Source: Lachnospiraceae bacterium
Lineage (GTDB): Bacteria > Bacillota > Clostridia > Lachnospirales > Lachnospiraceae
DNA: 64,000 nucleotides
Assembly (NCBI GenBank): GCA_030526195.1
Contig: JAUNDG010000006.1
Span: 1-64,000 of the forward strand
Direction of reading: 5' to 3'
A program made the position numbers and the translations under genes. Shown one piece after another: positions 1-64,000 of the stretch. The notes beneath the pieces were generated by a model. It had not been told where the DNA came from. It saw only the letters and a program-made list of their open reading frames with translations, and searched no databases. The stretch's first letter is position 1, and every line of letters begins with the position of its first letter.

Positions 1-51
1 GTTCTGTTAGCTCTGGTTGGAGCTAAGCCCCAGCCTCACCCCACCTGCGCC

Positions 52-136
52 GCTTCCAGGCGGGCATATGTTTTCTTCATGGCTTGGGCACCAATCCCGA
101 AATCTTCAAACTGCTTCCAGGCGGGCATAGGTTTTC
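52..136. repeat. Duplicated 3' end of the MATE gene
   Basis: A stretch of about 24 bp at 113-136, which encodes the last codons of the MATE gene, recurs with one mismatch at 52-75, just beyond the stop codon. The offset is 61 bp, not a multiple of three, so the copy is out of frame. A tandem duplication at the gene end probably replaced an older C-terminus with the present one. A second gene in the window (lipoprotein, 10950) shows the same pattern. Confidence 0.7.
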
Positions 137-1461
137 CTTGTAATCAGGAAGTACGCTGTCAGAGTCATGACGTTGGTGATGACCCAGCTGATGGGATACA
201 CCAGGTACAGGGTCGGCAGTGTATGGGACACCGGCATGACAAAGGTCAGGTAAAGCAGTCGGAAAACACAGGTGCCGACGATGCAGATGACGGTGGGGGT
301 CATAGAGCGGCCGATACCCCGAAGACACGCGCCGGCCACTTCATAGAGCGCCACCAGAAAATGCAGCCCCAGCACCAGGGAGATCCGCTGTACCGCGTAT
401 TCCAGTACAACCGGGTCTGTGGTGTAAAGCCCGCAGAAGGCTTCTCTGAAAATGAGGATCAGCCCGTTAAAGGTGAAGGCAGACAACGCACCGCCCAGGG
501 TGCACAAAAGCCAGACGCGCCGACACCGATCGGCTTTGCCGGCCCCGTAATTCTGGCCCACAAAGGTGACCGCTGCCTGAACAAAGCCCATGACCAGATA
601 GAAGGAGAAGTATTCCCCGTTGACACCGGCCGCTGAACCGGCCACCGCATCCGGTCCGAAGGAATTGATGCTGGACTGAATGCAGACATTGGCCAGAGCA
701 AAGATCGTGCCCTGAAGCCCCGCCGGAATACCGATTTTGAGGACCTTCGCAAGCTCGGCCCAGTCAATCTTGAGAAGCCGCACATGAACGGCCACCGGAT
801 CCCCGGCTTTTTTAAGAAAATGGAACACCATCACGCAGCTGATGATCTGCGCGATCACCGTCGCCAGCGCTACCCCGGCCACGGACATATGGAACACGAT
901 CACAAAGATCAGATTGAGCACCGCATTGATGGCACCGGAAATGATGAGGCACATAAGAGGCCGACGGGAATCGCCGATGGCCCGTAATATGGCCGCACCG
1001 AAGTTATACAACACCACAAAGGGCATACTGAAGGCATAGACCCTCAGATACAAAATCCCCAAAGGCAGAATATCCGCCGGTGTGTTCATGAGCCTCAGCA
1101 GCGGCCCGGCCAGTCCCAGGCACAGCAGCATAATGCCGATACCGGCAAAGCATGCCGCCATAATGGAGGTGTGCACGGCCTTGCCGATGCGGTCCCTTTC
1201 ACCGCTGCCGATATAGTGAGCCACCACCACGTTAGCCCCGGCGGAAGCCCCCACAAAAAGATTGATAAACAGTGCGATGACCTGAGCGTTGGCCCCGACA
1301 GCCCCCAGCGCGTCATTTCCGGCAAAACGCCCCACCACTGCAATATCCACCGAATTGAAAAGCTGCTGCAGCATACTGCCCGCTGCCACCGGCAGCGCGA
1401 AGAGAATGATCTTCTTAAGCAGTGGCCCGTGAAGCAAATCCGGTTGAGATGATCGATTCAT
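106..1461 (-). CDS. MATE family multidrug/Na+ antiporter
   Basis: Predicted 12-helix integral membrane exporter of the MATE family (NorM/DinF-like), which expels cationic drugs or metabolites using the Na+ or H+ gradient. The protein is 451 residues, the usual family length. The N-terminus shows the typical layout: a short polar start, then a first helix running into VAAGSMLQQLFNSVD and VVGRFAGNDALGAVGA, which matches the conserved MATE helix 1-2 region. The second half repeats the pattern around GIPAGLQGTIFALAN. I chose the start at 1461 because AGGAAAGGA lies a few bases upstream; the frame is open further upstream but that part is Arg-rich and not MATE-like. It stands alone downstream of no obvious partner, so the substrate cannot be inferred. 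The extreme C-terminus appears altered by a 61-bp duplication. Confidence 0.9.
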   Translation of the reverse strand: MNRSSQPDLLHGPLLKKIILFALPVAAGSMLQQLFNSVDIAVVGRFAGNDALGAVGANAQVIALFINLFVGASAGANVVVAHYIGSGERDRIGKAVHTSIMAACFAGIGIMLLCLGLAGPLLRLMNTPADILPLGILYLRVYAFSMPFVVLYNFGAAILRAIGDSRRPLMCLIISGAINAVLNLIFVIVFHMSVAGVALATVIAQIISCVMVFHFLKKAGDPVAVHVRLLKIDWAELAKVLKIGIPAGLQGTIFALANVCIQSSINSFGPDAVAGSAAGVNGEYFSFYLVMGFVQAAVTFVGQNYGAGKADRCRRVWLLCTLGGALSAFTFNGLILIFREAFCGLYTTDPVVLEYAVQRISLVLGLHFLVALYEVAGACLRGIGRSMTPTVICIVGTCVFRLLYLTFVMPVSHTLPTLYLVYPISWVITNVMTLTAYFLITRKTYARLEAV

Positions 1462-1620
1462 GTTATATTTTCCTTTCCTGATCGAAACCACGGCGGACAC
1501 AACCCGCCTTTGCGTTATCCCGGCAGTATCACGGCGCCTACGCATCCTACCATCTTAGTGATACCCCGTCCCAAAGTGCCTGATCCCGGGACTTAACCCA
1601 GCCCAGTGGAACACCGAGGC

Positions 1621-1720
1621 GGACTATCATCACGCGTTGAGATAACGCACAACGGCCTGTCATCATGCATCGGGATAACGCACAACGGCCTGTCATCATG
1701 CATCGGGATAACGCACAACG
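1621..1720. repeat. 33-bp tandem repeat (minisatellite)
   Basis: Units of 33 bp start at 1641, 1674 and 1707 (the last is partial), and a diverged partial unit lies at 1621-1640. The two complete units are identical over all 33 bp. The array fills much of the 1462-1775 gap between the MATE gene and thrS. The short frames that cross it have no ribosome-binding site and I do not call them genes. A hairpin at 1721-1741 follows, but it has no T-run. Confidence 0.85.
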
Positions 1721-1775
1721 GAGCCGGACATCATCCGGCTCCGCTCCACATGCCCATCGGCATGGCACTCATCAT

Positions 1776-3767
1776 TTATTTCTTGTTCTTGCCTTCGAAC
1801 TCTTCCTTCGGCTCTTCTGGACGAATGATCTTATTATCGATCTCGTTCTTCAGATCGGCGATGAAGTCATCCAGCTTCTTCTGGCCTTCGTCACCGGCGA
1901 AGCGTGAGCGGACAGATACCAGGGAGCCGTCCTCGGCTTCCTTCTGACCGACAATGACCTGATAGGGCAGCTTGTCCTTCCAGCCCATACGGATCTTGTA
2001 ACCGATCTTTTCATCGTGAGTATCCACGGTAGCCTTAATGCCGGCAGCTTTCAGCTTGTTGCAGACATCATAAGCGTAGTCCATGAACTTCTCGGAAATC
2101 GGCAGGACGCGCACCTGTTCCGGGCACAGCCAGGTGGGGAACTTGCCGGCATACTTTTCGATCAGCCAGGCCAGTGTTCTCTCATAGCAGCCGACGGAGG
2201 TCCGGTGAATGATGTACGGACGTTTCTTCAGACCATCCTTATCGGTGTAAGTCATGTCATAACGTTCAGCCAGGAACATATCCAGCTGAATGGTGATCAT
2301 GGTGTCTTCCTTGCCGTAGACGTTCTTAGCCTGAACATCGAGCTTCGGACCGTAGAAGGCAGCTTCGCCCACACCTTCCTTATAATCGATGTTAAGGTCG
2401 TCGAGAATCTTGCGCATGAAGTTCTGAACCTCATCCCACTTTTCGGCATCGCCCAGGTAATGGTCAGCATTTTCCGGATCCCACAGAGACAGACGATAAG
2501 TCACATCATCCTGCAGACCCAGAGTGGTCAGACAGTAGTTCATGAGGTCAACGCAACCACGGAACTCATCTTCCGTCTGATCCGGACGGATCACCAGATG
2601 ACCTTCGGAAATGGTGAACTGGCGGACACGGGTCAGACCGTGCATTTCGCCGGAAGACTCATTTCTGAAAAGAGTGGAAGTTTCGCCGTAACGGCAGGGC
2701 AGATCGCGGTAGCTCTTCGGCTCTGCCTTGTAGATCATATACTGGAACGGGCAGGTCATGGGACGCAAAGCGAAGATTTCCTCGTTCGGATCATCCTGCT
2801 TGTCTGTGTCACCCAGAATGAACATGCCTTCTTTGTAGTGATTCCAATGATCGGACATGATGTAAAGCTCGCGCTTGGCCATCAGCGGTGTTTTGGTCCG
2901 CATATAGCCGCGACGTTCTTCCTCATCCTCGATCCAGCGCTGCATAGTCTGAATAATAGCAGCACCCTTGGGCATCATCAGCGGCAGACCCTGACCGATC
3001 ACATCCACTGTGGTGAAAAGACCCATCTCACGGCCCAGTCTGTTGTGGTCGCGCATGCGGGCTTCTTCCAGTCTCTTCAGGTAATCAGCCAGTTCGTCCT
3101 TTGTATTGAAGGCTGCACCGTAAATACGGGTCAGCATCTTGTTCTTTTCGCTGCCGCGCCAGTAAGCACCGGAGCTGGAGGTCAGTTTGAAATACTTGAC
3201 CGGCTTGGTGGTCATCAGATGCGGGCCGGCGCACAGATCGGTGAAGCCGCCCTGATCGTAGAAGCTGATGATGGCATCTTCCGGCAGGTCGCGGATAAGT
3301 TCAGCCTTATAGGGCTCGTCTTCGGCTTCCATGCGGGCGATGGCTTCTTCTCTGGGCAGGGTGTAGCGTGTGATCTCATGACCTTCCTTGATGATCTTCT
3401 TCATCTCGGCTTCGATCTTATCCAGATCCTCGCGGGTAAACGGCTCAGTGTCGAAGTCGTAGTACCAGCCATTTTCGATAGCCGGACCGATGGCGACCTT
3501 CACGCCCGGACGGATCCGCTTGACAGCCTCAGCCATCACGTGGCTGGCTGTGTGGCGCAGAGTCTTGATACCGCCCTCATCCTTGGCTGTTAAAATGTTC
3601 AGTGTCACATCGCTGTCGATGACAGTCCGCAGATCCTTCAGCTTGCCGTTGATCTCGGCGGCGCAGGCCATGCGGGCCAGACCTTCGGAAATGCCCTGAG
3701 CCACTTCGAAGGCTGATACCGGATGATCGTATTCAATAACCGTATTATCTTTCAGTGTAATCTTCAT
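1776..3767 (-). CDS. thrS: Threonyl-tRNA synthetase
   Basis: Class II aminoacyl-tRNA synthetase that charges tRNA-Thr in the cytoplasm. At 663 residues it has the standard order: TGS domain (about 1-62), the HxxxH editing/second additional domain (around 72-225, RHTASHVMAEAV), catalytic core with MTCPFQ (motif 2 region), EGHLV, and HRTSVGCYERTLAWL (motif 3), then the anticodon-binding domain (about 550-640). A Lys/Glu-rich tail (KPEEPKEEFEGKNKK-like) extends the end. The variant MTCPFQ and ISEGH signatures match the divergent clostridial ThrS type rather than the Escherichia coli type. The start has AGAAGGAAA upstream. It lies about 80 bp downstream of the SEC-C gene, with only a hairpin between, and I see no T-box leader. 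Confidence 0.96.
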   Translation of the reverse strand: MKITLKDNTVIEYDHPVSAFEVAQGISEGLARMACAAEINGKLKDLRTVIDSDVTLNILTAKDEGGIKTLRHTASHVMAEAVKRIRPGVKVAIGPAIENGWYYDFDTEPFTREDLDKIEAEMKKIIKEGHEITRYTLPREEAIARMEAEDEPYKAELIRDLPEDAIISFYDQGGFTDLCAGPHLMTTKPVKYFKLTSSSGAYWRGSEKNKMLTRIYGAAFNTKDELADYLKRLEEARMRDHNRLGREMGLFTTVDVIGQGLPLMMPKGAAIIQTMQRWIEDEEERRGYMRTKTPLMAKRELYIMSDHWNHYKEGMFILGDTDKQDDPNEEIFALRPMTCPFQYMIYKAEPKSYRDLPCRYGETSTLFRNESSGEMHGLTRVRQFTISEGHLVIRPDQTEDEFRGCVDLMNYCLTTLGLQDDVTYRLSLWDPENADHYLGDAEKWDEVQNFMRKILDDLNIDYKEGVGEAAFYGPKLDVQAKNVYGKEDTMITIQLDMFLAERYDMTYTDKDGLKKRPYIIHRTSVGCYERTLAWLIEKYAGKFPTWLCPEQVRVLPISEKFMDYAYDVCNKLKAAGIKATVDTHDEKIGYKIRMGWKDKLPYQVIVGQKEAEDGSLVSVRSRFAGDEGQKKLDDFIADLKNEIDNKIIRPEEPKEEFEGKNKK

Positions 3768-3793
3768 AGCTTTTCCTTCTCTTGTTTTCCTTT

Positions 3794-3827
3794 ATGAAAA
3801 TGGGGCTCCCGAAGGCACCATTTTCAT
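3794..3827. repeat. Hairpin copy of the GAAAATG element
   Basis: Perfect 10-bp inverted repeat ATGAAAATGG (3794-3803) and CCATTTTCAT (3818-3827). On the minus strand the loop includes a TTCG tetraloop-like centre. It sits between the SEC-C gene and thrS, so it could attenuate or process the transcript, but no T-run follows. It belongs to the dispersed GAAAATGRGG family described in the findings. Confidence 0.75.
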
Positions 3828-3849
3828 GGAAAAACAGGCATATTTATGC

Positions 3850-4401
3850 TTAGTTGTTGCGGCCGCAGCACTGTTTGTACTTCTTACCGGAACCGCAGGG
3901 GCAGGGATCGTTACGGCCGATCTTCTTCGGCTTCACGATGGTGCCGGACTTACGGGATTCCAGGAACAGCTCATGCTGTCTGTCCTTGCTGAAGATGGCA
4001 TCCCACTGCGGCAGGCTGTACAGCCAGTCGGCGCGGGCATCCACCATATTCTTGTACAGTTCTTCCTTGTCATAGTTCAGGCTGACAACGGTGTCTTCTG
4101 TCATGGTTTCGATGGGGTTCTTTTCCACAAGGCTGTCGTTGATGCCGTCAAGGAAACCAACCATTTTTTCAAGAGTTGTGTCGAACTTTTCAGCCAGTTC
4201 CTTTACGGTGCCGCTGACCACTTCATCCGGTGTGGCGAGAATGACTTCATAGATGCCCTTCTCTGTTTCAAAATAATCGGCCCACAGTCTCTGGATGTCG
4301 CCCTTGTTGGCTTTCTGATCGTAAGCCTTGGCTCTCCACTGACCCAGCAGAGTATTTTTATCTATTTTGAATTCTTCTGCGAGTGTCTTTTCGTCTGACA
4401 T
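3850..4401 (-). CDS. SEC-C metal-binding domain protein
   Basis: Small cytoplasmic protein of 183 residues ending in a zinc-binding SEC-C motif ([14 protein letters not shown], the last ~20 residues), the same motif found at the C-terminus of SecA and in many stand-alone proteins. The upstream ~160 residues are helical and acidic and contain no enzyme motif that I recognise. The start was set at the ATG following TTAAGGAGATATC; the longer open frame upstream lacks similarity. A promoter lies at 4457-4485 and thrS follows in the same direction, so the two may be cotranscribed. Function unknown beyond metal or protein binding. Confidence 0.85.
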
Positions 4402-4456
4402 TGCTGATATCTCCTTAATATTAAAGTATTCGTAAACAAAAAATTGTCTGCCTTTC

Positions 4457-4485
4457 ATTGTGTCACAAGTTTTTTTATTCGTCAA
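4457..4485 (-). promoter_or_regulatory. Sigma-A type promoter of the SEC-C gene
   Basis: On the minus strand TTGACG (4480-4485), a 17-bp spacer and CACAAT (4457-4462). The -35 box and spacer are near ideal and the -10 box is weak. It is about 55 bp upstream of the chosen ATG. Confidence 0.5.
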
Positions 4486-4543
4486 CCCTCCTTTGCACCG
4501 CTGCCTGCCCTGTGGTATCATCAGGAGCGGAGGTTTTTAAAAA

Positions 4544-5368
4544 ATGAAATCAAAAATGACTGTCCGCCGGCTTCTGGCCATCGCCGGCATCATCCTGTTA
4601 CTTCTTATGTATATCCTGGCCTTTGTCTTTGCCATGATCGACAGCCCGCAGGCCGCGGTCCTTTTCCGGGCCTCCATCGCCTGTACGATCCTGGTGCCGA
4701 TCTTCCTCTATGTCTTCCTCATGGTGGCCAGGACGGTCCGTCCGTCCAAGTCCCCCCTCATCGACACCATCGTCTTTGACGTGGGCAACGTGCTCATCGA
4801 CTTTGACTTCGAGCGGGAGATCCGAGCCAAAAACTATCCGCAGGAGGTCAATGACATTTTCTTCGGAAATGAGGTGTTCAACAGCCTCTGGCGTGAATAT
4901 GACCTGGGGAATCTCTCCGATGAGGAGATCCGCCGTCGGTTCCTTGAAACCTTCCCGGATCACACAGAAGAGGTGAGCTTCGTGCTGGACAATGCCGAAA
5001 GCTGGCTTCACATCTTCCCCTACACCATGGATTGGCTGGCCTCCCTGAAGCAGCGGGGCTATCGCCTTTACGTCCTGTCAAACTGGTCCGACCATATGTA
5101 CCGTCACATTGAAAGCACCGGCGAAAGCGCTTTCACCGCTTACATGGACGGGTGCCTCTGGTCCTATCAGCATCACCTGACCAAGCCGGATCCGGCCATC
5201 TACCGGAAGCTGGCCTCTATGTTCAACATTGATCCGAAGCGTGCCGTCTTCATCGACGACATGAAGGAAAATACCGCAGCCGCCGCCAAAGAGGGCTTCA
5301 ACACCATCACCTTCAAGGATTTGGAAGATACCCGTCAAAAGCTCCGTTCTGTGGGCGTGAAGTGGTGA
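4544..5368 (+). CDS. Membrane-anchored HAD-IA family hydrolase
   Basis: 274-residue protein with two N-terminal hydrophobic helices (about 10-32 and 41-64), followed by a complete haloacid-dehalogenase domain. Motif I is DVGNVLIDFD (about 79-88), motif II LSNWSD, motif III KPDPAIY and motif IV FIDDMKEN. HAD-IA enzymes hydrolyse phosphoesters or related substrates; the sequence resembles the YihX/epoxide-hydrolase-like group, in which a phosphosugar is a common substrate. The membrane anchor is unusual, because most of the family is soluble. It is transcribed alone, divergent from the SEC-C gene, with a strong terminator directly after the stop. Substrate unknown. Confidence 0.85.
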   Translation: MKSKMTVRRLLAIAGIILLLLMYILAFVFAMIDSPQAAVLFRASIACTILVPIFLYVFLMVARTVRPSKSPLIDTIVFDVGNVLIDFDFEREIRAKNYPQEVNDIFFGNEVFNSLWREYDLGNLSDEEIRRRFLETFPDHTEEVSFVLDNAESWLHIFPYTMDWLASLKQRGYRLYVLSNWSDHMYRHIESTGESAFTAYMDGCLWSYQHHLTKPDPAIYRKLASMFNIDPKRAVFIDDMKENTAAAAKEGFNTITFKDLEDTRQKLRSVGVKW

Positions 5369-5381
5369 ACAAACATATAGC

Positions 5382-5422
5382 ATACCGCCCGTTCCTGATC
5401 TCTCAGGAGCGGGCGGTATTGT
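5382..5422 (+). terminator. Terminator after the HAD gene
   Basis: Long inverted repeat: ATACCGCCCG plus TTCCTGA pairs with TCAGGA plus GCGGGCGGTAT, followed by TGTT. It lies 13 bp past the HAD stop. The rest of the gap up to cysK (5423-5568) holds one GAAAATG copy and nothing else recognisable. Confidence 0.85.
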
Positions 5423-5568
5423 TATGGGAACCTTATTGGAAAACGGAGTATATGAGACCCCGTATCATGGCCTTTTACTAACCTCCGGCCCCGGGCATAC
5501 CATTTATGAAAATGGTTTGTCTCAGGCCTCAGGCATTTCTTTTGTCCCAAAAGGTTCTGTCTTATGTC

Positions 5569-6507
5569 TTAGGCTTCGTCCGCAAACAGCGGTGTTGACA
5601 GGTAACGATCACCGGTATCCGGCAGCAGGACCACGATGGTCTTCCCTTCATTTTCGGGACGCTTGGCCAGCTCGATAGCCGCTGTCACGGCAGCACCTGA
5701 GGAAATGCCCACCAGGACACCTTCCTGACGGCCGATTAGACGACCGCCGGCAAAAGCAGCCTCATTTTCGACAGTAATGATCTCATCGTAAATCTCAGTG
5801 TTCAGGGTATCCGGCACGAAACCGGCACCGATGCCCTGGATCTTATGAGCCCCTGCCCGGCCTTCGGACAGCACCGGTGAGGAAGCGGGCTCAACAGCCA
5901 CAACCTTCACGTCGGCCTTCTGAGACTTCAGAAAACCGCCCACGCCTGAGACAGTGCCGCCTGTGCCGACACCGGCCACGAAGATATCCACGTCGCCATC
6001 AGTGTCTGCCCAGATTTCCGGACCTGTGGTCTCGAAATGAGCCTTCGGGTTGGCCGGGTTCACAAACTGCCCCGGGATAAAGCTGTTGGGGATTTCGGCG
6101 GCCAGCTCGTCAGCCTTGGCGATGGCACCCTTCATGCCCTTGGCCCCCTCTGTCAGCACCAGTTCGGCGCCGTAGGCTTTCATCAGTGTCCGGCGTTCCA
6201 CGGACATGGTTTCCGGCATGGTGATGATGATGCGATAACCTCTGGCGGCAGCCACGGCAGCCAGGCCGATACCGGTGTTGCCGCTGGTGGGCTCGATGAT
6301 GACGGAATCCGGTTTCAGGACGCCAGCCTTTTCGGCCTCATCGATCATAGCCCTGGCGATACGGTCCTTAACAGAACCGGCCGGGTTAAAATATTCAAGC
6401 TTAGCCAGGACTCTGGCCTTCAGACCTTCTGATTTTTCAATGTGTGTCAGTTCAAGAAGCGGTGTGTGGCCGATAAGCTGATCGGCTGATGTATAGATTT
6501 TTCCCAT
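5569..6507 (-). CDS. cysK: Cysteine synthase (O-acetylserine sulfhydrylase)
   Basis: PLP enzyme that makes L-cysteine from O-acetylserine and sulfide. The 312-residue protein has the canonical [10 protein letters not shown] with the PLP lysine (about residue 45), the TSGNTGIG substrate loop, the [12 protein letters not shown] phosphate-binding loop, and [11 protein letters not shown] near the C-terminus. The start was placed at the ATG after GAGGATATTG; an upstream in-frame ATG lacks the family sequence. It lies 125 bp downstream of metY on the same strand, so it is probably in the metY transcript or served by a weak -10 TATAAT at 6599-6604. Together with metY and the divergent iscS it forms a sulfur-assimilation cluster. 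Confidence 0.95.
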
Positions 6508-6632
6508 AACAATATCCTCATTTTTCTCGTCAGGCAGGGGCCTCATTTTCGAAAGGATGAGCGCCGCCCGGCCTGTCATATCGTCTTATTTAAGTCCCAT
6601 TATACCCTTTTTTCCAGGTAACATTCTATTCA

Positions 6633-7913
6633 TTAAAGAGCGGCAAAGCCTTTTTCCAGATCGGCGATGATGTCGTCGATGTGTTCGGTACCGATGGAAA
6701 GGCGGATCGTGCCCTGTGTGATACCGCTGCCGGCCAGCTCTTCATCATTCATCTGAGAATGTGTGGTGGAAGCCGGGTGGATGACAAGAGACTTCACGTC
6801 AGCTACGTTAGCCAGCAGTGAGAAGATTTCCAGGTTGTCGATGAACTTGAAGGCTGCTTCACGGCCACCCTTGATCTCGAATGTGAAAATGGAGCCGCCG
6901 CCGTTCGGGAAGTACTTCTCATACAGCGCATGGTCCGGATGATCCGGCAGAGACGGATGATTGACCTTGACAACAGCGTCCTTAGTCTGCAGATATTCGA
7001 TGACCTTCTTGGCATTTTCGGCATGGCGATCAAGACGAAGGGACAGAGTCTCGGCGCCCTGCAGCAGCAGGAAGGCATTGAACGGAGAAATGGTGGCACC
7101 CTCGTCGCGCAGCAGAATGGCACGGATGTATGTCACGAAGGCAGCCGGGCCGGCAGCATCGGCGAAGGAAACGCCGTGGTAGCTCGGGTTCGGAGCGGCG
7201 ATCTGCGGATAGCGACTGGAAGCCTTCCAGTCGAAGGTACCGCCGTCAACGATGATACCGCCCAGTGTGGTGCCGTGACCGCCGATGAACTTGGTGGCGG
7301 AATGGATCACGATGTCAGCGCCGTGTTCGATGGGACGGATGAGGTACGGTGTGCCGAATGTGTTATCGATAAGAAGCGGCAGACCATGGCGATGAGCGAT
7401 GGCGGCAACAGCATCGATATCAGGAATGTCGCTGTTGGGGTTACCCAGTGTTTCAATGAAAACAGCCTTTGTGTTGTCCTGAATAGCGGCCTCAACTTCC
7501 TCAATGTTATGCACATCCACAAATGTAGTGGTGATGCCGAAGCGCTTCAGTGTGTGTGCCAGCAGATTGTAGGAACCGCCGTAAATGGTTTTCTGAGCCA
7601 CAATGTGATCACCGCTGCCGGCCACAGCCTGCAGAGCATAAGTGATAGCTGCGGCGCCGCTGGCCAGTGCCAGAGCTGCGCTGCCGCCTTCAAGAGCGGC
7701 GATACGTTCTTCCAGAACAGCCTGTGTTGAGTTTGTCAGTCTGCCGTAGATGTTACCGGCATCAGCCAGGCCAAAACGATCGGCGGCATGCTGGGCATTA
7801 TGGAAAACGTAAGAGGTTGTCTGGTAAATCGGGACGGCTCTGGAATCGGTTACCGGATCCGGCTGTTCCTGACCTGCGTGAAGCTGAAGTGTTTCAAATC
7901 TATAATTGCTCAT
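6633..7913 (-). CDS. metY: O-acetylhomoserine sulfhydrylase
   Basis: PLP enzyme of the Cys/Met metabolism family that converts O-acetylhomoserine and sulfide to homocysteine (direct sulfhydrylation). At 426 residues it has the length typical of MetY rather than the shorter cystathionine synthases. Landmarks: TTSYVF near residue 32, [10 protein letters not shown], the PLP lysine in [13 protein letters not shown] (about residue 210), and the C-terminal [10 protein letters not shown] and [12 protein letters not shown]. The ribosome-binding site AGAAGGAGATAACC is strong. The 5' leader is about 390 nt and contains a Cys/Met-rich 31-codon ORF and an intrinsic terminator, which points to control by cysteine and methionine supply. 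Confidence 0.94.
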
Positions 7914-8020
7914 AATGGTTATCTCCTTCTATTAAATAGGAAGCGGTACGCGGTTGGGACCGCTTCGTCTGTCTGTCAAAAATGGTTTATCGAAACCCTT
8001 GCGGGTTTTACATTTCAGAA

Positions 8021-8055
8021 AATAAAAAATCCGGCGTTCCAAACGGGGCACCGGC
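8021..8055 (-). terminator. Leader attenuator upstream of metY
   Basis: On the minus strand CCGGTG (8050-8055) pairs with CGCCGG (8031-8036), with extra CC/GG pairs inside, followed by the T-run ATTTTTTATT (8021-8030). It begins 23 nt after the leader ORF stop codon (8079) and lies about 110 nt before the metY start, the position expected of an attenuator. A second small hairpin with AAACCC/GGGTTT arms lies at 7993-8008. Confidence 0.75.
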
Positions 8056-8078
8056 GTCAAAAAGTAAGCTCTCCTGTA

Positions 8079-8174
8079 TCAACACATGTGACACATACTC
8101 TGACACTCTTCGACCCCCGACATTCGACACATGCCGTACATGAGTGAAAACTGACAAGTGATAAGCTTCTTCAT
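8079..8174 (-). CDS. Cys/Met-rich leader peptide of metY
   Basis: 31-codon ORF, too short for automatic calling, read by hand codon by codon. Cys is at 7, 16, 24, 28 and 31; Met is at 1, 12, 15, 18, 27 and 30. Nine of the last twenty residues are Cys or Met and the peptide ends MCHMC before TGA. The ribosome-binding site AAAGGAG has an 8-nt spacing to ATG. It lies between a good promoter (8311-8339) and an intrinsic terminator (8021-8055), upstream of metY and cysK. This is the layout of ribosome-mediated attenuation, where scarce Cys-tRNA or Met-tRNA would stall the ribosome and prevent termination. The peptide has no other recognisable feature. No SAM riboswitch or T-box was seen in the same leader. 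Confidence 0.8.
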   Translation of the reverse strand: MKKLITCQFSLMYGMCRMSGVEECQSMCHMC

Positions 8175-8310
8175 AATTGAATCTCCTTTCTCTGAGGTGA
8201 AATCTTCGGATCATCCTGTGGCCGATGTCTGACATCCGACCGTTTTTTCTTAACTGACGATTCCCATTCGTTATTGTCTCGTCCGAAGTACCAACCTCTT
8301 GATGGGTCTT

Positions 8311-8339
8311 ATTCTACACCCACTCCCCTACCGCGTCAA
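8311..8339 (-). promoter_or_regulatory. Promoter of the leader-metY transcript
   Basis: Minus strand TTGACG (8334-8339), 17-bp spacer, TAGAAT (8311-8316). Transcription would start near 8304, about 130 nt before the leader ORF. The -35 box is embedded in ACCTATTGACG, which shares the ACCTATT half-site with the divergent isc operator. Confidence 0.65.
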
Positions 8340-8374
8340 TAGGTAATTTATATTTTTTTTACACCTTCATGGAC

Positions 8375-8403
8375 TTGACGAATCCCGTGGATTTGTCTAT
8401 ACT
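8375..8403 (+). promoter_or_regulatory. Promoter of the iscS-iscU-rrf2 operon
   Basis: TTGACG (8375-8380), 17-bp spacer, TATACT (8398-8403). It is back to back with the metY leader promoter; the two -35 boxes are 35 bp apart. Confidence 0.65.
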
Positions 8404-8410
8404 TCAATTG

Positions 8411-8429
8411 ACCTATTTTTTTAGTAGGT
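8411..8429 (+). promoter_or_regulatory. Candidate Rrf2/IscR-type operator
   Basis: Inverted repeat ACCTA-N9-TAGGT with an AT-rich centre, just downstream of the isc -10 box and covering the expected transcription start. Its form fits Rrf2-family operators (AT-rich centre, short GC-containing arms). The gene for such a regulator is the last of this operon, so autorepression is the simplest reading. Binding is inferred only. Confidence 0.45.
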
Positions 8430-8517
8430 AGAGAATGACTCATTCTCGTTCCCCACGGCCCAGCCCGGCCCGATCGGAACGACATGCCATAACTCTTTTG
8501 AAAGGAGACCTTATCTT

Positions 8518-9705
8518 ATGCAGATCTATGTTGATAATGCGGCTACGACAAAAATGAGCGATGTAGCCATCAACGCCATGATTCCTTATATGAAGGAATG
8601 CTACGGCAATCCCTCCAGTCTTTACACCATCGGCCAGAAAGCCATGGAAGCTCTGACCGACGCCCGCGAACGGGTGGCCAAAGTCCTGGGCTGCGAACCC
8701 CGTGAGATCCTCTTCACCTCCGGCGGCAGCGAAGCCGACAATCAGGCTCTTATGTCCGCCGCGGCTCTGGGTGAAAAGAACGGCAAGAAACACATCATTT
8801 CCACAGCCTTTGAACATCACGCCATTCTTCATACATTAAAGAAGCTTGAGAAAATGGGCTTCGAGGTTGAACTTCTGGATGTTCATGAAAATGGCCTTGT
8901 GACCCCGGAACAGGTGGCCGCCGCCATCCGCCCGGATACCTGCCTGGTGACCATCATGTATGCCAACAACGAGATCGGCACCATTCAGCCCATCCGCGAG
9001 ATTGGGGCTGTCTGCCGTGAGAAGAAAGTCCTCTTCCACACCGATGCTGTTCAGGCTGTGGGCCATATCCCGGTCAATGTGAAGGACGACAACATCGACA
9101 TGCTGTCCCTTTCCGCTCATAAATTCCACGGCCCCAAGGGTTGCGGCGTGCTGTATTTCCGTAAAGGCATCCGCCTGACCAACATCATCGAGGGCGGTGC
9201 TCAGGAAAGAGGCAAACGTGCCGGTACCGAAAATGTCCCGGGCATCATGTCCATGACAGCCGCTCTGGAAGATGCCGTCGCTCACATCGATACCAACAAG
9301 GATCATCTCCTGGCCATGAGAGACCGTCTTATCGACGGTATCCTGGAGATCCCCCACAGCATCTTAAACGGTGATCGCACCTCCCGTCTGCCGGGCAACG
9401 TCAATATCTGCTTCGAGGGTATTGAAGGCGAATCCCTGCTGCTCCTCCTGGATGACAAGGGCATCAGCGCTTCCTCCGGCAGTGCCTGCACCTCCGGCTC
9501 CCTGGATCCGAGCCACGTGCTGCTGGCCATCGGCCGTCCTCACGAAGTGGCCCACGGTTCCTTACGTTTGTCCTTAAGCGACGACATCACAGCTGAGGAA
9601 GTGGATTACATCATCGCCTCCGTCAAGGAAGTGGTGGAACTCCTCAGAGGCATTTCTCCGGTCTGGCGTGATCTCATGGCCGGTAAGAAAGAATTCCATA
9701 TCTGA
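8518..9705 (+). CDS. iscS: Cysteine desulfurase (IscS/NifS family)
   Basis: PLP enzyme that removes sulfur from cysteine and passes it as persulfide to the IscU scaffold. The protein is 395 residues. It starts with the family signature YVDNAATT, has FEHHAIL (PLP-stacking His), the PLP lysine in [12 protein letters not shown] (about residue 200), and the persulfide-forming cysteine in [16 protein letters not shown] (about residue 324), with the long active-site loop of group I enzymes. The ribosome-binding site is GAAAGGAG. iscU follows after 113 bp and the regulator overlaps iscU, forming an isc-type operon in which the regulator is last rather than first. Confidence 0.95.
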
Positions 9706-9818
9706 TACACAACCCATTTTCAAGGCGGCATTGATCCCGCCGGATACGACAGCGAATCTGATTTATGATTTGCATTGATAATGAGAAGCATCGCAGATGA
9801 TGCAGAAAGAAGGTAATC

Positions 9819-10256
9819 ATGGCTTTATATAGCGAAAAAGTAATGGACCATTTCCGTAATCCCCGCAACGTCGGTGTGATTGAAGATGCCGATGGTGTCG
9901 GCGAAGTCGGTAATGCCAAGTGCGGCGACATCATGAAGATTTATCTGAAGATCAACGATGATGTGATCGAAGATTGCAAGTTCGAGACTTTCGGCTGCGG
10001 CAGCGCCATCGCTTCCAGCTCTATGGCCACCGAGCTCATCAAGGGTCAGCCCCTGTCAAAGGCTCTTGAGCTGACAAACAAAGCCGTCACAGAATCTCTG
10101 GGCGGTCTGCCGGCACACAAGATCCACTGCTCCGTTCTGGCTGAACAGGCCATCAAACGGGCCCTGCGCGACTATTATGACAAGAATGGCATCGACTATG
10201 ACCACGAACTGCTGGCCGACAAAGATGCCCACGAGGAAGGCGAAGAAGAAGAATGA
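9819..10256 (+). CDS. iscU: Iron-sulfur cluster scaffold IscU/NifU-N
   Basis: 145-residue scaffold on which Fe-S clusters are assembled from iron and IscS-derived sulfur. The three cluster-ligand cysteines are visible in AKCGDIMK (about residue 35), GCGSAIASSS (about 61) and HCSVLAEQAI (about 104). The C-terminus carries an acidic tail (EEGEEEE) beyond the usual ~130-residue core, which is common in clostridial homologues. The ribosome-binding site is GAAAGAAGG. The final ATGA overlaps the start of the downstream Rrf2 gene, so the two are translationally coupled. Confidence 0.95.
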   Translation: MALYSEKVMDHFRNPRNVGVIEDADGVGEVGNAKCGDIMKIYLKINDDVIEDCKFETFGCGSAIASSSMATELIKGQPLSKALELTNKAVTESLGGLPAHKIHCSVLAEQAIKRALRDYYDKNGIDYDHELLADKDAHEEGEEEE

Positions 10257-10696
10257 TTTCCACAAGAGGCCGTTATGCTCTGCGCGTTCTCATTTACCTG
10301 GCGGAGCATAGCAAGGATGAACGAATCCCGCTCAAAGCTATTTCTGCCAGCGAAGGTATTTCGCAGAAATATCTTGAGAGCATCATGACGACTCTGTCAA
10401 AGGCCGGGATGGTGGATGCCATCCACGGCAAGGGTGGCGGCTATAAACTGAACCGCACACCGGATCAGTACACCGTCGGCGAGCTCCTGCGGCTCACCGA
10501 GACCACACTGGCCCCGGTTTCCTGCCTGGGCAGCGCTGTCAATCCCTGCGAACGGGCTGACTCCTGCCGGACACTGCCGATCTGGATCAAGCTCAACAAG
10601 CTGATGAACGACTATCTCGACAGCGTGACCATCGAGGACCTGATGAACACCTCGCCCCAGTACGACGATAGCCTCTACTGGCCCTGCGGGCTGTAA
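10253..10696 (+). CDS. Rrf2 family regulator, IscR-like
   Basis: 147-residue winged-helix repressor. The N-terminus MISTRGRYALRVLIYLA and the recognition region ISASEGISQKYLESIMTTLSKAGMV are typical of the family. Cys91, Cys99 and Cys105 match the three cysteines that hold a [2Fe-2S] cluster in IscR, so it probably senses Fe-S status. CymR-type Rrf2 proteins, which sense cysteine through CysK, lack these cysteines; given the neighbouring cysK-metY genes a dual role cannot be excluded. It overlaps iscU by 4 bp. The likely target is the ACCTA-N9-TAGGT site at 8411-8429. Confidence 0.88.
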   Translation: MISTRGRYALRVLIYLAEHSKDERIPLKAISASEGISQKYLESIMTTLSKAGMVDAIHGKGGGYKLNRTPDQYTVGELLRLTETTLAPVSCLGSAVNPCERADSCRTLPIWIKLNKLMNDYLDSVTIEDLMNTSPQYDDSLYWPCGL

Positions 10697-10766
10697 GGCA
10701 GATAAAATAGTGCATCGGCCAACGGCAAAAACCCCATATCCGATGCCGGATATTAACAAGACAAGA

Positions 10767-10815
10767 AAAAACGGACATATCACCCGAATACATGGGTATA
10801 TGTCCGTTTTATATT
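10767..10815 (+). terminator. Terminator of the isc operon
   Basis: AAAACGGACATAT pairs with ATATGTCCGTTTT, with ACCC/GGGT pairing inside the loop, followed by a T-rich stretch. The A-rich 5' arm means it could also serve the minus strand. It lies 70 bp beyond the regulator stop. Confidence 0.85.
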
Positions 10816-10907
10816 TGTCTTCGTTTATTTCCCACATGAAGAATGAAGATTCTCATTCATTAACGATGCCAAACGATGCGAAGTTCTTCATCGATCTGCC
10901 ACCTGAA

Positions 10908-10979
10908 GCTATTACTTCAGGATTTCAAGCGAATCCGCCGCGCAAGCTATCACTTCAGGATTTCAAGCGAATCCGCCGC
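10908..10979. repeat. Duplicated 3' end of the lipoprotein gene
   Basis: A 35-bp segment covering the last codons and stop of the lipoprotein gene (10945-10979) recurs at 10908-10942 with a single mismatch. The offset is 37 bp. The outer copy is noncoding. This is the second case in the window of a gene end copied just beyond its own stop. Confidence 0.85.
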
Positions 10980-11897
10980 TGCCTGAATGATGGCCTCTTC
11001 TTTCAACACATTGGACACGGTGGTCCAGGCGGTCAGCTGATAATAGCGATTGCCGTCTTCCATGGTATAAAGCCAGTACACCACAGATTTGTCTTCATAA
11101 TCAGCGCTTAAACGAGTGCGCCGGGCTTCAAGTCCTGAGGCTGACAGGGTAATGGTTTGTGTTCCGTTCACCTGCATAGCGGTAAATGCCGGGTTTTCAG
11201 CGATCACCCGCACCAGTCGATCATTAAACTCCTCGAAATCCTTCACAAAGGAATCCGACTTGCTCTCGTAGGAGGCCAACAGGAACACCGCCTCTTCGTA
11301 AGCACCGGCCTTCAGCAGATAGGCTTCATCCGTTACGGCATCAAATTCGCTGGTAAGATCACGCCAGCTTTCCGGAAAATGCATCCGGATCGCCCCGTCA
11401 CGGCTGTCGATCTGCAGGGGCAGTAACAGGATTTCCTCCCCAAAGGGATCAACCGCCACACCCGTGTTGGATGCCTGCCCATTGTCGGATGTCTGACCAT
11501 TCTTGCCCTCTTCGGTGTTGCTCGGATCCGCCTCGCCTGTCAAAGCATCCGCGGAACTATTCTCGCCGACCTGGCCTTCGGTCCCGGTTGCGGCAGAATC
11601 CTCTGCACCGAACTGACCGTTCTCACCGCTACCGGAGGACGCTGTTCCCTCCGACGCACCAGCTGAAGTTTCCTTTCCATCGGAAGTAATATTTCCCGCA
11701 GACTGGCCATCTTCCGACTGATCACCAATTGACTGATCACCGGCAGACGCATGGCTATTCGATGATGCCTCACTTTGGGCATCGGCAGACTCAGAACCAC
11801 CCCTGCTGCCGGGCAGGGACAAACCGCCACAGCCGCTTATCGTCAGCGCTGTCGCCAGTAAAAATGTCAGTCCGATTGTCCCCTTGCGTAATCTCAT
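10950..11897 (-). CDS. Hypothetical lipoprotein with Ser/Gly/Glu-rich linker
   Basis: 315 residues. A lipoprotein signal peptide (positive start, hydrophobic stretch, lipobox TISGC with Cys at about residue 23) predicts attachment to the outer face of the membrane. Residues about 28-150 are low complexity, rich in Ser, Gly, Glu, Asp, Gln and Ala, and probably form a flexible spacer through the cell wall. The C-terminal ~160 residues form a globular domain with alternating hydrophobic residues (AIRMHFPESW, KSVVYWLYTMEDGNRYYQLTAW), similar in pattern to small PsbP/DcrB-like domains; that assignment is tentative. It is monocistronic. Gene function unknown. The linker is probably variable in length between strains. 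Confidence 0.75.
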   Translation of the reverse strand: MRLRKGTIGLTFLLATALTISGCGGLSLPGSRGGSESADAQSEASSNSHASAGDQSIGDQSEDGQSAGNITSDGKETSAGASEGTASSGSGENGQFGAEDSAATGTEGQVGENSSADALTGEADPSNTEEGKNGQTSDNGQASNTGVAVDPFGEEILLLPLQIDSRDGAIRMHFPESWRDLTSEFDAVTDEAYLLKAGAYEEAVFLLASYESKSDSFVKDFEEFNDRLVRVIAENPAFTAMQVNGTQTITLSASGLEARRTRLSADYEDKSVVYWLYTMEDGNRYYQLTAWTTVSNVLKEEAIIQAAADSLEILK

Positions 11898-12086
11898 ACC
11901 CTCGTCTCCCGAAGTTTTATAATATATTGGTCATCACGGAGCAGTCTTTCATCCGATAACGATGCCGATGGCTTCTCCCAGCCGCTTAAACCGGCTGATT
12001 GACACCATAATGATCTCAGCCGCTTCAATCAAAAATAATCTTGATCATTATCCTCTGACAGACTGTAACGGCAACATTTGCCGCCA

Positions 12087-12124
12087 GCAAAAGACAAAGA
12101 CACGGCTTTGCAGGCCGTGTCTTT
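12087..12124 (-). terminator. Terminator of purA
   Basis: AAAGACACGGC (12096-12106) and GCCGTGTCTTT (12114-12124) form an 11-bp perfect stem. Read on the minus strand it is followed by TGTCTTTTG. It lies 13 bp past the purA stop. The remaining gap to the lipoprotein start (11898-12086) shows no gene or clear signal. Confidence 0.85.
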
Positions 12125-12137
12125 GAGTGTGAATCCA

Positions 12138-13415
12138 TTATTTTCTGTAGATGATGTCCTCACGGCCCGGACCGTTGCTGACCATCTTGATCGGGAAGCC
12201 GATCTTTTCTTCGATGAATTCGATATAGTTGCGGCATTCAGCCGGCAGTTCTTCGTAGTTGCGGATACCGCGGATGTCTGTCTTCCAGCCCGGCAGAACT
12301 GTCAGGACCGGTTTGGCCTTCTTAAGCAGAGCTGTTGTCGGGAAGTCTTCTGTGACTACACCGTCGATTTCATAGCCTGTGCAGACCGGAATCTCATCCA
12401 GGTAGCTTAAGGCATCGAGAACAGTCATAACGACTTCTGTGGCACCCTGCAGACGGCAACCATACTTGGAAGCCACTGTGTCATACCAGCCCATACGTCT
12501 CGGACGACCTGTTGTGGCACCGTATTCACCCTTATCACCGCCGCGCTTTCTCAGTTCTTCAGCTTCATCGCCGAAAATTTCGGAAACGAATTCACCGGCA
12601 CCCACAGCGCTGGAGTAAGCCTTTGTGACAACCACGATGCGCTTGATTTCATAGGGCGGCACACCGGCACCGACAGCACCGAAAGAAGCCAGAGTGTGGC
12701 TTGAAGTCACCATCGGGTAGATACCGTGATCCGGATCCTTCATGGTACCCAGCTGACCTTCCAGAAGGATGTTCTTACCTTCCTTCATGGCATTCCACAG
12801 ATACAGGGAAACATCGTCAACATAGGGCTCCAGCATAGCCTTATAAGAGGCCAGCTCTTCCATGATGTCGTCAACCTTCAGCAGCGGTTTGTGATACAGG
12901 TGCTCCAGAAGGACATTTTTCTTTTCGCAGATGCCTTCGACCTTTTCACGCAGGGCTTCCATATCCTGAAGTTCGCTGACCTGAATACCGATCTTGGCGT
13001 ATTTATCTGAATAGAAGGGCGCGATACCGGACTTAGTGGAACCGAAAGCCTTACCGGACAGTCTTTCCTCTTCATATTCGTCAAATAAGATGTGATAGGA
13101 CATCACCATCTGCGCTCTGTCAGACACCTTGATCTTCGGTGTGGGCACACCGCCGGCCTCGACTTCCTTGATCTCGCCGAAAAGCTTCGGCACGTTCAGA
13201 GCCACACCGTTGCCGATGACAGAGGTGGTGTGATCATAGAAGACACCTGACGGCAGTGTGTGCAGAGCGAATCTGCCGTAATTGTTGACGATGGTGTGAC
13301 CGGCATTTGCACCGCCCTGGAAACGGACGATAATATCGGCTTTTTCAGCCAGCATATCCGTGATCTTACCCTTGCCTTCATCGCCCCAGTTTGCGCCTAC
13401 TACAGCTGTTACCAT
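12138..13415 (-). CDS. purA: Adenylosuccinate synthetase
   Basis: Catalyses IMP + aspartate + GTP to adenylosuccinate, the first step of AMP synthesis from IMP. The 425-residue protein starts with the signature VGANWGDEGKGKITDML (GTP/IMP-binding loop with catalytic Asp), followed by FQGGANAGHT and GRFALHTLPSG with the catalytic His, and ends with the LSNGPGREDII-like region (MVSNGPGREDI). Ribosome-binding site AAGGAGG. purB is 18 bp upstream on the same strand, so the two consecutive AMP-branch enzymes form a dicistron. Confidence 0.96.
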   Translation of the reverse strand: MVTAVVGANWGDEGKGKITDMLAEKADIIVRFQGGANAGHTIVNNYGRFALHTLPSGVFYDHTTSVIGNGVALNVPKLFGEIKEVEAGGVPTPKIKVSDRAQMVMSYHILFDEYEEERLSGKAFGSTKSGIAPFYSDKYAKIGIQVSELQDMEALREKVEGICEKKNVLLEHLYHKPLLKVDDIMEELASYKAMLEPYVDDVSLYLWNAMKEGKNILLEGQLGTMKDPDHGIYPMVTSSHTLASFGAVGAGVPPYEIKRIVVVTKAYSSAVGAGEFVSEIFGDEAEELRKRGGDKGEYGATTGRPRRMGWYDTVASKYGCRLQGATEVVMTVLDALSYLDEIPVCTGYEIDGVVTEDFPTTALLKKAKPVLTVLPGWKTDIRGIRNYEELPAECRNYIEFIEEKIGFPIKMVSNGPGREDIIYRK

Positions 13416-13433
13416 TTGTGAACCTCCTTATGA

Positions 13434-14867
13434 TCATACCGTGATATCCGCACCCATACCCAGGACAGCCTTATTGGCTTCCAGGATCGGTGCGATCACT
13501 GTTTCAAGATACTTAGTGACCTGTTCCGGTGAACGTCCCACGTATTTCTTCGGATCCATGGAAGCGTTCAGTTCCTCAAGAGTCAGACCGAATGCCGGAT
13601 CGGCGGCGATCAGCTCGAGGAGATTATTATCAAGGCCCTCTTCCTTCACGCGGCGACCCGCCTGCATGGAAAGACCTCTGATTCTTTCGTGAAGTTCCTG
13701 ACGGTCACCGCCCTTCTTGACGGCATCCATCATGATATTTTCTGTGGCCATGAAGGGCAGCTCGGCCAGCATATGCTTTTCGATGACCTTCGGATAGACC
13801 ACCAGACCATCCACCACATTAAGCAGAAGGTCCAGCACACCGTCGATGGTGAGGAACCCTTCCGCCACGGAAAGACGTCTGTTGGCGGAATCATCCAGCG
13901 TTCTTTCGAACCACTGAACGGATGAGGTGATGGCACTGTTCATGACATCAGACAGCACATAACGTGACAGACCGGAAATGCGTTCGCAGCGCATGGGATT
14001 GCGCTTGTAAGCCATGGCGGATGACCCGATCTGGCTCTTTTCGAAGGGCTCTTCGATCTCCTTCTCGTGCTGCAGAAGACGGATATCCGTGGAGAACTTG
14101 GTGGCGCTGGCAGCGATGCCGGCCAGGACATTCAGCACACGGGTGTCCACCTTACGGGAATAGGTCTGGCCCGAAACCGGTACGCAGCCCGCAAAACCCA
14201 TTTTCTCAGCGATCATGGGATCCAGCTTTTCGCACTTGTCATGATCGCCTTCAAACAGTTCAAGGAAAGAGGCCTGAGTGCCGGTGGTCCCCTTGGAACC
14301 CAACAGCTTCAGGGAATTCCGCACATACTCAAGATCCTCAAGATCCATCACAAATTCATTGAGCCACAGGGAAGCTCGCTTACCTACAGTGGTGGGCTGA
14401 GCCGGCTGGAAATGAGTATACCCCAGACACGGCAGCGCCTTGTAGGTATCGGCAAAATCCGCCAGCTTGGCAATGACATTCACCAGCTTCTTGTGCACCA
14501 GATCCAGCGCATCCCGCATGATGATCACGTCCGTGTTGTCACCGACATAGCAGGAAGTGGCCCCCAGGTGAATGATGCCCTTGGCCTTCGGACACTGCAG
14601 ACCGTAGGCATACACATGGGACATAACGTCGTGGCGCACCACCTTTTCACGGGCTTTGGCCTCTTCGTAATTCACATCGTCCACATGCGCCTTCAGCTCG
14701 GCGATCTGTTCGTCCGTGATCTCAAGCCCCAGCTCCTTTTCTGTCTCGGCCAGAGCCACCCACAGACGACGCCAGGTTGTAAATTTCTTTTCAGATGAGA
14801 AAATGTACTGCATATCCGCTGAGGCGTAACGGCCTGACAGCGGGCTGACATATTTATTTTCGTTCAC
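13434..14867 (-). CDS. purB: Adenylosuccinate lyase
   Basis: Fumarase/aspartase superfamily lyase that releases fumarate from adenylosuccinate and from SAICAR. The protein is 477 residues, the long form common in Clostridia. The start is a GTG at 14867, after AAAAGGGGATATT; the Arg-rich frame further upstream is not part of the family. Landmarks: SPLSGRYAS at the start, HLGATSCYVGDNTD, THFQPAQPTTVGKR with catalytic His, and the superfamily signature GSSAMAYKRNPMRCERI (about residue 280). It is transcribed with purA from a promoter at 14967-14995. Confidence 0.95.
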   Translation of the reverse strand: MNENKYVSPLSGRYASADMQYIFSSEKKFTTWRRLWVALAETEKELGLEITDEQIAELKAHVDDVNYEEAKAREKVVRHDVMSHVYAYGLQCPKAKGIIHLGATSCYVGDNTDVIIMRDALDLVHKKLVNVIAKLADFADTYKALPCLGYTHFQPAQPTTVGKRASLWLNEFVMDLEDLEYVRNSLKLLGSKGTTGTQASFLELFEGDHDKCEKLDPMIAEKMGFAGCVPVSGQTYSRKVDTRVLNVLAGIAASATKFSTDIRLLQHEKEIEEPFEKSQIGSSAMAYKRNPMRCERISGLSRYVLSDVMNSAITSSVQWFERTLDDSANRRLSVAEGFLTIDGVLDLLLNVVDGLVVYPKVIEKHMLAELPFMATENIMMDAVKKGGDRQELHERIRGLSMQAGRRVKEEGLDNNLLELIAADPAFGLTLEELNASMDPKKYVGRSPEQVTKYLETVIAPILEANKAVLGMGADITV

Positions 14868-14966
14868 AATATCCCCTTTTCGGCGAATCAACCGCCGCAA
14901 TAATTTCGGACACACGAAAGCGGCAAGGGCCCTACGCCTTCGCCGGCTTCGTTTTTTAACCACGTT

Positions 14967-14995
14967 ATTTTACACCAAAAATGGCTTATTTGCAA
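14967..14995 (-). promoter_or_regulatory. Promoter of purB-purA
   Basis: Minus strand TTGCAA (14990-14995), 17-bp spacer, TAAAAT (14967-14972), about 100 bp before the GTG start. The leader is GC-rich (GAAGCCGGCGAAGGCG) but I could not fit a purine riboswitch to it. Confidence 0.6.
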
Positions 14996-15062
14996 GGTTC
15001 TCGCCCTCTCGACGCCTCACAGTATCCCGTCTCTTAATCGCCAGATTCATGTGCTTTTTGAC

Positions 15063-15150
15063 GAAAATGGGGCTGCCAAAGCGCATCATGCTCCGCCCTG
15101 CCCCGCCGTCCAAACGCCGACCGGGCCATTTGACGAAAATGAGGTGTCGG
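15063..15150 (+). repeat. Two direct copies of the GAAAATG element
   Basis: Between purB and the ABC transporter, GACGAAAATGGGGCTGCC (core at 15063) and TTTGACGAAAATGAGGTG (core at 15135) occur 72 bp apart on the same strand. No gene or terminator is obvious in 14996-15157; the elements are the only recognisable structure. Confidence 0.7.
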
Positions 15151-15157
15151 ATGCTTA

Positions 15158-15922
15158 TCAGTCCTGCGCCGCTGCGTAACGCCCCAGGAATTCCCGGATA
15201 CGCTGCTCGCTTGATTCGAAGACCTCCTGCGGCGTGCCTTCAACAGCCACGTAACCCTTATCCATGAAAATGACTCTGTCTGAGATATCACGGGCAAACT
15301 GCATCTCATGGGTCACGATGACCATGGTGATGTTAAGCTCGGCCAGAGACTTGATGACCTTCAGCACCTCGCCGGTGAGCTCCGGATCCAGCGCTGAGGT
15401 GGGCTCGTCAAAGAAGAGCACCTTCGGGTTGAGGGCCAGGGCCCGGGCGATGGCCACACGCTGACACTGACCACCGGATAACTGGCAGGGATAAGCATTT
15501 TCCTTATCCGCCAGATCCATTTTCTTTAAAAGATCACGGGCCGCCTCGATTGCCTTATCCTTCGGCTCCTTGCGGACCATGATGGGGGCGTCGATGATAT
15601 TCTGAAGCACGCTTCTGTGGGGGAAGAGATTGAAGTTCTGGAACACCATACCGTAATAACCGTTGATGCGCTTCAGATCCTGGGGCTGAGCATACACCAC
15701 CTGGCCATTCTCGGTCCAGGCGGCTTTCTCACCCAGATAGCTGATGGAACCGCTGTCGATGGTCTCCAGCATGGTGGCGCAGCGCAGGGCTGTTGTCTTA
15801 CCGGAACCGCTGCGGCCGATGATGGACAGGATCTCGCCCTCTTCCACGTTCAGAGAAATGTCATGGAGGACACATTTGTCTCCGAAGCTCTTTTTGATAT
15901 TGTTGACTTCCAAAAGGCTCAT
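15158..15922 (-). CDS. Polar amino-acid ABC transporter ATP-binding protein
   Basis: 254-residue ATPase of the PAAT (GlnQ/ArtP-like) family, which energises uptake of polar amino acids at the inner face of the membrane. Walker A is GRSGSGKTT (about 36-44), the signature is [15 protein letters not shown] (about 145-159), Walker B is [14 protein letters not shown], and the switch His is in VTHEM. It is the last gene of a binding protein-permease-ATPase operon, 12 bp after the permease. The exact amino acid cannot be read from the sequence; glutamine, arginine and cystine are the commonest. Ribosome-binding site AAAGGAGGAA. Confidence 0.93.
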
Positions 15923-15934
15923 GATGTTCCTCCT

Positions 15935-16582
15935 TTAATGATAATAGTCCATCTTCTTCTCGATGCGCTCCATAACGAAGGCCACGATGTAGTTGAAGAT
16001 ATAGTAGAAAACGCCGGCTGCCACAAGCGGCATGATGGTAGTCTGAGCCGCGGCGATCTGCTTGGCCAGCGCAAACATTTCCACATAGGAAACGGAATAG
16101 ACCAGGGATGTATCCTTGACCAGAGTGATGACCTCGTTGGTGACGGAGGGCATGATGATCTTCATGACCTGCGGCAGCACGATGTGCATAAAGGTCTGAG
16201 CCTTGCTGTAACCCAGGATATGGGCGGCTTCATACTGACCCTTCGGAATGGATTCGATACCGGAACGGTAGATTTCCGCAAAGTAAGCAGCATAGTTCAC
16301 CGAACAGCCGATGATGACGGCGGTGAATTTGTAGCCGCTGATGTTTGCTCCGAAAAGATAGTAGGGACCGAAATACCACAGCAGAAGCTGAAGCATCAGC
16401 GGGGTACCACGCATGACGGAAATGTAGATCTTGACCAGCGCGGACAGGGGTTTAAAGCGGCTGGCCCGGCCAAAATAGACCAGAAGGCCAAGGGGCAGTG
16501 AGAAAAGCAGGACCAGAACGAAAATAAGGACTGTCTGGCCAAACCCTCCCAGCAGCTGAAGCAGCATCGTCTGCAGATTCAT
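15935..16582 (-). CDS. Polar amino-acid ABC transporter permease
   Basis: 215-residue inner-membrane subunit of the HisM/GlnP family, with about five hydrophobic helices. The EAA-type loop that docks on the ATPase is seen around EAAHILGYSKAQTFMHIVLPQ (about 138-158, quoted in parts: EAAHILG, FMHIVLPQ). Only one permease gene is present, so the channel should be a homodimer. Ribosome-binding site GGAGG. A hairpin separates it from the upstream binding-protein gene. Confidence 0.92.
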   Translation of the reverse strand: MNLQTMLLQLLGGFGQTVLIFVLVLLFSLPLGLLVYFGRASRFKPLSALVKIYISVMRGTPLMLQLLLWYFGPYYLFGANISGYKFTAVIIGCSVNYAAYFAEIYRSGIESIPKGQYEAAHILGYSKAQTFMHIVLPQVMKIIMPSVTNEVITLVKDTSLVYSVSYVEMFALAKQIAAAQTTIMPLVAAGVFYYIFNYIVAFVMERIEKKMDYYH

Positions 16583-16621
16583 AAAACATACCTCCGTGAA
16601 CTGTTTTAACAGTAATCGCGA

Positions 16622-16651
16622 AAATATCCGGCATCGGATTCCCGATGCCGG
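16622..16651 (-). terminator. Intra-operon terminator after the binding-protein gene
   Basis: TCCGGCATCGG (16627-16637) and CCGATGCCGGA (16641-16651) form an 11-bp perfect stem with a 3-nt loop; on the minus strand TATTTTCG follows. It lies between the binding protein and the permease, where partial termination commonly gives an excess of binding protein. Confidence 0.75.
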
Positions 16652-16734
16652 ACAAAAGTTCTTGTTAACGGATCATCCGTTTGTATCATACCCTTTTTCG
16701 GGCTTTTTTGAAATGCCTGATGCGGTATCTTTTT

Positions 16735-17532
16735 TTATTCAGCCTTCAGAGAGACCATGTCGGCGATACCGTATTTTTCGGCCAGTTCAGCGACTGTACC
16801 ATCTTTAGCCAGAGCGGCCAGATCCTTGTTGACTGTGTCAGCCAGTGTCTGGTTGCCTTTCTTGAAACCGACAGCGTATTCTTCAGCGTTCAGAGCATCA
16901 TCCAGCATAACGAAGCCATCGCCTCTGGAGTTGATCTGATACTTGGCAACACCGATATCGATAGCCAGAGCGTCAAGAGCGCCGGCCTGCAGTTCTGTGA
17001 AAGCTGTGTTGTAATCAGCGAACTGGTCAAGTGAAGCGAATGTGGCGGACAGTTCAGCCTGGTCGCCTTCAAGAACATCTAAAGCGGCAGAAGCCTGCTG
17101 AACACCGACCTTCTTACCGGCCAGATCGTCAAAAGAGGCGATACCGGAATCTGCGGCCACAACCATAACCTGAGAGTTATCAACGTAAGACACTGAGAAT
17201 GTGTAGTCATCTTCACGGCCGTTGCGTGTGAAACCGTTCCAGATGCAGTCGATGGCGCCGGAGTTCAGCTCGGCATCCTTGGAATCCCAGTTGATCGGTT
17301 TCTTTTCCAGCTTCCAGCCTTCCATTTCGCAGACAGCTTCAGCCAGTTCAAGGTCGAAGCCTGTGTATTCGCCATTTTCATCCATGTAGCCATAGGGCGG
17401 ATACTCAGCATCGAAACCAACGGTCAGTACGCCGTCTTCAACACCTGTTTCAACCTTATTGGAGGCACCACAGCCTGCCAGACCTGCTACCATAAGAACT
17501 GCCATGGCAGCTGCCATAAACTTTTTCATCAT
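16735..17532 (-). CDS. Amino-acid ABC transporter substrate-binding lipoprotein
   Basis: 265-residue SBP_bac_3 (cluster 3) lipoprotein. The signal peptide ends in a lipobox LAGC (Cys about residue 21). The start of the mature fold, LTVGFDAEYPPYGYMDENGEYTGFDLE (given here as LTVGFDAEYPPYG and GFDLELAEAVC), is the classic PAAT-binding-protein signature, with GRxDDYTFS (NGREDDYTFSVSY) and AIDIGVAKY later. It captures the amino acid outside the membrane and delivers it to the downstream permease. It is the first gene of the operon and has its own strong promoter at 17610-17638. Confidence 0.93.
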   Translation of the reverse strand: MMKKFMAAAMAVLMVAGLAGCGASNKVETGVEDGVLTVGFDAEYPPYGYMDENGEYTGFDLELAEAVCEMEGWKLEKKPINWDSKDAELNSGAIDCIWNGFTRNGREDDYTFSVSYVDNSQVMVVAADSGIASFDDLAGKKVGVQQASAALDVLEGDQAELSATFASLDQFADYNTAFTELQAGALDALAIDIGVAKYQINSRGDGFVMLDDALNAEEYAVGFKKGNQTLADTVNKDLAALAKDGTVAELAEKYGIADMVSLKAE

Positions 17533-17609
17533 AATATCTTCCCTCTCCTTTGTTCATCCCGCAGGATGATGATTAACATTTTATCGCTTTACTACGGTAA
17601 AGCAAAGTC

Positions 17610-17645
17610 ATCATAACAAAAGCCGTTGAAGTTGTCAACGGCTTT
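17610..17645 (-). promoter_or_regulatory. Promoter overlapping a palindrome, upstream of the ABC operon
   Basis: Minus strand TTGACA (17633-17638), 17-bp spacer, TATGAT (17610-17615), near consensus. It overlaps an inverted repeat of AAAGCCGTTGA (17619-17629) with TCAACGGCTTT (17635-17645). The palindrome could be an operator or the terminator of the upstream TPR gene, since TTTTGTT follows it on the minus strand. Confidence 0.65.
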
Positions 17646-17660
17646 CCGTCATTCTTTTGT

Positions 17661-17713
17661 AAAGCGGACACGCGCAATACCCGCAGGGCACGATGTACGC
17701 TTCGCTCCTTGCT
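17661..17713. repeat. Composite intergenic repeat, copy A
   Basis: Within the gap 17646-17852, AAAGCGGACACGCGCAATAC (17661-17680) and ACGCTTCGCTCCTTGCT (17697-17713) match the copy at 52832-52866 nearly exactly. The intervening CCCGCAGGGCACG resembles sequence at 26641-26659. I see no gene in this gap. Confidence 0.6.
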
Positions 17714-17852
17714 GCGGTTCAAGCGCCGTTCCCGCACCTGCCCGAAAATGGCGATGTAATGGGCGCTGCCCGTCATGTCACTTTCACGTATCTGCAGTAT
17801 GAGGGGTGGCCGGGCACTGTTAGTGACGCAGTCTCCGGCGGCAACTTTGCGC

Positions 17853-18626
17853 TCACGCATCCGCGGCCCGATGATAGGCCCGGGTGAGGCCGCTTAAATA
17901 CCGGTCGATCTCGCCCTCCGCCACCGGCACTTCCGGCGGCATGGCCCGCAGTTCCTCTTCCACCTCGGCGCGGGTTCGGTCATCGACCCCCAGCTCGGCG
18001 CATTTTTCCTCGTATTTGTCCCGGGGCTTGCTGAGCGCATAGGCGAAAAGATACGTCTTCAGATACTCCCGGGTGTAGGTCACCTTAAGGGCTTTTTCGA
18101 AACATTCCAGGGCCTCCCGATAGCGGAAGAGCCGCACAAAGGCAACCCCCATATTGTGATGGACCGCTGCCACAAAGCTGTCTTTGGCATCGGACAGATC
18201 CAGTTCCAGCACCTTGCGGTACACCGCAATGGCGCCCACAAGCTTGTCGCTCCCCACCAGGGCATCGGCTTTTTTCTTCAGTCTCAGCCGGCGAGGTTCC
18301 TTGCCCTGCTTTGTCAGCAGCATGCGGAAATTCTGGAATTCATTGTAGGACAGATAGCCGTCCTCCTTGAGAATGGGGATGACAAACTCATCCGCATCTG
18401 CCCCGTCCGCCAGAAGATAATTGAGCGTTTCGGCCAGCTCCGGCAGTTTTAACTCAGTGCCGATCCATGCCGTCAGCGTCTTATTCATCAGCGTTTCATC
18501 CAGCAGTGCCATATCATTGACGATATAATAGCACAGTTCCTCCAGCGTGAAGATATTCACGCCGATGGTCTCGATATAAAACGGTTTTTCGGCCGGTTCT
18601 ACCCGACAGAGCCTGTAGCCACTCAT
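17853..18626 (-). CDS. TPR-repeat protein of unknown function
   Basis: 257 residues, cytoplasmic, helical. Tetratricopeptide-like repeats are visible around residues 130-200 (DKLVGAIAVYRKVLELD, HHNMGVAFVRLFRYREALECFEKALK). The start was placed at the ATG after AAGGAGTTC. It is the last of three genes in one direction behind the 426-aa and 1182-aa proteins; the operon is conserved in my memory of Lachnospiraceae genomes, with no assigned function. A scaffold or adaptor role is the most that the repeats suggest. Confidence 0.75.
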   Translation of the reverse strand: MSGYRLCRVEPAEKPFYIETIGVNIFTLEELCYYIVNDMALLDETLMNKTLTAWIGTELKLPELAETLNYLLADGADADEFVIPILKEDGYLSYNEFQNFRMLLTKQGKEPRRLRLKKKADALVGSDKLVGAIAVYRKVLELDLSDAKDSFVAAVHHNMGVAFVRLFRYREALECFEKALKVTYTREYLKTYLFAYALSKPRDKYEEKCAELGVDDRTRAEVEEELRAMPPEVPVAEGEIDRYLSGLTRAYHRAADA

Positions 18627-18709
18627 GATGAACTCCTTATCGTATACTCTTCCCATTGCCGACGATGTCGGCGATTCTCTCCGCCGGATACCCGGCGGTC
18701 ATGTGAGGA

Positions 18710-19990
18710 TCAGCCCAGCGGCAGGGTATCCTCCCACTCAAGGCCGCTGCTTTCAAACATTTCCCCGAAGCCCAGGTCCTTCACCTTCACCACGCATTCT
18801 TTTTCCGTGGGACAGCTTAAAGACAATTCCAGACAGGTGGTGCGGTTGGGACGCTTCGGCAGCCCCGGCAGTTCCATCCGGCACCGTTTCTTCACCCGGC
18901 CATCCATGGAATTGATGGAAAAGGCCAGATAATCCCGGTCATCCAGAATGAGCCGGCAGCGGGTGTCCGCATCAAACCAGTTGGTGCCGGCGGAAATGAG
19001 GGGATAATAGGCGGGATTGCCGCGCACGATCATATCCATACCCACGTTGGTCCGGATGAGATCCTCCCCCAGATACAGCAATTGTTTTAAATGATGGGTC
19101 TCCTTCTCAAGAGAGGCATAGCAAGCCCCCCGGACAAAGAGATTGCTGCCGGTGAAGACACGACGGCCACCCCGGCACAAAAAGGCCAGCGTACTCTTGG
19201 CCCAGCTCTGATCAAAGCCCCGGCCTGTTAAGAAAACGGCGGAGAACAGCTGATTACTCATTTCCTTCATGGCGTAATGAGCCAGCGCTTCATCCCGTTC
19301 CTTCTTATCCTCAGGCAGTTCCAGCGCCGCGGCCGCTTCGGGCCGCACCAGGATCGGCTTGGTGGTCCGGTTCATATCCATGGCCCGATACGTCACCTTC
19401 AAATCCCGGACGACACCCGGCAGAGCCGGATCCTCGGTCTGAGAAAAGTCGAAGAAGGCGATCTTCCGATTCCAGACCTCCTGCTTCTGAGAATAGACAT
19501 AGTAAAACCCGCTCTCGCTCTTATCCTGCACCGTGCAGACCCGGGCATCAAAGCCCTGGATCGCGAGAGCCCGGCGGACATGTTCCACCAGGATCCGGGT
19601 CAGTTTTTCCGTTGTGAAGGTCAGATGCGCCACATTTTCGGCCAGCTCGCTGACCCCCAGAAGCTGCAGCGCCGCCTCCATATACACCGCCAGAAGTTCC
19701 GCCGGTGAATAGGCCCGGCCGTCCAGCTCCAGCGGTTCCTCTGTGAAGAGCCGCTCGTAAAGGTCCTCCACCAGAATCCCGCCGTGACGGCTGAAATAAT
19801 CCGCCTCAATACCAAAATGCCACTCATCCTTTTCCGGCATCTTGCAAAGCAGCAGCGGGAAAAGGTACTGCTCCGTCCCCACCTTGGAGGCCACGGATAC
19901 AGGTTCTCCGGCCTTCCGGTCGTAATAGCACAGCTGTGCGCCGTCTTTATTCAGTTCGAATCCGATCAGGATATGATGACTCTCATTCAT
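18710..19990 (-). CDS. Uncharacterised protein, possibly Hsp70/actin-like fold (DUF5716-like)
   Basis: 426 residues with no signal peptide or membrane segment. The N-terminus (ILIGFELNKDGAQLCYYD) resembles the first beta strands of Hsp70/actin ATPases, and a second similar stretch (KIAFFDFSQTED, about 168-180) could be the start of the second half, but the phosphate-binding glycines are not clear. I recall a family of unknown function (DUF5716) next to a DUF5717 protein in Lachnospiraceae that fits by size and neighbourhood; this is from memory, not a search. Its stop lies 84 bp before the TPR gene and its start 2 bp after the 1182-aa gene, so the three genes form one operon. Confidence 0.65.
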   Translation of the reverse strand: MNESHHILIGFELNKDGAQLCYYDRKAGEPVSVASKVGTEQYLFPLLLCKMPEKDEWHFGIEADYFSRHGGILVEDLYERLFTEEPLELDGRAYSPAELLAVYMEAALQLLGVSELAENVAHLTFTTEKLTRILVEHVRRALAIQGFDARVCTVQDKSESGFYYVYSQKQEVWNRKIAFFDFSQTEDPALPGVVRDLKVTYRAMDMNRTTKPILVRPEAAAALELPEDKKERDEALAHYAMKEMSNQLFSAVFLTGRGFDQSWAKSTLAFLCRGGRRVFTGSNLFVRGACYASLEKETHHLKQLLYLGEDLIRTNVGMDMIVRGNPAYYPLISAGTNWFDADTRCRLILDDRDYLAFSINSMDGRVKKRCRMELPGLPKRPNRTTCLELSLSCPTEKECVVKVKDLGFGEMFESSGLEWEDTLPLG

Positions 19991-19992
19991 GA

Positions 19993-22900
19993 TCAGTCCT
20001 CCTCCCTTTCATCCGGCACAAATAAGGTCCGCGCTCTGTAGGCCGCCGTCTGATAGCGGCGGATGGTCTCTTTCAGAAGCGCCTCGTCCCGGCTCTCCCG
20101 GGCGGTCAGCATCCGGTTGATCAGCTGATAACGGCTGTTGCCCGGCACATCGCCATTTTCAAGACGTCGAGTGCCCTCCGACAGACGGTCGCTTTCACCG
20201 CGCCCCTCCACCGTGGTGTAATAATGCAAAGTCTCACCGGTAAACAGCACAAATTCTCTGACGAAAATGCCGGGGAACACCATCCCCATGGGTTCGCTTT
20301 TCCACACCCCGGTGTCGTCCCCCGGATGGGTCATCCGGTAATGAAGCACCACAAAGTCCTTCGTTCCGGCCCGTTCCTCCAGGATCACCCGGTCGGTGAA
20401 ATCATAGCCCGCCAGGCATCGGGCCGGCAGACGTTTAAAGAAGGCCAGACGGATGCCGTTTTCCGTCATTTCCTCAAGAAGGGCATCGATCCGGGCTTCC
20501 TCCTCATCGGAAATGGTTTTCCGGTCTGCGTAAGAGGCCAGGATCGCCAGTCGGCAGATGCGGGGCATTTCCCGCTCGGCCTCATAATCCGCTTCCAGTA
20601 AATGGCAGGCGTACCCATCCATGGGTTCGCTGTGCCTGAAGCTGTCCGCCGCCTCAAAAGTCAGATACGCCCGAATGATCCGCATCCGGCCGCCGTGACG
20701 GCGATAAGAAGCCAGGATTTTTCCCGCCTCCGGCAGACGTTTCTGCACGAAGGGCGCCTGCAGGAGCAGACGTTCATCCAGGCCGTAAGTATCGAGATAG
20801 AAGGCCTCCGCATGAGCCCGCAAGGACAGAAGATCCTCAAGATCCGCTGTCATATGGGACGCGAGCAGCGTCAGAAGCCGTTCGTTATAAAGACCCTTGT
20901 CATAGACATACCGGGCCAGACGCAAAAGTGCCTCAAAGTCTTCCGCTGCCGGATCCTCATTTTCGTAAGTCTCCGTCAGGGCATTGGCCAGGCGCAGAAG
21001 GCGGGGCAGCGCCACATCCTCCGGCCCGCAGCGGTCGATCACCGCCAGCGCCTCTGCGAAGAGGCCGGTATCGATGAGAACCTCTGTCAGCTTCACCCGG
21101 TCGGCCGCGGCATACAGGTCAGGATCCAGCTGCCGCACCACCGATGCCGGCACACCGCCGGAGCGCTCGTGCAGGAAGGTCAGGAGCCGGCGGCGCATCA
21201 GAAGGCGCGTCCGCTCCTCAAATCGATCATCGTCCGCCAACGCTGCAAAGGCATAGGCATTTTCGTTTGTCACAGCGGGGCTGCCGGCACAGACATTCAG
21301 TAAAATGCCGGGCTCCTGCAGACCCATTTTCAGGCAATCGGCCAGAAGGGCCTTGTAATCCATCAGCTTCTGGCGACTGTAGGCAACGCCGGAGGCAAAG
21401 CGGCGGCCCGTTTCATCCCGGAAAAGGATCACCGCCCCTTCCGTATAGATCGGCACATAGGCCCGGCCGCCCTTCAGGGGCACCCGCACCTCTTCCCGGT
21501 AGCCGGGGTGGCGCACCACCACTTCCCGCACCCGGTCATCGTCGCAGCTGATCTTGTTCATAAACATCACGCGCACCAGGGCTCGACCCACCACCGGGTC
21601 TGTCACGCGACGGAAAAATTCGCTGTAAATGATGCCGTAATTTTCATCCATGGCTCCCTCAATGAGAGATGAGGCCGCAAAGGTCTGCATGCGGGGCAGG
21701 TAATCCTGATAGGTGGCCTCGTCCCGCTCGCGGCTGCGGATCACGTTGGCGTAGATAAACGCCAGCTGCCGGCCGCCGAGACTGCTGTTCATGGTGAAAT
21801 ACCGACGCACCGCTGTGGGGAACCGCTTCTGGAAGGTGGTCGGCATGGTTTCAATATAATATTCATAAAGCCGGGTCATGCGCACGCCTTCATCCACAGC
21901 GGCGGCATACCAGCGGAAATACTCTTTCTTACGGGGCTGTCCTTTCATAATGAACCGGCAGACAGCCTCAATGCCGGTCTTTGACGGAAATGTCTCATAG
22001 GCCTTCGTCAGCAGCCGGAACACCCGGGGCGTAAAGGTCCGTTCATTATCCACCAGGATGTAAAGCCGGTCGGCCAGTTCCTTTGTGAGCACACCTTCCC
22101 GGGCGCCAAAAGCCAGCACCGCCCGCGTAAAACGATTGAGGCGGCGCAGAAGCCGGCTGTCCTCCCGGTAAAGGGTCAGGGCCTCGATGTACATAAAGGG
22201 ATCCCGGCAGCCACAGCCGTAAAGATCCTCCATCAGCATGAGGCGCCGCAACGGACTTCTGATGAGGTCATCATCCACCTGCATAAGCAGATACAGGAGC
22301 ACAAAGCTCTCCTGCTGCCGACTTACCCAGACCCGCAGGGTGTTCACCACATCGAAACGGCCCGGCATCAGCAAATTGGCCTTGTGACACAGGTAAAGGA
22401 AAGCCCCCTTTACCTCCAGGGATTCATCGGCAAAATTATTTTCCTGAAGAGACCGCAGCAGATTGCGGCTGCCCACTTCGTCCTCCGCCAGTTGGCGGAC
22501 ATACACATCGTAAAGACTCATAAAAGCCGGCAGCTCACCCATCTCCCGCATGGCGGCGATGAGGATCTGTGATTTGGCGATAAAGGCCTTGTGATCCATC
22601 CGGCCGAGGCGATACTCCAGCAGGAATCCGGCCAGTTTGACGATATTCTTTTTGAAAATGAGTTTCTGGTTGTTCGGGAAGGCAGCGCCTCTTGAGGCCG
22701 TAACCGCGAAAACCAGGGTTTCATAGGCGGACTTCAGGATGATGCGGCCGAAACGACGACCTTTTTTAATCCGGTCAGCCTTGATAATATAAGGAAGCTC
22801 CGCCACGGAGCCCACGAAATCTTCATCCGTCAGCTGTTTTTTGGACACAACGATAAAATCACCGTCTGCTTCCACACGGTAATTGAGATGACCCCAGGTA

Positions 22901-23541
22901 TTCCGGGTCATTTTGATCGTCGCCTGAATGGATTCCTTCAGATTAAAATGAGTCGCCTCCGTCTTTTCAAGGCTCACCCGCACCGGCGCTTTTTTGCCGG
23001 CGGATGTGAGGAACTCCTCCACTCTCTGATAAGTCACCGGATTGACGGTGAGCCCCCGATACAGTGTTCGGAGAGAGGCTTTTTCATTTTCTAAAATGGT
23101 CTGAAAGGCGGGGCTGCAGAACATGTGATAGGCTTCGCCGTAGGCGCTGCGGGCCAGCTGCGTAAAATCATCCAGGGTGCGGATATTCTCCGGCAACAGA
23201 CGGCTCGCACCTTCAGCCAGGGTGAAACGCACCGGCAGACGCGCCTCTCCAAGAGACGTCACCAGGCGGATCGCCCCCTCGATGGTGTCACCGGCGGCAA
23301 GGCCTTCTGTCACCACCCGATAGCCGATGGTCACATCCGTGCCCTCGAAAGCCTCGGTGGTCAGGGACAGGCGGGGATGGTCAGCGGTGGCAAAACCTCT
23401 GACACGATGACCCACGGTGAAACTGCCCTCGTATACCGGGCCAATCGCCACCGTTTCTTCGATTTTTTCCGTCGATAAAAAAAGAGCCGTTTGCTCCGTC
23501 TCCCATTTACCGGAAATCAGTTGTTCCATTCGCCGCTTCAC
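19993..23541 (-). CDS. Large uncharacterised protein (DUF5717-like), 1182 aa
   Basis: 1182 residues, predicted cytoplasmic. The N-terminal ~120 residues are beta-rich (GPVYEGSFTVGHRVRG, TDVTIGYRVV) and resemble an immunoglobulin-like domain. The next part includes a second such segment near 190-300. From about 330 on, the protein is almost entirely helical, with Arg/Leu-rich repeats like those of alpha-solenoid scaffolds. I see no enzyme motif. The likely start is the GTG at 23541, with an ATG four codons later as the alternative. It is the first gene of the three-gene unknown operon and overlaps no neighbour; the next gene upstream is divergent. Size and architecture suggest a scaffold protein. 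Confidence 0.7.
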   Translation of the reverse strand: MKRRMEQLISGKWETEQTALFLSTEKIEETVAIGPVYEGSFTVGHRVRGFATADHPRLSLTTEAFEGTDVTIGYRVVTEGLAAGDTIEGAIRLVTSLGEARLPVRFTLAEGASRLLPENIRTLDDFTQLARSAYGEAYHMFCSPAFQTILENEKASLRTLYRGLTVNPVTYQRVEEFLTSAGKKAPVRVSLEKTEATHFNLKESIQATIKMTRNTWGHLNYRVEADGDFIVVSKKQLTDEDFVGSVAELPYIIKADRIKKGRRFGRIILKSAYETLVFAVTASRGAAFPNNQKLIFKKNIVKLAGFLLEYRLGRMDHKAFIAKSQILIAAMREMGELPAFMSLYDVYVRQLAEDEVGSRNLLRSLQENNFADESLEVKGAFLYLCHKANLLMPGRFDVVNTLRVWVSRQQESFVLLYLLMQVDDDLIRSPLRRLMLMEDLYGCGCRDPFMYIEALTLYREDSRLLRRLNRFTRAVLAFGAREGVLTKELADRLYILVDNERTFTPRVFRLLTKAYETFPSKTGIEAVCRFIMKGQPRKKEYFRWYAAAVDEGVRMTRLYEYYIETMPTTFQKRFPTAVRRYFTMNSSLGGRQLAFIYANVIRSRERDEATYQDYLPRMQTFAASSLIEGAMDENYGIIYSEFFRRVTDPVVGRALVRVMFMNKISCDDDRVREVVVRHPGYREEVRVPLKGGRAYVPIYTEGAVILFRDETGRRFASGVAYSRQKLMDYKALLADCLKMGLQEPGILLNVCAGSPAVTNENAYAFAALADDDRFEERTRLLMRRRLLTFLHERSGGVPASVVRQLDPDLYAAADRVKLTEVLIDTGLFAEALAVIDRCGPEDVALPRLLRLANALTETYENEDPAAEDFEALLRLARYVYDKGLYNERLLTLLASHMTADLEDLLSLRAHAEAFYLDTYGLDERLLLQAPFVQKRLPEAGKILASYRRHGGRMRIIRAYLTFEAADSFRHSEPMDGYACHLLEADYEAEREMPRICRLAILASYADRKTISDEEEARIDALLEEMTENGIRLAFFKRLPARCLAGYDFTDRVILEERAGTKDFVVLHYRMTHPGDDTGVWKSEPMGMVFPGIFVREFVLFTGETLHYYTTVEGRGESDRLSEGTRRLENGDVPGNSRYQLINRMLTARESRDEALLKETIRRYQTAAYRARTLFVPDEREED

Positions 23542-23750
23542 TCTCGCAAGCTCTCCCTCTGCAGACTTGACCGAAACATTTTTTCAAAGTAAAGTATACA
23601 TCAGTAACGGGACCGGCGCAAGAAATGCGGCCGGGCCTGTTGTCCTTAAAAGCACTTTCGCGGTGGCTCCGGCCGCCGTTTCTGACGTGTCTTATCACGA
23701 CAGTGAGGGCTTGGAGGCAAAACCATTTTCATAAAGAAAGAAGGCACATC

Positions 23751-24848
23751 ATGGCTGCAAAGAAAGAAGTTTTTCACGGCAGCGATCTGGAAAAGATCGA
23801 GGCTGTTTACGGTATTAAAAAGGAGGCCATCACCAGTTTCTCCGCCAATGTTAACCCCTTAGGCATCTCCACACGGCTCCGCCGGGAGCTGACCGATCAC
23901 CTGGATGCCATCACCACCTATCCGGACCGGGATTACAAGGAGCTTCGGGATGTGATGGCGGCCTACACCGGCACCCATCCGGACCGCATCATTGTGGGCA
24001 ACGGCTCCACGGAACTCATTTCCCTGTCCATCCGGGTGCGGGAGCCGAAAAAGGCCATCATCATTGGGCCCACCTACTCCGAGTATGAGCGCGAGATCCG
24101 GCTCGGGGGCGGCAGCGCCAAGTATTATCCGCTGAAGGAAGAAAATGATTTTAATCTCGACATCACCGCTTTCTGTCAGTATCTGACGGATGATATCGAC
24201 CTGTGCATCATCTGCAACCCCAACAACCCCACCTCCACCGCCATTGACCGGGCGGGCATGCGCCGGATTCTGGATGCCTGCTTAAGCCACGGCATTTTCG
24301 TGGTGGTGGATGAAACCTATGTGGAATTTGCGCCGGACAGCCGGGGCATCACCGCCGTGCCGCTGACGGACATTTACTCAAACCTGCTGATTCTGCGGGG
24401 CACCTCAAAGTTTTTTGCCGCCCCGGGGCTCCGCCTGGGTTATGCCATCACCGGCAACCGGGATCTGCGGGAAGCCATCAACAATCGGAAGAATCCCTGG
24501 ACCGCCAACTCTCTGGCAGAGATCGCCGGCCGCATTATGCTGACAGACACCGACTACATTGAGGCCACCAAGACCCTCATCAATGAGGAACGGAACCGTA
24601 TGATCAGTGCCCTTGAGGCCCTGGGAACCGTCAAGGTCTACCCCGCCGATGCCAACTTTATCCTGTTCCGGATCCTGAAACCGGATGTGGATGCCGATCA
24701 GCTTTTTGAACATTGTATCCGCAAGGGACTCATGATCCGCAACTGCGCGTCCTTCCCCTTCCTGGACAACAGCTTTGTCCGGTTCTGCCTCATGGAGCCG
24801 GCTCAGAACGATGCCCTGATGGAGGCCTTCCGGGAACTGCTGGGCTGA
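23751..24848 (+). CDS. PLP-dependent aminotransferase, HisC/CobD-like
   Basis: 365-residue fold-type I aminotransferase. The sequence includes SANVNPLG near the N-terminus (CobD-like), IVGNGSTELI, CNPNNPTS, VDETYVEF and the PLP-lysine region RGTSKFFAAPGLRLGY (about residues 222-237). Histidinol-phosphate aminotransferase and threonine-phosphate decarboxylase share these; the SANVNPLG start leans to the CobD group, but no cobalamin or histidine gene is near, so the substrate is open. The start is the ATG after AAGAAAGAAGG; the frame is open upstream but lacks the family sequence. It is monocistronic, with a terminator following. Confidence 0.8.
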   Translation: MAAKKEVFHGSDLEKIEAVYGIKKEAITSFSANVNPLGISTRLRRELTDHLDAITTYPDRDYKELRDVMAAYTGTHPDRIIVGNGSTELISLSIRVREPKKAIIIGPTYSEYEREIRLGGGSAKYYPLKEENDFNLDITAFCQYLTDDIDLCIICNPNNPTSTAIDRAGMRRILDACLSHGIFVVVDETYVEFAPDSRGITAVPLTDIYSNLLILRGTSKFFAAPGLRLGYAITGNRDLREAINNRKNPWTANSLAEIAGRIMLTDTDYIEATKTLINEERNRMISALEALGTVKVYPADANFILFRILKPDVDADQLFEHCIRKGLMIRNCASFPFLDNSFVRFCLMEPAQNDALMEAFRELLG

Positions 24849-24904
24849 AAATAAAGCATCTTACGAGAAAAATGTCATGTCCCACCTTTTATATGAATAA
24901 AGTA

Positions 24905-24947
24905 TGAAAACCGACTGTTTTGGCGACAGCCGGTTTTTTCATTTTTC
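24905..24947 (+). terminator. Terminator after the aminotransferase gene
   Basis: GAAAACCGACTGT pairs with ACAGCCGGTTTTTTC (one mismatch), followed by a T-rich run. It lies 57 bp beyond the stop. The remaining ~220 bp up to gdhA are AT-rich and hold the gdhA promoter region and structured leader. Confidence 0.85.
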
Positions 24948-25020
24948 AAAATTTGTTGAGCGCACCCGAATAGTGGCCTATTATCGCCGATGGCTTTTGT
25001 GCATCATGACAAAAATATTT

Positions 25021-25121
25021 TTTGCAACCATAAAAAGTTTGTGTTTATTATACGGCAAATATATAATTAAGACAGGGTTTGTCCGAATGCTTTTCAGGCC
25101 CTGAAAAACCTCCGAACAAAC
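25021..25121 (+). promoter_or_regulatory. gdhA promoter region and structured leader
   Basis: TTGCAA (near 25023) followed after 18 bp by TATTAT forms a candidate promoter. Downstream, nested inverted repeats occur: GTTTGTCCG (25077-25085) with CGAACAAAC (25113-25121) outside, and TTTTCAG (25091-25097) with CTGAAAA (25101-25107) inside. No T-run follows directly, so this looks like a structured 5' UTR rather than a terminator. It does not match a riboswitch class that I can recognise. Confidence 0.45.
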
Positions 25122-25165
25122 ATAAAATATTGATAGGATCTATTTACAAAAGGAGTAAGATTACT

Positions 25166-26515
25166 ATGAATGCATATGTTGAAAGCGTCATCGAGTATGT
25201 CAAACAGGCACATGCCAGCGAGCCCGAATTCGTTCAGACAGTAGAAGAAGTTTTCTCTTCTGTTTCCCCGATCATCGATGCTCATCCGGAATATGAAAAA
25301 GCCGACATCCTGAAACGTATGGTTGAACCGGAAAGAATGTTCACATTCCGTGTTAACTGGATGGATGACAACGGCAATTGGCATACAAACCGCGGCTGGA
25401 GATGCCAGTTCAACGGCGCTATCGGTCCGTTCAAGGGCGGTCTGAGATTCCAGAAGAATGTTTACGAAGGCATCATCAAATTCCTTGGCTTCGAACAGAC
25501 ATTCAAGAACAGCCTGACAGGTCTTCCGATGGGCGGTGCCAAGGGTGGTTCCGACTTCGATCCGGCCGGCAAGTCTGATGCTGAAGTTATGCGTTTCTGC
25601 CAGAGCTTCATGACAGCTCTGTATCGTTACATCGGTCCGGATGTCGACGTTCCGGCTGGTGATATGGGTGTTGGCGGCCGTGAAATCGGTTACCTGTACG
25701 GCCAGTATCGTCGTCTGAAAGGTGTTTGGGAAAATGGCGTTCTGACAGGCAAGGGTCTGACATACGGCGGTTCCCTTATCCGTCCGGAAGCTACAGGTTA
25801 CGGCGCTGTTTACTATCTGTGCGAAGTCCTGAAGCATGAAAATGACACAATCGAAGGCAAGAGAATTGCTATCTCCGGTTACGGCAACGTTGGCTGGGGT
25901 ATCATGAAGAAAGCTGCCGAGCTGGGCGCCAAGGTTACATACTTCGCAGGTCCGGACGGCTACATCCATGATCCGGATGGTGTTTCCGGTGAAAAACTCG
26001 ACTTCATCCTTGAAATGAGAGCAAAAGACCCGATGCACTGCAAACCGTACGCTGACAAGTATGGCGTAGAATTCGTACCGGGCGCTAAGTGCTGGGGCGT
26101 TAAGGATGTCGACGTTTACATGCCGGCCGCCACACAGAACGACGTCACTATGGAATCCGCTGAAAAGATCGCCGCTTCAGGCGTTAAGTACTACATCGAA
26201 GTTGCCAACATGCCGACAACAAACGATGCTCTTAACTTCCTGAGAGCTCAGGACGGCATCGTTGTTGCTCCGTCCAAGGCTGTTAACGCCGGTGGTGTTG
26301 GTGTTTCCGGTCTCGAAATGAGCCAGAACTCCGAACGTCTTGTCTGGACAGCTGAAGAAGTTGATGAAAAGCTGAAACAGATGATGGTCAACATCCACAA
26401 GGTTTCCGCAGAAGCTGCCGAAGAATATGGTCTTGGCTATGACCTGGTTGCCGGTGCTAACATCGCCGGTTTCAAGAAGGTTGCTCAGGCCATGTACGAA
26501 CAGGGTGTCTTCTAA
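25166..26515 (+). CDS. gdhA: Glutamate dehydrogenase
   Basis: 449-residue hexameric-type enzyme that interconverts 2-oxoglutarate + ammonium and glutamate. The glutamate-binding region is GPFKGGLRFQKNV and the catalytic lysine is in LPMGGAKGGSDFDP (about residue 125). The nucleotide-binding loop is SGYGNVGWG (about 235-243). The length and the N-terminal ~50 residues match the NADP-preferring subgroup I, but cofactor use is not certain. The start is the ATG after AAAAGGAG. The codon use is noticeably more biased (GGT, GAA, AAC, GCT) than that of neighbours, as expected of a highly expressed gene. Confidence 0.95.
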   Translation: MNAYVESVIEYVKQAHASEPEFVQTVEEVFSSVSPIIDAHPEYEKADILKRMVEPERMFTFRVNWMDDNGNWHTNRGWRCQFNGAIGPFKGGLRFQKNVYEGIIKFLGFEQTFKNSLTGLPMGGAKGGSDFDPAGKSDAEVMRFCQSFMTALYRYIGPDVDVPAGDMGVGGREIGYLYGQYRRLKGVWENGVLTGKGLTYGGSLIRPEATGYGAVYYLCEVLKHENDTIEGKRIAISGYGNVGWGIMKKAAELGAKVTYFAGPDGYIHDPDGVSGEKLDFILEMRAKDPMHCKPYADKYGVEFVPGAKCWGVKDVDVYMPAATQNDVTMESAEKIAASGVKYYIEVANMPTTNDALNFLRAQDGIVVAPSKAVNAGGVGVSGLEMSQNSERLVWTAEEVDEKLKQMMVNIHKVSAEAAEEYGLGYDLVAGANIAGFKKVAQAMYEQGVF

Positions 26516-26568
26516 AGAATCGCTCACACAACAGAACCAGTTATGTTGCAACTCACCTTGCAATAATG

Positions 26569-26604
26569 AAAGGGCCGGTGCCATTGGGCATCGGTCCTTT
26601 TTTC
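26569..26604 (+). terminator. Terminator of gdhA
   Basis: AAAGGGCCGGTGCC pairs with GGGCATCGGTCCTTTT across a 3-nt loop and is followed by TTTTTT. It lies about 55 bp past the gdhA stop. Confidence 0.9.
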
Positions 26605-26627
26605 ATGTTCTGATTCTGACACCCGAT

Positions 26628-26673
26628 AAAAAAAACGGACACGTGCCCGCAGGAGCACGTTGTCCGTTTTTTC
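26628..26673 (-). terminator. Bidirectional terminator between gdhA and polC
   Basis: AAAACGGACACGTGC pairs with GCACGTTGTCCGTTTT, with runs of A on one side and T on the other, so it can stop transcription from either strand. It is the candidate terminator of polC, whose stop is 57 bp away. Its inner sequence GGACACGTGCCCGCAGG resembles part of the composite repeat at 17661. Confidence 0.85.
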
Positions 26674-26676
26674 GTC

Positions 26677-26705
26677 CCCGTTTAAGACTCTGCGCCTCTG
26701 AGCGG
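26677..26705. repeat. Composite intergenic repeat, copy C
   Basis: CCCG arms enclose TTTAAGACTCTGCG and return GCGGG. Nearly the same hairpin, with compensating changes in the arms, lies at 52942-52973 upstream of topA. The shared core is TTAAGACTCTGCG. Confidence 0.65.
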
Positions 26706-26729
26706 GTGCGTTTCTTTTTTGGGGATAAT

Positions 26730-29700
26730 TTACATCCGGTCGAACAGTGAGAACTGGTTGGTTTCCGGGATATCCGAGATAATCCCCAGTTCCTCAAAGG
26801 TTTCAATGATAGTTCTGCTGACCTTGCCACGGTTCTTCAGGTCATCCTTTGACAGGAAGCGGCCTCTGGCAGCCTCCTTCTCCAGCTGCTCCGCCTGAGC
26901 ATCCCCCAGGCCGTTGATGGTGTTGAGGGCCGGCATCAGCTTGCCGTCAATGATGCTGAAGTTCAACGCATGGGCCTTGTAGATATCCAGCTTGTGGAAG
27001 GTGAAGCCTCTGGCGTACATCTCACGCACCAGCAGCATATCCCGCAGGGTATCGGCTTCATTGGCCGTCAGTTCATTCTTCCGTTTGGTGTAATCGGCGA
27101 TATGGCCATCCAGCACCTCACGGCCCTGACACATCAGGACATAGCTGAAGGTCTTGGACCGGATCGAGAAGTAAGCGGCATAATAGGCCAGCGGATAATT
27201 CACCTTGAAGTAGGCGATACGCCAGGCGTTCATAACGTAAGCCGCCGCATGGGCCTTCGGGAACATGTACTTAATCTTCTTACAGGATTCAATGTACCAC
27301 TCCGGCACGTTGTGCTCCCGCATTTCAGCTTCCTGCTCCGGCTTGAGGCCCTTACCCTTTCGGACAGCCTCCATGATGGTGAAGGCATGGGAAGCCTCCA
27401 CACCCCACTGGATCAGGTTCAGCATGATGTCATCTCGCGTGCAGATGGCGGTGGACAGGGTGCAATCCCCTTTGGCGATATATTCCTGCGCGTTCCCCAG
27501 CCACACGTCGGTGCCGTGGGACAGACCTGAGATACGGACCAGCTCCGAAAATGAGGAGGGGCGGGTATCTCTGAGCATGCCCATGACGAAGTTTGTGCCG
27601 AATTCCGGAATACCGAGGGTACCAAGATCCACACCGCCCATGTCCTCCGGCCGGATGCCCAGGGCCTCCGTGCCCTTAAACAGGGAGATAACACCGGGAT
27701 CATCCAGGGGAACGGCAAAGGGGTCCACCCCCGTCAGATCCTGCAGCATACGGATCATGGTCGGATCGTCGTGTCCGAGAATATCAAGCTTCAAAAGGTT
27801 CTTATCGATCGAGTGATAATCGAAATGGGTGGTGATGATATCGGAGTTCACATCATTGGCCGGATGCTGCACCGGTGTAAACCAGTTGATATCCATGCCC
27901 TTGGGCACAACGATAACACCGCCCGGGTGCTGACCCGTGGTCCGGCGCACGCCAACACAGCCGGCGGACAGTCGTTCCAGTTCACAGGGCCGCTTGGGCT
28001 CATCCCGGTCTTCAAAGTAATGCCGGGCATAACCATAGGCTGTCTTATCCGCCACGGTACCGATGGTACCGGCCTTAAAGGTCTGGCCCTTACCGAAGAT
28101 AACCTCCGTGTAAGCCTGGGCGATGCCCTGCTCATCACCGGAGAAGTTAAGGTCGATATCCGGCTCCTTGTCACCCTTGAAACCAAGGAAGGTTTCGAAG
28201 GGAATATCAAAGCCGTCCTTCTTCAGCGGCCGACCGCAGCCGGGACAGATCTTATCCGGCATGTCGCAGCCCGCACCACCCGCGTAGGACCGAACCTCCT
28301 CGGAATCAAAATCCGAATAGAAGCATTCCGGGCAATAGTAATGGGGCGGCAGGGGGTTAACCTCCGTGATGTCCGCCATGGTGGCCACAAAGGATGAGCC
28401 GACAGACCCTCGGGAACCCACCAGATAGCCGTCGGACAGGGACTTGGCCACCAGCTTCTGGGCGATCATGTACATAACCGCGTAACCATTTTTGCAGATG
28501 GAATCCAGTTCCTTCTTCAGACGGTTTTCCACGATGGGCGGCAGCGGATCGCCGTACATACGATGGGCCTTGTTATAACACATTTCCGTCAGATCTTCCT
28601 CGGAATGAGGAATCTCCGGCGGACACTTATCCGGATGGATGGGGGAAATCTTCTCCAGGCCGTCCGCGATGAGGTTGGTGTTCTCCACCACCACCTCGTA
28701 GGCCTTCTTATCTCCGAGGAACTCGAATTCCTTCAACATTTCCTCCGTGGTCCGCAGGTAAAGCGGCGGCTGCTCCTCATCGGGATAACCGTGGCCCACC
28801 TGAATGATCCGGCGATAGATTTCATCCTCCGGATTCAGAAAATGGACGTCGCAGGTGGCACACACGGGCTTATGGAACTGCTCGCCCAGCTTGACGATGC
28901 GGCGGGTATTATCCCGCAGCTGTTCCATGGATGTGATGCCGTAGCGCTGCTCCCGCACCAGGTACTGGTCGTTGGCGGTGGGCTGGATTTCCAGATAATC
29001 GTAGTAATCCACGATGGCAGCGATTTCCGCATCGCTCTTGCCCTCCAGGATCGCCCGATACAACTCGCCCGCCGAGCAGGCTGAGCCCAGCACAAGGCCC
29101 TCCCGCAGTTCCGACAAAAGCGTCTTCGGGATCCGGGGCCGGCGCTTGTAATATGTCAGATGAGACTCGGACACCAGCTTGTAAAGATTCCGGCGCCCCT
29201 GCTCATTTTTGATCAGGATGATGGCATGGTAATAAGGCAGGTTGCGGATACGCTGGTTATCCACCCGGCCCTTTTCATCAAGGTCATTCAGCGTGGCGAT
29301 CTTCGCCTCCGCCATGTTTTCCAGCAGACGCTGATACACCAGCATCATACACCGGGCTCTGGGATAGGCCCGGATCTCATCCGTGCAGGGAATCTTCAGA
29401 TCCTTGCACACCTTGGCGAATTTGAGCTTCGTCATCTGAGGCATCAGATACTGAAGCACCGACGGGATATCGACGTAAGTGGCCGGCAGCACAGGCAGAT
29501 CCACCGCGTCTGAGACTGTGCCATTTTCAGCAGTTGCAGACTCCGAAGCGGCGCGGGCGCGCTCGATAGCGGCGTTCAGGAAACTCATTTCATAATCCGC
29601 CTCAAAGGCCGTGAGGAAACAGCCCTCCGCGAAGGCCGCAAAATCCCGCAGCGCCGTCAGAATATCCGGCGCCTTCACCACCTGATCGTCGGTGATGCCG

Positions 29701-31172
29701 GTCTCCTTCTGCGCATTGAAGGGAATGGGGCAGCCCGGATTGATCAGGGTCTTGAATTCCCCGGCGGCCTTACCGTCCACCACCTTGATGCCCGCCAGCT
29801 CGATCACATGATGTTTATAAGGACTCCGGCCCGTGGTCACCGTTGAGAAAACCACCATCGGCGCGCTCACCGGCCGGTCATCGGCCCCCGCCACCAGATG
29901 GCGGGTGTCGTCCACAAGATAGGCCTCCATGCCGTAAATGACTTTCATGTCCGCATCCGCCGGAATGCCTTTTTTGCCGCCGAAGGTGTGCAGCGCTTCC
30001 GGGAAGGCCTGCACCACACCGTGATCGGTGATGGCCAGGGCCTTGTGCCCCCAGGTGTATGCCTGGCGAATGATGGAGGTGGCCGAAGACACCGCGTCCA
30101 TATCGGACATGGTGGTGTGGCAATGAAGCTCCACACGCTTCACCGGCGCGTTGTCCTCACGTTCTTTCTTGATAGATCCGGCCTTTTTCACCGACCAGAC
30201 CTGACGGATGATGAGCTCCCGATCGTAGGGATCGTAGTCCATCAGCCCTTTGAAAATGAAGGTGTTGCCTGACCGGAAGGTGCTTTCGTAGTCCGGCAGT
30301 TCCTCCGGATCCAGCCAGAATTTCATCCTGAGACTGTCGGTGTAATCCGTCACAGCCACGGTGAAAATGACACGGCCCGACCGGGTTTCCATGGATGAAG
30401 TCTGGAAGACCTCGCCGCGGATGGTCACGGTCCGGGGATCGTTGCCCACCTCGGCGATCGGAATGGGTTCGTCCTCAAAGGGCTTGCCCAGAATAAGATC
30501 CGCCGTGGGCATAAATTTGCGGGGTGCCCGGGAGCCGGCCTTCTTGGTGGGAAGCTTCTGCACCTTCTCCTCCGCCGCCTCTTTGCGGCCCGCATTCCGT
30601 TCCACAACAGCCCGGATCCGTGATTCGATGTAAGCCTCGTCCTCTTCCTTGTGATCGGGCAGGGCCTCATCGGACAGTCGGGTCTCCACCTTGAGGTCGA
30701 AACCGGCCCGCTCACAGAAAACTTTTTCAAAATACTGGCGCAGCTCCTGCTGACGGCTGACGGAAATGATGGTGTCGGGCAGCGTCACCCGAATGGTGTG
30801 CTCATCCGGAAATTCCACAGAGGCATGCGCATAGGTCTGATACAGAAGGCGGGAGGTTTTCTCCAGTTCCTTCTGCATGCTGGGCCGGTACGCATCGTAA
30901 AAATTCATGGGGTTATAGGATGCCGACAGCACAAAATGCTCCACCACCGTCACGGTCATGGGCGAATTCTCAAAGAACTGCTCCGTGATGGCCTTCGCCA
31001 GCTTGTAAATGTGGCTCTTGCCGATCCAGTTCGTCGCCGTGATATAGACATGCAGATGGTCACGGGCAGGATTCAACGTCACCCGGTCCACCACCACGTC
31101 CTCCAACAGATGGGACAGTGTTTCACTGACATTTAAATTAGGAAAAACAATATTGAAAGGCCTGCCTTCCAT
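26730..31172 (-). CDS. polC: DNA polymerase III alpha subunit, PolC type, with degenerate exonuclease domain
   Basis: Replicative polymerase of low-GC Gram-positives, 1480 residues. Order: N-terminal domains, OB fold (about 225-320), PHP domain (ELHCHTTMSDMDAVSS, about 345-360), proofreading-exonuclease domain (about 435-620) inserted in PHP, then the polymerase core with the zinc-binding CPEC/CPGC cluster, the catalytic PDIDLNFSGDEQ and GTIGTVADKTAYGYAR. The exonuclease domain is unusual: Exo I, normally DxETTG, reads SxVTTG (Ser443, Val445); Exo II HNAxFD reads FEADYE (Glu528 for Asp); Exo III HxAxDD reads IRAYPR (Ile600, Arg605). All the metal-binding acids are lost or changed, so proofreading by this chain is probably absent. 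The frame is intact. ispG lies upstream in the same direction, as in many Clostridia. Confidence 0.95.
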   Translation of the reverse strand: MEGRPFNIVFPNLNVSETLSHLLEDVVVDRVTLNPARDHLHVYITATNWIGKSHIYKLAKAITEQFFENSPMTVTVVEHFVLSASYNPMNFYDAYRPSMQKELEKTSRLLYQTYAHASVEFPDEHTIRVTLPDTIISVSRQQELRQYFEKVFCERAGFDLKVETRLSDEALPDHKEEDEAYIESRIRAVVERNAGRKEAAEEKVQKLPTKKAGSRAPRKFMPTADLILGKPFEDEPIPIAEVGNDPRTVTIRGEVFQTSSMETRSGRVIFTVAVTDYTDSLRMKFWLDPEELPDYESTFRSGNTFIFKGLMDYDPYDRELIIRQVWSVKKAGSIKKEREDNAPVKRVELHCHTTMSDMDAVSSATSIIRQAYTWGHKALAITDHGVVQAFPEALHTFGGKKGIPADADMKVIYGMEAYLVDDTRHLVAGADDRPVSAPMVVFSTVTTGRSPYKHHVIELAGIKVVDGKAAGEFKTLINPGCPIPFNAQKETGITDDQVVKAPDILTALRDFAAFAEGCFLTAFEADYEMSFLNAAIERARAASESATAENGTVSDAVDLPVLPATYVDIPSVLQYLMPQMTKLKFAKVCKDLKIPCTDEIRAYPRARCMMLVYQRLLENMAEAKIATLNDLDEKGRVDNQRIRNLPYYHAIILIKNEQGRRNLYKLVSESHLTYYKRRPRIPKTLLSELREGLVLGSACSAGELYRAILEGKSDAEIAAIVDYYDYLEIQPTANDQYLVREQRYGITSMEQLRDNTRRIVKLGEQFHKPVCATCDVHFLNPEDEIYRRIIQVGHGYPDEEQPPLYLRTTEEMLKEFEFLGDKKAYEVVVENTNLIADGLEKISPIHPDKCPPEIPHSEEDLTEMCYNKAHRMYGDPLPPIVENRLKKELDSICKNGYAVMYMIAQKLVAKSLSDGYLVGSRGSVGSSFVATMADITEVNPLPPHYYCPECFYSDFDSEEVRSYAGGAGCDMPDKICPGCGRPLKKDGFDIPFETFLGFKGDKEPDIDLNFSGDEQGIAQAYTEVIFGKGQTFKAGTIGTVADKTAYGYARHYFEDRDEPKRPCELERLSAGCVGVRRTTGQHPGGVIVVPKGMDINWFTPVQHPANDVNSDIITTHFDYHSIDKNLLKLDILGHDDPTMIRMLQDLTGVDPFAVPLDDPGVISLFKGTEALGIRPEDMGGVDLGTLGIPEFGTNFVMGMLRDTRPSSFSELVRISGLSHGTDVWLGNAQEYIAKGDCTLSTAICTRDDIMLNLIQWGVEASHAFTIMEAVRKGKGLKPEQEAEMREHNVPEWYIESCKKIKYMFPKAHAAAYVMNAWRIAYFKVNYPLAYYAAYFSIRSKTFSYVLMCQGREVLDGHIADYTKRKNELTANEADTLRDMLLVREMYARGFTFHKLDIYKAHALNFSIIDGKLMPALNTINGLGDAQAEQLEKEAARGRFLSKDDLKNRGKVSRTIIETFEELGIISDIPETNQFSLFDRM

Positions 31173-31225
31173 GACTCATCACCTCATCTCTCTCGCCGCC
31201 CATGCGTTTCACAGGCGACACTTAT

Positions 31226-31239
31226 CATTTTCGAAAATG
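31226..31239. repeat. Exact palindrome CATTTTCGAAAATG
   Basis: A complete copy between ispG and polC, followed by GGCGTTGCTTCGGGCGCC. It is the only recognisable structure in the 176-bp gap. Confidence 0.8.
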
Positions 31240-31348
31240 GCGTTGCTTCGGGCGCCGCGTTTATTCAGCTCAGGCCCGAATGTGCCGAGCGCCGCAATGG
31301 CCGGTATTATTTCTGATGTTTTGGGCATTGCGGCATCAGAGCGCTGTT

Positions 31349-32404
31349 TCAGGCCTTCCAGTTGTCCAACTCGTACTTCAGGGCCGGGATCAGCTCATCC
31401 TCCGGCATTTTCCGGATGATCTCGCCGTGCTTCATCAGAAGCCCTTCGCCCTTGCCGCCGCAGATGCCAAGATCCGCCTCGCGGCCTTCGCCCGGACCAT
31501 TGACCACGCAGCCCATGACCGCCACCTTGATGGGCAGGTCATAATTCTGCACCAGTGTTTCCGCCTCATTGGCCAGACGAATAAGATCCACCTGAGTCCG
31601 GCCGCAGGTGGGACAGGACACCACCTCAACGCCGCTCTTTCGAAGGCCCAAAGTGGCCAGAATCAGCTTGGCGGATTTGATCTCCTCCACCGGGTTGCCG
31701 GTGAGGGACACGCGGATCGTATCGCCGATGCCGCCGGAAAGGATCATGCCAAGACCCACGGCGGATTTGATATTACCGGAATACAGCGTACCGGCCTCGG
31801 TGATGCCCACATGGAGAGGCAGATCAGACTGCTCCGCCACCAGGCGATAAGCCTCGGCGCACATCAGAACATCAGAGGACTTGATGGAAATGACCTGGTT
31901 TTCCACCCCCAGATCTCTTAAGATCGCCACCTTTTCAAGAGCGGATTCCACAAGACCCGCTGCCGTGACACGGCCGTACTTTTCGATCAGCGGCTTTTCC
32001 AGAGAACCGGAGTTGACCCCCACCCGGATGGGAATGTCCCGCTTCAGGGCTTCATCCGCCACCGCCTTAATGCGATCCATACTGCCGATGTTACCCGGAT
32101 TGATCCGGATCTTGTCAGCCCCATTTTCCATAGCGGCAATGGCCAGACGGTAATCAAAATGAATATCGGCCACCAGCGGAATCCTGATGCCCTTCTTGAT
32201 CTGGCCGAGAGCTTCGGCAGCCTCCATGGTGGGCACAGCGCAGCGAATGATGTCGCAGCCCGCATCCTCCAGGGCCTTGATCTGGTCGATGGTACCCTTC
32301 ACATCCTCTGTTTTGGTATTGGTCATAGACTGGATCAGGATCGGGTTACCCCCGCCGATGACGCGGTCACCGATCCGAACCACACGGGTCTTTTCTCTTG
32401 TCAT
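31349..32404 (-). CDS. ispG: 4-hydroxy-3-methylbut-2-enyl diphosphate synthase
   Basis: Fe-S enzyme of the MEP (non-mevalonate) isoprenoid pathway, converting the cyclodiphosphate MEcPP to HMBPP. 351 residues, the usual bacterial length. The TIM-barrel part contains IQSMTNTKTEDV, RCAVPTMEAAEA, PLVADIHFDYRLA and RINPGNIG; the C-terminal [4Fe-4S] part has cysteines in SCPTCGR and VMGCVVNGPGE, with the Glu ligand after them. The start is the ATG after CGGAGGAAATG; a longer open frame upstream overlaps the folA end but is not conserved sequence. The ispG-polC order is common in Clostridia. Confidence 0.95.
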   Translation of the reverse strand: MTREKTRVVRIGDRVIGGGNPILIQSMTNTKTEDVKGTIDQIKALEDAGCDIIRCAVPTMEAAEALGQIKKGIRIPLVADIHFDYRLAIAAMENGADKIRINPGNIGSMDRIKAVADEALKRDIPIRVGVNSGSLEKPLIEKYGRVTAAGLVESALEKVAILRDLGVENQVISIKSSDVLMCAEAYRLVAEQSDLPLHVGITEAGTLYSGNIKSAVGLGMILSGGIGDTIRVSLTGNPVEEIKSAKLILATLGLRKSGVEVVSCPTCGRTQVDLIRLANEAETLVQNYDLPIKVAVMGCVVNGPGEGREADLGICGGKGEGLLMKHGEIIRKMPEDELIPALKYELDNWKA

Positions 32405-32478
32405 AATCATTTCCTCCGAATCATGTTCCTGAAGATAACAACCGCCGGCATGATCACTCATGTCGGCGTATCGTTTTA

Positions 32479-32970
32479 TCACTGTTTGCGTTTGTAGGTG
32501 CGGAAGGCATAAACCAGATTGAAATAGGTCTGCTCATCACTTTCCTCCGCCAGTTCCCATTCCGGATCCGCATCCAGGTTGGGCATATAGGTGTCGGCGG
32601 CGTATTCAAAATCGATGTAAGTGATGTAAGCCGTATCACAATAGGGCAGCATAGCCTTGTATACCGCACCGCCTCCGATAACGAAAATGTTGTCTGTATC
32701 TTCATTTTCGCAAAGGGCCAGAGCCTCCTCCACAGAGTGGGCCACTTCCGCGCCCTCCGGTGCAAAGGTCGGATCGCTTGTCAAAACGATGTTGCGACGG
32801 TTTTTCAGGGGATTGCCTCCCGGAAATGAGGCCAGTGTCCGGCGACCTTCAATCACGGTCTTGCCGGTTGTGACGGTTCTGAAGAATTTCATATCCTCCG
32901 GAATCGACACCAGAAGCCGGCCGTTCTGACCGATGCCCCAGTTGGCATCGACTGCTGCTATCATTTTCAT
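32479..32970 (-). CDS. folA: Dihydrofolate reductase
   Basis: 163-residue enzyme reducing dihydrofolate to tetrahydrofolate with NADPH. The N-terminus MIAAVDANWGIGQNG, the active-site acid in SIPEDMKFF (Asp about residue 26), GRRTLASFPGG, and IFVIGGGAVYKAMLP are the family landmarks. The segment usually reading VMGRKT is VIEGRRT here, a Glu in place of the common Met. thyA, the enzyme that produces dihydrofolate, lies 195 bp upstream in the same direction, as expected of a thymidylate cycle pair. Confidence 0.92.
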   Translation of the reverse strand: MKMIAAVDANWGIGQNGRLLVSIPEDMKFFRTVTTGKTVIEGRRTLASFPGGNPLKNRRNIVLTSDPTFAPEGAEVAHSVEEALALCENEDTDNIFVIGGGAVYKAMLPYCDTAYITYIDFEYAADTYMPNLDADPEWELAEESDEQTYFNLVYAFRTYKRKQ

Positions 32971-33165
32971 GGTTCACACCTCTTGTTTCTCAGTTATTCA
33001 TGCGCTCCCCTCATATGCTGAGCGTAAAGCGCAGTCGCACGTGCGATTTCTGACGGTTCTCTGTCCGTCAGGCGATTGCCCGCGCGGCTTTATTGTTTTG
33101 GCAGCTCACGGCATAAAACGGAGCTCCTTGTCCTCGCAGACATAACTGCGAAGAATCGGCGCGCA

Positions 33166-34014
33166 TCAAATCGCAACAGGAATGTTGCGGATCTGTTCGC
33201 CGTGCTGATAATTTTCCACAATAAGATCCTGTGTGGTAAAGGCATAGAAGTCCTTCACCTCGGGATTGAGTCTGACCGTGGGGGCCGGATAGGTGGGCCG
33301 TGAGATCAGCTCTTCAATAAGCGGCACGTGACGATCGTAGATGTGAGCATCGGCGATCATGTGCACCAGCTCGCCCGGGATCATATCGGACACCTGAGCC
33401 ACCATCATCAATAAAATGGCGTACTGAGCCACATTCCAGTTGTTGGCGGTCAGGATATCCTGGGAACGCTGATTGAGCACAGCGTTGAGGACCAGCTTCT
33501 CTTCATGGGGGTCCTTTGTCACGTTGAACGTCATGGAATAAGCGCACGGATACAGCGCCATTTCCGACAGATCATGATGATTGTACATATTCGTCATGAT
33601 GCGGCGGCTGTAGGGGTTATGCTTCAGATCATAAAGCACCCGATCCATCTGATCAAACATGCCTTCCTTATAAGCGTGCTTGACGCCGATCTGATACCCG
33701 TAGGCCTTGCCGATGGATCCATTTTCATCGGCCCATTCATCCCAGATGGAGGAATTGAGGTCATGGATATTAGAGGATTTCCGCTGGTAGATCCAGAGAA
33801 TCTCATCCATGGCGGATTTCAAAGCTGTCCGCCGCAGGGTGAGGGCCGGAAATTCCTTTCTTAAATCATAGCGGTTTACCACACCGAATTTTTTTATGGT
33901 GTAGGCGGCGGCCCCGTCTTCCCAGTGGGGACGGACCTTTTCGCCTTCAGTGCTGGTGCCGTTTTCCAGAATATCACGGCACATATCGATAAACAGGTTA
34001 TCGGCTAAACTCAT
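33166..34014 (-). CDS. thyA: Thymidylate synthase (ThyA type)
   Basis: 282-residue enzyme methylating dUMP to dTMP with methylene-tetrahydrofolate. Recognised by YSRRIMTNMYN (phosphate-binding Arg pair), the catalytic-Cys segment ALYPCAYSMTF (about residue 158), LNQRSQDILTANNWNVAQYA, and PGELVHMIADAHIYDRH. The catalytic segment reads YPCAY where the standard enzyme reads PPCH, so Cys is kept and the following His is lost; QRSQDIL also departs from QRSxDxFLG. I believe this is a clostridial variant rather than damage. Start ATG after AAAAAGGAGCG. It precedes folA. Confidence 0.9.
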   Translation of the reverse strand: MSLADNLFIDMCRDILENGTSTEGEKVRPHWEDGAAAYTIKKFGVVNRYDLRKEFPALTLRRTALKSAMDEILWIYQRKSSNIHDLNSSIWDEWADENGSIGKAYGYQIGVKHAYKEGMFDQMDRVLYDLKHNPYSRRIMTNMYNHHDLSEMALYPCAYSMTFNVTKDPHEEKLVLNAVLNQRSQDILTANNWNVAQYAILLMMVAQVSDMIPGELVHMIADAHIYDRHVPLIEELISRPTYPAPTVRLNPEVKDFYAFTTQDLIVENYQHGEQIRNIPVAI

Positions 34015-34115
34015 AGTCGCTCCTTTTTGTCGGCTTATAGTCGTATCGGCAGGATGCTCGCTTTACGTTCGAGCCGGCTGTCTGTCGGCTTTCGCGCGAC
34101 ACAGCCCGGTGATCA

Positions 34116-34781
34116 TCAGACTTCCTTTTCTTCTTCAGATGCTTCTGTATCTACAGACTCTGCCTCATCAACTTCTGTCTCATCAACTTCTGCCCCAACA
34201 GCCTCTGCTTCAGCATCTGCTGTCTCATCGGCTTCAGCCTCATCCTCACCGTAAGACTCTGTCAGTTCCAGGCCGTCCTCGGCATTGATGGCCTGCAGAC
34301 GGGCACGGATATCGGCTCCGGTCATACTGCCCGGTGTCGTGGAGGCACTTCTGGTGGGCAGTTCTCTGGCGCGCATTTCCTCGATCTTCTTACGGTATTC
34401 CGGATCTTCTTCCATGCGCTTCTTTTCTTCATTCTGTTCCTTCATCATGGCGATCACACGCTTGAGGGAGATCAGCACGAAGGCCGCACCGGCCACGATC
34501 AGCAGCACACAGACCACCACCAGATACCACATCACCTCATGGTTCTTGATCATATCCTTAATGGCCGTGGCGCCCATGTAAATAACGTAAACACCGGCTA
34601 GCAGCCGAATGAACACACCGATCATATTGCGGTTGTTATTCCGCTGAATCTCAAGGGGAGACAGCTCCGGCTCTTCATTTTCGGCAGAGGCGGCGTCAGA
34701 TGATGCTTCCGCTTCCGGCAGCCCCATTTCCTCAGACTGTGCCTCGTCGAGTTTCAATTCTTCATTTTCGAAATCACTCAT
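34116..34781 (-). CDS. Hypothetical two-helix membrane protein with acidic ends
   Basis: 221 residues. Both ends are strongly acidic (Glu/Asp/Ala/Ser-rich); two hydrophobic helices lie at about 53-74 and 83-105, followed by a charged coiled-coil-like stretch (MKEQNEEKKRMEEDPEYRKKIEEM, about 111-134). No family is recognised. The C-terminal ~50 residues repeat Glu-Val/Ala-Asp-Glu patterns and are probably disordered. Ribosome-binding site AAGAAGGA. It lies about 100 bp from the thyA start and on the same strand. Confidence 0.7.
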   Translation of the reverse strand: MSDFENEELKLDEAQSEEMGLPEAEASSDAASAENEEPELSPLEIQRNNNRNMIGVFIRLLAGVYVIYMGATAIKDMIKNHEVMWYLVVVCVLLIVAGAAFVLISLKRVIAMMKEQNEEKKRMEEDPEYRKKIEEMRARELPTRSASTTPGSMTGADIRARLQAINAEDGLELTESYGEDEAEADETADAEAEAVGAEVDETEVDEAESVDTEASEEEKEV

Positions 34782-34886
34782 ATCGGATCCTTCTTTTCTT
34801 TAGTGTCCGGTCAACCGGCGTACCATTTATTATAGGGAAAAACCCCCGAGGGGACAACCACTTCCAAGACAGTTTTCGCAACTGTT

Positions 34887-37184
34887 TCACTCCGCTTCCC
34901 ACTCACCCAGAGTCAGGGTCAGCACCTCATGGATATCCCCCACCGGGTGCACCGTGAGCTGACTTAAGGTTTCCTCCGGCACATCCGCAAGGTCCGCCTC
35001 GTTGGCAGCGGGGATGAGCACGGTGTGAATACCGGCCCGCACGGCCGCCATCAGTTTCTCCGGCAGGCCGCCGATGGGCATCACCTCGCCCCGGAGCGAA
35101 ATCTCCCCGGTCATGGCCAGATCCGCCGGCACCTCCCGGTTCGTCAGCAGGGACATGAGCGTTGTGACCATGGTGATACCGGCACTGGGCCCGTCCTTGG
35201 GCACAGCCCCCGCCGGCACATGGATGTGGATATCCGTCTCACTCACATCGCAGCGATCAACCAGCAGGCTCTTCACCAGCGAAAATGCGGTTTCTGCCGA
35301 CTCTTTCATCACATCGCCCAGCTGACCCGTCAGCTTCAGATGGCCGCTGCCCTTCATTTTCGTGGATTCCAGGAACAGGATCTCACCGCCGGCCATGGTC
35401 CAGGCCAGGCCCGTCACCACCCCGGGCCGGTTATGGCTGCCGGCCTTGGCATGGTGCACCCGCGGACGGCCGAGAATGGCCTCCAGGTTCTTTTTATTCA
35501 CGGAAATGGGGACTTTCTCGCCCCTGACCACTTTGGCGGCCGCCTTCCGGCACAGGGTATCCAGCTGCTTTTTAAGCCCCCGGACACCGGCCTCCATGGT
35601 GTATTCGGCGATCATTTTCTCAAGGGCACTGTCCGCCACGCGCAGTTCCTTCCCGGTGAGCCCCGCATCCGCCATAGCCTTTTTCAGAAGATGGCGTCTC
35701 GCGATATGGCGTTTTTCCACCGGGGTGTAGCCCTGCAGCTCAATAACCTCCATACGATCCAGCAACGGCTGCGGGATCGTGTCGGTACTGTTGGCGGTGC
35801 AGATAAAAAAGCACCCGGACAGGTCATAGGGCAGGTTCAGGTAATGGTCCGTAAATGTGCTGTTCTGCTCGGGATCCAGTACCTCAAGGAGAGCCGCTGA
35901 GGGATCACCCTGAGCGCCGGCGCCCAGTTTATCCACCTCATCCAGCACCACCACAGGGTCCATGGCTCCGGCCCGTTTGATGCCCTGCAAAATGCGGCCC
36001 GGCATGGAGCCGATGTAGGTGCGTCTGTGGCCCCGGATCTCGGATTCATCCCGGACACCGCCCAGGGACACCCGCACATAGGCCCGCTTCAGGGCTTCCG
36101 CCACTGAACGGCCCATGGAGGTTTTCCCCGTGCCCGGCGGGCCCACCAGAAGCAGAATAGAACCTGTTTTTTCCTTATTTAATGACAGAACCGCCAGATG
36201 CTCCAGAATGCGGTCCTTCACCTTTTCAAGGCCGTAGTGATCCCGGTTCAGGATTTCTTCCGCCCGATGGATATCAAGGGGCTTCTCAGTCGGCTTCTCC
36301 CAGGGGAGCGCCGTCATGAAATCAAGATAATTGGCCAGGGAACTGTACTCACCTGAACTGGCGGACTCCCGTGCCAGGCGCCGGCGGATCTTTTCCGCCT
36401 CCTCCCGGGCATAATCCGGCATGTGCGCCTCTTCGATCTTCTTCTGATACTCATCTTCCATGGCCGCCGCTTCCGGATCCAGAGCCTCCAGTTCCTTCTG
36501 CAGGATCCGGATCTGGCGGTTAATGGCCTGTTTTTTATAATGACGGCCTTCCGGATCGTCCATACTCTCCAGAGCCACCTTCATGTCCACACTGCCCTTG
36601 TAGCGCAGAAGTGCTTCCCGGATCATCATGCCGCGGGCCTTCAGAGAGGGTTCCACCAGAAGGGCATATTTTTCCTCCGCTGTCATTTCAAAGAGGCCAC
36701 CCATTCTGGCGGCATAGGTGTTGATGGTGCGCAGCCCTTCGATGACGGGTGTGATCATTTTCGCGCCCTTAAAATAGGCCGCCATCTCAAGGGTGGTGTT
36801 TTTGATGTTATCAAGCAGCGTCTTTTCACCCTCAGCTGTGAGGTCCGACACCTCCTCAGTGAGCTCGGCCTGAGCCAGCACGATGGTGTCCGAAACTTCC
36901 ACATGGGAGACCTTGGCCCGCTCCCGGGTCCGACCGGTCATCATATAGCCAAGGGGGGTCTCCACCACAGAGCTCACCTCGATCACCACGCCGGTGTCGC
37001 AGAAAACCTCCGGGGTGATGTCGTCCCGCTTTGTCTGTTTTTTCATCGGCAGCAGCAGGCAACGGTTATCATCCGCGATGATGCGCTCCCGTTCTTCATT
37101 TGTCAGCCCCGCCACCTTCATCTGATATTCCACATTGGGCAGCAGAATGGTGTCGTGCATGGCCACAACGGTTAATGTTGTCAT
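34887..37184 (-). CDS. lon: ATP-dependent protease Lon
   Basis: Cytoplasmic AAA+ protease that degrades misfolded and regulatory proteins. 765 residues: substrate-binding LON domain (about 1-190), coiled-coil linker, AAA+ module with Walker A GPPGTGKTS (about 337-345) and Walker B VVVLDEVDK, and the C-terminal serine protease domain with the catalytic Ser in KDGPSAG (about 662) and Lys in GLPEKLMAA. Ribosome-binding site GGAGG. A CIRCE operator overlaps the transcription start, which puts lon under HrcA control in addition to, or instead of, the usual CtsR or sigma-factor control. Confidence 0.95.
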   Translation of the reverse strand: MTTLTVVAMHDTILLPNVEYQMKVAGLTNEERERIIADDNRCLLLPMKKQTKRDDITPEVFCDTGVVIEVSSVVETPLGYMMTGRTRERAKVSHVEVSDTIVLAQAELTEEVSDLTAEGEKTLLDNIKNTTLEMAAYFKGAKMITPVIEGLRTINTYAARMGGLFEMTAEEKYALLVEPSLKARGMMIREALLRYKGSVDMKVALESMDDPEGRHYKKQAINRQIRILQKELEALDPEAAAMEDEYQKKIEEAHMPDYAREEAEKIRRRLARESASSGEYSSLANYLDFMTALPWEKPTEKPLDIHRAEEILNRDHYGLEKVKDRILEHLAVLSLNKEKTGSILLLVGPPGTGKTSMGRSVAEALKRAYVRVSLGGVRDESEIRGHRRTYIGSMPGRILQGIKRAGAMDPVVVLDEVDKLGAGAQGDPSAALLEVLDPEQNSTFTDHYLNLPYDLSGCFFICTANSTDTIPQPLLDRMEVIELQGYTPVEKRHIARRHLLKKAMADAGLTGKELRVADSALEKMIAEYTMEAGVRGLKKQLDTLCRKAAAKVVRGEKVPISVNKKNLEAILGRPRVHHAKAGSHNRPGVVTGLAWTMAGGEILFLESTKMKGSGHLKLTGQLGDVMKESAETAFSLVKSLLVDRCDVSETDIHIHVPAGAVPKDGPSAGITMVTTLMSLLTNREVPADLAMTGEISLRGEVMPIGGLPEKLMAAVRAGIHTVLIPAANEADLADVPEETLSQLTVHPVGDIHEVLTLTLGEWEAE

Positions 37185-37282
37185 AATCTATCCTCCGGGC
37201 CGGCTCATCCGGCATACCTGGGTCAAGGCGGTGCCCCGTATCGGAGCCTGCGGATCATCCTCGCGTCCGCTTCGCCGCTATA

Positions 37283-37338
37283 TTAGCACTCAATGTATAA
37301 GAGTGCTAATATTATACCGCAAGCCACCTGTTTGTCAA
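37283..37338 (-). promoter_or_regulatory. lon promoter with CIRCE (HrcA) operator
   Basis: Minus strand TTGACA (37333-37338), 16-bp spacer, TATAAT (37311-37316), immediately followed by a perfect CIRCE: TTAGCACTC (37283-37291), 9-bp spacer, GAGTGCTAA (37301-37309). The operator covers the expected start of transcription, the classic arrangement for HrcA repression. groES carries the second CIRCE of the window. Confidence 0.92.
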
Positions 37339-37339
37339 G

Positions 37340-37367
37340 GAAATGAGGCTGCCGGGGGCGCCATTTC
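37340..37367. repeat. Hairpin copy of the GAAAATG element, upstream of lon
   Basis: GAAATG (37340-37345) and CATTTC (37362-37367) enclose AGGCTGCCGGGGGCGC, the same plan as the hairpin at 3794. It touches the lon -35 box. The rest of the lon-gltA gap (37368-37579) holds the gltA -10 TATAAT at 37503-37508 with a weak -35, and nothing else recognisable. Confidence 0.65.
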
Positions 37368-37579
37368 ACACCGCTTTTCACGAACCGTCAAAGAGAACGG
37401 GAGCCCTCCGCCACCGGAAAACCGGGCGAGCATTATCAGAAAGCGACTCGTGCAGGAACCCCATTTTTTAAAAATAATAAAGACATTTCCCGATGAGTCA
37501 TGTATAATAGATGGCACTATACCCTATGAGGAAACAAAAGCGTGTCCGATTCCAGACCGCTGTTTTACAGGAGGTTGCT

Positions 37580-38950
37580 ATGGATTTAAATTTATCTGAA
37601 ATGGAATATCTCCACGATAAAGTTGAGCTGATCCGGAAAAATGACGCCATCTCACCGAATCTTTTCTCTGAACTCGGTGTTAAGAGAGGCCTTCGTGACG
37701 AGAAGGGCCGCGGTGTTCTGACCGGTCTGACCTCTGTTTCACGAGTCGACGCCTTCAAGATCGAAGACAGCCGGCGCGTGCCCATCGATGGCCAGCTGTA
37801 CTATCGTGGTTATAACGTTCAGGATCTCATCGCCAAATATACAGAAAAGGGTTTCGGCTACGAACGGGCCGCCTATCTTCTGCTGTTTGGTGAACTGCCG
37901 GATGAAAATGAATCCAAGCAGTTCTTCGACGCACTGGCCAGATCCCGCCAGCTGCCGAAGGGCTTCACCCGTGACATCATCATGAAGACCGCTACAAAGG
38001 ACATCATGAATTCCATGACCCGCAGCATCCTGGCCATCGGTTCCTATGAACAGGATTACGATCCCACCGATCTTCAGCTGTGCATCCGTCAGAGTCTTCA
38101 GCTGATCGCCGCTTTCCCTCTGCTGGCGATTTACGCTTATCACGCTTACAACTATTATCAGAATGAAGACAGCATGTATATCCATCGGCCGCTGACCACA
38201 GCCTCAACTGCCGAAAACATCCTGCGTATGTTAAGACCGGATATGTCCTACAGCGACATCGAGATCCAGGTTCTGGATGCCTGCCTCATGCTGCATATGG
38301 AACACGGCGGTGGTAACAACTCCACCTTCACCACCCGTGTGGTCACCTCCTCCGGTTCCGATACTTATTCCGCCATCGCTGCCGCCATGTCCTCACTGAA
38401 GGGTCCGAAGCACGGCGGTGCCAACATCAAGGTGGCTCAGATGTTTGATGACATCAAGGCTCACGTGAAACATCCCACCAACGAAGGCGAGGTGCGGGAT
38501 TACCTTCACAAGATCGTGGACAAGCAGGCCTTCGACGGTTCCGGCCTCATCTACGGTATGGGCCATGCCATTTACAGCCTCTCCGACCCGAGAGAACGTC
38601 TGCTGAAGAGCTTCGTCGACAAGCTGGCTGCCGAAAAGGGCCGCGAAGAAGAGCTGGCGCTTTACGAATCCGTTGAAAAGCTGGCTCCCTATGTCATCGC
38701 CGAGAAGAAGCACGTCTTCAAAGAAGTCAGCCCCAACATCGACTTCTACAGCGGCTTTGTTTATGACATGCTGGGCATCCCGAGAGAACTTTTCACACCG
38801 CTCTTTGCCATCGCCCGTATCTCCGGCTGGTGTGCTCACCGTCTCGAAGAGCTGGTCAGCGGCGGCAAGATCATCCGTCCGGCTTACATGAGCATCATCA
38901 ACGTCAACAACACCAACGACCCGAACATGACCAAGGCCATCGACGAGTAA
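37580..38950 (+). CDS. gltA: Citrate synthase
   Basis: 456-residue enzyme condensing acetyl-CoA and oxaloacetate to citrate. Catalytic landmarks: MLHMEHGGGNNSTFTTRVVTSS (quoted as MEHGGGNNSTF; His about residue 240), LKGPKHGGAN with the second His, GMGHAIYS with the third, and the Asp region further on. Most bacterial enzymes are 370-430 residues; this longer form with a helical N-terminal extension is common in Clostridia and in 2-methylcitrate synthases. Ribosome-binding site AGGAGG. No other citric-acid-cycle gene is in the window; it probably feeds 2-oxoglutarate to glutamate synthesis. Confidence 0.92.
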   Translation: MDLNLSEMEYLHDKVELIRKNDAISPNLFSELGVKRGLRDEKGRGVLTGLTSVSRVDAFKIEDSRRVPIDGQLYYRGYNVQDLIAKYTEKGFGYERAAYLLLFGELPDENESKQFFDALARSRQLPKGFTRDIIMKTATKDIMNSMTRSILAIGSYEQDYDPTDLQLCIRQSLQLIAAFPLLAIYAYHAYNYYQNEDSMYIHRPLTTASTAENILRMLRPDMSYSDIEIQVLDACLMLHMEHGGGNNSTFTTRVVTSSGSDTYSAIAAAMSSLKGPKHGGANIKVAQMFDDIKAHVKHPTNEGEVRDYLHKIVDKQAFDGSGLIYGMGHAIYSLSDPRERLLKSFVDKLAAEKGREEELALYESVEKLAPYVIAEKKHVFKEVSPNIDFYSGFVYDMLGIPRELFTPLFAIARISGWCAHRLEELVSGGKIIRPAYMSIINVNNTNDPNMTKAIDE

Positions 38951-38988
38951 GGGTTGCTGCCGTTCTAAAACAAAATCAGTATAAAAAT

Positions 38989-39038
38989 AAGACTTCCGAT
39001 GCCCGGAGCGATCAGCTCCGAAGGTCGGAAGTCTTTTT
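38989..39038 (+). terminator. Terminator of gltA
   Basis: AGACTTCCGA and TCGGAAGTCT enclose a second hairpin (CGGAGC/GCTCCG), followed by TTTTT. It lies about 40 bp past the stop. Confidence 0.9.
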
Positions 39039-39160
39039 CTATCTGCAGTTCAAACAATAACACCGTTATTATGCGCTATACGAAAATGGGGATGTTTTGA
39101 CACAACAAAAGAAGCCTCCAGCCGTCCAACTTAACGGACAACCAAAGACCCCTCATAAAG

Positions 39161-39233
39161 AGCGCGAGACGGGACTCGAACCCGCGACCCCCACCTTGGC
39201 AAGGTGGTGCTCCACCAACTGAGCCACTCGCGC
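39161..39233 (-). tRNA. tRNA-Gly (GCC), copy 1
   Basis: Cloverleaf read by hand on the minus strand: acceptor GCGCGAG/CTCGCGC, D-arm GCTCAGTTGGTGGAGC, anticodon stem CCACC/GGTGG with loop TTGCCAA (anticodon GCC), T-arm with GGTTCGAGTCC, discriminator T. CCA is not encoded. 73 nt. It is followed by a sequence nearly identical to that after copy 2. Confidence 0.97.
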
Positions 39234-39324
39234 GAATATAATCCGAAAAAGCTTGCTGCCCTTCCGGACATTTATCAAAAAGCCCCCAGCCGTCCAACTT
39301 GCCGGACAACCAAAAACCCTTGAG

Positions 39325-39397
39325 AGCGCGAGACGGGACTCGAACCCGCGACCCCCACCTTGGCAAGGTGGTGCTCCACCAACTGAGCCACTCGCGC
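39325..39397 (-). tRNA. tRNA-Gly (GCC), copy 2
   Basis: Identical to copy 1 over the whole 73 nt, 164 bp away in the same direction. The downstream flank (CAGCCGTCCAACTT) is also shared, so the tandem pair arose by duplication of a unit including its 3' flank. Confidence 0.97.
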
Positions 39398-39649
39398 ATA
39401 TCCTTTGGAACGATTACTTCGTTCGCTCGAACAAAAACTATCTTACACGAAGAGTCCCACTCTGTCAACATCTTTTTTCAGAAAATCTGTTTTCTTTTTT
39501 CATTTCTTTTTTCGTCCGTATTTCCCGCTGCCATTCCCCTCTTGTTCCCCTCTTTTCCCCATCACTTTTCATTTCTGTTTTTCTATTTCGGACATTTGTT
39601 TTATAATGAAGGATAGGATTGCTGACAATCCATTTTGGAGGAAATGAAC

Positions 39650-40567
39650 ATGACAGAAAAACTGACCATTGCGTCTCCCGTTGACGCCCTGCCCCTTTCC
39701 GTGATCGCTATGGCGCCGGAGAACCCCACCGCCATCATCCAGCTTGTGCACGGCATGGCCGAAATGAAGGAGCGTTATCTTGAATTTATGGAATTCCTGG
39801 TGGACAAAGGCTACGCCGTGATCATCCACGATCACCGGGGCCATGGCGAAAGCATCAAATCCGCCGATGACCTGGGTTATATGTACCATGCCGGCGGCAA
39901 GGGTCTGGTGGAGGATGTCCATGCCATCACCCTGGAAGCCAAAAAGCGCTGGCCGGGTCTGCCGCTGATCCTCATGGGCCACAGCATGGGCTCTCTGGTT
40001 GTCCGTTGCTATGCCCGCCGCTACGACAGCGAGCTGGCCGGTCTCATCGTTATGGGGTCTCCGAAACGAAACGGTGCCGTGGGTGCCGGTAAAATCCTGG
40101 TGAACCTCATCCGCATTTTCAAAGGCGACCACCATCGCAGCAACTTCATCAACAACATGGCCTTCGGCTCATTTAATAAGAAGATTCCGAATCCGCAGAC
40201 ACCCTTTGACTGGATTTCCGCCGACAGAGCCAATGTCACCGCTTATATGCGCAGCCCGCTGTGCGGCTTCACCTTCACACTGGACGGCTTCAACGCCCTC
40301 TTCGATGTACAGGCTGATGCCTACGTATCAACCGAGCTCGCCTCTGACCCGAACATGCCGGTACTCTTCGTGTCCGGTGCCGATGATCCCTGCGCCGGCG
40401 GCGAAAAGGGCTTCGAGGACGCGGTCAATTACATCAAACGCCGCGGCTATCGCAACGTACAGAACATTTTCTATGCCGGTCTTCGCCATGAGGTCCTGAA
40501 TGAAGCCTGCAAGAAGGGCGTTTACCGTGACATCGAAGAATGGATTCGCCAGAGCCTGGCAAAATGA
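39650..40567 (+). CDS. Alpha/beta hydrolase, monoacylglycerol-lipase-like
   Basis: 305-residue serine hydrolase, probably a carboxylesterase or lysophospholipase acting on lipid esters. It has the oxyanion segment LVHGMAEMKERY, HDHRGHGES, the nucleophile elbow GHSMGS (Ser about residue 108), the acid in VSGADDP and the catalytic His in LRHEVLNE. The start is the ATG at 39650, 8 nt after GGAGG; an earlier ATG lies too close to the ribosome-binding site. It is alone between the tRNAs and ilvE. Natural substrate unknown. Confidence 0.88.
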   Translation: MTEKLTIASPVDALPLSVIAMAPENPTAIIQLVHGMAEMKERYLEFMEFLVDKGYAVIIHDHRGHGESIKSADDLGYMYHAGGKGLVEDVHAITLEAKKRWPGLPLILMGHSMGSLVVRCYARRYDSELAGLIVMGSPKRNGAVGAGKILVNLIRIFKGDHHRSNFINNMAFGSFNKKIPNPQTPFDWISADRANVTAYMRSPLCGFTFTLDGFNALFDVQADAYVSTELASDPNMPVLFVSGADDPCAGGEKGFEDAVNYIKRRGYRNVQNIFYAGLRHEVLNEACKKGVYRDIEEWIRQSLAK

Positions 40568-40668
40568 GACGAAATCATTCATTTTTCCAAAAGAAATGAA
40601 TACGCAAAACGTTTCATAACCCCCATACACCATATAAACCCTGTATGGGAAAATGCCCCCGAACAAAT

Positions 40669-40696
40669 TGACACACTTGTTTTTCGGGAGTAAACT
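40669..40696 (+). promoter_or_regulatory. Promoter of ilvE
   Basis: TTGACA (40669-40674), 16-bp spacer, TAAACT (40691-40696), about 37 bp before the ATG. A small inverted repeat (CCCATACA/TGTATGGG, 40623-40650) precedes it. Confidence 0.6.
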
Positions 40697-40732
40697 TATA
40701 GAAATTTCGAATATCCCGGAGGAACATTTAAT

Positions 40733-41755
40733 ATGAAGAAAGATATCGATTGGGGCAGCCTGGGATTCGCCTACATGCCCACAGACGAAAGATTTGTTGC
40801 CAACTATAAAGACGGTGCCTGGGATGACGGTGCTATGACCACCGATGCCACTGTACAGATCACTGAATGTGCCGGCGTTCTGCAGTACTCACAGTCCTGC
40901 TTCGAAGGCCTGAAAGCCTATACAACAGAAGACGGTCGCACCGTTTGCTTCCGTCCCGACCTGAATGCCGCTCGTATGGCTGATTCCTGCAGACGTCTTG
41001 AAATGCCGGTATTCCCGGAAGATAAATGGGTCGAAGCCTGCAAGAAGGTTGTCGCTGCTAACATCGACTATGTCCCGCCCTACGGCTCAGGTGCTACGCT
41101 TTACTTAAGACCGTTCATGTTCGCCAGCGGCCCGGTTATCGGTGTTAAGCCGGCTCAGGAATATCAGTTCCGTATCTTCTGCACGCCGGTCGGTCCGTAC
41201 TTCAAAGGCGGCGCCAAACCGATCACTCTGCGTGTCTGCGACTATGACCGTGCAGCTCCCCACGGCACAGGCCACATCAAAGCCGGTCTGAACTATGCCA
41301 TGAGCCTTCACGCCATCGTCGAAGCTCACGAACAGGGCTATGATGAAAATATGTATCTGGATTCCGCCACACGCACTTACGTTGAAGAAACAGGCGGTGC
41401 CAACTTCCTCTTCGTCACAAAGGACGGCAAGGTTGTCACACCGAAGTCCGACACCATCCTGCCCTCCATCACACGTCGTTCTCTGATGTATGTGGCTAAG
41501 GAATATCTGGGTCTTGAAGTCGAAGAACGTCCGATTGCCTTCGAAGAAGTCAAGGATATGGCTGAATGCGGTCTTTGCGGCACAGCTGCCGTTATCTCTC
41601 CGGTCGGCAAGATCGTGGACCACGGCAATGAAATCTGCCTGCCCAGCGGCATGGAGAAAATGGGTCCGACAATCCAGAAACTTTACGACACACTGACAGG
41701 TATCCAGATGGGTCGCATCGAAGCTCCGGAAGGCTGGCTTGTTGAGATCAAATAA
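40733..41755 (+). CDS. ilvE: Branched-chain amino-acid aminotransferase
   Basis: 340-residue PLP enzyme of fold type IV that transfers amino groups to and from leucine, isoleucine and valine. Length and motifs fit the BCAT-II (eukaryote-like) group: LQYSQSCFEGLKAY, RPDLNAARMADSCRRL, the PLP lysine in GHIKAGLNYAMSL (about residue 183), EETGGANFLFV and GTAAVISPVG. Ribosome-binding site CGGAGGA. It has its own promoter and a palindromic terminator. CodY, encoded at 49.7 kb, commonly controls ilvE in this phylum; I did not find a clear CodY box here. Confidence 0.94.
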   Translation: MKKDIDWGSLGFAYMPTDERFVANYKDGAWDDGAMTTDATVQITECAGVLQYSQSCFEGLKAYTTEDGRTVCFRPDLNAARMADSCRRLEMPVFPEDKWVEACKKVVAANIDYVPPYGSGATLYLRPFMFASGPVIGVKPAQEYQFRIFCTPVGPYFKGGAKPITLRVCDYDRAAPHGTGHIKAGLNYAMSLHAIVEAHEQGYDENMYLDSATRTYVEETGGANFLFVTKDGKVVTPKSDTILPSITRRSLMYVAKEYLGLEVEERPIAFEEVKDMAECGLCGTAAVISPVGKIVDHGNEICLPSGMEKMGPTIQKLYDTLTGIQMGRIEAPEGWLVEIK

Positions 41756-41802
41756 AAAACCCGCAGGCTGTTGAAGCCCACGGCTGAATAAGTCAAACAG
41801 TT

Positions 41803-41834
41803 AAGGAGAAGAGCTCAGCTCTTCTCCTTTTTGT
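41803..41834 (+). terminator. Terminator of ilvE
   Basis: AAGGAGAAGAGC pairs perfectly with GCTCTTCTCCTT, followed by TTTTGT. About 50 bp beyond the stop. Confidence 0.92.
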
Positions 41835-41891
41835 CATGTACAAAACAAAATGTGCCTTTTCCTCTGACATTGAATAGTTCTATCCGCGGCC

Positions 41892-42455
41892 TTAGCATGC
41901 CCCTCCGGCCTTGTGCCGCAGATAAAGCGCCAGGGCGGTGCCCATATAAGCGTGGGTCATCTCCCCTTCCCCAAAGCGGGCGATCACCTCATCGATGGGC
42001 ATCGTTTCCACTCGGAGCAGTTCATCCTCATCGGTGTGCAGTTCCCCTGTGTCCACCAGATCCTCCGCCAGGAAAATCTCGATATGATTCTTAAAAAGGG
42101 CCGGATTGGCGCTGACACGGCCAAGCCGGGTGATACGGCCGGCTTTTCGCCCTGTTTCCTCCAGAAGTTCCCGGGCCGCCGCCTGCTCCAGGGGTTCGCC
42201 TGGCTCGGCAATGCCCCCGGGGAATTCCAGAGTGATCCGATCCTCGCCGTGACGCCACTGGCGCACCAGCACAAACCGGTCATTTTCCACCGCCACCGTC
42301 ACGATCCAGTCCGGCGCCTCGATGGCTACGTACGTGCCGGCAGCCCCATTTTTGGCGGATTCCTCCTGCCCCACCACCGTAAACACCGGGGTGGTCAGCA
42401 GTGTCTGTGTGCTGTGCGTTGTCCAGATCAGATCTTCATATTTATCAGCTGCCAT
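41892..42455 (-). CDS. Nudix hydrolase, ADP-ribose pyrophosphatase-like
   Basis: 187 residues. The Nudix box GX5EX7REUXEEXGU is complete: GGIAEPGEP, then REL LEETG (about residues 80-102). The N-terminal strand domain and the sequence EDRITLEFPGG are typical of ADP-sugar diphosphatases that cleave ADP-ribose to AMP and ribose 5-phosphate. A GAAAATG-family copy (AAAAATGGGGCTGCC on the minus strand, near 42345) encodes KNGAA in the N-terminal part. The gap upstream (42456-42759) has no gene; it contains the palindrome at 42650. Confidence 0.85.
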   Translation of the reverse strand: MAADKYEDLIWTTHSTQTLLTTPVFTVVGQEESAKNGAAGTYVAIEAPDWIVTVAVENDRFVLVRQWRHGEDRITLEFPGGIAEPGEPLEQAAARELLEETGRKAGRITRLGRVSANPALFKNHIEIFLAEDLVDTGELHTDEDELLRVETMPIDEVIARFGEGEMTHAYMGTALALYLRHKAGGAC

Positions 42456-42649
42456 ATGTCTGTCCTTTTCTTATCATTTCCTGTTGCGCCTTGTTGTGTC
42501 ATGCGCCGGCGTGCCATTTTCCAAGTCAAGATGACGAGTGGCCACTGTTGCATTTCCGAAAACAGTAACGTGTCGTTGTTGCGTTCCCGAAAAGCATCAC
42601 GGCGTCGAAACCCCATCCCCCGAATAAAACGACCGCGGGGCTGATGACT

Positions 42650-42663
42650 CATTTTCGAAAATG
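42650..42663. repeat. Exact palindrome CATTTTCGAAAATG
   Basis: A complete copy, followed by GAACCCCCGGGG, about 100 bp upstream of the IMP-cyclohydrolase-like gene. Confidence 0.8.
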
Positions 42664-42759
42664 GAACCCCCGGGGCACATGACGAATGTCTGCATTTATG
42701 ATACCATGGGTAAAGACTATTCTGAAGATTATTCTAACCATTCCGAAAGGATTACCGAC

Positions 42760-43479
42760 GTGAAACAACAGTCATTAATGGAAATTTTGCAGGGCAACGC
42801 CTACCCGGGCCGCGGCATGATGATCGGCCTGACACCGGACGGCACCCGCGCCCTGTGCGCTTACTTTATCATGGGCCGCAGCGACAATTCGCGGAACCGC
42901 ATCTTTGTTCTCGAAAATGGCATTCTGCGCACCCAGGCTTTCGACGAGAGCCTGGTGGAGGACCCCTCTCTGATCATTTACCGGGCCGTGCTGCCCGTCG
43001 AAAATTGGCTGATTCTGGCCAACGGCGATCAGTCCGAGACCATCCTCTCGGGGCTGGCTCAGGGCCTTGATTTCAAAGCCTCTCTTGACAGCCGTACCTT
43101 CGAGCCGGATGCGCCCCATTACACACCCCGCATTTCCGGGCTTGCGACCAGGACTGACGGGCACCTTTCTTACACCCTGTCCATCCTCAAAAGTGCCGAG
43201 GGCCGGGGCGAAGGTGAACGCCGCTGCTTCTATGACTTCAAGCCGGCATTGGCCGGGGAAGGGCATTTCATCAGCACCTACGCCCACGACGGCAGCCCGC
43301 TGCCCTCATTTTCGGGTGAGCCCCGCTGCGTGAGCACCATGGATGACCTGGATGCCTTCACTGATGCCCTGTGGCAGAGCCTCAATAAGGACAACCGCAT
43401 TTCCCTGTACACCTGCACGATCGATCTGGCCACCGGTGTCCGCACCGACAGGCTGCGCAACCGTCACCTGGGAGACTGA
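42760..43479 (+). CDS. IMP-cyclohydrolase-like protein
   Basis: 239 residues. The sequence (NAYPGRGMMIGLTPDGTRALCAYFIMGRS, given as NAYPGRGMMIGLT and YFIMGRS) fits the PurO-like IMP cyclohydrolase family (Ntn-hydrolase fold), which closes the purine ring from FAICAR to IMP in archaea and some bacteria. In Clostridia such proteins often occur beside a normal purH, so purine synthesis may not be their only role. The start is a GTG at 42760 after GAAAGG; the frame upstream of it crosses the palindrome and is unlikely to be coding. larB follows after a second palindrome. Confidence 0.75.
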   Translation: MKQQSLMEILQGNAYPGRGMMIGLTPDGTRALCAYFIMGRSDNSRNRIFVLENGILRTQAFDESLVEDPSLIIYRAVLPVENWLILANGDQSETILSGLAQGLDFKASLDSRTFEPDAPHYTPRISGLATRTDGHLSYTLSILKSAEGRGEGERRCFYDFKPALAGEGHFISTYAHDGSPLPSFSGEPRCVSTMDDLDAFTDALWQSLNKDNRISLYTCTIDLATGVRTDRLRNRHLGD

Positions 43480-43508
43480 CAGCCGGATATGACAGGCGAC
43501 GACAGCGT

Positions 43509-43522
43509 CATTTTCGAAAATG
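43509..43522. repeat. Exact palindrome CATTTTCGAAAATG
   Basis: A complete copy between the IMP-cyclohydrolase-like gene and larB, followed by AGGCATCGGGCGCCT. 27 bp before the larB ATG. Confidence 0.8.
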
Positions 43523-43549
43523 AGGCATCGGGCGCCTGAGGAGACTATT

Positions 43550-44326
43550 ATGGAACGAGATTTAAAGAAAATGCTGGAGGCCGTGAAGGACGGGAGCCTT
43601 TCCATCGAGGAGGCGGAGCGCACGCTGAAGCAGCAGCCCTTCGCCGATATCGGCTTTGCCAAGGTGGACCTGCACCGGAAGATCCGGCAGGGGGCCGCAG
43701 AGGTGATCTACGGTGCCGGGAAAACACCGGAACAGATCAGCGGCATCATTTCCGCCATGAAAGAGAACGGGCAGAGCAACATCCTTATCACCCGGCTGTC
43801 GAAGGATGCCGCGGATAAGATCGCTGCCGATCACGAGCTGACGTATCATGAGATCGCCCGCATCGGCATTGTGGGCACCATGCCGGAGCCCGACGGTCTC
43901 GGCACCATTGTGGTGGCCACCGGGGGCACCTCTGACATGCCTGTGGCCGAGGAAGCGGCGCTCACCGCCGAGATGATGGGCAATAAGGTGCGCCGCCTTT
44001 ACGACGTGGGTGTGGCGGGCCTTCACCGCCTGATGAACCACCTGGACCTCATTATGGATGCCTCCGTCATCATCGCCGTGGCGGGCATGGAGGGGGCTCT
44101 GGCCTCCGTTGTGGGCGGTCTGGCCGCCTGTCCCATTATTGCCGTGCCCACTTCCGTGGGGTACGGAGCCTCCTTTAACGGGCTCTCAGCGCTGCTGTCC
44201 ATGCTGAACAGCTGCGCCGGCGGCATCACGGTGGTCAACATCGACAACGGCTTCGGCGCCGGTGTGGCGGCGGGCCGGATCAACCATATGGAAAAGAAAG
44301 ATCCGCCTTCAGGCGATGCGCACTGA
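43550..44326 (+). CDS. larB: Nickel-pincer cofactor biosynthesis carboxylase LarB
   Basis: 258 residues. LarB carboxylates and hydrolyses nicotinic acid adenine dinucleotide, the first step in making the nickel-pincer nucleotide of lactate racemase. The C-terminal ~140 residues resemble the PurE AIR carboxylase (ATGGTSDMPVAEEAALTAE, quoted as GGTSDMPVAEEA; then AGMEGALASVVGGL). The N-terminal part (residues 1-100) is the LarB-specific region. The start is the ATG at 43550 after GAGGAG. larC follows by 20 bp. larE and larA are not in the window. Confidence 0.92.
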   Translation: MERDLKKMLEAVKDGSLSIEEAERTLKQQPFADIGFAKVDLHRKIRQGAAEVIYGAGKTPEQISGIISAMKENGQSNILITRLSKDAADKIAADHELTYHEIARIGIVGTMPEPDGLGTIVVATGGTSDMPVAEEAALTAEMMGNKVRRLYDVGVAGLHRLMNHLDLIMDASVIIAVAGMEGALASVVGGLAACPIIAVPTSVGYGASFNGLSALLSMLNSCAGGITVVNIDNGFGAGVAAGRINHMEKKDPPSGDAH

Positions 44327-44346
44327 AGACGGTTGGAGACTGTAAT

Positions 44347-45756
44347 ATGAGAGAATTATATCTGGACTGCGCCATGGGGGCAGCCGGCGATATGCTGACG
44401 GCTGCGCTTCTGGAGCTCACAGAGGATCCTGATGCTGCCCTGGCTGCGTTAAACGGCCTTGGCATCCCGGGTGTTACCTATATCCGGGAGACTTCGGTCA
44501 AATGCGGCATCACCGGCACCCATATGCGGGTGCTCACCGCAGAGGGCGAGGAAGGTGATGAGCATGGGCATGAGCATCATCATGATCATGAACATAGCCA
44601 CGAACACGCCCATCATCATGAACACCACCATGAACACCATGAGCATGAACACAATCATGAGCATGTGCATAGCCACGAACATGACCATCATCACCACGAT
44701 CATGACCATCCACATAGCCACGGGCATCACCACCGTCATGTCCACCGCTCCATGGCCGACATTGCGGCCCTTGTGGATAATCTGGCCGTTTCCGAAGCCG
44801 TCAAAGGCCGGGTGCTGGATGTTTACCGCCGGATCGCCGATGCGGAGAGCCTGGCCCACGGCGTCCCGGTGACAGAGATTCATTTTCATGAAGTTGGCAT
44901 GATGGATGCTTTAGCTGACATCACCGCCGTCTGCTATCTGATGGAAACCCTTAAGATCGACCATGTGGTCGCCTCTCCGGTCCATGTAGGCAGCGGCACA
45001 GTCGCCTGTGCCCACGGTGTTCTGCCCGTCCCAGCGCCGGCCACCGCCACGATTCTGAAGGATGTCCCCATTTACGGCGGAGATGTGCGCGGCGAGCTGT
45101 GCACCCCCACCGGTGCGGCCCTGCTGACAGCCTTTGCCGACGATTTCGGTGCCATGCCGCCCATGAAGATTCAGAAGATCGGCTACGGCATGGGGAAAAA
45201 GGATTTCGACCGCATGAACGGCGTGCGGGCTGTGCTGGGGAATGCCTGCGATACAGCAAGCCGTGATCACGATGCTGAGTTCACAGCACCCGACAGCGTT
45301 GCCACGACAACCGGCGCCCACGGCCCCATGGACCGTATCTCTGAGCTTCAGTGCAACCTGGATGACATGACCGCTGAAGAGATCGGTTTCGCCCTGGATT
45401 GCCTTTATGAAGCGGGTGTTCTTGAAGCCTTTGTGACACCGGTGCTTATGAAGAAAAACCGACAGGGCGCGCTTCTGACCGCGCTTTGTCCGGAAAGCAA
45501 GGAAGAAGACATGGCACGTCTCATTTTCCGTTGCACAGAAAGCCTGGGCATCCGGGTCACCAAAAAGGAGCGCTGTATCCTGGAGCGCCGCACAGAGGTT
45601 AAGGATACGGCTTACGGCCCTGTCCGCGAGAAAATCGCCGAAGGCTGGGGGGTTACCCGTCACAAAACCGAATATGACGATGTGTGTCGCCTGGCCAAAG
45701 AGGTCGGTTGTTCCCTGCGGGAAATGCGGCAGAAACTCGCGCATAGCAAAAACTGA
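44347..45756 (+). CDS. larC: Nickel insertion protein LarC, full length
   Basis: 469 residues. LarC is a CTP-dependent enzyme that inserts nickel into the pincer cofactor. The start LYLDCAMGAAGDMLTAAL and EIHFHEVGMMDALADI, GELCTPTGAALL and LQCNLDDMTAEEIGFAL are family signatures. Residues 73-134 form a striking metal-binding stretch with about 37 His, mostly in HEH/HDH repeats, likely to store or deliver nickel. In Lactobacillus plantarum larC is made by frameshift of two ORFs; here it is one open frame. It follows larB and ends with a terminator. Confidence 0.93.
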   Translation: MRELYLDCAMGAAGDMLTAALLELTEDPDAALAALNGLGIPGVTYIRETSVKCGITGTHMRVLTAEGEEGDEHGHEHHHDHEHSHEHAHHHEHHHEHHEHEHNHEHVHSHEHDHHHHDHDHPHSHGHHHRHVHRSMADIAALVDNLAVSEAVKGRVLDVYRRIADAESLAHGVPVTEIHFHEVGMMDALADITAVCYLMETLKIDHVVASPVHVGSGTVACAHGVLPVPAPATATILKDVPIYGGDVRGELCTPTGAALLTAFADDFGAMPPMKIQKIGYGMGKKDFDRMNGVRAVLGNACDTASRDHDAEFTAPDSVATTTGAHGPMDRISELQCNLDDMTAEEIGFALDCLYEAGVLEAFVTPVLMKKNRQGALLTALCPESKEEDMARLIFRCTESLGIRVTKKERCILERRTEVKDTAYGPVREKIAEGWGVTRHKTEYDDVCRLAKEVGCSLREMRQKLAHSKN

Positions 45757-45771
45757 ATGATTTAGGCATAG

Positions 45772-45802
45772 TCAAAGCCCGGTGCAGCGCACCGGGCTTT
45801 TC
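45772..45802 (+). terminator. Terminator of the lar operon
   Basis: AAAGCCCGGTGC pairs with GCACCGGGCTTT over a 3-nt loop, followed by T. The A-run on the other side may also serve hipA on the minus strand. Confidence 0.88.
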
Positions 45803-45815
45803 CGATTTGTCTCTG

Positions 45816-47009
45816 TTAACGGGTTTTCCAGATATCTTTGCCATTTTGGAAAGATTGCAGCATGGTCATTTTTCTTTCATACAAATCTTTTAAGAGCGGG
45901 ATTCTTATGTGTTGTTCAGCGATATCTTTTTCATAGAGAGAAAAATCCATTTCTGCCAAATCCAGATTAACCAAAGACCGATCTTTTACATATTGGAGCA
46001 GCCGACATTCCTTTTCCAAAAACGCATGCGTTCTGATATCACGAAAATGAACACGTGACAGATTCTCATATGGCACATTATAGAACATAGAGTTTCCCGA
46101 ATCAAAAATCGGCGCAAATCCCAAAAGCTCCAACGTATCCGGATTCCTCAAAACCGCTATGTTATTCATATGGCGATCTGTATTTGTCATCAGATAATCC
46201 GTCATAATCTGATAGCTGATGAAATGATCAAACATTTCTTCCGCCATTCCCAGTCGCAGACAAACATCTTTAAACGGATAATACAGAGATTCGTTCTGTT
46301 TGGTTTTTACTGTTTGAAGCAATTCCCAGGCGGAAATACTCTCAATCTCCTCACTGCAGAAATCATAGCTCAAACAGCCCAAACCTTCCCCATTGTTTTC
46401 CGTAACCAATTTCACCGGAGAATAAACCGTATAATTTGTAAACCCCTGTTGTTTATGTAATTGCGTCGCGAACAGTTCATTTAAACTTTGCTGATATGAC
46501 TGTCCATAGTTCCCCTTGATCATGTAACGTCGACCGGTTTGATCTATACACCATTTCTTTTGTAATTCCCCTTGGGATGTCGCACAATTGAACCGGGTTT
46601 CCTTACGAAGATCCACCTCCGCCCCCTGATTGATCGTCAATTCCCCAAAGGTATCGACAAAATCATTTGCGAACAGATTAACATCTTTCCAGCTCAACAT
46701 CTCCTCACGAGGCATGATCCAATAACAATCCGACAAGCTCAAGCCAAGATTATTGACCAGGGCATTTCCCGTCGATGCGTACCCGAGTTTCTGAAGGGCA
46801 GTTTTGGCGCCATGTCTTGTCTTTGGAATCGCCCGATCACGCCACCAGTCATGAAATTTCATATCATTCATCTGCCCGCCAAGAGGAAAATGATCGGCAG
46901 CCTTTTCATTTTTTCGAACGCCTCTTATATCACCATTTTCGGTGATTTCCATAAGGCAAACCCGAATATCCTTATGCATCAGAAAAAATTCACCCGCAAC
47001 CTTTTTCAT
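45816..47009 (-). CDS. HipA-like serine/threonine kinase
   Basis: 397 residues. The C-terminal kinase part has the HipA catalytic layout: TNTDRHMNNIAVLRNP (catalytic Asp/His/Asn, about residue 284) and the metal-binding APIFDSGNSMF. HipA toxins phosphorylate glutamyl-tRNA synthetase and cause growth arrest; other HipA-like proteins serve regulatory roles. The N-terminal region lacks a clear HipA coupling domain, so the target could differ. It is preceded, 9 bp upstream, by an HTH gene, giving the antitoxin-toxin order of hipBA. Base composition is clearly AT-richer than neighbours (long A/T runs, AAT, AAA, TTT codons), suggesting horizontal transfer. Ribosome-binding site GGAGG. Confidence 0.8.
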   Translation of the reverse strand: MKKVAGEFFLMHKDIRVCLMEITENGDIRGVRKNEKAADHFPLGGQMNDMKFHDWWRDRAIPKTRHGAKTALQKLGYASTGNALVNNLGLSLSDCYWIMPREEMLSWKDVNLFANDFVDTFGELTINQGAEVDLRKETRFNCATSQGELQKKWCIDQTGRRYMIKGNYGQSYQQSLNELFATQLHKQQGFTNYTVYSPVKLVTENNGEGLGCLSYDFCSEEIESISAWELLQTVKTKQNESLYYPFKDVCLRLGMAEEMFDHFISYQIMTDYLMTNTDRHMNNIAVLRNPDTLELLGFAPIFDSGNSMFYNVPYENLSRVHFRDIRTHAFLEKECRLLQYVKDRSLVNLDLAEMDFSLYEKDIAEQHIRIPLLKDLYERKMTMLQSFQNGKDIWKTR

Positions 47010-47018
47010 GCACGCCTC

Positions 47019-47420
47019 CTAACTCCAGATAATATCTTCCGATTTATCCAGACGGCAATCTCGCTCAAATCTTTCACGAATCTCATAGAAATCTTCAAAT
47101 AAATCGTGCAGGTACAGCCCCAGATTCTGCTCTTTCACCTCAGTAATATCCGCCTTCACAATTATCTCATTCCCCAGACAATCACAGACACTATGTTTGT
47201 GCGGATTGTAATAATACTGTCTTCCGGCACGATCTGTAATCTTTTTCAGTGTCTGATCGGCAGATGGTATTGTGCGTTCAATGAGTTTCACCACATAGGG
47301 CGCCGGAGACGCCTCACCCTGCTCCCACTTTCTCAATGTACTGACAGGTATTTCATATTTTTCGGCAAAAGCGGTCTGTGACAGTCCCGTTAACAAGCGC
47401 AGTTCTTTAATCAAATGCAT
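47019..47420 (-). CDS. XRE-family HTH regulator, HipB-like
   Basis: 133 residues. The helix-turn-helix is at the N-terminus (LIKELRLLTGLSQTAFAEKY, then PVSTLRKWEQG; about residues 3-38). The C-terminal ~80 residues are not a known antitoxin tail; they include a Tyr-rich RQYYYNPHKH. The start is the ATG at 47420, preceded by CGGAGG at 5-nt spacing; an in-frame ATG at 47456 lies directly beside the -10 box and cannot be used on this transcript. The likely role is autorepression and neutralisation or control of the HipA-like kinase downstream. Confidence 0.78.
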   Translation of the reverse strand: MHLIKELRLLTGLSQTAFAEKYEIPVSTLRKWEQGEASPAPYVVKLIERTIPSADQTLKKITDRAGRQYYYNPHKHSVCDCLGNEIIVKADITEVKEQNLGLYLHDLFEDFYEIRERFERDCRLDKSEDIIWS

Positions 47421-47431
47421 AGCGGCCTCCG

Positions 47432-47486
47432 TATCCATATTGGATAGTCTTTTCATTATTATAACCAATATGGGTAGTGCACGCAA
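47432..47486 (-). promoter_or_regulatory. Promoter and twin operators of the hipBA-like operon
   Basis: Minus strand TTGCGT (47481-47486), 17-bp spacer, TATAAT (47458-47463). Two 15-bp inverted repeats flank it: TAACCAATATGGGTA (47462-47476, over the -10/spacer) and TATCCATATTGGATA (47432-47446, just after the start). Their centres are 30 bp apart, about three helical turns. The arms TATCC/GGATA equal those of the Escherichia coli HipB operator, but with a 5-bp rather than 8-bp gap. Confidence 0.7.
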
Positions 47487-47516
47487 GCACGGGGATTTAC
47501 TTGGCTTATCGGGGCA

Positions 47517-47548
47517 GGAAAAAAGCCGCCGCACTTGCGTGCGACGGC
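47517..47548 (-). terminator. Terminator of groEL
   Basis: Minus strand GCCGTCGCAC pairs with GTGCGGCGGC over a 4-nt loop, followed by TTTTTT. About 58 bp past the groEL stop. Confidence 0.9.
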
Positions 47549-47605
47549 CCCAATATTAACCTTTATCAGATTGTCTGCGATCCTTTTCGTCGAATCAGCG
47601 GCTGA

Positions 47606-49255
<1,650 letters not shown>

Positions 49256-49266
49256 TCAAGCAAAAA

Positions 49267-49542
49267 TTAGTCTTCAACGATAGCCTGGATATCAGCCTGT
49301 CTTACGATGATGTAAGCTTCGTCACCGTCTTTGACTTCTGTGCCTGTATATCTTGTGTAAACGACCTTCTGGCCAACTTCAACAACCATCTTGATGTCAT
49401 CTGTGCCCGGGCCGACAGCAACGATTTCAGCGAACTGCGGTCTTTCCTGAGCCTTGCTTGTTAAAAAGATACCGCCATCAGTCTTTTCTTCTGTTTCAAC
49501 TTCTTTCAGAACGATTCTGTCTGTTAACGGGATTAACTTCAT
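49267..49542 (-). CDS. groES: Co-chaperonin GroES
   Basis: 91-residue lid subunit that caps GroEL. The start MKLIPLTDRIVLKEVE and IVAVGPG, VGQKVVYTRYTGTEVKDGDEAYIIVR (quoted as VGQKVVYTRYTGTEVKDG) are typical; the mobile loop is TDGGIFLTSKAQE (about 22-34). The start was placed at 49542, after AAGGAGG; the open frame upstream runs through the promoter region. First gene of the groES-groEL operon. Confidence 0.96.
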   Translation of the reverse strand: MKLIPLTDRIVLKEVETEEKTDGGIFLTSKAQERPQFAEIVAVGPGTDDIKMVVEVGQKVVYTRYTGTEVKDGDEAYIIVRQADIQAIVED

Positions 49543-49582
49543 ATACGTATCCTCCTTGGTACGATAGTTCGTTTTTATCTTG

Positions 49583-49650
49583 TTAGCACTCATTTTGTTG
49601 GAGTGCTAACACCTATTGACAAATATACCCCTTGGCATGCTTGATGTCAA
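49583..49650 (-). promoter_or_regulatory. groES promoter with CIRCE operator
   Basis: Minus strand TTGACA (49645-49650), 17-bp spacer, TATATT (49622-49627), then CIRCE TTAGCACTC (49583-49591), 9-bp spacer, GAGTGCTAA (49601-49609). Repression by HrcA is established for this site in Bacillota. Confidence 0.94.
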
Positions 49651-49687
49651 GGGGATTTTCTGTTTTGCACTCTTTTTTTACTTCCGA

Positions 49688-50473
49688 TTACTTCTGTTTG
49701 CGACTTTCTTTCAAAGCAGCGATCTCATCGAAAATGTAGTCGTTGAGCACCTTGATGTATGTGCCCTTCATACCGGATGAGCGGGACTCGATAACACCGG
49801 CGCTTTCGAACTTTCTCAGCGCATTGACGATGACGGAGCGGGTGATGCCGACTCTGTCGGCGATCTTGCTGGCCACCAGATTACCCTCAGAGCCTTCCAG
49901 TTCATCAAAGATATGAATAATAGCTTCCATTTCGGAATAAGACAGTGTTGAGAAAGCGGATTTGACAACCTGGATCCGTCTTTCGTCCTCTGCATTTTCC
50001 TCATCCACGGAACGCATCATTTCAAGACCCACAACCGTGGTGCCGTACTCACTGACGATAATATCGTCGATGTCATAGTTTCTGTCGCCTCTGTAAGCAA
50101 AGACTGTGCCCAGACGTTCACCGGCGATCTCAATGGGATTGATGATGCCGATCAGACGATCCACACCTTCACCCTCAAACCCCAGCATGGCCAGGTTCAC
50201 ATTTTCCTTTGTTGACAGGACACCCAGGAAGCGTTCATTCAGGAGCGGGTCCACCAAACCGCCCACATGACTGACCACCAGCTCGTCCAGTTCCTTGACC
50301 TCGTCACAAAGACCGGCCCCCAGCACCTTACCCTTACAGCTCAGCACCAGGATGTTGGATTCCAGTGTCTCCACTAAAACTTTGCAGATGTCATTAAAGA
50401 CCACCTTTGTTGTGTTGGTATTGTGGAGCAACTTATTGATTTTCCGTGTTTTGTCTAACAATTGAACACTCAT
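49688..50473 (-). CDS. codY: Global transcriptional regulator CodY
   Basis: 261-residue GTP- and branched-chain-amino-acid-sensing repressor of nutrient-limitation genes. The N-terminal GAF domain (about 1-155) starts LLDKTRKINKLLH; the C-terminal winged helix has ASKIADRVGITRSVIVNALRKFESAG (quoted as ADRVGITRSVIVNALRK) and MKGTYIKVLND. The start is the ATG of MSVQLLDK at 50473; seven codons upstream are open but not conserved. The order comM-dprA-topA-codY is a common arrangement in the phylum. Confidence 0.96.
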   Translation of the reverse strand: MSVQLLDKTRKINKLLHNTNTTKVVFNDICKVLVETLESNILVLSCKGKVLGAGLCDEVKELDELVVSHVGGLVDPLLNERFLGVLSTKENVNLAMLGFEGEGVDRLIGIINPIEIAGERLGTVFAYRGDRNYDIDDIIVSEYGTTVVGLEMMRSVDEENAEDERRIQVVKSAFSTLSYSEMEAIIHIFDELEGSEGNLVASKIADRVGITRSVIVNALRKFESAGVIESRSSGMKGTYIKVLNDYIFDEIAALKESRKQK

Positions 50474-50658
50474 GCCGTTCCCCTTTCCTAACAAAAATAC
50501 CGTGAAAAAAGCAAGTAAAACCCTATGTTTTCAGCCGCTTGTGGCTTTCTTAAATCGCCCCGATAATAGCACAAAGCGGCCGCAATTTCAACGAAATCAC
50601 GACCACTTTTCATTTAATTTATAAACATTTCAGAATATTGCAGGCTTTTGCAGTTTTT

Positions 50659-52731
50659 TCAGCCATTTTCCTCGGTTTTTGCCTCCCGATAACCGCAGGA
50701 AGGCTCAGAACAGACGATTTTGTTGCCTCTCTCCACCATGTACTGACCGCAGACAGGACAGGGCTTTGACACCGGTTTTGCCCAGGACATGAAGTCACAT
50801 TCCGGGTGAGCGATACAGCCGTAATAACGACGCCCCTTGCGGGTCCGCTTCAGCACGATATCGCCGCCGCACTTGGGACAGCTGATGCCGGTCCGCTCAT
50901 AATAAGGCTGCGTGTTCCGACATTCCGGGAATCCCGGGCAGGCCAGGAACTTGCCGTGGGGACCGTACTTGATCACCATGTGGCGGCCGCAGCTTTCGCA
51001 GACCTCCTCGGAAACCTCGTCCTCGATCTTCACGTGCTCCAGTTCTTCCTCAGCCTCACGGACAGCCTTGTCAAGATCCGGATAGAAGTTGCGGATAACC
51101 GTCTTCCATTCCAGTTCACCCTCGGCCACACTGTCCAGCAGGGTTTCCAGATTGGCAGTGAAATCTGTATCCACGATGATCGGGAATGCCTGTTTCATCA
51201 GGTTGTTGACCACTTCCCCAAGCTCGGTGATGTAAATGTTTTTCTGTTCCTTCGTCACGTAATGACGACTCTGGATCGTGGAAATGATCGGCGCATAGGT
51301 ACTGGGACGACCGATGCCCTTCTCTTCCAGTGCCCGTACCAAGGTGGCTTCTGTATAATGAGCCGGCGGCTGAGTGAAATGCTGCTCGCCGTGCTTCTCA
51401 CCGGCGGTGATGGCTGTCTCCGTGGTGAGTGTCTTCAGCACCGCGTTGCCGCTGCCGCTCTGCTCTTCATCATCTGTGTATACATTCATGAAGCCGGCGC
51501 TTCTTAAATAAGAGCCCGGTGCCGTAAATGTATAGCCGGCCCCGCCGATCTTGACGCTGACGGTATCATAAACCGCCGGTGCCATCCGGCTGGCCACAAA
51601 ACGACGCCAGATAAGCTGATAAAGACGGAACTGATCCCGGCTTAAAGATTCCTTGATTTTCACCGGTGTCCGTTCGATATCGGTGGGACGGATGGCTTCA
51701 TGGGCATCCTGCACATTGCCTTTGCGGGCCGCTGCCGTGCCTGTCCCCACAGCCTCTTCGCCGTACTCACGGGCCACATATTCCCGGGCCTTCTGATCGG
51801 CCTCATCGGAAATACGGGTGGAGTCCGTACGCAGGTAGGTAATAAGACCCACGCTGCCGCTGCCCTTCACATCAACACCTTCGTAAAGCTGCTGAGCGAT
51901 CCGCATGGTCTTTGACGTGGTGAAGTTCAGTGTCTTGGCCGCCTCCTGCTGCAGTGTGGAGGTGGTAAAGGGAAGCGGAGCCTTCCGCACACGCTCGGAC
52001 CGCTTCACATCTGTGATGGCAAAATCAGCCCCTTCCAGATCGGCCAGGATCTGATCCAGTTCGGCCTTGCTGCCGATGGTCATCTTTTTATCCTTGCCGT
52101 AGAAGGCCGCCGTCATCTTTTTACGGCTGCCGCCGATGGCAAAGTCCACATCCAGTGACCAGTATTCAGACGGCACAAAGGCGTTGATCTCGTCCTCCCG
52201 GTCACCGATCATCCGGAGCGCTGCCGACTGCACACGGCCGGCGGACAGACCTCTTTTGACCTTGGCCCACAGTACCGGACTGATGCTGTAACCCACCATA
52301 CGGTCCAGGATACGCCGTGACTGCTGTGCGTCCACCAGATTCATATCGATATCCCGGGGATGCTTCAGCGCATCCTTCACAGCTGTCTTGGTGATCTCGT
52401 TAAAAGTCACACGCCGCGTCTTGGCCGGATCCAGCTTCAGCGCATAACCCAGATGCCAGGAAATGGCTTCGCCTTCCCGGTCAGGGTCAGTTGCGAGATA
52501 AATGCGATCGGCATTCTTGGCGGCCTTGCGCAGACCGGCCAGAAGCTCACCCTTGCCGCGGATCGTGATATATTTCGGTTCGTAATCATTTTCAATATCG
52601 ATGCCCATGGTACTCTTGGGCAGATCGCGCACATGCCCCATCGAGGCCTGCACATCATAGCCGGAACCCAGAAACTTCTTGATTGTTTTAACCTTCGCCG
52701 GCGACTCGACAATGACCAGATTTTTAGCCAC
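50659..52731 (-). CDS. topA: DNA topoisomerase I
   Basis: Type IA enzyme that relaxes negative supercoils, 690 residues. The TOPRIM domain begins KNLVIVESPAKVKTIKKFLG (first 20 residues) with ATDPDREGEAISWHL; the active-site Tyr lies in LITYLRTDSTRIS (about residue 300). The C-terminus has three zinc ribbons with CESC, CPKC and CPVC knuckles. The start is a GTG at 52731 preceded by AAGGAGG at 7-nt spacing; the frame extends upstream with a Cys/Trp-rich stretch that is not TopA-like. 185 bp of AT-rich sequence without gene separates it from codY. Confidence 0.95.
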   Translation of the reverse strand: MAKNLVIVESPAKVKTIKKFLGSGYDVQASMGHVRDLPKSTMGIDIENDYEPKYITIRGKGELLAGLRKAAKNADRIYLATDPDREGEAISWHLGYALKLDPAKTRRVTFNEITKTAVKDALKHPRDIDMNLVDAQQSRRILDRMVGYSISPVLWAKVKRGLSAGRVQSAALRMIGDREDEINAFVPSEYWSLDVDFAIGGSRKKMTAAFYGKDKKMTIGSKAELDQILADLEGADFAITDVKRSERVRKAPLPFTTSTLQQEAAKTLNFTTSKTMRIAQQLYEGVDVKGSGSVGLITYLRTDSTRISDEADQKAREYVAREYGEEAVGTGTAAARKGNVQDAHEAIRPTDIERTPVKIKESLSRDQFRLYQLIWRRFVASRMAPAVYDTVSVKIGGAGYTFTAPGSYLRSAGFMNVYTDDEEQSGSGNAVLKTLTTETAITAGEKHGEQHFTQPPAHYTEATLVRALEEKGIGRPSTYAPIISTIQSRHYVTKEQKNIYITELGEVVNNLMKQAFPIIVDTDFTANLETLLDSVAEGELEWKTVIRNFYPDLDKAVREAEEELEHVKIEDEVSEEVCESCGRHMVIKYGPHGKFLACPGFPECRNTQPYYERTGISCPKCGGDIVLKRTRKGRRYYGCIAHPECDFMSWAKPVSKPCPVCGQYMVERGNKIVCSEPSCGYREAKTEENG

Positions 52732-52831
52732 TGTTGATTCCTCCTTGTTTTCACGTGCCTGTTGCCGATGCCAAAAAAGCAGGATAAAACACCACATTTT
52801 CATACCGGACGGACAGGCACTTATGCACGGG

Positions 52832-52985
52832 AAAGCGGACACTCGCAATACGCTTCGCTCCTTGCTCGTGAACCGCAGCTACCTTCGGTAGCCCATCAGC
52901 AGGGGCTTTTACCCCTGCTGATGCAAGCTTCCCCCGTAACCCCCGCTTAAGACTCTGCGTCTTTGAAGCGGGGGAATGCTTGCTG
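52832..52985. repeat. Structured composite intergenic repeat, copy B
   Basis: In the 301-bp gap upstream of topA. It begins with AAAGCGGACACTCGCAATAC (as at 17661), then TACGCTTCGCTCCTTGCT (as at 17697), then hairpins GCTACC/GGTAGC (52878-52892), CATCAGCAGGGG/CCCCTGCTGATG (52894-52923, 12 perfect pairs) and CCCCGCTT/AAGCGGGG (52941-52973) whose loop TAAGACTCTGCG recurs at 26681. It ends TGCTTGCTGCGGTTCAA, again matching copy A. No protein gene is seen; it may be a mobile or RNA-forming repeat. Confidence 0.65.
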
Positions 52986-53032
52986 CGGTTCAAAACTATA
53001 CATCAAAAAATTTCAGGGTGCAACCTTTTTTC

Positions 53033-54142
53033 TTACGATTCCCGCTCCGCCAACGCAAACATTTGCGGAAATAATTCCGCCGCCTCACCCAAAAGCATCA
53101 GTTCCGACATGGCCCCGCGGGCGGCACGGCCCTCTAAATGCGCTTTTTCAGCCAGCGCATCGAGGCTCATGGGCTCATCGGACAAGGCCGTCTTTAATGT
53201 CACCGCCTCCGGGGACAGATAGTCCTGCGCCGGGCCGTTCCGGTAAGTCGTCAGAGGTGTCGGGGCCATATCCCGCGTCATCTTCTCATCCGCTGGATCT
53301 TTCATTTTCGAAAATGAGGCTGCGGAACGCCTCACATCTCCCGGCGAGCCGGCAAGCGTCGGCTGAGGGGCCGCAAGCGCCGGGCGAGCAACGGCAGTCG
53401 CAGGCTGACCGGCAATAAACGCCGCATGATGTACGGGCAGAGCCGGTTGACCGGCCGAAAATGCCGCACCCCGGCACTGCCGAATGGTTTCCAGCTCATC
53501 CAGCACCGCCTGGGGAGACAGGGCGATGCCCGCTCCCTGGGCGATGAGGGCATGGCACCCCTCTGACAGGGCATCCCCCACCCGACCGGGCAGGGCAAAC
53601 ACGGTCTTCCCCTGCTCCAGGGCATAATCCACCGTGATCAGGGAACCGGACCGCTGCCGGGCCTCGATCACCAGCACGATATCCGCCAGGGCACTGATGA
53701 GCCGATTCCGCACCGGAAAATGCCACCGGACCGGCGGGCTCCCGGGTTCATATTCCGACAGGAGGCCGCCCTTCAGGGGCAGCTTGTCATAGAGCACCCG
53801 GGATGAGCAGGGATAGCAAATGTCCACACCGCATCCCAGCACGCCAAAGCTTCGCCCCCCGGCCGAGAGCGCTCCCAGCTGCGCCTCCGCATCGATGCCC
53901 TCCGCCAGACCGCTGATCACCGTCACCCCGTTCCGGGCCAGTTCACGGCCGAATCGGGCCGCCTGGCGCGCACCGTACACACTGCAGGCCCGGGCGCCCA
54001 CAATGGCCACCGTGGGCTCATCCCCGGGCAGTGTCCCCCGGACATAAAGTCCCGCCGGCATGCCGGTGTAACTCCGAAGCCGCGCCGGATAGGACGCCTC
54101 CCGGTCACTGACATAGTAAATGGGTTTCTCCTTCGCCATCAC
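53033..54142 (-). CDS. dprA: DNA processing protein DprA
   Basis: 369-residue single-strand DNA-binding protein that loads RecA on incoming DNA in natural transformation. The Rossmann core has VAIVGARACSVYG, ISGLAEGIDAEAQLGAL (quoted as SGLAEGIDAEAQ), GCGVDICYP and LPGRVGDALSEGCHALI (about residues 45-225). A C-terminal winged helix (about 310-365) follows a long Ala/Pro/Gly-rich linker (about 235-300) with imperfect repeats AGQPALPV / AGQPATAV. Within this linker the exact palindrome CATTTTCGAAAATG encodes SFSKM. GTG at 54142 or ATG at 54139 can start; it overlaps the comM stop. Confidence 0.92.
   Translation of the reverse strand: MMAKEKPIYYVSDREASYPARLRSYTGMPAGLYVRGTLPGDEPTVAIVGARACSVYGARQAARFGRELARNGVTVISGLAEGIDAEAQLGALSAGGRSFGVLGCGVDICYPCSSRVLYDKLPLKGGLLSEYEPGSPPVRWHFPVRNRLISALADIVLVIEARQRSGSLITVDYALEQGKTVFALPGRVGDALSEGCHALIAQGAGIALSPQAVLDELETIRQCRGAAFSAGQPALPVHHAAFIAGQPATAVARPALAAPQPTLAGSPGDVRRSAASFSKMKDPADEKMTRDMAPTPLTTYRNGPAQDYLSPEAVTLKTALSDEPMSLDALAEKAHLEGRAARGAMSELMLLGEAAELFPQMFALAERES
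53303..53316. repeat. Exact palindrome CATTTTCGAAAATG inside dprA
   Basis: Fourth complete copy, this one in coding sequence (dprA linker), followed by AGGCTGCGGAACGCCTC, which itself can form a hairpin GAGGC/GCCTC. Confidence 0.85.
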
Positions 54143-55659
54143 CTCTCGCCTGCCTCCTTCAACCTGTAAAACAACGCATCCTCCATATGGCTCTTCCCGA
54201 TCACAGCCTCCTCCTCAAGATCCGCCGCGGTTCGGGCCACCCGCAGGATCCGGTGCACCGCCCGTCCCGTGAGCCCCATGCGGTGGAAGGCCCGTTCCAG
54301 AAGCGCCGAAGCCCCCTCTGTGAGCGGACAAAACTCCTCCAGGCGTGAAGCCGGGATTTCCGCATTAAAGAAAATGGGGCTGCCGGCAAACCTTCGTTCC
54401 TGAATCTGCCGGGCCTTCTCCACCCGGGCTCTGAGCTGTGCCGAGGTGGTGCCCTCCCGCCCTGTCTTCATCAGGTCCTCGTACCCCACCGCCTGTGTGT
54501 AGACAAAAAGATCAAACCGATCAAGGAGGGGACGGGAAATGCGCTCCTCATAACGCCGCACCATTTCCGGCCGACAGCTGCAGCGCTGACGGTCCGGGTA
54601 GTAGCCACAGGGACAGGGATTCATGGCCCCCAGCAGCAAAAAGGACGCCGGATAGTGATACGTCCCGGCCACCCGGGAAATGGTGATTTCCCGGTCCTCC
54701 AGAGGCTGCCGCAGCACCTCCAGGGCATTACGGGAAAACTCCGGCATTTCATCAAGAAAAAGCACACCCCGATGGGCCAGGGTGATTTCCCCGGGCCGGG
54801 GCACCGCCCCGCCGCCGGTCATGGCCCGGTCAGAGGCGGTGTGGTGGGGCGAGCGGAAGGGCCGGTCCGTGATCACGGGATGGTCCGGTGCGAGAAGCCC
54901 CGCAGCCGAATAGATCTTGGTGATCTCAAGACGCTCCTCCCGGGACAGGGTCGGCAGGATGGTCACCAGCCGCCGGGCCAGCATGGATTTCCCGGACCCC
55001 GGCGGCCCGCACATCATAAGATTATGGAACCCGGCCGCCGCCAGCACCGCTGCCTGCTTCACCGAGTCCTGACCCCGAATATCGCTCATGTCCGCCAGGG
55101 GCCCCATTTCCGAAGGGAGGGCAGGCTGAGGCAGAGGGGCTGGTGCGGACTCGCCTTTTAATAGCGCCACCGCCTCCTTGAGGGTGGCTACCCCCGCCGA
55201 GGGGATTTCTGTCACAATGGCGGCCTCCACCGCATTGTCCGCCGGCACCAGGCAGAGGCGGCACCCCGCATCCCGGGCCGCCATCACACTGGCCAGCACC
55301 CCGGGCACACCGTTGATGCGCCCGTCAAGGCTCAGTTCACCCAGCACCATAACGCCCTCCAGAGCCGTTTTCGGCAGGGCCGCCTCCGACAGCAGGATAG
55401 CCAGGGCAATGGGCAGATCGAACCGGGTGCCCTCCTTGCGCACATCCGCCGGGGAAATGTTGATGGTGATCCGACGGGGCGGCAGGGCCAGCCCCACGTT
55501 GCGCAGGGCCGTCCGCACCCGGTCCCCCGCCTCCTTCACCTGCGGGCCCAAAGACCCCACCATGGAAAAGCCGGGCAGGCCATCACTCACGTCCGCCTCC
55601 ACCCGAACCGGCAGCGCCTCGATCCCCACAAGAGCTGCCGACATAACCTGATCAAACAT
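54139..55659 (-). CDS. comM: YifB/ComM family Mg-chelatase-like AAA ATPase
   Basis: 506 residues. ComM is a hexameric helicase that promotes branch migration during integration of transforming DNA. Order: N-terminal ChlI/Lon-protease-like domain (ALVGIEALPVRVEADVSDG start), AAA+ module with Walker A GPPGSGKSM (about 213-221) and Walker B VLFLDEMPEF, then a C-terminal Mg-chelatase domain with CPCGYYPDRQRCSC (zinc). The start is the second ATG of ATGCCTATG, which has AAAGGAG at 9-nt spacing. A -10 TATAAT lies just upstream. It overlaps dprA. A GAAAATGGGGCTGCC copy at 54370 encodes GSPIF. Confidence 0.92.
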   Translation of the reverse strand: MFDQVMSAALVGIEALPVRVEADVSDGLPGFSMVGSLGPQVKEAGDRVRTALRNVGLALPPRRITINISPADVRKEGTRFDLPIALAILLSEAALPKTALEGVMVLGELSLDGRINGVPGVLASVMAARDAGCRLCLVPADNAVEAAIVTEIPSAGVATLKEAVALLKGESAPAPLPQPALPSEMGPLADMSDIRGQDSVKQAAVLAAAGFHNLMMCGPPGSGKSMLARRLVTILPTLSREERLEITKIYSAAGLLAPDHPVITDRPFRSPHHTASDRAMTGGGAVPRPGEITLAHRGVLFLDEMPEFSRNALEVLRQPLEDREITISRVAGTYHYPASFLLLGAMNPCPCGYYPDRQRCSCRPEMVRRYEERISRPLLDRFDLFVYTQAVGYEDLMKTGREGTTSAQLRARVEKARQIQERRFAGSPIFFNAEIPASRLEEFCPLTEGASALLERAFHRMGLTGRAVHRILRVARTAADLEEEAVIGKSHMEDALFYRLKEAGER

Positions 55660-55716
55660 AGGCATTATCTCCTTTGTGGGGCTATTATACGCGCAGTCGT
55701 TGTGGATTTGACAGCA

Positions 55717-55751
55717 CAAAAAAGCATCCCGCCTCAAAAAGGCGGAATGCT
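55717..55751 (-). terminator. Terminator of the trhP operon
   Basis: Minus strand AGCATTCCGCC pairs with GGCGGGATGCT, followed by TTTTTT. It sits between trhP and the comM promoter and marks the end of the mtaB/ireB-to-trhP gene run. Confidence 0.88.
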
Positions 55752-55792
55752 GATATTGTTGTTTCTGATCGTGTTATCGAACCGTAAAGCGA

Positions 55793-55877
55793 TCCTGTTC
55801 TGCCGAATGCCTGCGATTACCCATTTCCGTAAAACTGTCCTGTTCTGCCGGATGCCTGCGATTACCCATTTCCGTAA
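55793..55877. repeat. 45-bp tandem repeat, two copies
   Basis: Copies start at 55793 and 55838; 40 of the first 41 bases agree. Each includes ATTACCCATTTCCGTAAA, which resembles a degenerate half of the GAAAATG element (GGAAATGGG on the minus strand). It lies between trhP and its terminator. Confidence 0.8.
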
Positions 55878-55937
55878 ATCACCCCGTCCGGCAAACGCCA
55901 TACGCCAAAAATGTCACGTCAAAGGTGAGAACACGGC

Positions 55938-57173
55938 TCACGCTTCCCGGCGGCGGATGATGTCCCCGCTCTCCGGCTGGCCCTCTGTCAGGAGCTCCAG
56001 GAAGACCTCCACCCGTTCCTTCGGATGGGGCGCGCTCTCAACGGACAGACCCTCATGGTTCAGGATCTTTGTGACCCGGGCCCGGACATCGGTGCCATCC
56101 GGCTTCATGAACTCAATGGTCTCGCCCACGGAGAATTTGTTTTTCTGGTGAAGGACGATCCGGTCGCCTGTGCTCTCCTCCGCAACACCCAGATAAGTGG
56201 ATCCCTTCATATATGTATTAGAGCCGTAGATCTGCGCCGATTCATCCGGCTTCCCGTAGAAGAAGCCTGTGGTGAAATCACGGTAGGTGCAGTCGGCGAT
56301 CTGGCTGCGGCACCAGTCAAGGCCCGCATCGTAGGCCTCCCGGCTTTCCTCCAGCCGTCTCATGGCGCAGCTGTAGGTGCGCGCGGCAGAGGCCACGTAA
56401 AGCGCCGTCTTCATACGGCCCTCGATCTTAAAGCTGTCCACGCCGGCCTCGTAAAGATCCGGCAGATGGTCCACCATGCACAGATCCTTGGAGTTGAAGA
56501 TAAAGGTCCCCCGCTCCGTCTCCTCGATGGGGAGATACTGCCCGGGCCGGGACATTTCCGCCACGGCATACTGCCAGCGGCAGGGATGAGTACAGGCGCC
56601 GTGATTGGCATCACGCCCTGTAAAATAGTTGCTCAGAAGGCATCGACCGGAATAGGAAATGCACATGGCCCCGTGGATAAAGGCTTCGATCTCAAGCCCC
56701 GGATCTGTCTTCTCACGGATCTGACGGATTTCAGTAAGGGACAGCTCACGGGCCATCACCACGCGGGAGGCCCCCATGTCGTACCAGAAATTGCAGGTCT
56801 CATAATTGGTATTATTGGCCTGGGTACTGATGTGGATCTCCGGACGTTTGAGGTGCCGGCGCGCCAGACGGAACATACCCGGATCGGCGATCAGCACCGC
56901 ATCCGGACCGATCTCCTCCAGCTCACGGAAATAGTCTTCCGCCGCCGCCAGATCGGCGTTATGGGCCAGAATGTTAGCCGTCACGTGGACACGGACACCA
57001 TGCTCATGGGCATAGCGCACCGCCTCCGCCATTTCCTCGGAATTGAAATTGGTGGCCTTGGCTCTCAGACTGAAAGCCTCGCCGCCGATATAGATGGCAT
57101 CGGCACCGTAACGCACCGCTACCTTAAAGACCTCCGGCGAATTTGCCGGGATCAGCAGTTCGGGATGTTTCAT
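55938..57173 (-). CDS. trhP: Peptidase U32 family tRNA hydroxylation protein
   Basis: 411 residues. U32 proteins of this type (TrhP) hydroxylate uridine 34 of tRNAs to 5-hydroxyuridine, using prephenate-linked chemistry and an Fe-S cluster. The family signature is EAFIHGAMCISYSGRCLLSNY (about residues 164-184, quoted as IHGAMCISYSGRC), with further cysteines in HGACTHPCRW. It overlaps the upstream trmR by 4 bp; TrmR methylates the hydroxyl made here, which supports the assignment over a true protease role. Bacillus has two adjacent paralogues; only one is present here. Confidence 0.88.
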   Translation of the reverse strand: MKHPELLIPANSPEVFKVAVRYGADAIYIGGEAFSLRAKATNFNSEEMAEAVRYAHEHGVRVHVTANILAHNADLAAAEDYFRELEEIGPDAVLIADPGMFRLARRHLKRPEIHISTQANNTNYETCNFWYDMGASRVVMARELSLTEIRQIREKTDPGLEIEAFIHGAMCISYSGRCLLSNYFTGRDANHGACTHPCRWQYAVAEMSRPGQYLPIEETERGTFIFNSKDLCMVDHLPDLYEAGVDSFKIEGRMKTALYVASAARTYSCAMRRLEESREAYDAGLDWCRSQIADCTYRDFTTGFFYGKPDESAQIYGSNTYMKGSTYLGVAEESTGDRIVLHQKNKFSVGETIEFMKPDGTDVRARVTKILNHEGLSVESAPHPKERVEVFLELLTEGQPESGDIIRRREA

Positions 57174-57841
57174 TTTTTCACCGTCATCGCCAGACCGTCC
57201 CCATCGGACAGGATGGTGGTCTGAAGCTCATCATCGTGGGTGAGAGCGTGAAGATAAGCCCTCATCCGTTTATAGATCGTGCGGTCGCGCCGCTCCACCG
57301 CGTAGTGGGATTCCAGAATGTCCCCCTCCCGGAGCACATTGTCGGACAGGAGCACACCGTCCTTGCCCAACAGCATCTTGATCAGCGGAAGCCAGGTCAG
57401 GTACTGACCCTTGGCCGCATCCATGAAAATAAGATCGAAGTGTTCCCCGGCCTCCGCCAGGTTCTTCAGGATATCGTCCGCATCCCCGGTAAGAAGACAG
57501 ATCTCCCCCGCTTCCGCTTCCGATGCCAGCACCCCTCTTTCAAAAAATGAGGCTGCTGCCTGCGCCGCCCGTTCTTCATCCTTTTCAATGGTCACGATCG
57601 CCGCCTCCGGGCAGGTCTCGTGCATGAGCAGTGCCGAAAATCCCACGGCACAGCCCACCTCCAGAATACGGACAGGCTTTTTAATAAGAAGAAGTGTCTG
57701 CAAAAATGACTGGGTATCGGGCCGGATGATGGGCACCCGGTCCGCCAGAGCCGCCCGCTCCAGCGCCTTTAAATAAGGCGGCAGGGCAATGGGGCCTCTC
57801 AGGCATTCCAAAAAGACACTCACTCTGTCACGATTCATCAT
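57170..57841 (-). CDS. trmR: tRNA 5-hydroxyuridine methyltransferase
   Basis: 223-residue SAM-dependent O-methyltransferase of the class I fold. The SAM loop is ILEVGCAVGFSALLM (about residue 57-71); DLIFMDAAKGQYLTWLP (about 131) provides the metal-binding Asp. By comparison with Bacillus yrrM (trmR) next to U32 genes, it methylates ho5U34 to mo5U34 in tRNA. It overlaps the mltG-like gene by 14 bp and trhP by 4 bp, so the three are coupled. Confidence 0.88.
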   Translation of the reverse strand: MMNRDRVSVFLECLRGPIALPPYLKALERAALADRVPIIRPDTQSFLQTLLLIKKPVRILEVGCAVGFSALLMHETCPEAAIVTIEKDEERAAQAAASFFERGVLASEAEAGEICLLTGDADDILKNLAEAGEHFDLIFMDAAKGQYLTWLPLIKMLLGKDGVLLSDNVLREGDILESHYAVERRDRTIYKRMRAYLHALTHDDELQTTILSDGDGLAMTVKK

Positions 57842-58217
57842 CTTCCTCCGCCGGAGACATCCGGGCCAGCATTTCCGTCGGTGTCATGGCGGTGTTCAGC
57901 TCATACTCGCCGGCCTTTTCCTTCTTGTGATAAGCCGACATTTTTTCCTGCACCACAAAGACGCGCACATCTTTGATAAGGCCGTTGACCTTCAGGATCT
58001 TGCCGATCTGTCCGGCTGAGGCATCCTCAGGGATCATCACCGTCACCGTAGTGCCGGGCTTCTCCTCCATGGGGCGCTCATTAAACACATTTTTGCCGAA
58101 GCGATAGGCCGCCTGGGCCAGCCACAGCAAAATGACCACCGCCAGCACCAGAAGCAGGACCTGCAGGATGCCGGATAAACCGGACACCGTCCGTTTGTAT
58201 CGTTTACTGTTTTTCAT
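57828..58217 (-). CDS. Short MltG/YceG-like protein lacking the catalytic domain
   Basis: 129 residues: basic N-terminus, one membrane helix (about 17-38), then a LysM-like domain with TVTVMIPEDASAGQIGKILKVNGLI, as in the N-terminal part of MltG (quoted as IPEDASAGQIGKIL). Full MltG is about 340-380 residues and cuts growing glycan strands; the whole catalytic part with its Glu is missing here. The short form in this position is common in Lachnospiraceae by my recollection, so it is probably a stable variant rather than a recent truncation. It may act as a membrane-bound binding partner. Confidence 0.75.
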   Translation of the reverse strand: MKNSKRYKRTVSGLSGILQVLLLVLAVVILLWLAQAAYRFGKNVFNERPMEEKPGTTVTVMIPEDASAGQIGKILKVNGLIKDVRVFVVQEKMSAYHKKEKAGEYELNTAMTPTEMLARMSPAEEDDES

Positions 58218-58231
58218 ACGCGTTCCGTTCT

Positions 58232-58546
58232 TTACCCGGGATAGATCATATCCGCTGCCAGAACCGTCTGGCCGCAGAACTCTCTCAGCTTCCGGTTCAG
58301 ACCGGCCTCCGCTCTCAGGAAGGCCACGGCCTCCGGAATCTTCATGAGATCACCATAGGTTTTCCACAGGTTTTCATTGGCGGTGAGGAACCCCTCCGCC
58401 GGTGTGTGATCGTGCAGCTCATAGAGCGCCACCCTCAGCTTGTCGATCTCGATCTTCAGGCCGGGCACCCGGAGCATGGCCGCTTCACATTCCTGATAGC
58501 GGGCATATTCCGGCAGCTCTCTGACGCCGTATCTGTCTTCTGTCAT
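58232..58546 (-). CDS. YlbF/YmcA family protein
   Basis: 104-residue helical protein of the Com_YlbF family. In Bacillus, YlbF, YmcA and YaaT form a complex that modulates RNase Y and affects competence and sporulation. Here it is next to RNase J (3 bp apart), which supports a role in RNA turnover. The family is recognised by overall pattern (LRVALYELHDHTP, AVAFLRAEAGLNRKLREF), as no catalytic motif exists. Confidence 0.7.
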   Translation of the reverse strand: MTEDRYGVRELPEYARYQECEAAMLRVPGLKIEIDKLRVALYELHDHTPAEGFLTANENLWKTYGDLMKIPEAVAFLRAEAGLNRKLREFCGQTVLAADMIYPG

Positions 58547-58548
58547 GA

Positions 58549-60219
58549 TCAGGCCTCCAGGATGATGGGCAGGATCATCGGCCGACGTTTCGTCTTCTTC
58601 CAGATAAATTCGGACAGATCCTCCTTCACCGTATTCTTGATCTTGGACCAGTCATGGATGCCGCGGCGCAGACAGTAATCCACCGCTTCTGCCGCCACAT
58701 CGTCCGCCTCGTCCAGCAAAGCTTCGGCCTCTTTGATGTACACAAAGCCCCGGGACACGATCTCGGGACCGGCGATCAGCTCGCCGGTGGCCTTTTCCAG
58801 TGTCATGACGACCACCATGATGCCCTCCTCGGACAGCTTCTGACGATCGCGGATGACCACCTGGCCCACATCACCGACACCCAGGCCGTCCACCAGAATA
58901 CCGCCGGCGGGCACCTTGCCTGTGATCTGAGCCTTCTTGTCATTGAGCTCCAGCACGTCGCCGTTGTGGAGCATCAGGATATTCTTCCGGCTCATACCAA
59001 GGGAGGCGGCCAGATCGGCCTGTGCCTGCAGATGGCGTCTTTCACCGTGAACCGGAATGGTATATTTGGGTGCTGTCAGCGCATAGATCAGCTTGATATC
59101 CTCCTGGCAGGCATGGCCGGATACATGGGTATCCTGCAGCACCACCCGGGCGCCGATCTCATAAAGCTCGTTGACAACATTGGACACAGCCTTTTCATTA
59201 CCCGGGATCGGATGGGAGGAGAAGACCACCACATCCCCCGGCATGATCTTGACTTTTTTGTGGATATTCGCCGCCATACGGGACAGAGCCGCCATAGCTT
59301 CGCCCTGGCTGCCGGTGGTTACCAGCACCACCTTCTCCGGCGGATAATTATCCAGTTCATCCAGTGTGATGACCGTATGCTGACTGTCATCGATATAGCC
59401 CAGCTCGATGGCGGCACCAATGACACTGGTCATGGACCGGCCCTCCAGACAGACCTTCCGTTTATGCTTGACCGCCATGTTGATCACCTGCTGCACCCGG
59501 TCCACATTGGACGCAAAGGTGGCGATGATCAGACGGTTTCGTTTATTCTCTGTGAAAATGCGGTCGAAGGCAGCCCCCACGGTCTTCTCAGACATGGTAA
59601 AGCCCGGACGCTCCGCATTGGTGGAATCACACATCAGGGCCAGAACGCCCTTCTTGCCCAGCTCCGCAAAACGCTGGAGATCGATGGCATCACCGTAGAC
59701 CGGTGTGTAATCCACCTTAAAGTCGCCGGTGTGGATCACGGTGCCTGCCGGTGTGTTGATGGCCAGCGCCGCCGCATCCTGAATGCTGTGATTGGTCTTG
59801 ATAAATTCCACACGGAAATCACCCAGGGTAATGGTCTGACCGTACTTGATCACACGGCGCTTGACGGTCTTCATCATGCCGTGCTCTTCCAGCTTACGCT
59901 CAATAAGCGCCATGGTCAGGCGCGTGGAATAGATCGTGGTTTTCAGTTCCTTAAAGACATAGGGCACCGCCCCAATGTGGTCCTCGTGACCATGGGTGAT
60001 CACAAAGCCCTTGATCTTGCTTTCATTTTCCTTAAGAAATGAGATATCGGGGATCACAAAGTCGATCCCCAGCATGTCATTTTCAGGAAATGCCAGACCG
60101 CAGTCTACAACAATAATACTGTCCCCAAACTGGAAGGCAGTCATGTTCATACCAATACGGTCAAGCCCGCCCAGCGGGATGACCTTCAGCTTTGCACTAT
60201 TCTGTTTACGTTTTCTCAA
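58549..60219 (-). CDS. rnjA: Ribonuclease J
   Basis: 556-residue metallo-beta-lactamase/beta-CASP nuclease with 5' exonuclease and endonuclease activity in mRNA decay and rRNA maturation. Zinc ligands are in THGHEDHIGA (about 75-84), HTGDFKVD and the His of SGHACQED. Further beta-CASP motifs: CDSTNAERPG, ATFASNVDRVQQ and PVHGERRHL. The start PLGGLDRIGMN is a variant of the usual GGLGEIGKN. It is the largest gene of the conserved run. Confidence 0.94.
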   Translation of the reverse strand: MRKRKQNSAKLKVIPLGGLDRIGMNMTAFQFGDSIIVVDCGLAFPENDMLGIDFVIPDISFLKENESKIKGFVITHGHEDHIGAVPYVFKELKTTIYSTRLTMALIERKLEEHGMMKTVKRRVIKYGQTITLGDFRVEFIKTNHSIQDAAALAINTPAGTVIHTGDFKVDYTPVYGDAIDLQRFAELGKKGVLALMCDSTNAERPGFTMSEKTVGAAFDRIFTENKRNRLIIATFASNVDRVQQVINMAVKHKRKVCLEGRSMTSVIGAAIELGYIDDSQHTVITLDELDNYPPEKVVLVTTGSQGEAMAALSRMAANIHKKVKIMPGDVVVFSSHPIPGNEKAVSNVVNELYEIGARVVLQDTHVSGHACQEDIKLIYALTAPKYTIPVHGERRHLQAQADLAASLGMSRKNILMLHNGDVLELNDKKAQITGKVPAGGILVDGLGVGDVGQVVIRDRQKLSEEGIMVVVMTLEKATGELIAGPEIVSRGFVYIKEAEALLDEADDVAAEAVDYCLRRGIHDWSKIKNTVKEDLSEFIWKKTKRRPMILPIILEA

Positions 60220-60240
60220 AAAAGACCTCCTGAATATTGA

Positions 60241-60504
60241 TTAAAGGTCGATATCCGTATCATCCAGAATCTCCGAAAACACCTTTAAGAGGGCCTGCAA
60301 TTCGACGTCATCCTCCACGATGACGTACTCAGCCTCTTCACTGCTGTCGCCGGATACATCCTTCAGAATGAGGGCGTTGGCTTCTTCACTGTCCTCATCC
60401 GCATCGGATACCAATATATAACTGACACCGTTAACGCGGGTGTCTGCTTCCACATAAAATTTTTCTACTGTGCCGTCCTCGGCTCTGAATTCAAGACTCT
60501 GCAT
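60241..60504 (-). CDS. DUF1292 family protein
   Basis: 87-residue strongly acidic protein (YrzB-like) of unknown function. It is recognised by size, composition (EFRAEDGTVEKFYVEADTRVNG, then YILVSDADEDSEEANALIL; both shortened here to VEKFYVEADTRVNG and YILVSDADED) and its constant place between ruvX and downstream genes in Bacillota. It overlaps the ruvX end by 14 bp. Confidence 0.85.
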   Translation of the reverse strand: MQSLEFRAEDGTVEKFYVEADTRVNGVSYILVSDADEDSEEANALILKDVSGDSSEEAEYVIVEDDVELQALLKVFSEILDDTDIDL

Positions 60505-60922
60505 TTTTCTGATGATTCATCCAATCTTCTAAAATAACCTTAGCCGCGATCATGTCCACAAATTTTTTATAATCTTTTTCACGGATCCCGTTAAATGCCA
60601 TGATCTCTTCGGCCTCTACTGTAGTCAGCCGTTCGTCGCAAAGAAAAACGGGAAGCGGTAAACGTTTCTCCAGCATCTCTTTGAATGCCAGAGTCTTTTC
60701 TGCCCTCTCCCCGAATGATCCGTCCATATTGACCGGAAGTCCGAGAACGATCGCTTCAACTTCATATTGCACCGTCAATTCCTCGATCCGGGCAATGGTT
60801 CGCCGAAGGTGATTCTCCTTCTCCCTCCTGATGATCTCGACAGCGGTGGCCCCCATTCCCATCGGGTCACTGACAGCGACGCCGACTGTTTTCGATCCGT
60901 AATCTAAGCCTATAACACGCAC
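60491..60922 (-). CDS. ruvX: YqgF/RuvX family Holliday-junction resolvase-like RNase
   Basis: 143-residue RNase-H-fold protein with the N-terminal RVIGLDYGSKTVGVAVSDP and catalytic acids in VLGLPVNMDGSFGERA and FLCDERLTTVEAEE. It acts in 16S rRNA end processing and possibly recombination. ireB ends 3 bp upstream, and DUF1292 overlaps downstream. Confidence 0.92.
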   Translation of the reverse strand: MRVIGLDYGSKTVGVAVSDPMGMGATAVEIIRREKENHLRRTIARIEELTVQYEVEAIVLGLPVNMDGSFGERAEKTLAFKEMLEKRLPLPVFLCDERLTTVEAEEIMAFNGIREKDYKKFVDMIAAKVILEDWMNHQKNAES

Positions 60923-60925
60923 GTG

Positions 60926-61192
60926 TTAATCTTCCCAGCCTTTGTTCTGAATATAGTATTTGAGCAGTTCCTCCACCAGCTCATCCCGTTCGACCTTCAG
61001 GATCATAGAGCGGGCACCTTTGTAGCTGGTGATATATGTCGGATCGCCGGACATGATATAACCGACGATCTGATTGACCGGATTGTAACCCTTTTCAACC
61101 ATGGCACTGTAAACAGCATCCAGTACAACCTTAATAGACGGTTCCGGACCGTTCTGCACTCTGAAATATTGTGTATTACCTAAATCTCCCAT
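60926..61192 (-). CDS. ireB: IreB family regulatory phosphoprotein
   Basis: 88-residue protein (UPF0297/DUF965). IreB of Enterococcus is phosphorylated by the IreK Ser/Thr kinase and restrains cephalosporin resistance. The sequence has the conserved NTQYFRVQ start, VNQIVGYIMSGDPTYITS and the ELVEELLKYYI end. The start was set at MGDLGNTQYF; the 11 upstream codons are not conserved. First gene of the tightly packed run to trhP. Confidence 0.92.
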   Translation of the reverse strand: MGDLGNTQYFRVQNGPEPSIKVVLDAVYSAMVEKGYNPVNQIVGYIMSGDPTYITSYKGARSMILKVERDELVEELLKYYIQNKGWED

Positions 61193-61311
61193 AATACTGA
61201 CCCTCATTTCTGCTTTACAGCGCAATTGGACGAGAAAAAGCCTTATCCAGTGTCATTTTACCCCATTGATAAATTGTTTGCAATGTCAAAATATTGACCT
61301 TTTTGCAGGTT

Positions 61312-62655
61312 TTATGCCTTTAATTCACCACCGGGCAACAGGTGCTCTGCCTTGAGCGTGAGAATCTCATTTTCAAGATTCCCTTCCCCGGCATGGTAGA
61401 CCACGATATTTTCCCGGGAATGGCCCTTCCAGAGGGTTTCCCCGTTCACCACCGCGGTTTCTTCAAAGAGGACTTCCACCTCTTTTCCCAAAAATGAGGC
61501 GGCATAAGCCTCTTTGTTCACATCATCCAGCGCAATAAGTTTGGCGGACCGTTCCGCTTTCAGCTTCTCCGGCACCTGATCCGGCAAAGACCAGGCCCTT
61601 GTCCGGCGGCGGCGTGAAAACTTAAACACATGAGTTTTCGCAAAATTGATCATTTTCGCAAAGGCATATGTTTCGGCGAATTCCTCTTCCGTCTCACCGG
61701 CAAAGCCCGCGATGATATCTGTGGTGATGGCGGGATTGTCAAAGGCCTCCCGCAGGCGACGTACCCCGTCGGCGTATTCTGCCGGTGTGTAGCGCCGATT
61801 CATGCGCTTTAAGGTAGCCTCCGACCCACTCTGAAGCGACAGATGGAACTGGGGACAAATCTTGTCGCAGGCGGCGATGCCCTTCACAAAATCCTCAGTC
61901 ATGATGCCCGGCTCCAGGGACCCCAGGCGAATGCGGGCGATGCCCGGCATAGCGTTGATCTTACGGAGCAGGTCGAGCAGGGCCTCATTGGTGAAGTTTT
62001 CGGAAGCCTCCGGTGTCCGGATGGGCTTATCGCTGATGAAATCAAGACCGTAGGAGCTGACATGGATACCGGAAATGATGATTTCCTTCACCCCGTTGGC
62101 GCCCAGGGTTTCCACCTCTTTCATGACCTCCTCCGGCCGTCGGCTGCGCACACGACCCCGGGCGAAGGGAATGAGGCAATAGCTGCAGAACTGATTGCAG
62201 CCGTCCTGAATTTTCACAAAGGCCCGGGTCCGATCCAGCGGGCGCTCCAGCTGCATATCCTCATAAAGACGTTCATGATCGATATCCGGCACAAAATCCC
62301 GATTGTTATCCGGCATCAAAAGAAAGCTTTTGAGTATCTCCGGCAGACGACTCTTTTCGTTGTTGCCGATGGCGATATCCACCGTCCCGTCGGCCAGCAG
62401 CTGATCCTTGGCCTCCTGCACATAGCAGCCGGCGGCCACGATCACCGCTTCCGGATTCTTCTGACGAGCCTTGTGCAGCATCTGGCGGGACTTGCGGTCC
62501 GCGATCTGCGTGACGGTACAGGTGTTGACCACGTAAACATCCGCCGGCTCATCGAAGGGCACCACGTTGTAACCCTCCTCCAGCAGAAGCTGTTTCATGG
62601 CCTCTGTCTCATATTCATTTACCTTACACCCCAGATTGTGAAATGCTGCTCTCAT
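61312..62655 (-). CDS. mtaB: tRNA t6A37 methylthiotransferase MtaB
   Basis: 447-residue radical-SAM enzyme converting t6A37 to ms2t6A37 in tRNAs. Order: UPF0004 domain with cysteines in NLGCKVNEYET, VNTCTVT and AAGCYVQ; radical-SAM motif CNQFCSYCLIP (about residues 145-155); TRAM domain at the C-terminus (about 375-440). NLGCKVN rather than TFGCQMN separates MtaB from MiaB. The start is the ATG of MRAAFHNLG. A GAAAATG-family copy (AAAAATGAGGCGGC, 61491) encodes AASFL. ireB begins 119 bp downstream. Confidence 0.94.
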   Translation of the reverse strand: MRAAFHNLGCKVNEYETEAMKQLLLEEGYNVVPFDEPADVYVVNTCTVTQIADRKSRQMLHKARQKNPEAVIVAAGCYVQEAKDQLLADGTVDIAIGNNEKSRLPEILKSFLLMPDNNRDFVPDIDHERLYEDMQLERPLDRTRAFVKIQDGCNQFCSYCLIPFARGRVRSRRPEEVMKEVETLGANGVKEIIISGIHVSSYGLDFISDKPIRTPEASENFTNEALLDLLRKINAMPGIARIRLGSLEPGIMTEDFVKGIAACDKICPQFHLSLQSGSEATLKRMNRRYTPAEYADGVRRLREAFDNPAITTDIIAGFAGETEEEFAETYAFAKMINFAKTHVFKFSRRRRTRAWSLPDQVPEKLKAERSAKLIALDDVNKEAYAASFLGKEVEVLFEETAVVNGETLWKGHSRENIVVYHAGEGNLENEILTLKAEHLLPGGELKA

Positions 62656-62713
62656 GTTATGCCTCAAAAATGTTTTCTCTCTGATACAAAGTATGCTCTC
62701 AGTGTTCCAAGTC

Positions 62714-62741
62714 TTGATTCCTTCCTATTCTGTGATAAACT
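62714..62741 (+). promoter_or_regulatory. Promoter of the HPr-like gene
   Basis: TTGATT (62714-62719), 16-bp spacer, TAAACT (62736-62741), 44 bp before the ATG. Confidence 0.5.
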
Positions 62742-62785
62742 AAAGACATAAAAACCGTCTTTACTCAACGAGGAGGATTTCGACC

Positions 62786-63022
62786 ATGAAAACTGTCAAT
62801 GTCTCATTAAATTCAATCGATAAAGTTAAAAAATTCGTCAATGATATCAACCGTTTCGACTGCGATTTCGACCTGATCTCCGGCCGTTACGTTATCGATG
62901 CCAAATCCATTATGGGTATCTTCTCCCTGGATCTTTCCAAACCCATCGAACTCAATGTTCATGCTGACGGCGACGATCTCGCCGAAGTGATGGCCGTTCT
63001 TGAACGCTACATTGTCGAATAA
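62786..63022 (+). CDS. HPr/Crh-like protein without the phosphocarrier histidine
   Basis: 78-residue protein of the HPr fold. The active-site His15 of HPr is missing; the region reads LNSIDKVKKFVND. The regulatory-serine region is kept (DAKSIMGIFSLDL, Ser about residue 48). This combination is that of Bacillus Crh, which cannot carry PTS phosphate but can be phosphorylated on the serine by HPr kinase to act with CcpA. It is monocistronic with its own promoter, an AGGAGG site and a terminator. Whether it takes part in catabolite control here is inferred only. Confidence 0.8.
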   Translation: MKTVNVSLNSIDKVKKFVNDINRFDCDFDLISGRYVIDAKSIMGIFSLDLSKPIELNVHADGDDLAEVMAVLERYIVE

Positions 63023-63052
63023 TCATCGCTGATTCATTTTTTAAAAATGTTG

Positions 63053-63093
63053 CCGCAGCCTTTCCACCACGGATCGGCTGCGGTTTCTTTTTT
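63053..63093 (+). terminator. Terminator of the HPr-like gene
   Basis: CCGCAGCC (63053-63060) pairs with GGCTGCGG (63075-63082), then TTTCTTTTTTT. It is preceded by an AT-palindrome CATTTTTTAAAAATG (63035-63049) that resembles the GAAAATG palindrome with a changed centre. Confidence 0.88.
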
Positions 63094-63095
63094 TA

Positions 63096-64000
63096 TCAGC
63101 GGACGTAGATCACCTCAGTTGTGTCGATGGCTTCCTTAAAGAGGTCATCGATTTTTTCTTTGAGATGCATCTCGGAATGCTCGATGGTCTTTAAGTTCGG
63201 CTTTGTGACCGGATGCTTGGCCACGAAGATGGTGCAGCAATCTTCATAGGGCAGAATGGAGGTTTCGTAAGTGCCGATCTCCTTAGCCTTGGCCACAATG
63301 TCATTTTTATCAAAGGCGATCAGCGGCCGGTAAACCGGCAGAGTGCAGACCGCATTGGTGGTCATGAGAGACTGCATGGTCTGGGATGCCACCTGGCCGA
63401 TGCTTTCACCGGTGACAAGACCCATGGAATGATTTTCCTTAGCGAAATGTTCGGCGATACGCATCATGTAACGACGCATGATGATGGTCAGCTCTTCATG
63501 GGGACAGGTGTCATAGATGTAAAGCTGAATATCGGTGAAGTTGACGATGTGCAGCTTGATGGGACCTGTGTATACCGCGATTTCCTTAGCCAGATCCACC
63601 ACCTTCTGCTTGGCGCGTTCGGAGGTGTAGGGCGGCGCATGGAAATAAACCGCATCCAGGGTGACACCTCTCTTGGCCACCATCCAGCCGGCCACCGGAG
63701 AATCGATACCGCCGGACAGGAGCAGTGTGGCAGAACCGCCGGTGCCCACCGGCATACCGCCCGGGCCCGGAATGATCTTGGAATAGACGTAAATAAATTC
63801 ACGAATCTCAATATCGATAAGAATGTCCGGGTTGTGCACATCCACGTGCATGCTCGGATAAGCTTCCAGGATAGCGCCGCCAAGTTCGGCATCGATCTCC
63901 ATGGATTTCATTTCAAAGCTCTTGTTGACACGGCGGGCCTTTACCTTGAAGGAGGCTGTGCTGTTGGGATACTCTTCGCCGATGTAGGCCACCACGCCTT
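63096..64000 (-). CDS. thiI: tRNA 4-thiouridine synthase ThiI (partial, cut by window edge)
   Basis: About 300 C-terminal residues; the N-terminus lies beyond position 64000. ThiI adenylates uridine 8 of tRNA and inserts sulfur from a cysteine desulfurase. Visible are part of the THUMP domain, the PP-loop SGGIDSPVAGWM (about residue 95 of the visible part), and EDCCTIFVAKHPVTKPNL near the end. No rhodanese domain follows, as usual in Bacillota. The frame stays open to the edge. It converges on the HPr-like gene. Confidence 0.93.
   Translation of the reverse strand, partial: GVVAYIGEEYPNSTASFKVKARRVNKSFEMKSMEIDAELGGAILEAYPSMHVDVHNPDILIDIEIREFIYVYSKIIPGPGGMPVGTGGSATLLLSGGIDSPVAGWMVAKRGVTLDAVYFHAPPYTSERAKQKVVDLAKEIAVYTGPIKLHIVNFTDIQLYIYDTCPHEELTIIMRRYMMRIAEHFAKENHSMGLVTGESIGQVASQTMQSLMTTNAVCTLPVYRPLIAFDKNDIVAKAKEIGTYETSILPYEDCCTIFVAKHPVTKPNLKTIEHSEMHLKEKIDDLFKEAIDTTEVIYVR

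Follow-up and report, generated by a model that had tools for sequence, protein, structure and literature searches.

A probable leader-peptide attenuator for sulfur amino acid supply upstream of metY in Lachnospiraceae, and the CGA codon of related leaders

The metY-cysK locus and its promoter region

The window, a 64-kb stretch of DNA from a Lachnospiraceae bacterium analysed here as a whole, carries metY, encoding O-acetylhomoserine/O-acetylserine sulfhydrylase, on the reverse strand at 6633-7913 (TIGR01326, 638.9 bits, above cutoff), followed downstream by cysK, encoding cysteine synthase A, at 5569-6579 on the same strand (TIGR01139, 453.9 bits, above cutoff). Ahead of both genes, and also on the reverse strand, lies a short open reading frame (ORF) of 31 amino acids, MKKLITCQFSLMYGMCRMSGVEECQSMCHMC (8079-8174), which is preceded by the Shine-Dalgarno (SD) sequence AAAGGAG at 8183-8189 and is rich in Cys (five residues) and Met (six), these two making up 9 of its final 20 residues. 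The signature codons TGT-CGA-ATG (Cys-Arg-Met; 8121-8129, with CGA at 8126-8124 and ATG at 8123-8121) mark a candidate stall site. Between the ORF and metY, folding places an intrinsic terminator on the reverse strand at 8024-8054 (stem 8054-8045/8040-8031), whose hairpin of −12.5 kcal/mol pairs 8054-8049 with 8031-8036 and 8046-8045 with 8039-8040 and is followed by the U-run TTTTTT at 8029-8024; a simple terminator scan did not have this hairpin among its listed terminators. The sigma-70-type promoter of metY, TTGACG-17 nt-TAGAAT, is found at 8311-8339 on the reverse strand (10/12 matches in a promoter scan) and ends approximately 137 nt upstream of the leader start codon. The scan covered a 3.6-kb region and gave four promoter-like sites, where shuffled sequence gave 2.7 on average, so that the promoter has no significance by itself.

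With that reservation on the promoter, each of these features agrees with an earlier note made from the sequence, which had described the 31-codon ORF with its AAAGGAG site, its Cys and Met codons, the promoter, the GC-rich hairpin with its T-run, and their position upstream of metY and cysK. That note had also seen no SAM riboswitch or T-box at the leader, and at the Rfam gathering threshold nothing matches there, either in the window, where the sole matches are two tRNAs, or in the loci of 20 relatives. A plasmid collection searched with 7914-8339 gave no match. Elsewhere in the window, two adjacent tRNA-Gly(GCC) genes with identical Rfam scores lie at 39161-39233 and 39325-39397, and a codY-family gene at 49691-50494, all on the reverse strand.

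Ranked by Cys+Met fraction (0.333), the leader ORF is second among the 174 SD-led ORFs of 20-60 amino acids in the window, the first (start 22304, reverse strand) being inside a long ORF. Its composition by itself is thus unusual but not decisive. Judged from sequence, the window has two features of a ribosome-mediated transcription attenuator, namely an SD-led short ORF with Cys/Met codons and an intrinsic terminator between this ORF and metY, and the decisive evidence comes from the family of leaders in relatives described below.

The statement of the earlier note that CymR was not seen requires correction, given an Rrf2-family regulator gene (IscR/CymR-like; 10253-10696, forward strand) and an operator-like repeat over the −35 element of the metY promoter. 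The gene ends the divergent nifS-nifU-rrf2 cluster and scores 126.7 bits against the TIGR00738 cutoff of 73.3; it is below the curated cutoffs for CymR (NF047409, 93.2 versus 195 bits) and for IscR (106 bits). The repeat, ACCTATTGACGCGGTAGGGG, is imperfect and covers 8325-8344 on the reverse strand, where relatives show ACCTATTGAC...TAGTAGGT. Of 45 leader-bearing upstream regions, 23 contain ACCTATTGAC, a further 12 contain CCTATTGAC or TATTGAC, and 10 contain none of these. On the nifS side, a divergent promoter-like site at 8408-8436 (9/12 matches) contains the palindrome ACCTATTTTTTTAGTAGGT at 8411-8429 on the forward strand. The repeat at 8325-8344 is a candidate site of the Rrf2-family regulator, the palindromes at both divergent promoters make promoter-level sulfur/Fe-S control probable, and a repressor of initiation likely acts together with the attenuator.

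A family of leaders in related genomes

Loci of metY were taken from named genomes (80 loci), from 42 genomes of the same genus (41 with a match, 30 loci taken), and from a search of 61 genomes. Up to 600 nt before metY were read for SD-led ORFs of 8-70 codons, giving 117 distinct regions. An SD-led ORF with an Arg-Met pair occurs in 60 of these regions, some of the 60 being chance ORFs, and none occurs in the other 57, two of which are only 69 and 120 nt long. Seven relatives rechecked under looser rules had neither CGAATG nor CGATGT and no convincing leader. Grouped by peptide, 50 leader rows, among them three pairs of near copies, comprise type A (26, including the window; C-R-M), type B (20; N-F-R-x-G-R-M), and type C (4; H/Y-P-R-M at the end, one with an extra W). 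The Arg codon of the Arg-Met pair is CGA in 49 of these 50, and CGT in L061, a count that covers the CRM/CMRM/CSRM, GRM, and PRM classes and leaves out 13 other Arg-Met ORFs. Of the ORFs left out, all four further Met/Cys-rich leaders (L010, L013, L126, and the first ORF of L043) have CGA, as does one of the nine chance-looking Arg-Met ORFs that serve as a control. When secondary Arg-Met pairs inside the 50 leaders are counted as well, 5 of 56 pairs are not CGA.

The earlier note had held that its reading would fail if the short ORF were not conserved in relatives; leader ORFs with in-frame CGA-ATG, mostly with Cys/Met codons around it, precede metY in many of them, and the records of the carriers name Lachnospiraceae, Roseburia, Ruminococcus, Oscillibacter, and Faecalibacterium. 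Its expectation that Cys/Met codons would be conserved above others was not borne out, as the most conserved codon is instead the Arg codon CGA before Met/Cys. Further Met/Cys-rich leader types with in-frame CGA-ATG exist in the same genus (L013, L126, L010, and L125), and two terminator-like hairpins can be seen by eye after the L013 and L126 leaders. One metY copy (G018:C113:683-1957) has a single in-frame TGA stop codon.

Type A leaders follow the order ATG-TGT-TGT-CGA-ATG, five free nucleotides, CTCCCGGGCA, and later ATGGCCGGGG, a consensus from which single leaders differ, and many of them carry CGA-TGT near the end of the ORF. In the consensus, the downstream GCCATTTGCCCGGGAG is also the 5′ arm of the terminator, which is closed by CCCGGGC and a U-run; a separate script found a terminator-like hairpin beside a U-run in 24 of 26 type A leaders. 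The antiterminator is formed by CTCCCGGGCA/TGCCCGGGAG together with ATGGC/GCCAT. In a 26-row alignment (A1, which omits L014 with its long insert, the near copies L015 and L105, L076, and the window), 91.2% of its cells are paired and seven pairs have changed on both sides. Its covariation of 0.184 compares with 0.110 in shuffles, none of 500 of which reach it, and with at most 0.091 in slid versions, and RNAalifold found the same 10-pair helix unprompted. Among 91 matches from a related genus, 91.8% is paired, nine pairs have changed on both sides, and the covariation is 0.192 versus 0.098, although this alignment was fitted to covariance model R1 and therefore leans towards the model. The terminator helix is 85.9% paired with no covariation beyond shuffles, as expected since its arm is near-palindromic. 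A mutually exclusive antiterminator is conserved by covariation in the relatives.

The switch was modelled in 26 leaders (L053, which has no U-run, L015, L105, L076, and the window being omitted) by masking the RNA up to a distance of 9, 11, or 13 nt counted from the first nucleotide of the A-site codon, with downstream RNA only and no kinetics. The median terminator probability stays at 0.03-0.04 while the last Cys codon occupies the A site and then, over the three leads, reaches 0.04-0.69 at CGA, 0.43-0.89 at ATG, and 0.90-0.97 one codon later; two to three codons past CGA it is 0.97. The modelled fold thus changes state across Cys-CGA-Met. L016 showed no switch in the first version of the fold modelling.

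For the window copy, folding predicts an antiterminator 5′ arm at 8104-8117, inside the ORF directly after CGA-ATG, that forms 13 pairs with a 3′ arm at 8053-8066 (both on the reverse strand), the latter overlapping the terminator base by 2 nt. This helix is preferred over the 5-bp CGGGG/CCCCG pairing at 8115-8119 that had been offered in the earlier note as the competing structure, and which is missing from the minimum-energy folds. In the model, the probability of the helix is approximately 0.9 with the ribosome at or before Cys-Arg and is lost after Met. The helix unpairs only two basal terminator pairs, whose probability falls from approximately 1.0 to approximately 0.45, and an equal effect on these pairs was seen with shuffled segments in 195 of 400 cases. 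As modelled, the predicted switch of the window is weak and no better than shuffles. The fold z-score of the whole leader, −1.2, is not exceptional (−1.2 to −2.0 over the fold tests), and the ORF continues past the antiterminator arm, so that the arm could pair again once the ribosome has moved on.

The window leader keeps TGT-CGA-ATG, the terminator, and their order, without the CCCGGG core. Over the whole 64-kb window, model R1 gives a single match, which is the leader, and a weak one (7.4 bits, E 0.45); in the genome search with R1 at E 0.01, the window leader is not among the matches. Because of this E value and the equal performance of shuffles, the window leader is assigned to the family by anatomy, codons, and gene rather than by structure statistics. 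A DNA search of 61 genomes with 640 nt found no relative with the exact window leader, which makes the evidence for the window copy architectural; among the matches listed over the leader region all are at most 60 nt long, and the best of those listed (33 nt, E 0.002, L028) was rejected, as it falls inside a 490-amino-acid rho-like ORF. The sequence TGYCGAATGY occurs at 13 places in the own genome, and no second leader was found around three of those outside the window.

The leaders are not confined to metY. Searching with the strict pattern CGAATGN5YTCYCGGRC gave matches in 16 of the 42 genomes of the genus and 11 of 391 genomes of the class, some of them chance; on reading, L152 and L153 (own genome, no leader around), L162, L169, L171, and L173 were judged to be such. 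The genuine matches precede metY, polar-amino-acid ABC transporter genes, a cysK 3′ fragment (L156), genes for MetQ-like lipoproteins, and a cystathionine-enzyme-like gene. In G023, a leader stands before a solute-binding protein gene approximately 1 kb ahead of metY, with NCBIfam scores below cutoffs, and a transporter of this type may be specific for cystine. Since model R1 was built from CGAATG-bearing leaders, its matches lean to CGAATG. They are found in 14 of the 42 same-genus genomes and in 47 of 59 genomes of the related genus (that of G287), the latter at 101 places at E 0.01 with up to five per genome. Ninety of these 101 were examined, and of the 11 lowest-ranked, one was in a fetched stretch and forms the 91st row of alignment A2. 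The anchor codons are CGAATG in 85 of the 90, and 82 precede MetQ/NlpA-like (41), cystathionine-synthase/lyase-like (31), second OAH-sulfhydrylase-like (7), or metY (3) genes; the others stand before LysR-type genes (6), an iron alcohol dehydrogenase gene (1), and a contig end (1). Gene classes were assigned by sequence motif, with L199 put in the MetQ class by eye, and an NCBIfam check of one representative per class gave none above a curated cutoff, so the names are family-level only. The gene for the iron-containing alcohol dehydrogenase (L217:1708-2865, forward strand) is the one clearly non-sulfur target among the 90, and the LysR-type gene, a candidate sulfur regulator, follows type A leaders in L287, L292, L294, L303, L316, and L320. 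A leader-peptide regulon covering metY, MetQ-like and other amino-acid transporter, cystathionine-enzyme-like, and LysR-type genes gives a testable sulfur role to transporters and PLP enzymes of uncertain specificity.

Type B leaders are conserved in another way. Across 19 of them, synonymous codon changes leave the peptide FxxLxRxN[FY]RxG intact. The N, R, and G of NFRxG never vary, the L, R, and F/Y that precede them hardly do, and six different codons serve for the Arg of NFR and five for the Arg four residues before it. A script looking for a terminator right behind the type B uORF found one in 0 of 18 (two of these being Val variants), versus 24 of 26 in type A, although L076 has a terminator visible by eye that the script missed. 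As a nearby terminator is absent from most type B leaders, the leaders do not all fit a single mechanism. The records of type B carriers, as seen among the 80 named-genome metY loci, include Ruminococcus, Faecalibacterium, Oscillibacter, and Treponema, with T. porcinum having a variant in which Val replaces the last Arg. A search of 398 genomes of the phylum with a model of the type B uORF (R2) gave 13 weak partial matches (E 0.003-0.01), which were judged to be chance. Upstream of metY in L043 and L111 there are tandem leaders, in which a type B uORF comes after a Met/Cys-rich leader whose terminator-like hairpin was recognised by eye.

The CGA codon before Met and Cys

Some of the ORF and type B sets were located by CGAATG (or CG[AT]ATG), and the anchor codon of these sets proves nothing because CGAATG was the search key; the unbiased counts are the peptide-grouped and the non-anchor ones. 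Among non-anchor Arg codons, those before Met/Cys are 16 of 19 for CGA versus 12 of 149 for the others in the first leader set (Fisher 2.5e-12), and 84 of 93 versus 10 of 268 in the related genus (Fisher 1e-59), values that overstate independence because the sequences are related. CGATGT is in frame in 14 of 14 cases in the first set and in 76 of 85 in the second, and frame was not part of the selection. By comparison, CGA accounts for 45 of 1080 Arg codons in the 42 long ORFs of the window, including 3 of the 57 Arg codons before Met/Cys, and for 31 of 1843 Arg codons in metY copies (duplicate loci kept), none of them before Met/Cys. Since CGA is rare in ordinary genes and in leaders stands almost only before Met/Cys, the rule operates at the level of the codon. 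In leader peptides, CGA before Met/Cys exemplifies near-absolute selection at the codon level, and it offers a natural setting for asking whether a wobble codon tunes ribosome pausing or reports tRNA modification.

Proposed mechanism and alternative explanations

The leader is likely to attenuate transcription, by way of a translating ribosome, according to the supply of sulfur amino acids. A ribosome would follow RNA polymerase and translate the leader ORF. Given sufficient charged tRNACys and tRNAMet, it would cross Cys-CGA-Met and the next segment, upon which the terminator would form and metY-cysK would be off. When Cys, and probably also Met, is short, the ribosome would stall at TGT-CGA-ATG, and the downstream segment would stay free to pair with the 5′ side of the terminator, so that transcription would go on. 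The CGA codon is rare, its decoding presumably falls to tRNA-Arg(ICG), and it would strengthen the pause; in the preferred reading, it lengthens the pause at the hungry codon after it. In a Salmonella his-leader assay, CGA and CGA-containing Arg pairs relieved attenuation (PMC4046918). The diverged antiterminator of the window would work like that of the family. The proposal in the earlier note of a Cys/Met leader-peptide attenuator upstream of metY is supported, mainly through the relatives, while its competing pairing, its absence of CymR, and its expectation about the conserved codons have had to be amended.

A chance Cys/Met ORF before an ordinary terminator, with metY controlled by an Rrf2-type repressor only, would account for the weak structure statistics of the window copy, the operator-like repeat at the promoter, and the seven rechecked relatives without a convincing leader, but the recurrence of TGT-CGA-ATG, SD, terminator, and gene context in relatives makes coincidence quite improbable. 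The long conserved pairing and the conserved unpaired CGAATG could likewise belong to a metabolite-binding riboswitch or a protein-binding RNA in which the ORF is incidental. Such an element is highly improbable given the lack of Rfam matches at the leader (gathering threshold, window and 20 relatives' loci), the in-frame placement of CGATGT in both sets, and the conservation of type B at the peptide level despite synonymous changes. The same synonymous changes, with up to six codons for a conserved residue (the last R-M being fixed by the CGAATG selection), would fit a nascent peptide that arrests the ribosome without codon hunger, for which type B, FxxLxRxN[FY]RxGRM, is the clearest case and a candidate new arrest peptide. 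Arrest could act via translation, RNA decay, or Rho, in keeping with the script result of no terminator next to the uORF in all 18 type B leaders, L076 having one by eye, and with L111, where a stop codon comes right after Arg-Met and no Cys is there. Peptide selection does not explain the CGA of type B, however, because this codon is fixed at the codon level in 20 of 20 rows chosen by peptide. In type A, moreover, the residues before RM vary and the fold switches at Cys codons, and the window peptide is without the NFRxGRM motif, so that arrest by the peptide is unlikely as the explanation.

CGA itself might be the sensor. Its decoding by tRNA-Arg(ICG) would depend on s2C32, a 2-thiocytidine at tRNA position 32 that TtcA makes from cysteine sulfur with the help of an Fe-S cluster, and the leader would read sulfur/Fe-S status through this codon and not, or not only, via charged tRNACys and tRNAMet. 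According to two reports, E. coli tRNA-Arg(ICG) with s2C32 cannot wobble-bind CGA (PMC5372741), and s2C32 needs sulfur from IscS (cysteine) and an Fe-S enzyme (PMC5372739). The recurrence of CGA across unlike leaders (types A, B, and C, the further types, and the window), the in-frame CGATGT of the first set (14/14), and the divergent neighbours nifS and nifU fit this idea, as does the tRNA list of the own genome, which has tRNA-Arg ACG, CCG, and CCT and no UCG, although the list is incomplete, tRNACys being missing too, and the absence of tRNA-Arg(UCG) is weak evidence. The simple direction is wrong, since thiolated tRNA, as present when sulfur is replete, should hold the ribosome at CGA, a position that still permits antitermination at leads of 9-11 nt, and in B. 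subtilis four CGA codons caused no slowing of translation (PMC10454642). A sensor role for CGA is accordingly an outside chance. It is rather improbable that a leader-peptide sulfur regulon of Clostridia, with type B also in Treponema, is built on CGA and senses sulfur/Fe-S status through s2C32-sensitive decoding by an inosine-containing tRNA-Arg beside charged tRNACys and tRNAMet; if it were true, the CGA codon would be a sulfur meter read through tRNA modification. The preferred reading remains attenuation by a ribosome pausing at the Cys-CGA-Met codons.

SAM riboswitches, T-boxes, and CymR are the usual controls of sulfur genes in Bacillota. S-box (SAM-I) and T-box elements exert termination control over partly the same kind of genes; they are unlike the window leader, where Rfam has no match at the gathering threshold. 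In the own genome, SAM-I matches once (C25) and T-box twice (C7 above and C17 below cutoff), and none of these matches is on the metY contig. Promoter control by CymR/IscR (Rrf2) resembles what the window offers in its Rrf2-family gene and operator-like palindrome, but it acts at initiation, as a second layer and not in place of the leader. Classical amino acid leader-peptide attenuators are those of the trp, his, and ilv operons of proteobacteria. The metY leaders share with them an SD-led short ORF, codons for the regulated amino acid, a stall-dependent antiterminator, and a terminator before the biosynthetic gene, and differ in concerning sulfur amino acids in Clostridia, in an antiterminator arm placed within the ORF immediately behind the sensing codons, and in the near-invariant CGA. 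A literature text search found no paper with NFRFGRM, NFRNGRM, MCCRML, FRFGRMC, or MCCCRM, and no description of the leader regulon or the CGA rule, most subscription papers being outside the search.

Within Bacillota, leader-peptide attenuation is described for the ilv-leu leader of Staphylococcus aureus (PMC5794164) and for a his leader upstream of hisS/hisZ in bacilli (PMC2965389), while aminoacyl-tRNA synthetase genes of Firmicutes have T-boxes and no classical attenuation according to one survey (PMC1262725). The cysteine attenuator uORFC-8-2 upstream of cysS in Rhodobacterales, for which ribosome-mediated attenuation was inferred (PMC8632094), is like type A in its tandem Cys codons within a uORF and its U-run terminator; compared by description only, it belongs to another phylum and another gene, and the excerpted text mentions no CGA-ATG. 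In mycobacteria and other actinobacteria, Cys leader ORFs precede cys operons with no conserved terminator hairpins, according to the same survey (PMC1262725), and are similar to the metY leaders as Cys-codon leader ORFs before cysteine genes. The mycobacterial polycysteine ORFs are leaderless, judging by the title of the cited Canestrari 2020, whereas the window ORF has an SD and a promoter-like site upstream. Type B is like the actinobacterial Cys ORFs in lacking a nearby terminator, and unlike them in having a peptide motif of its own.
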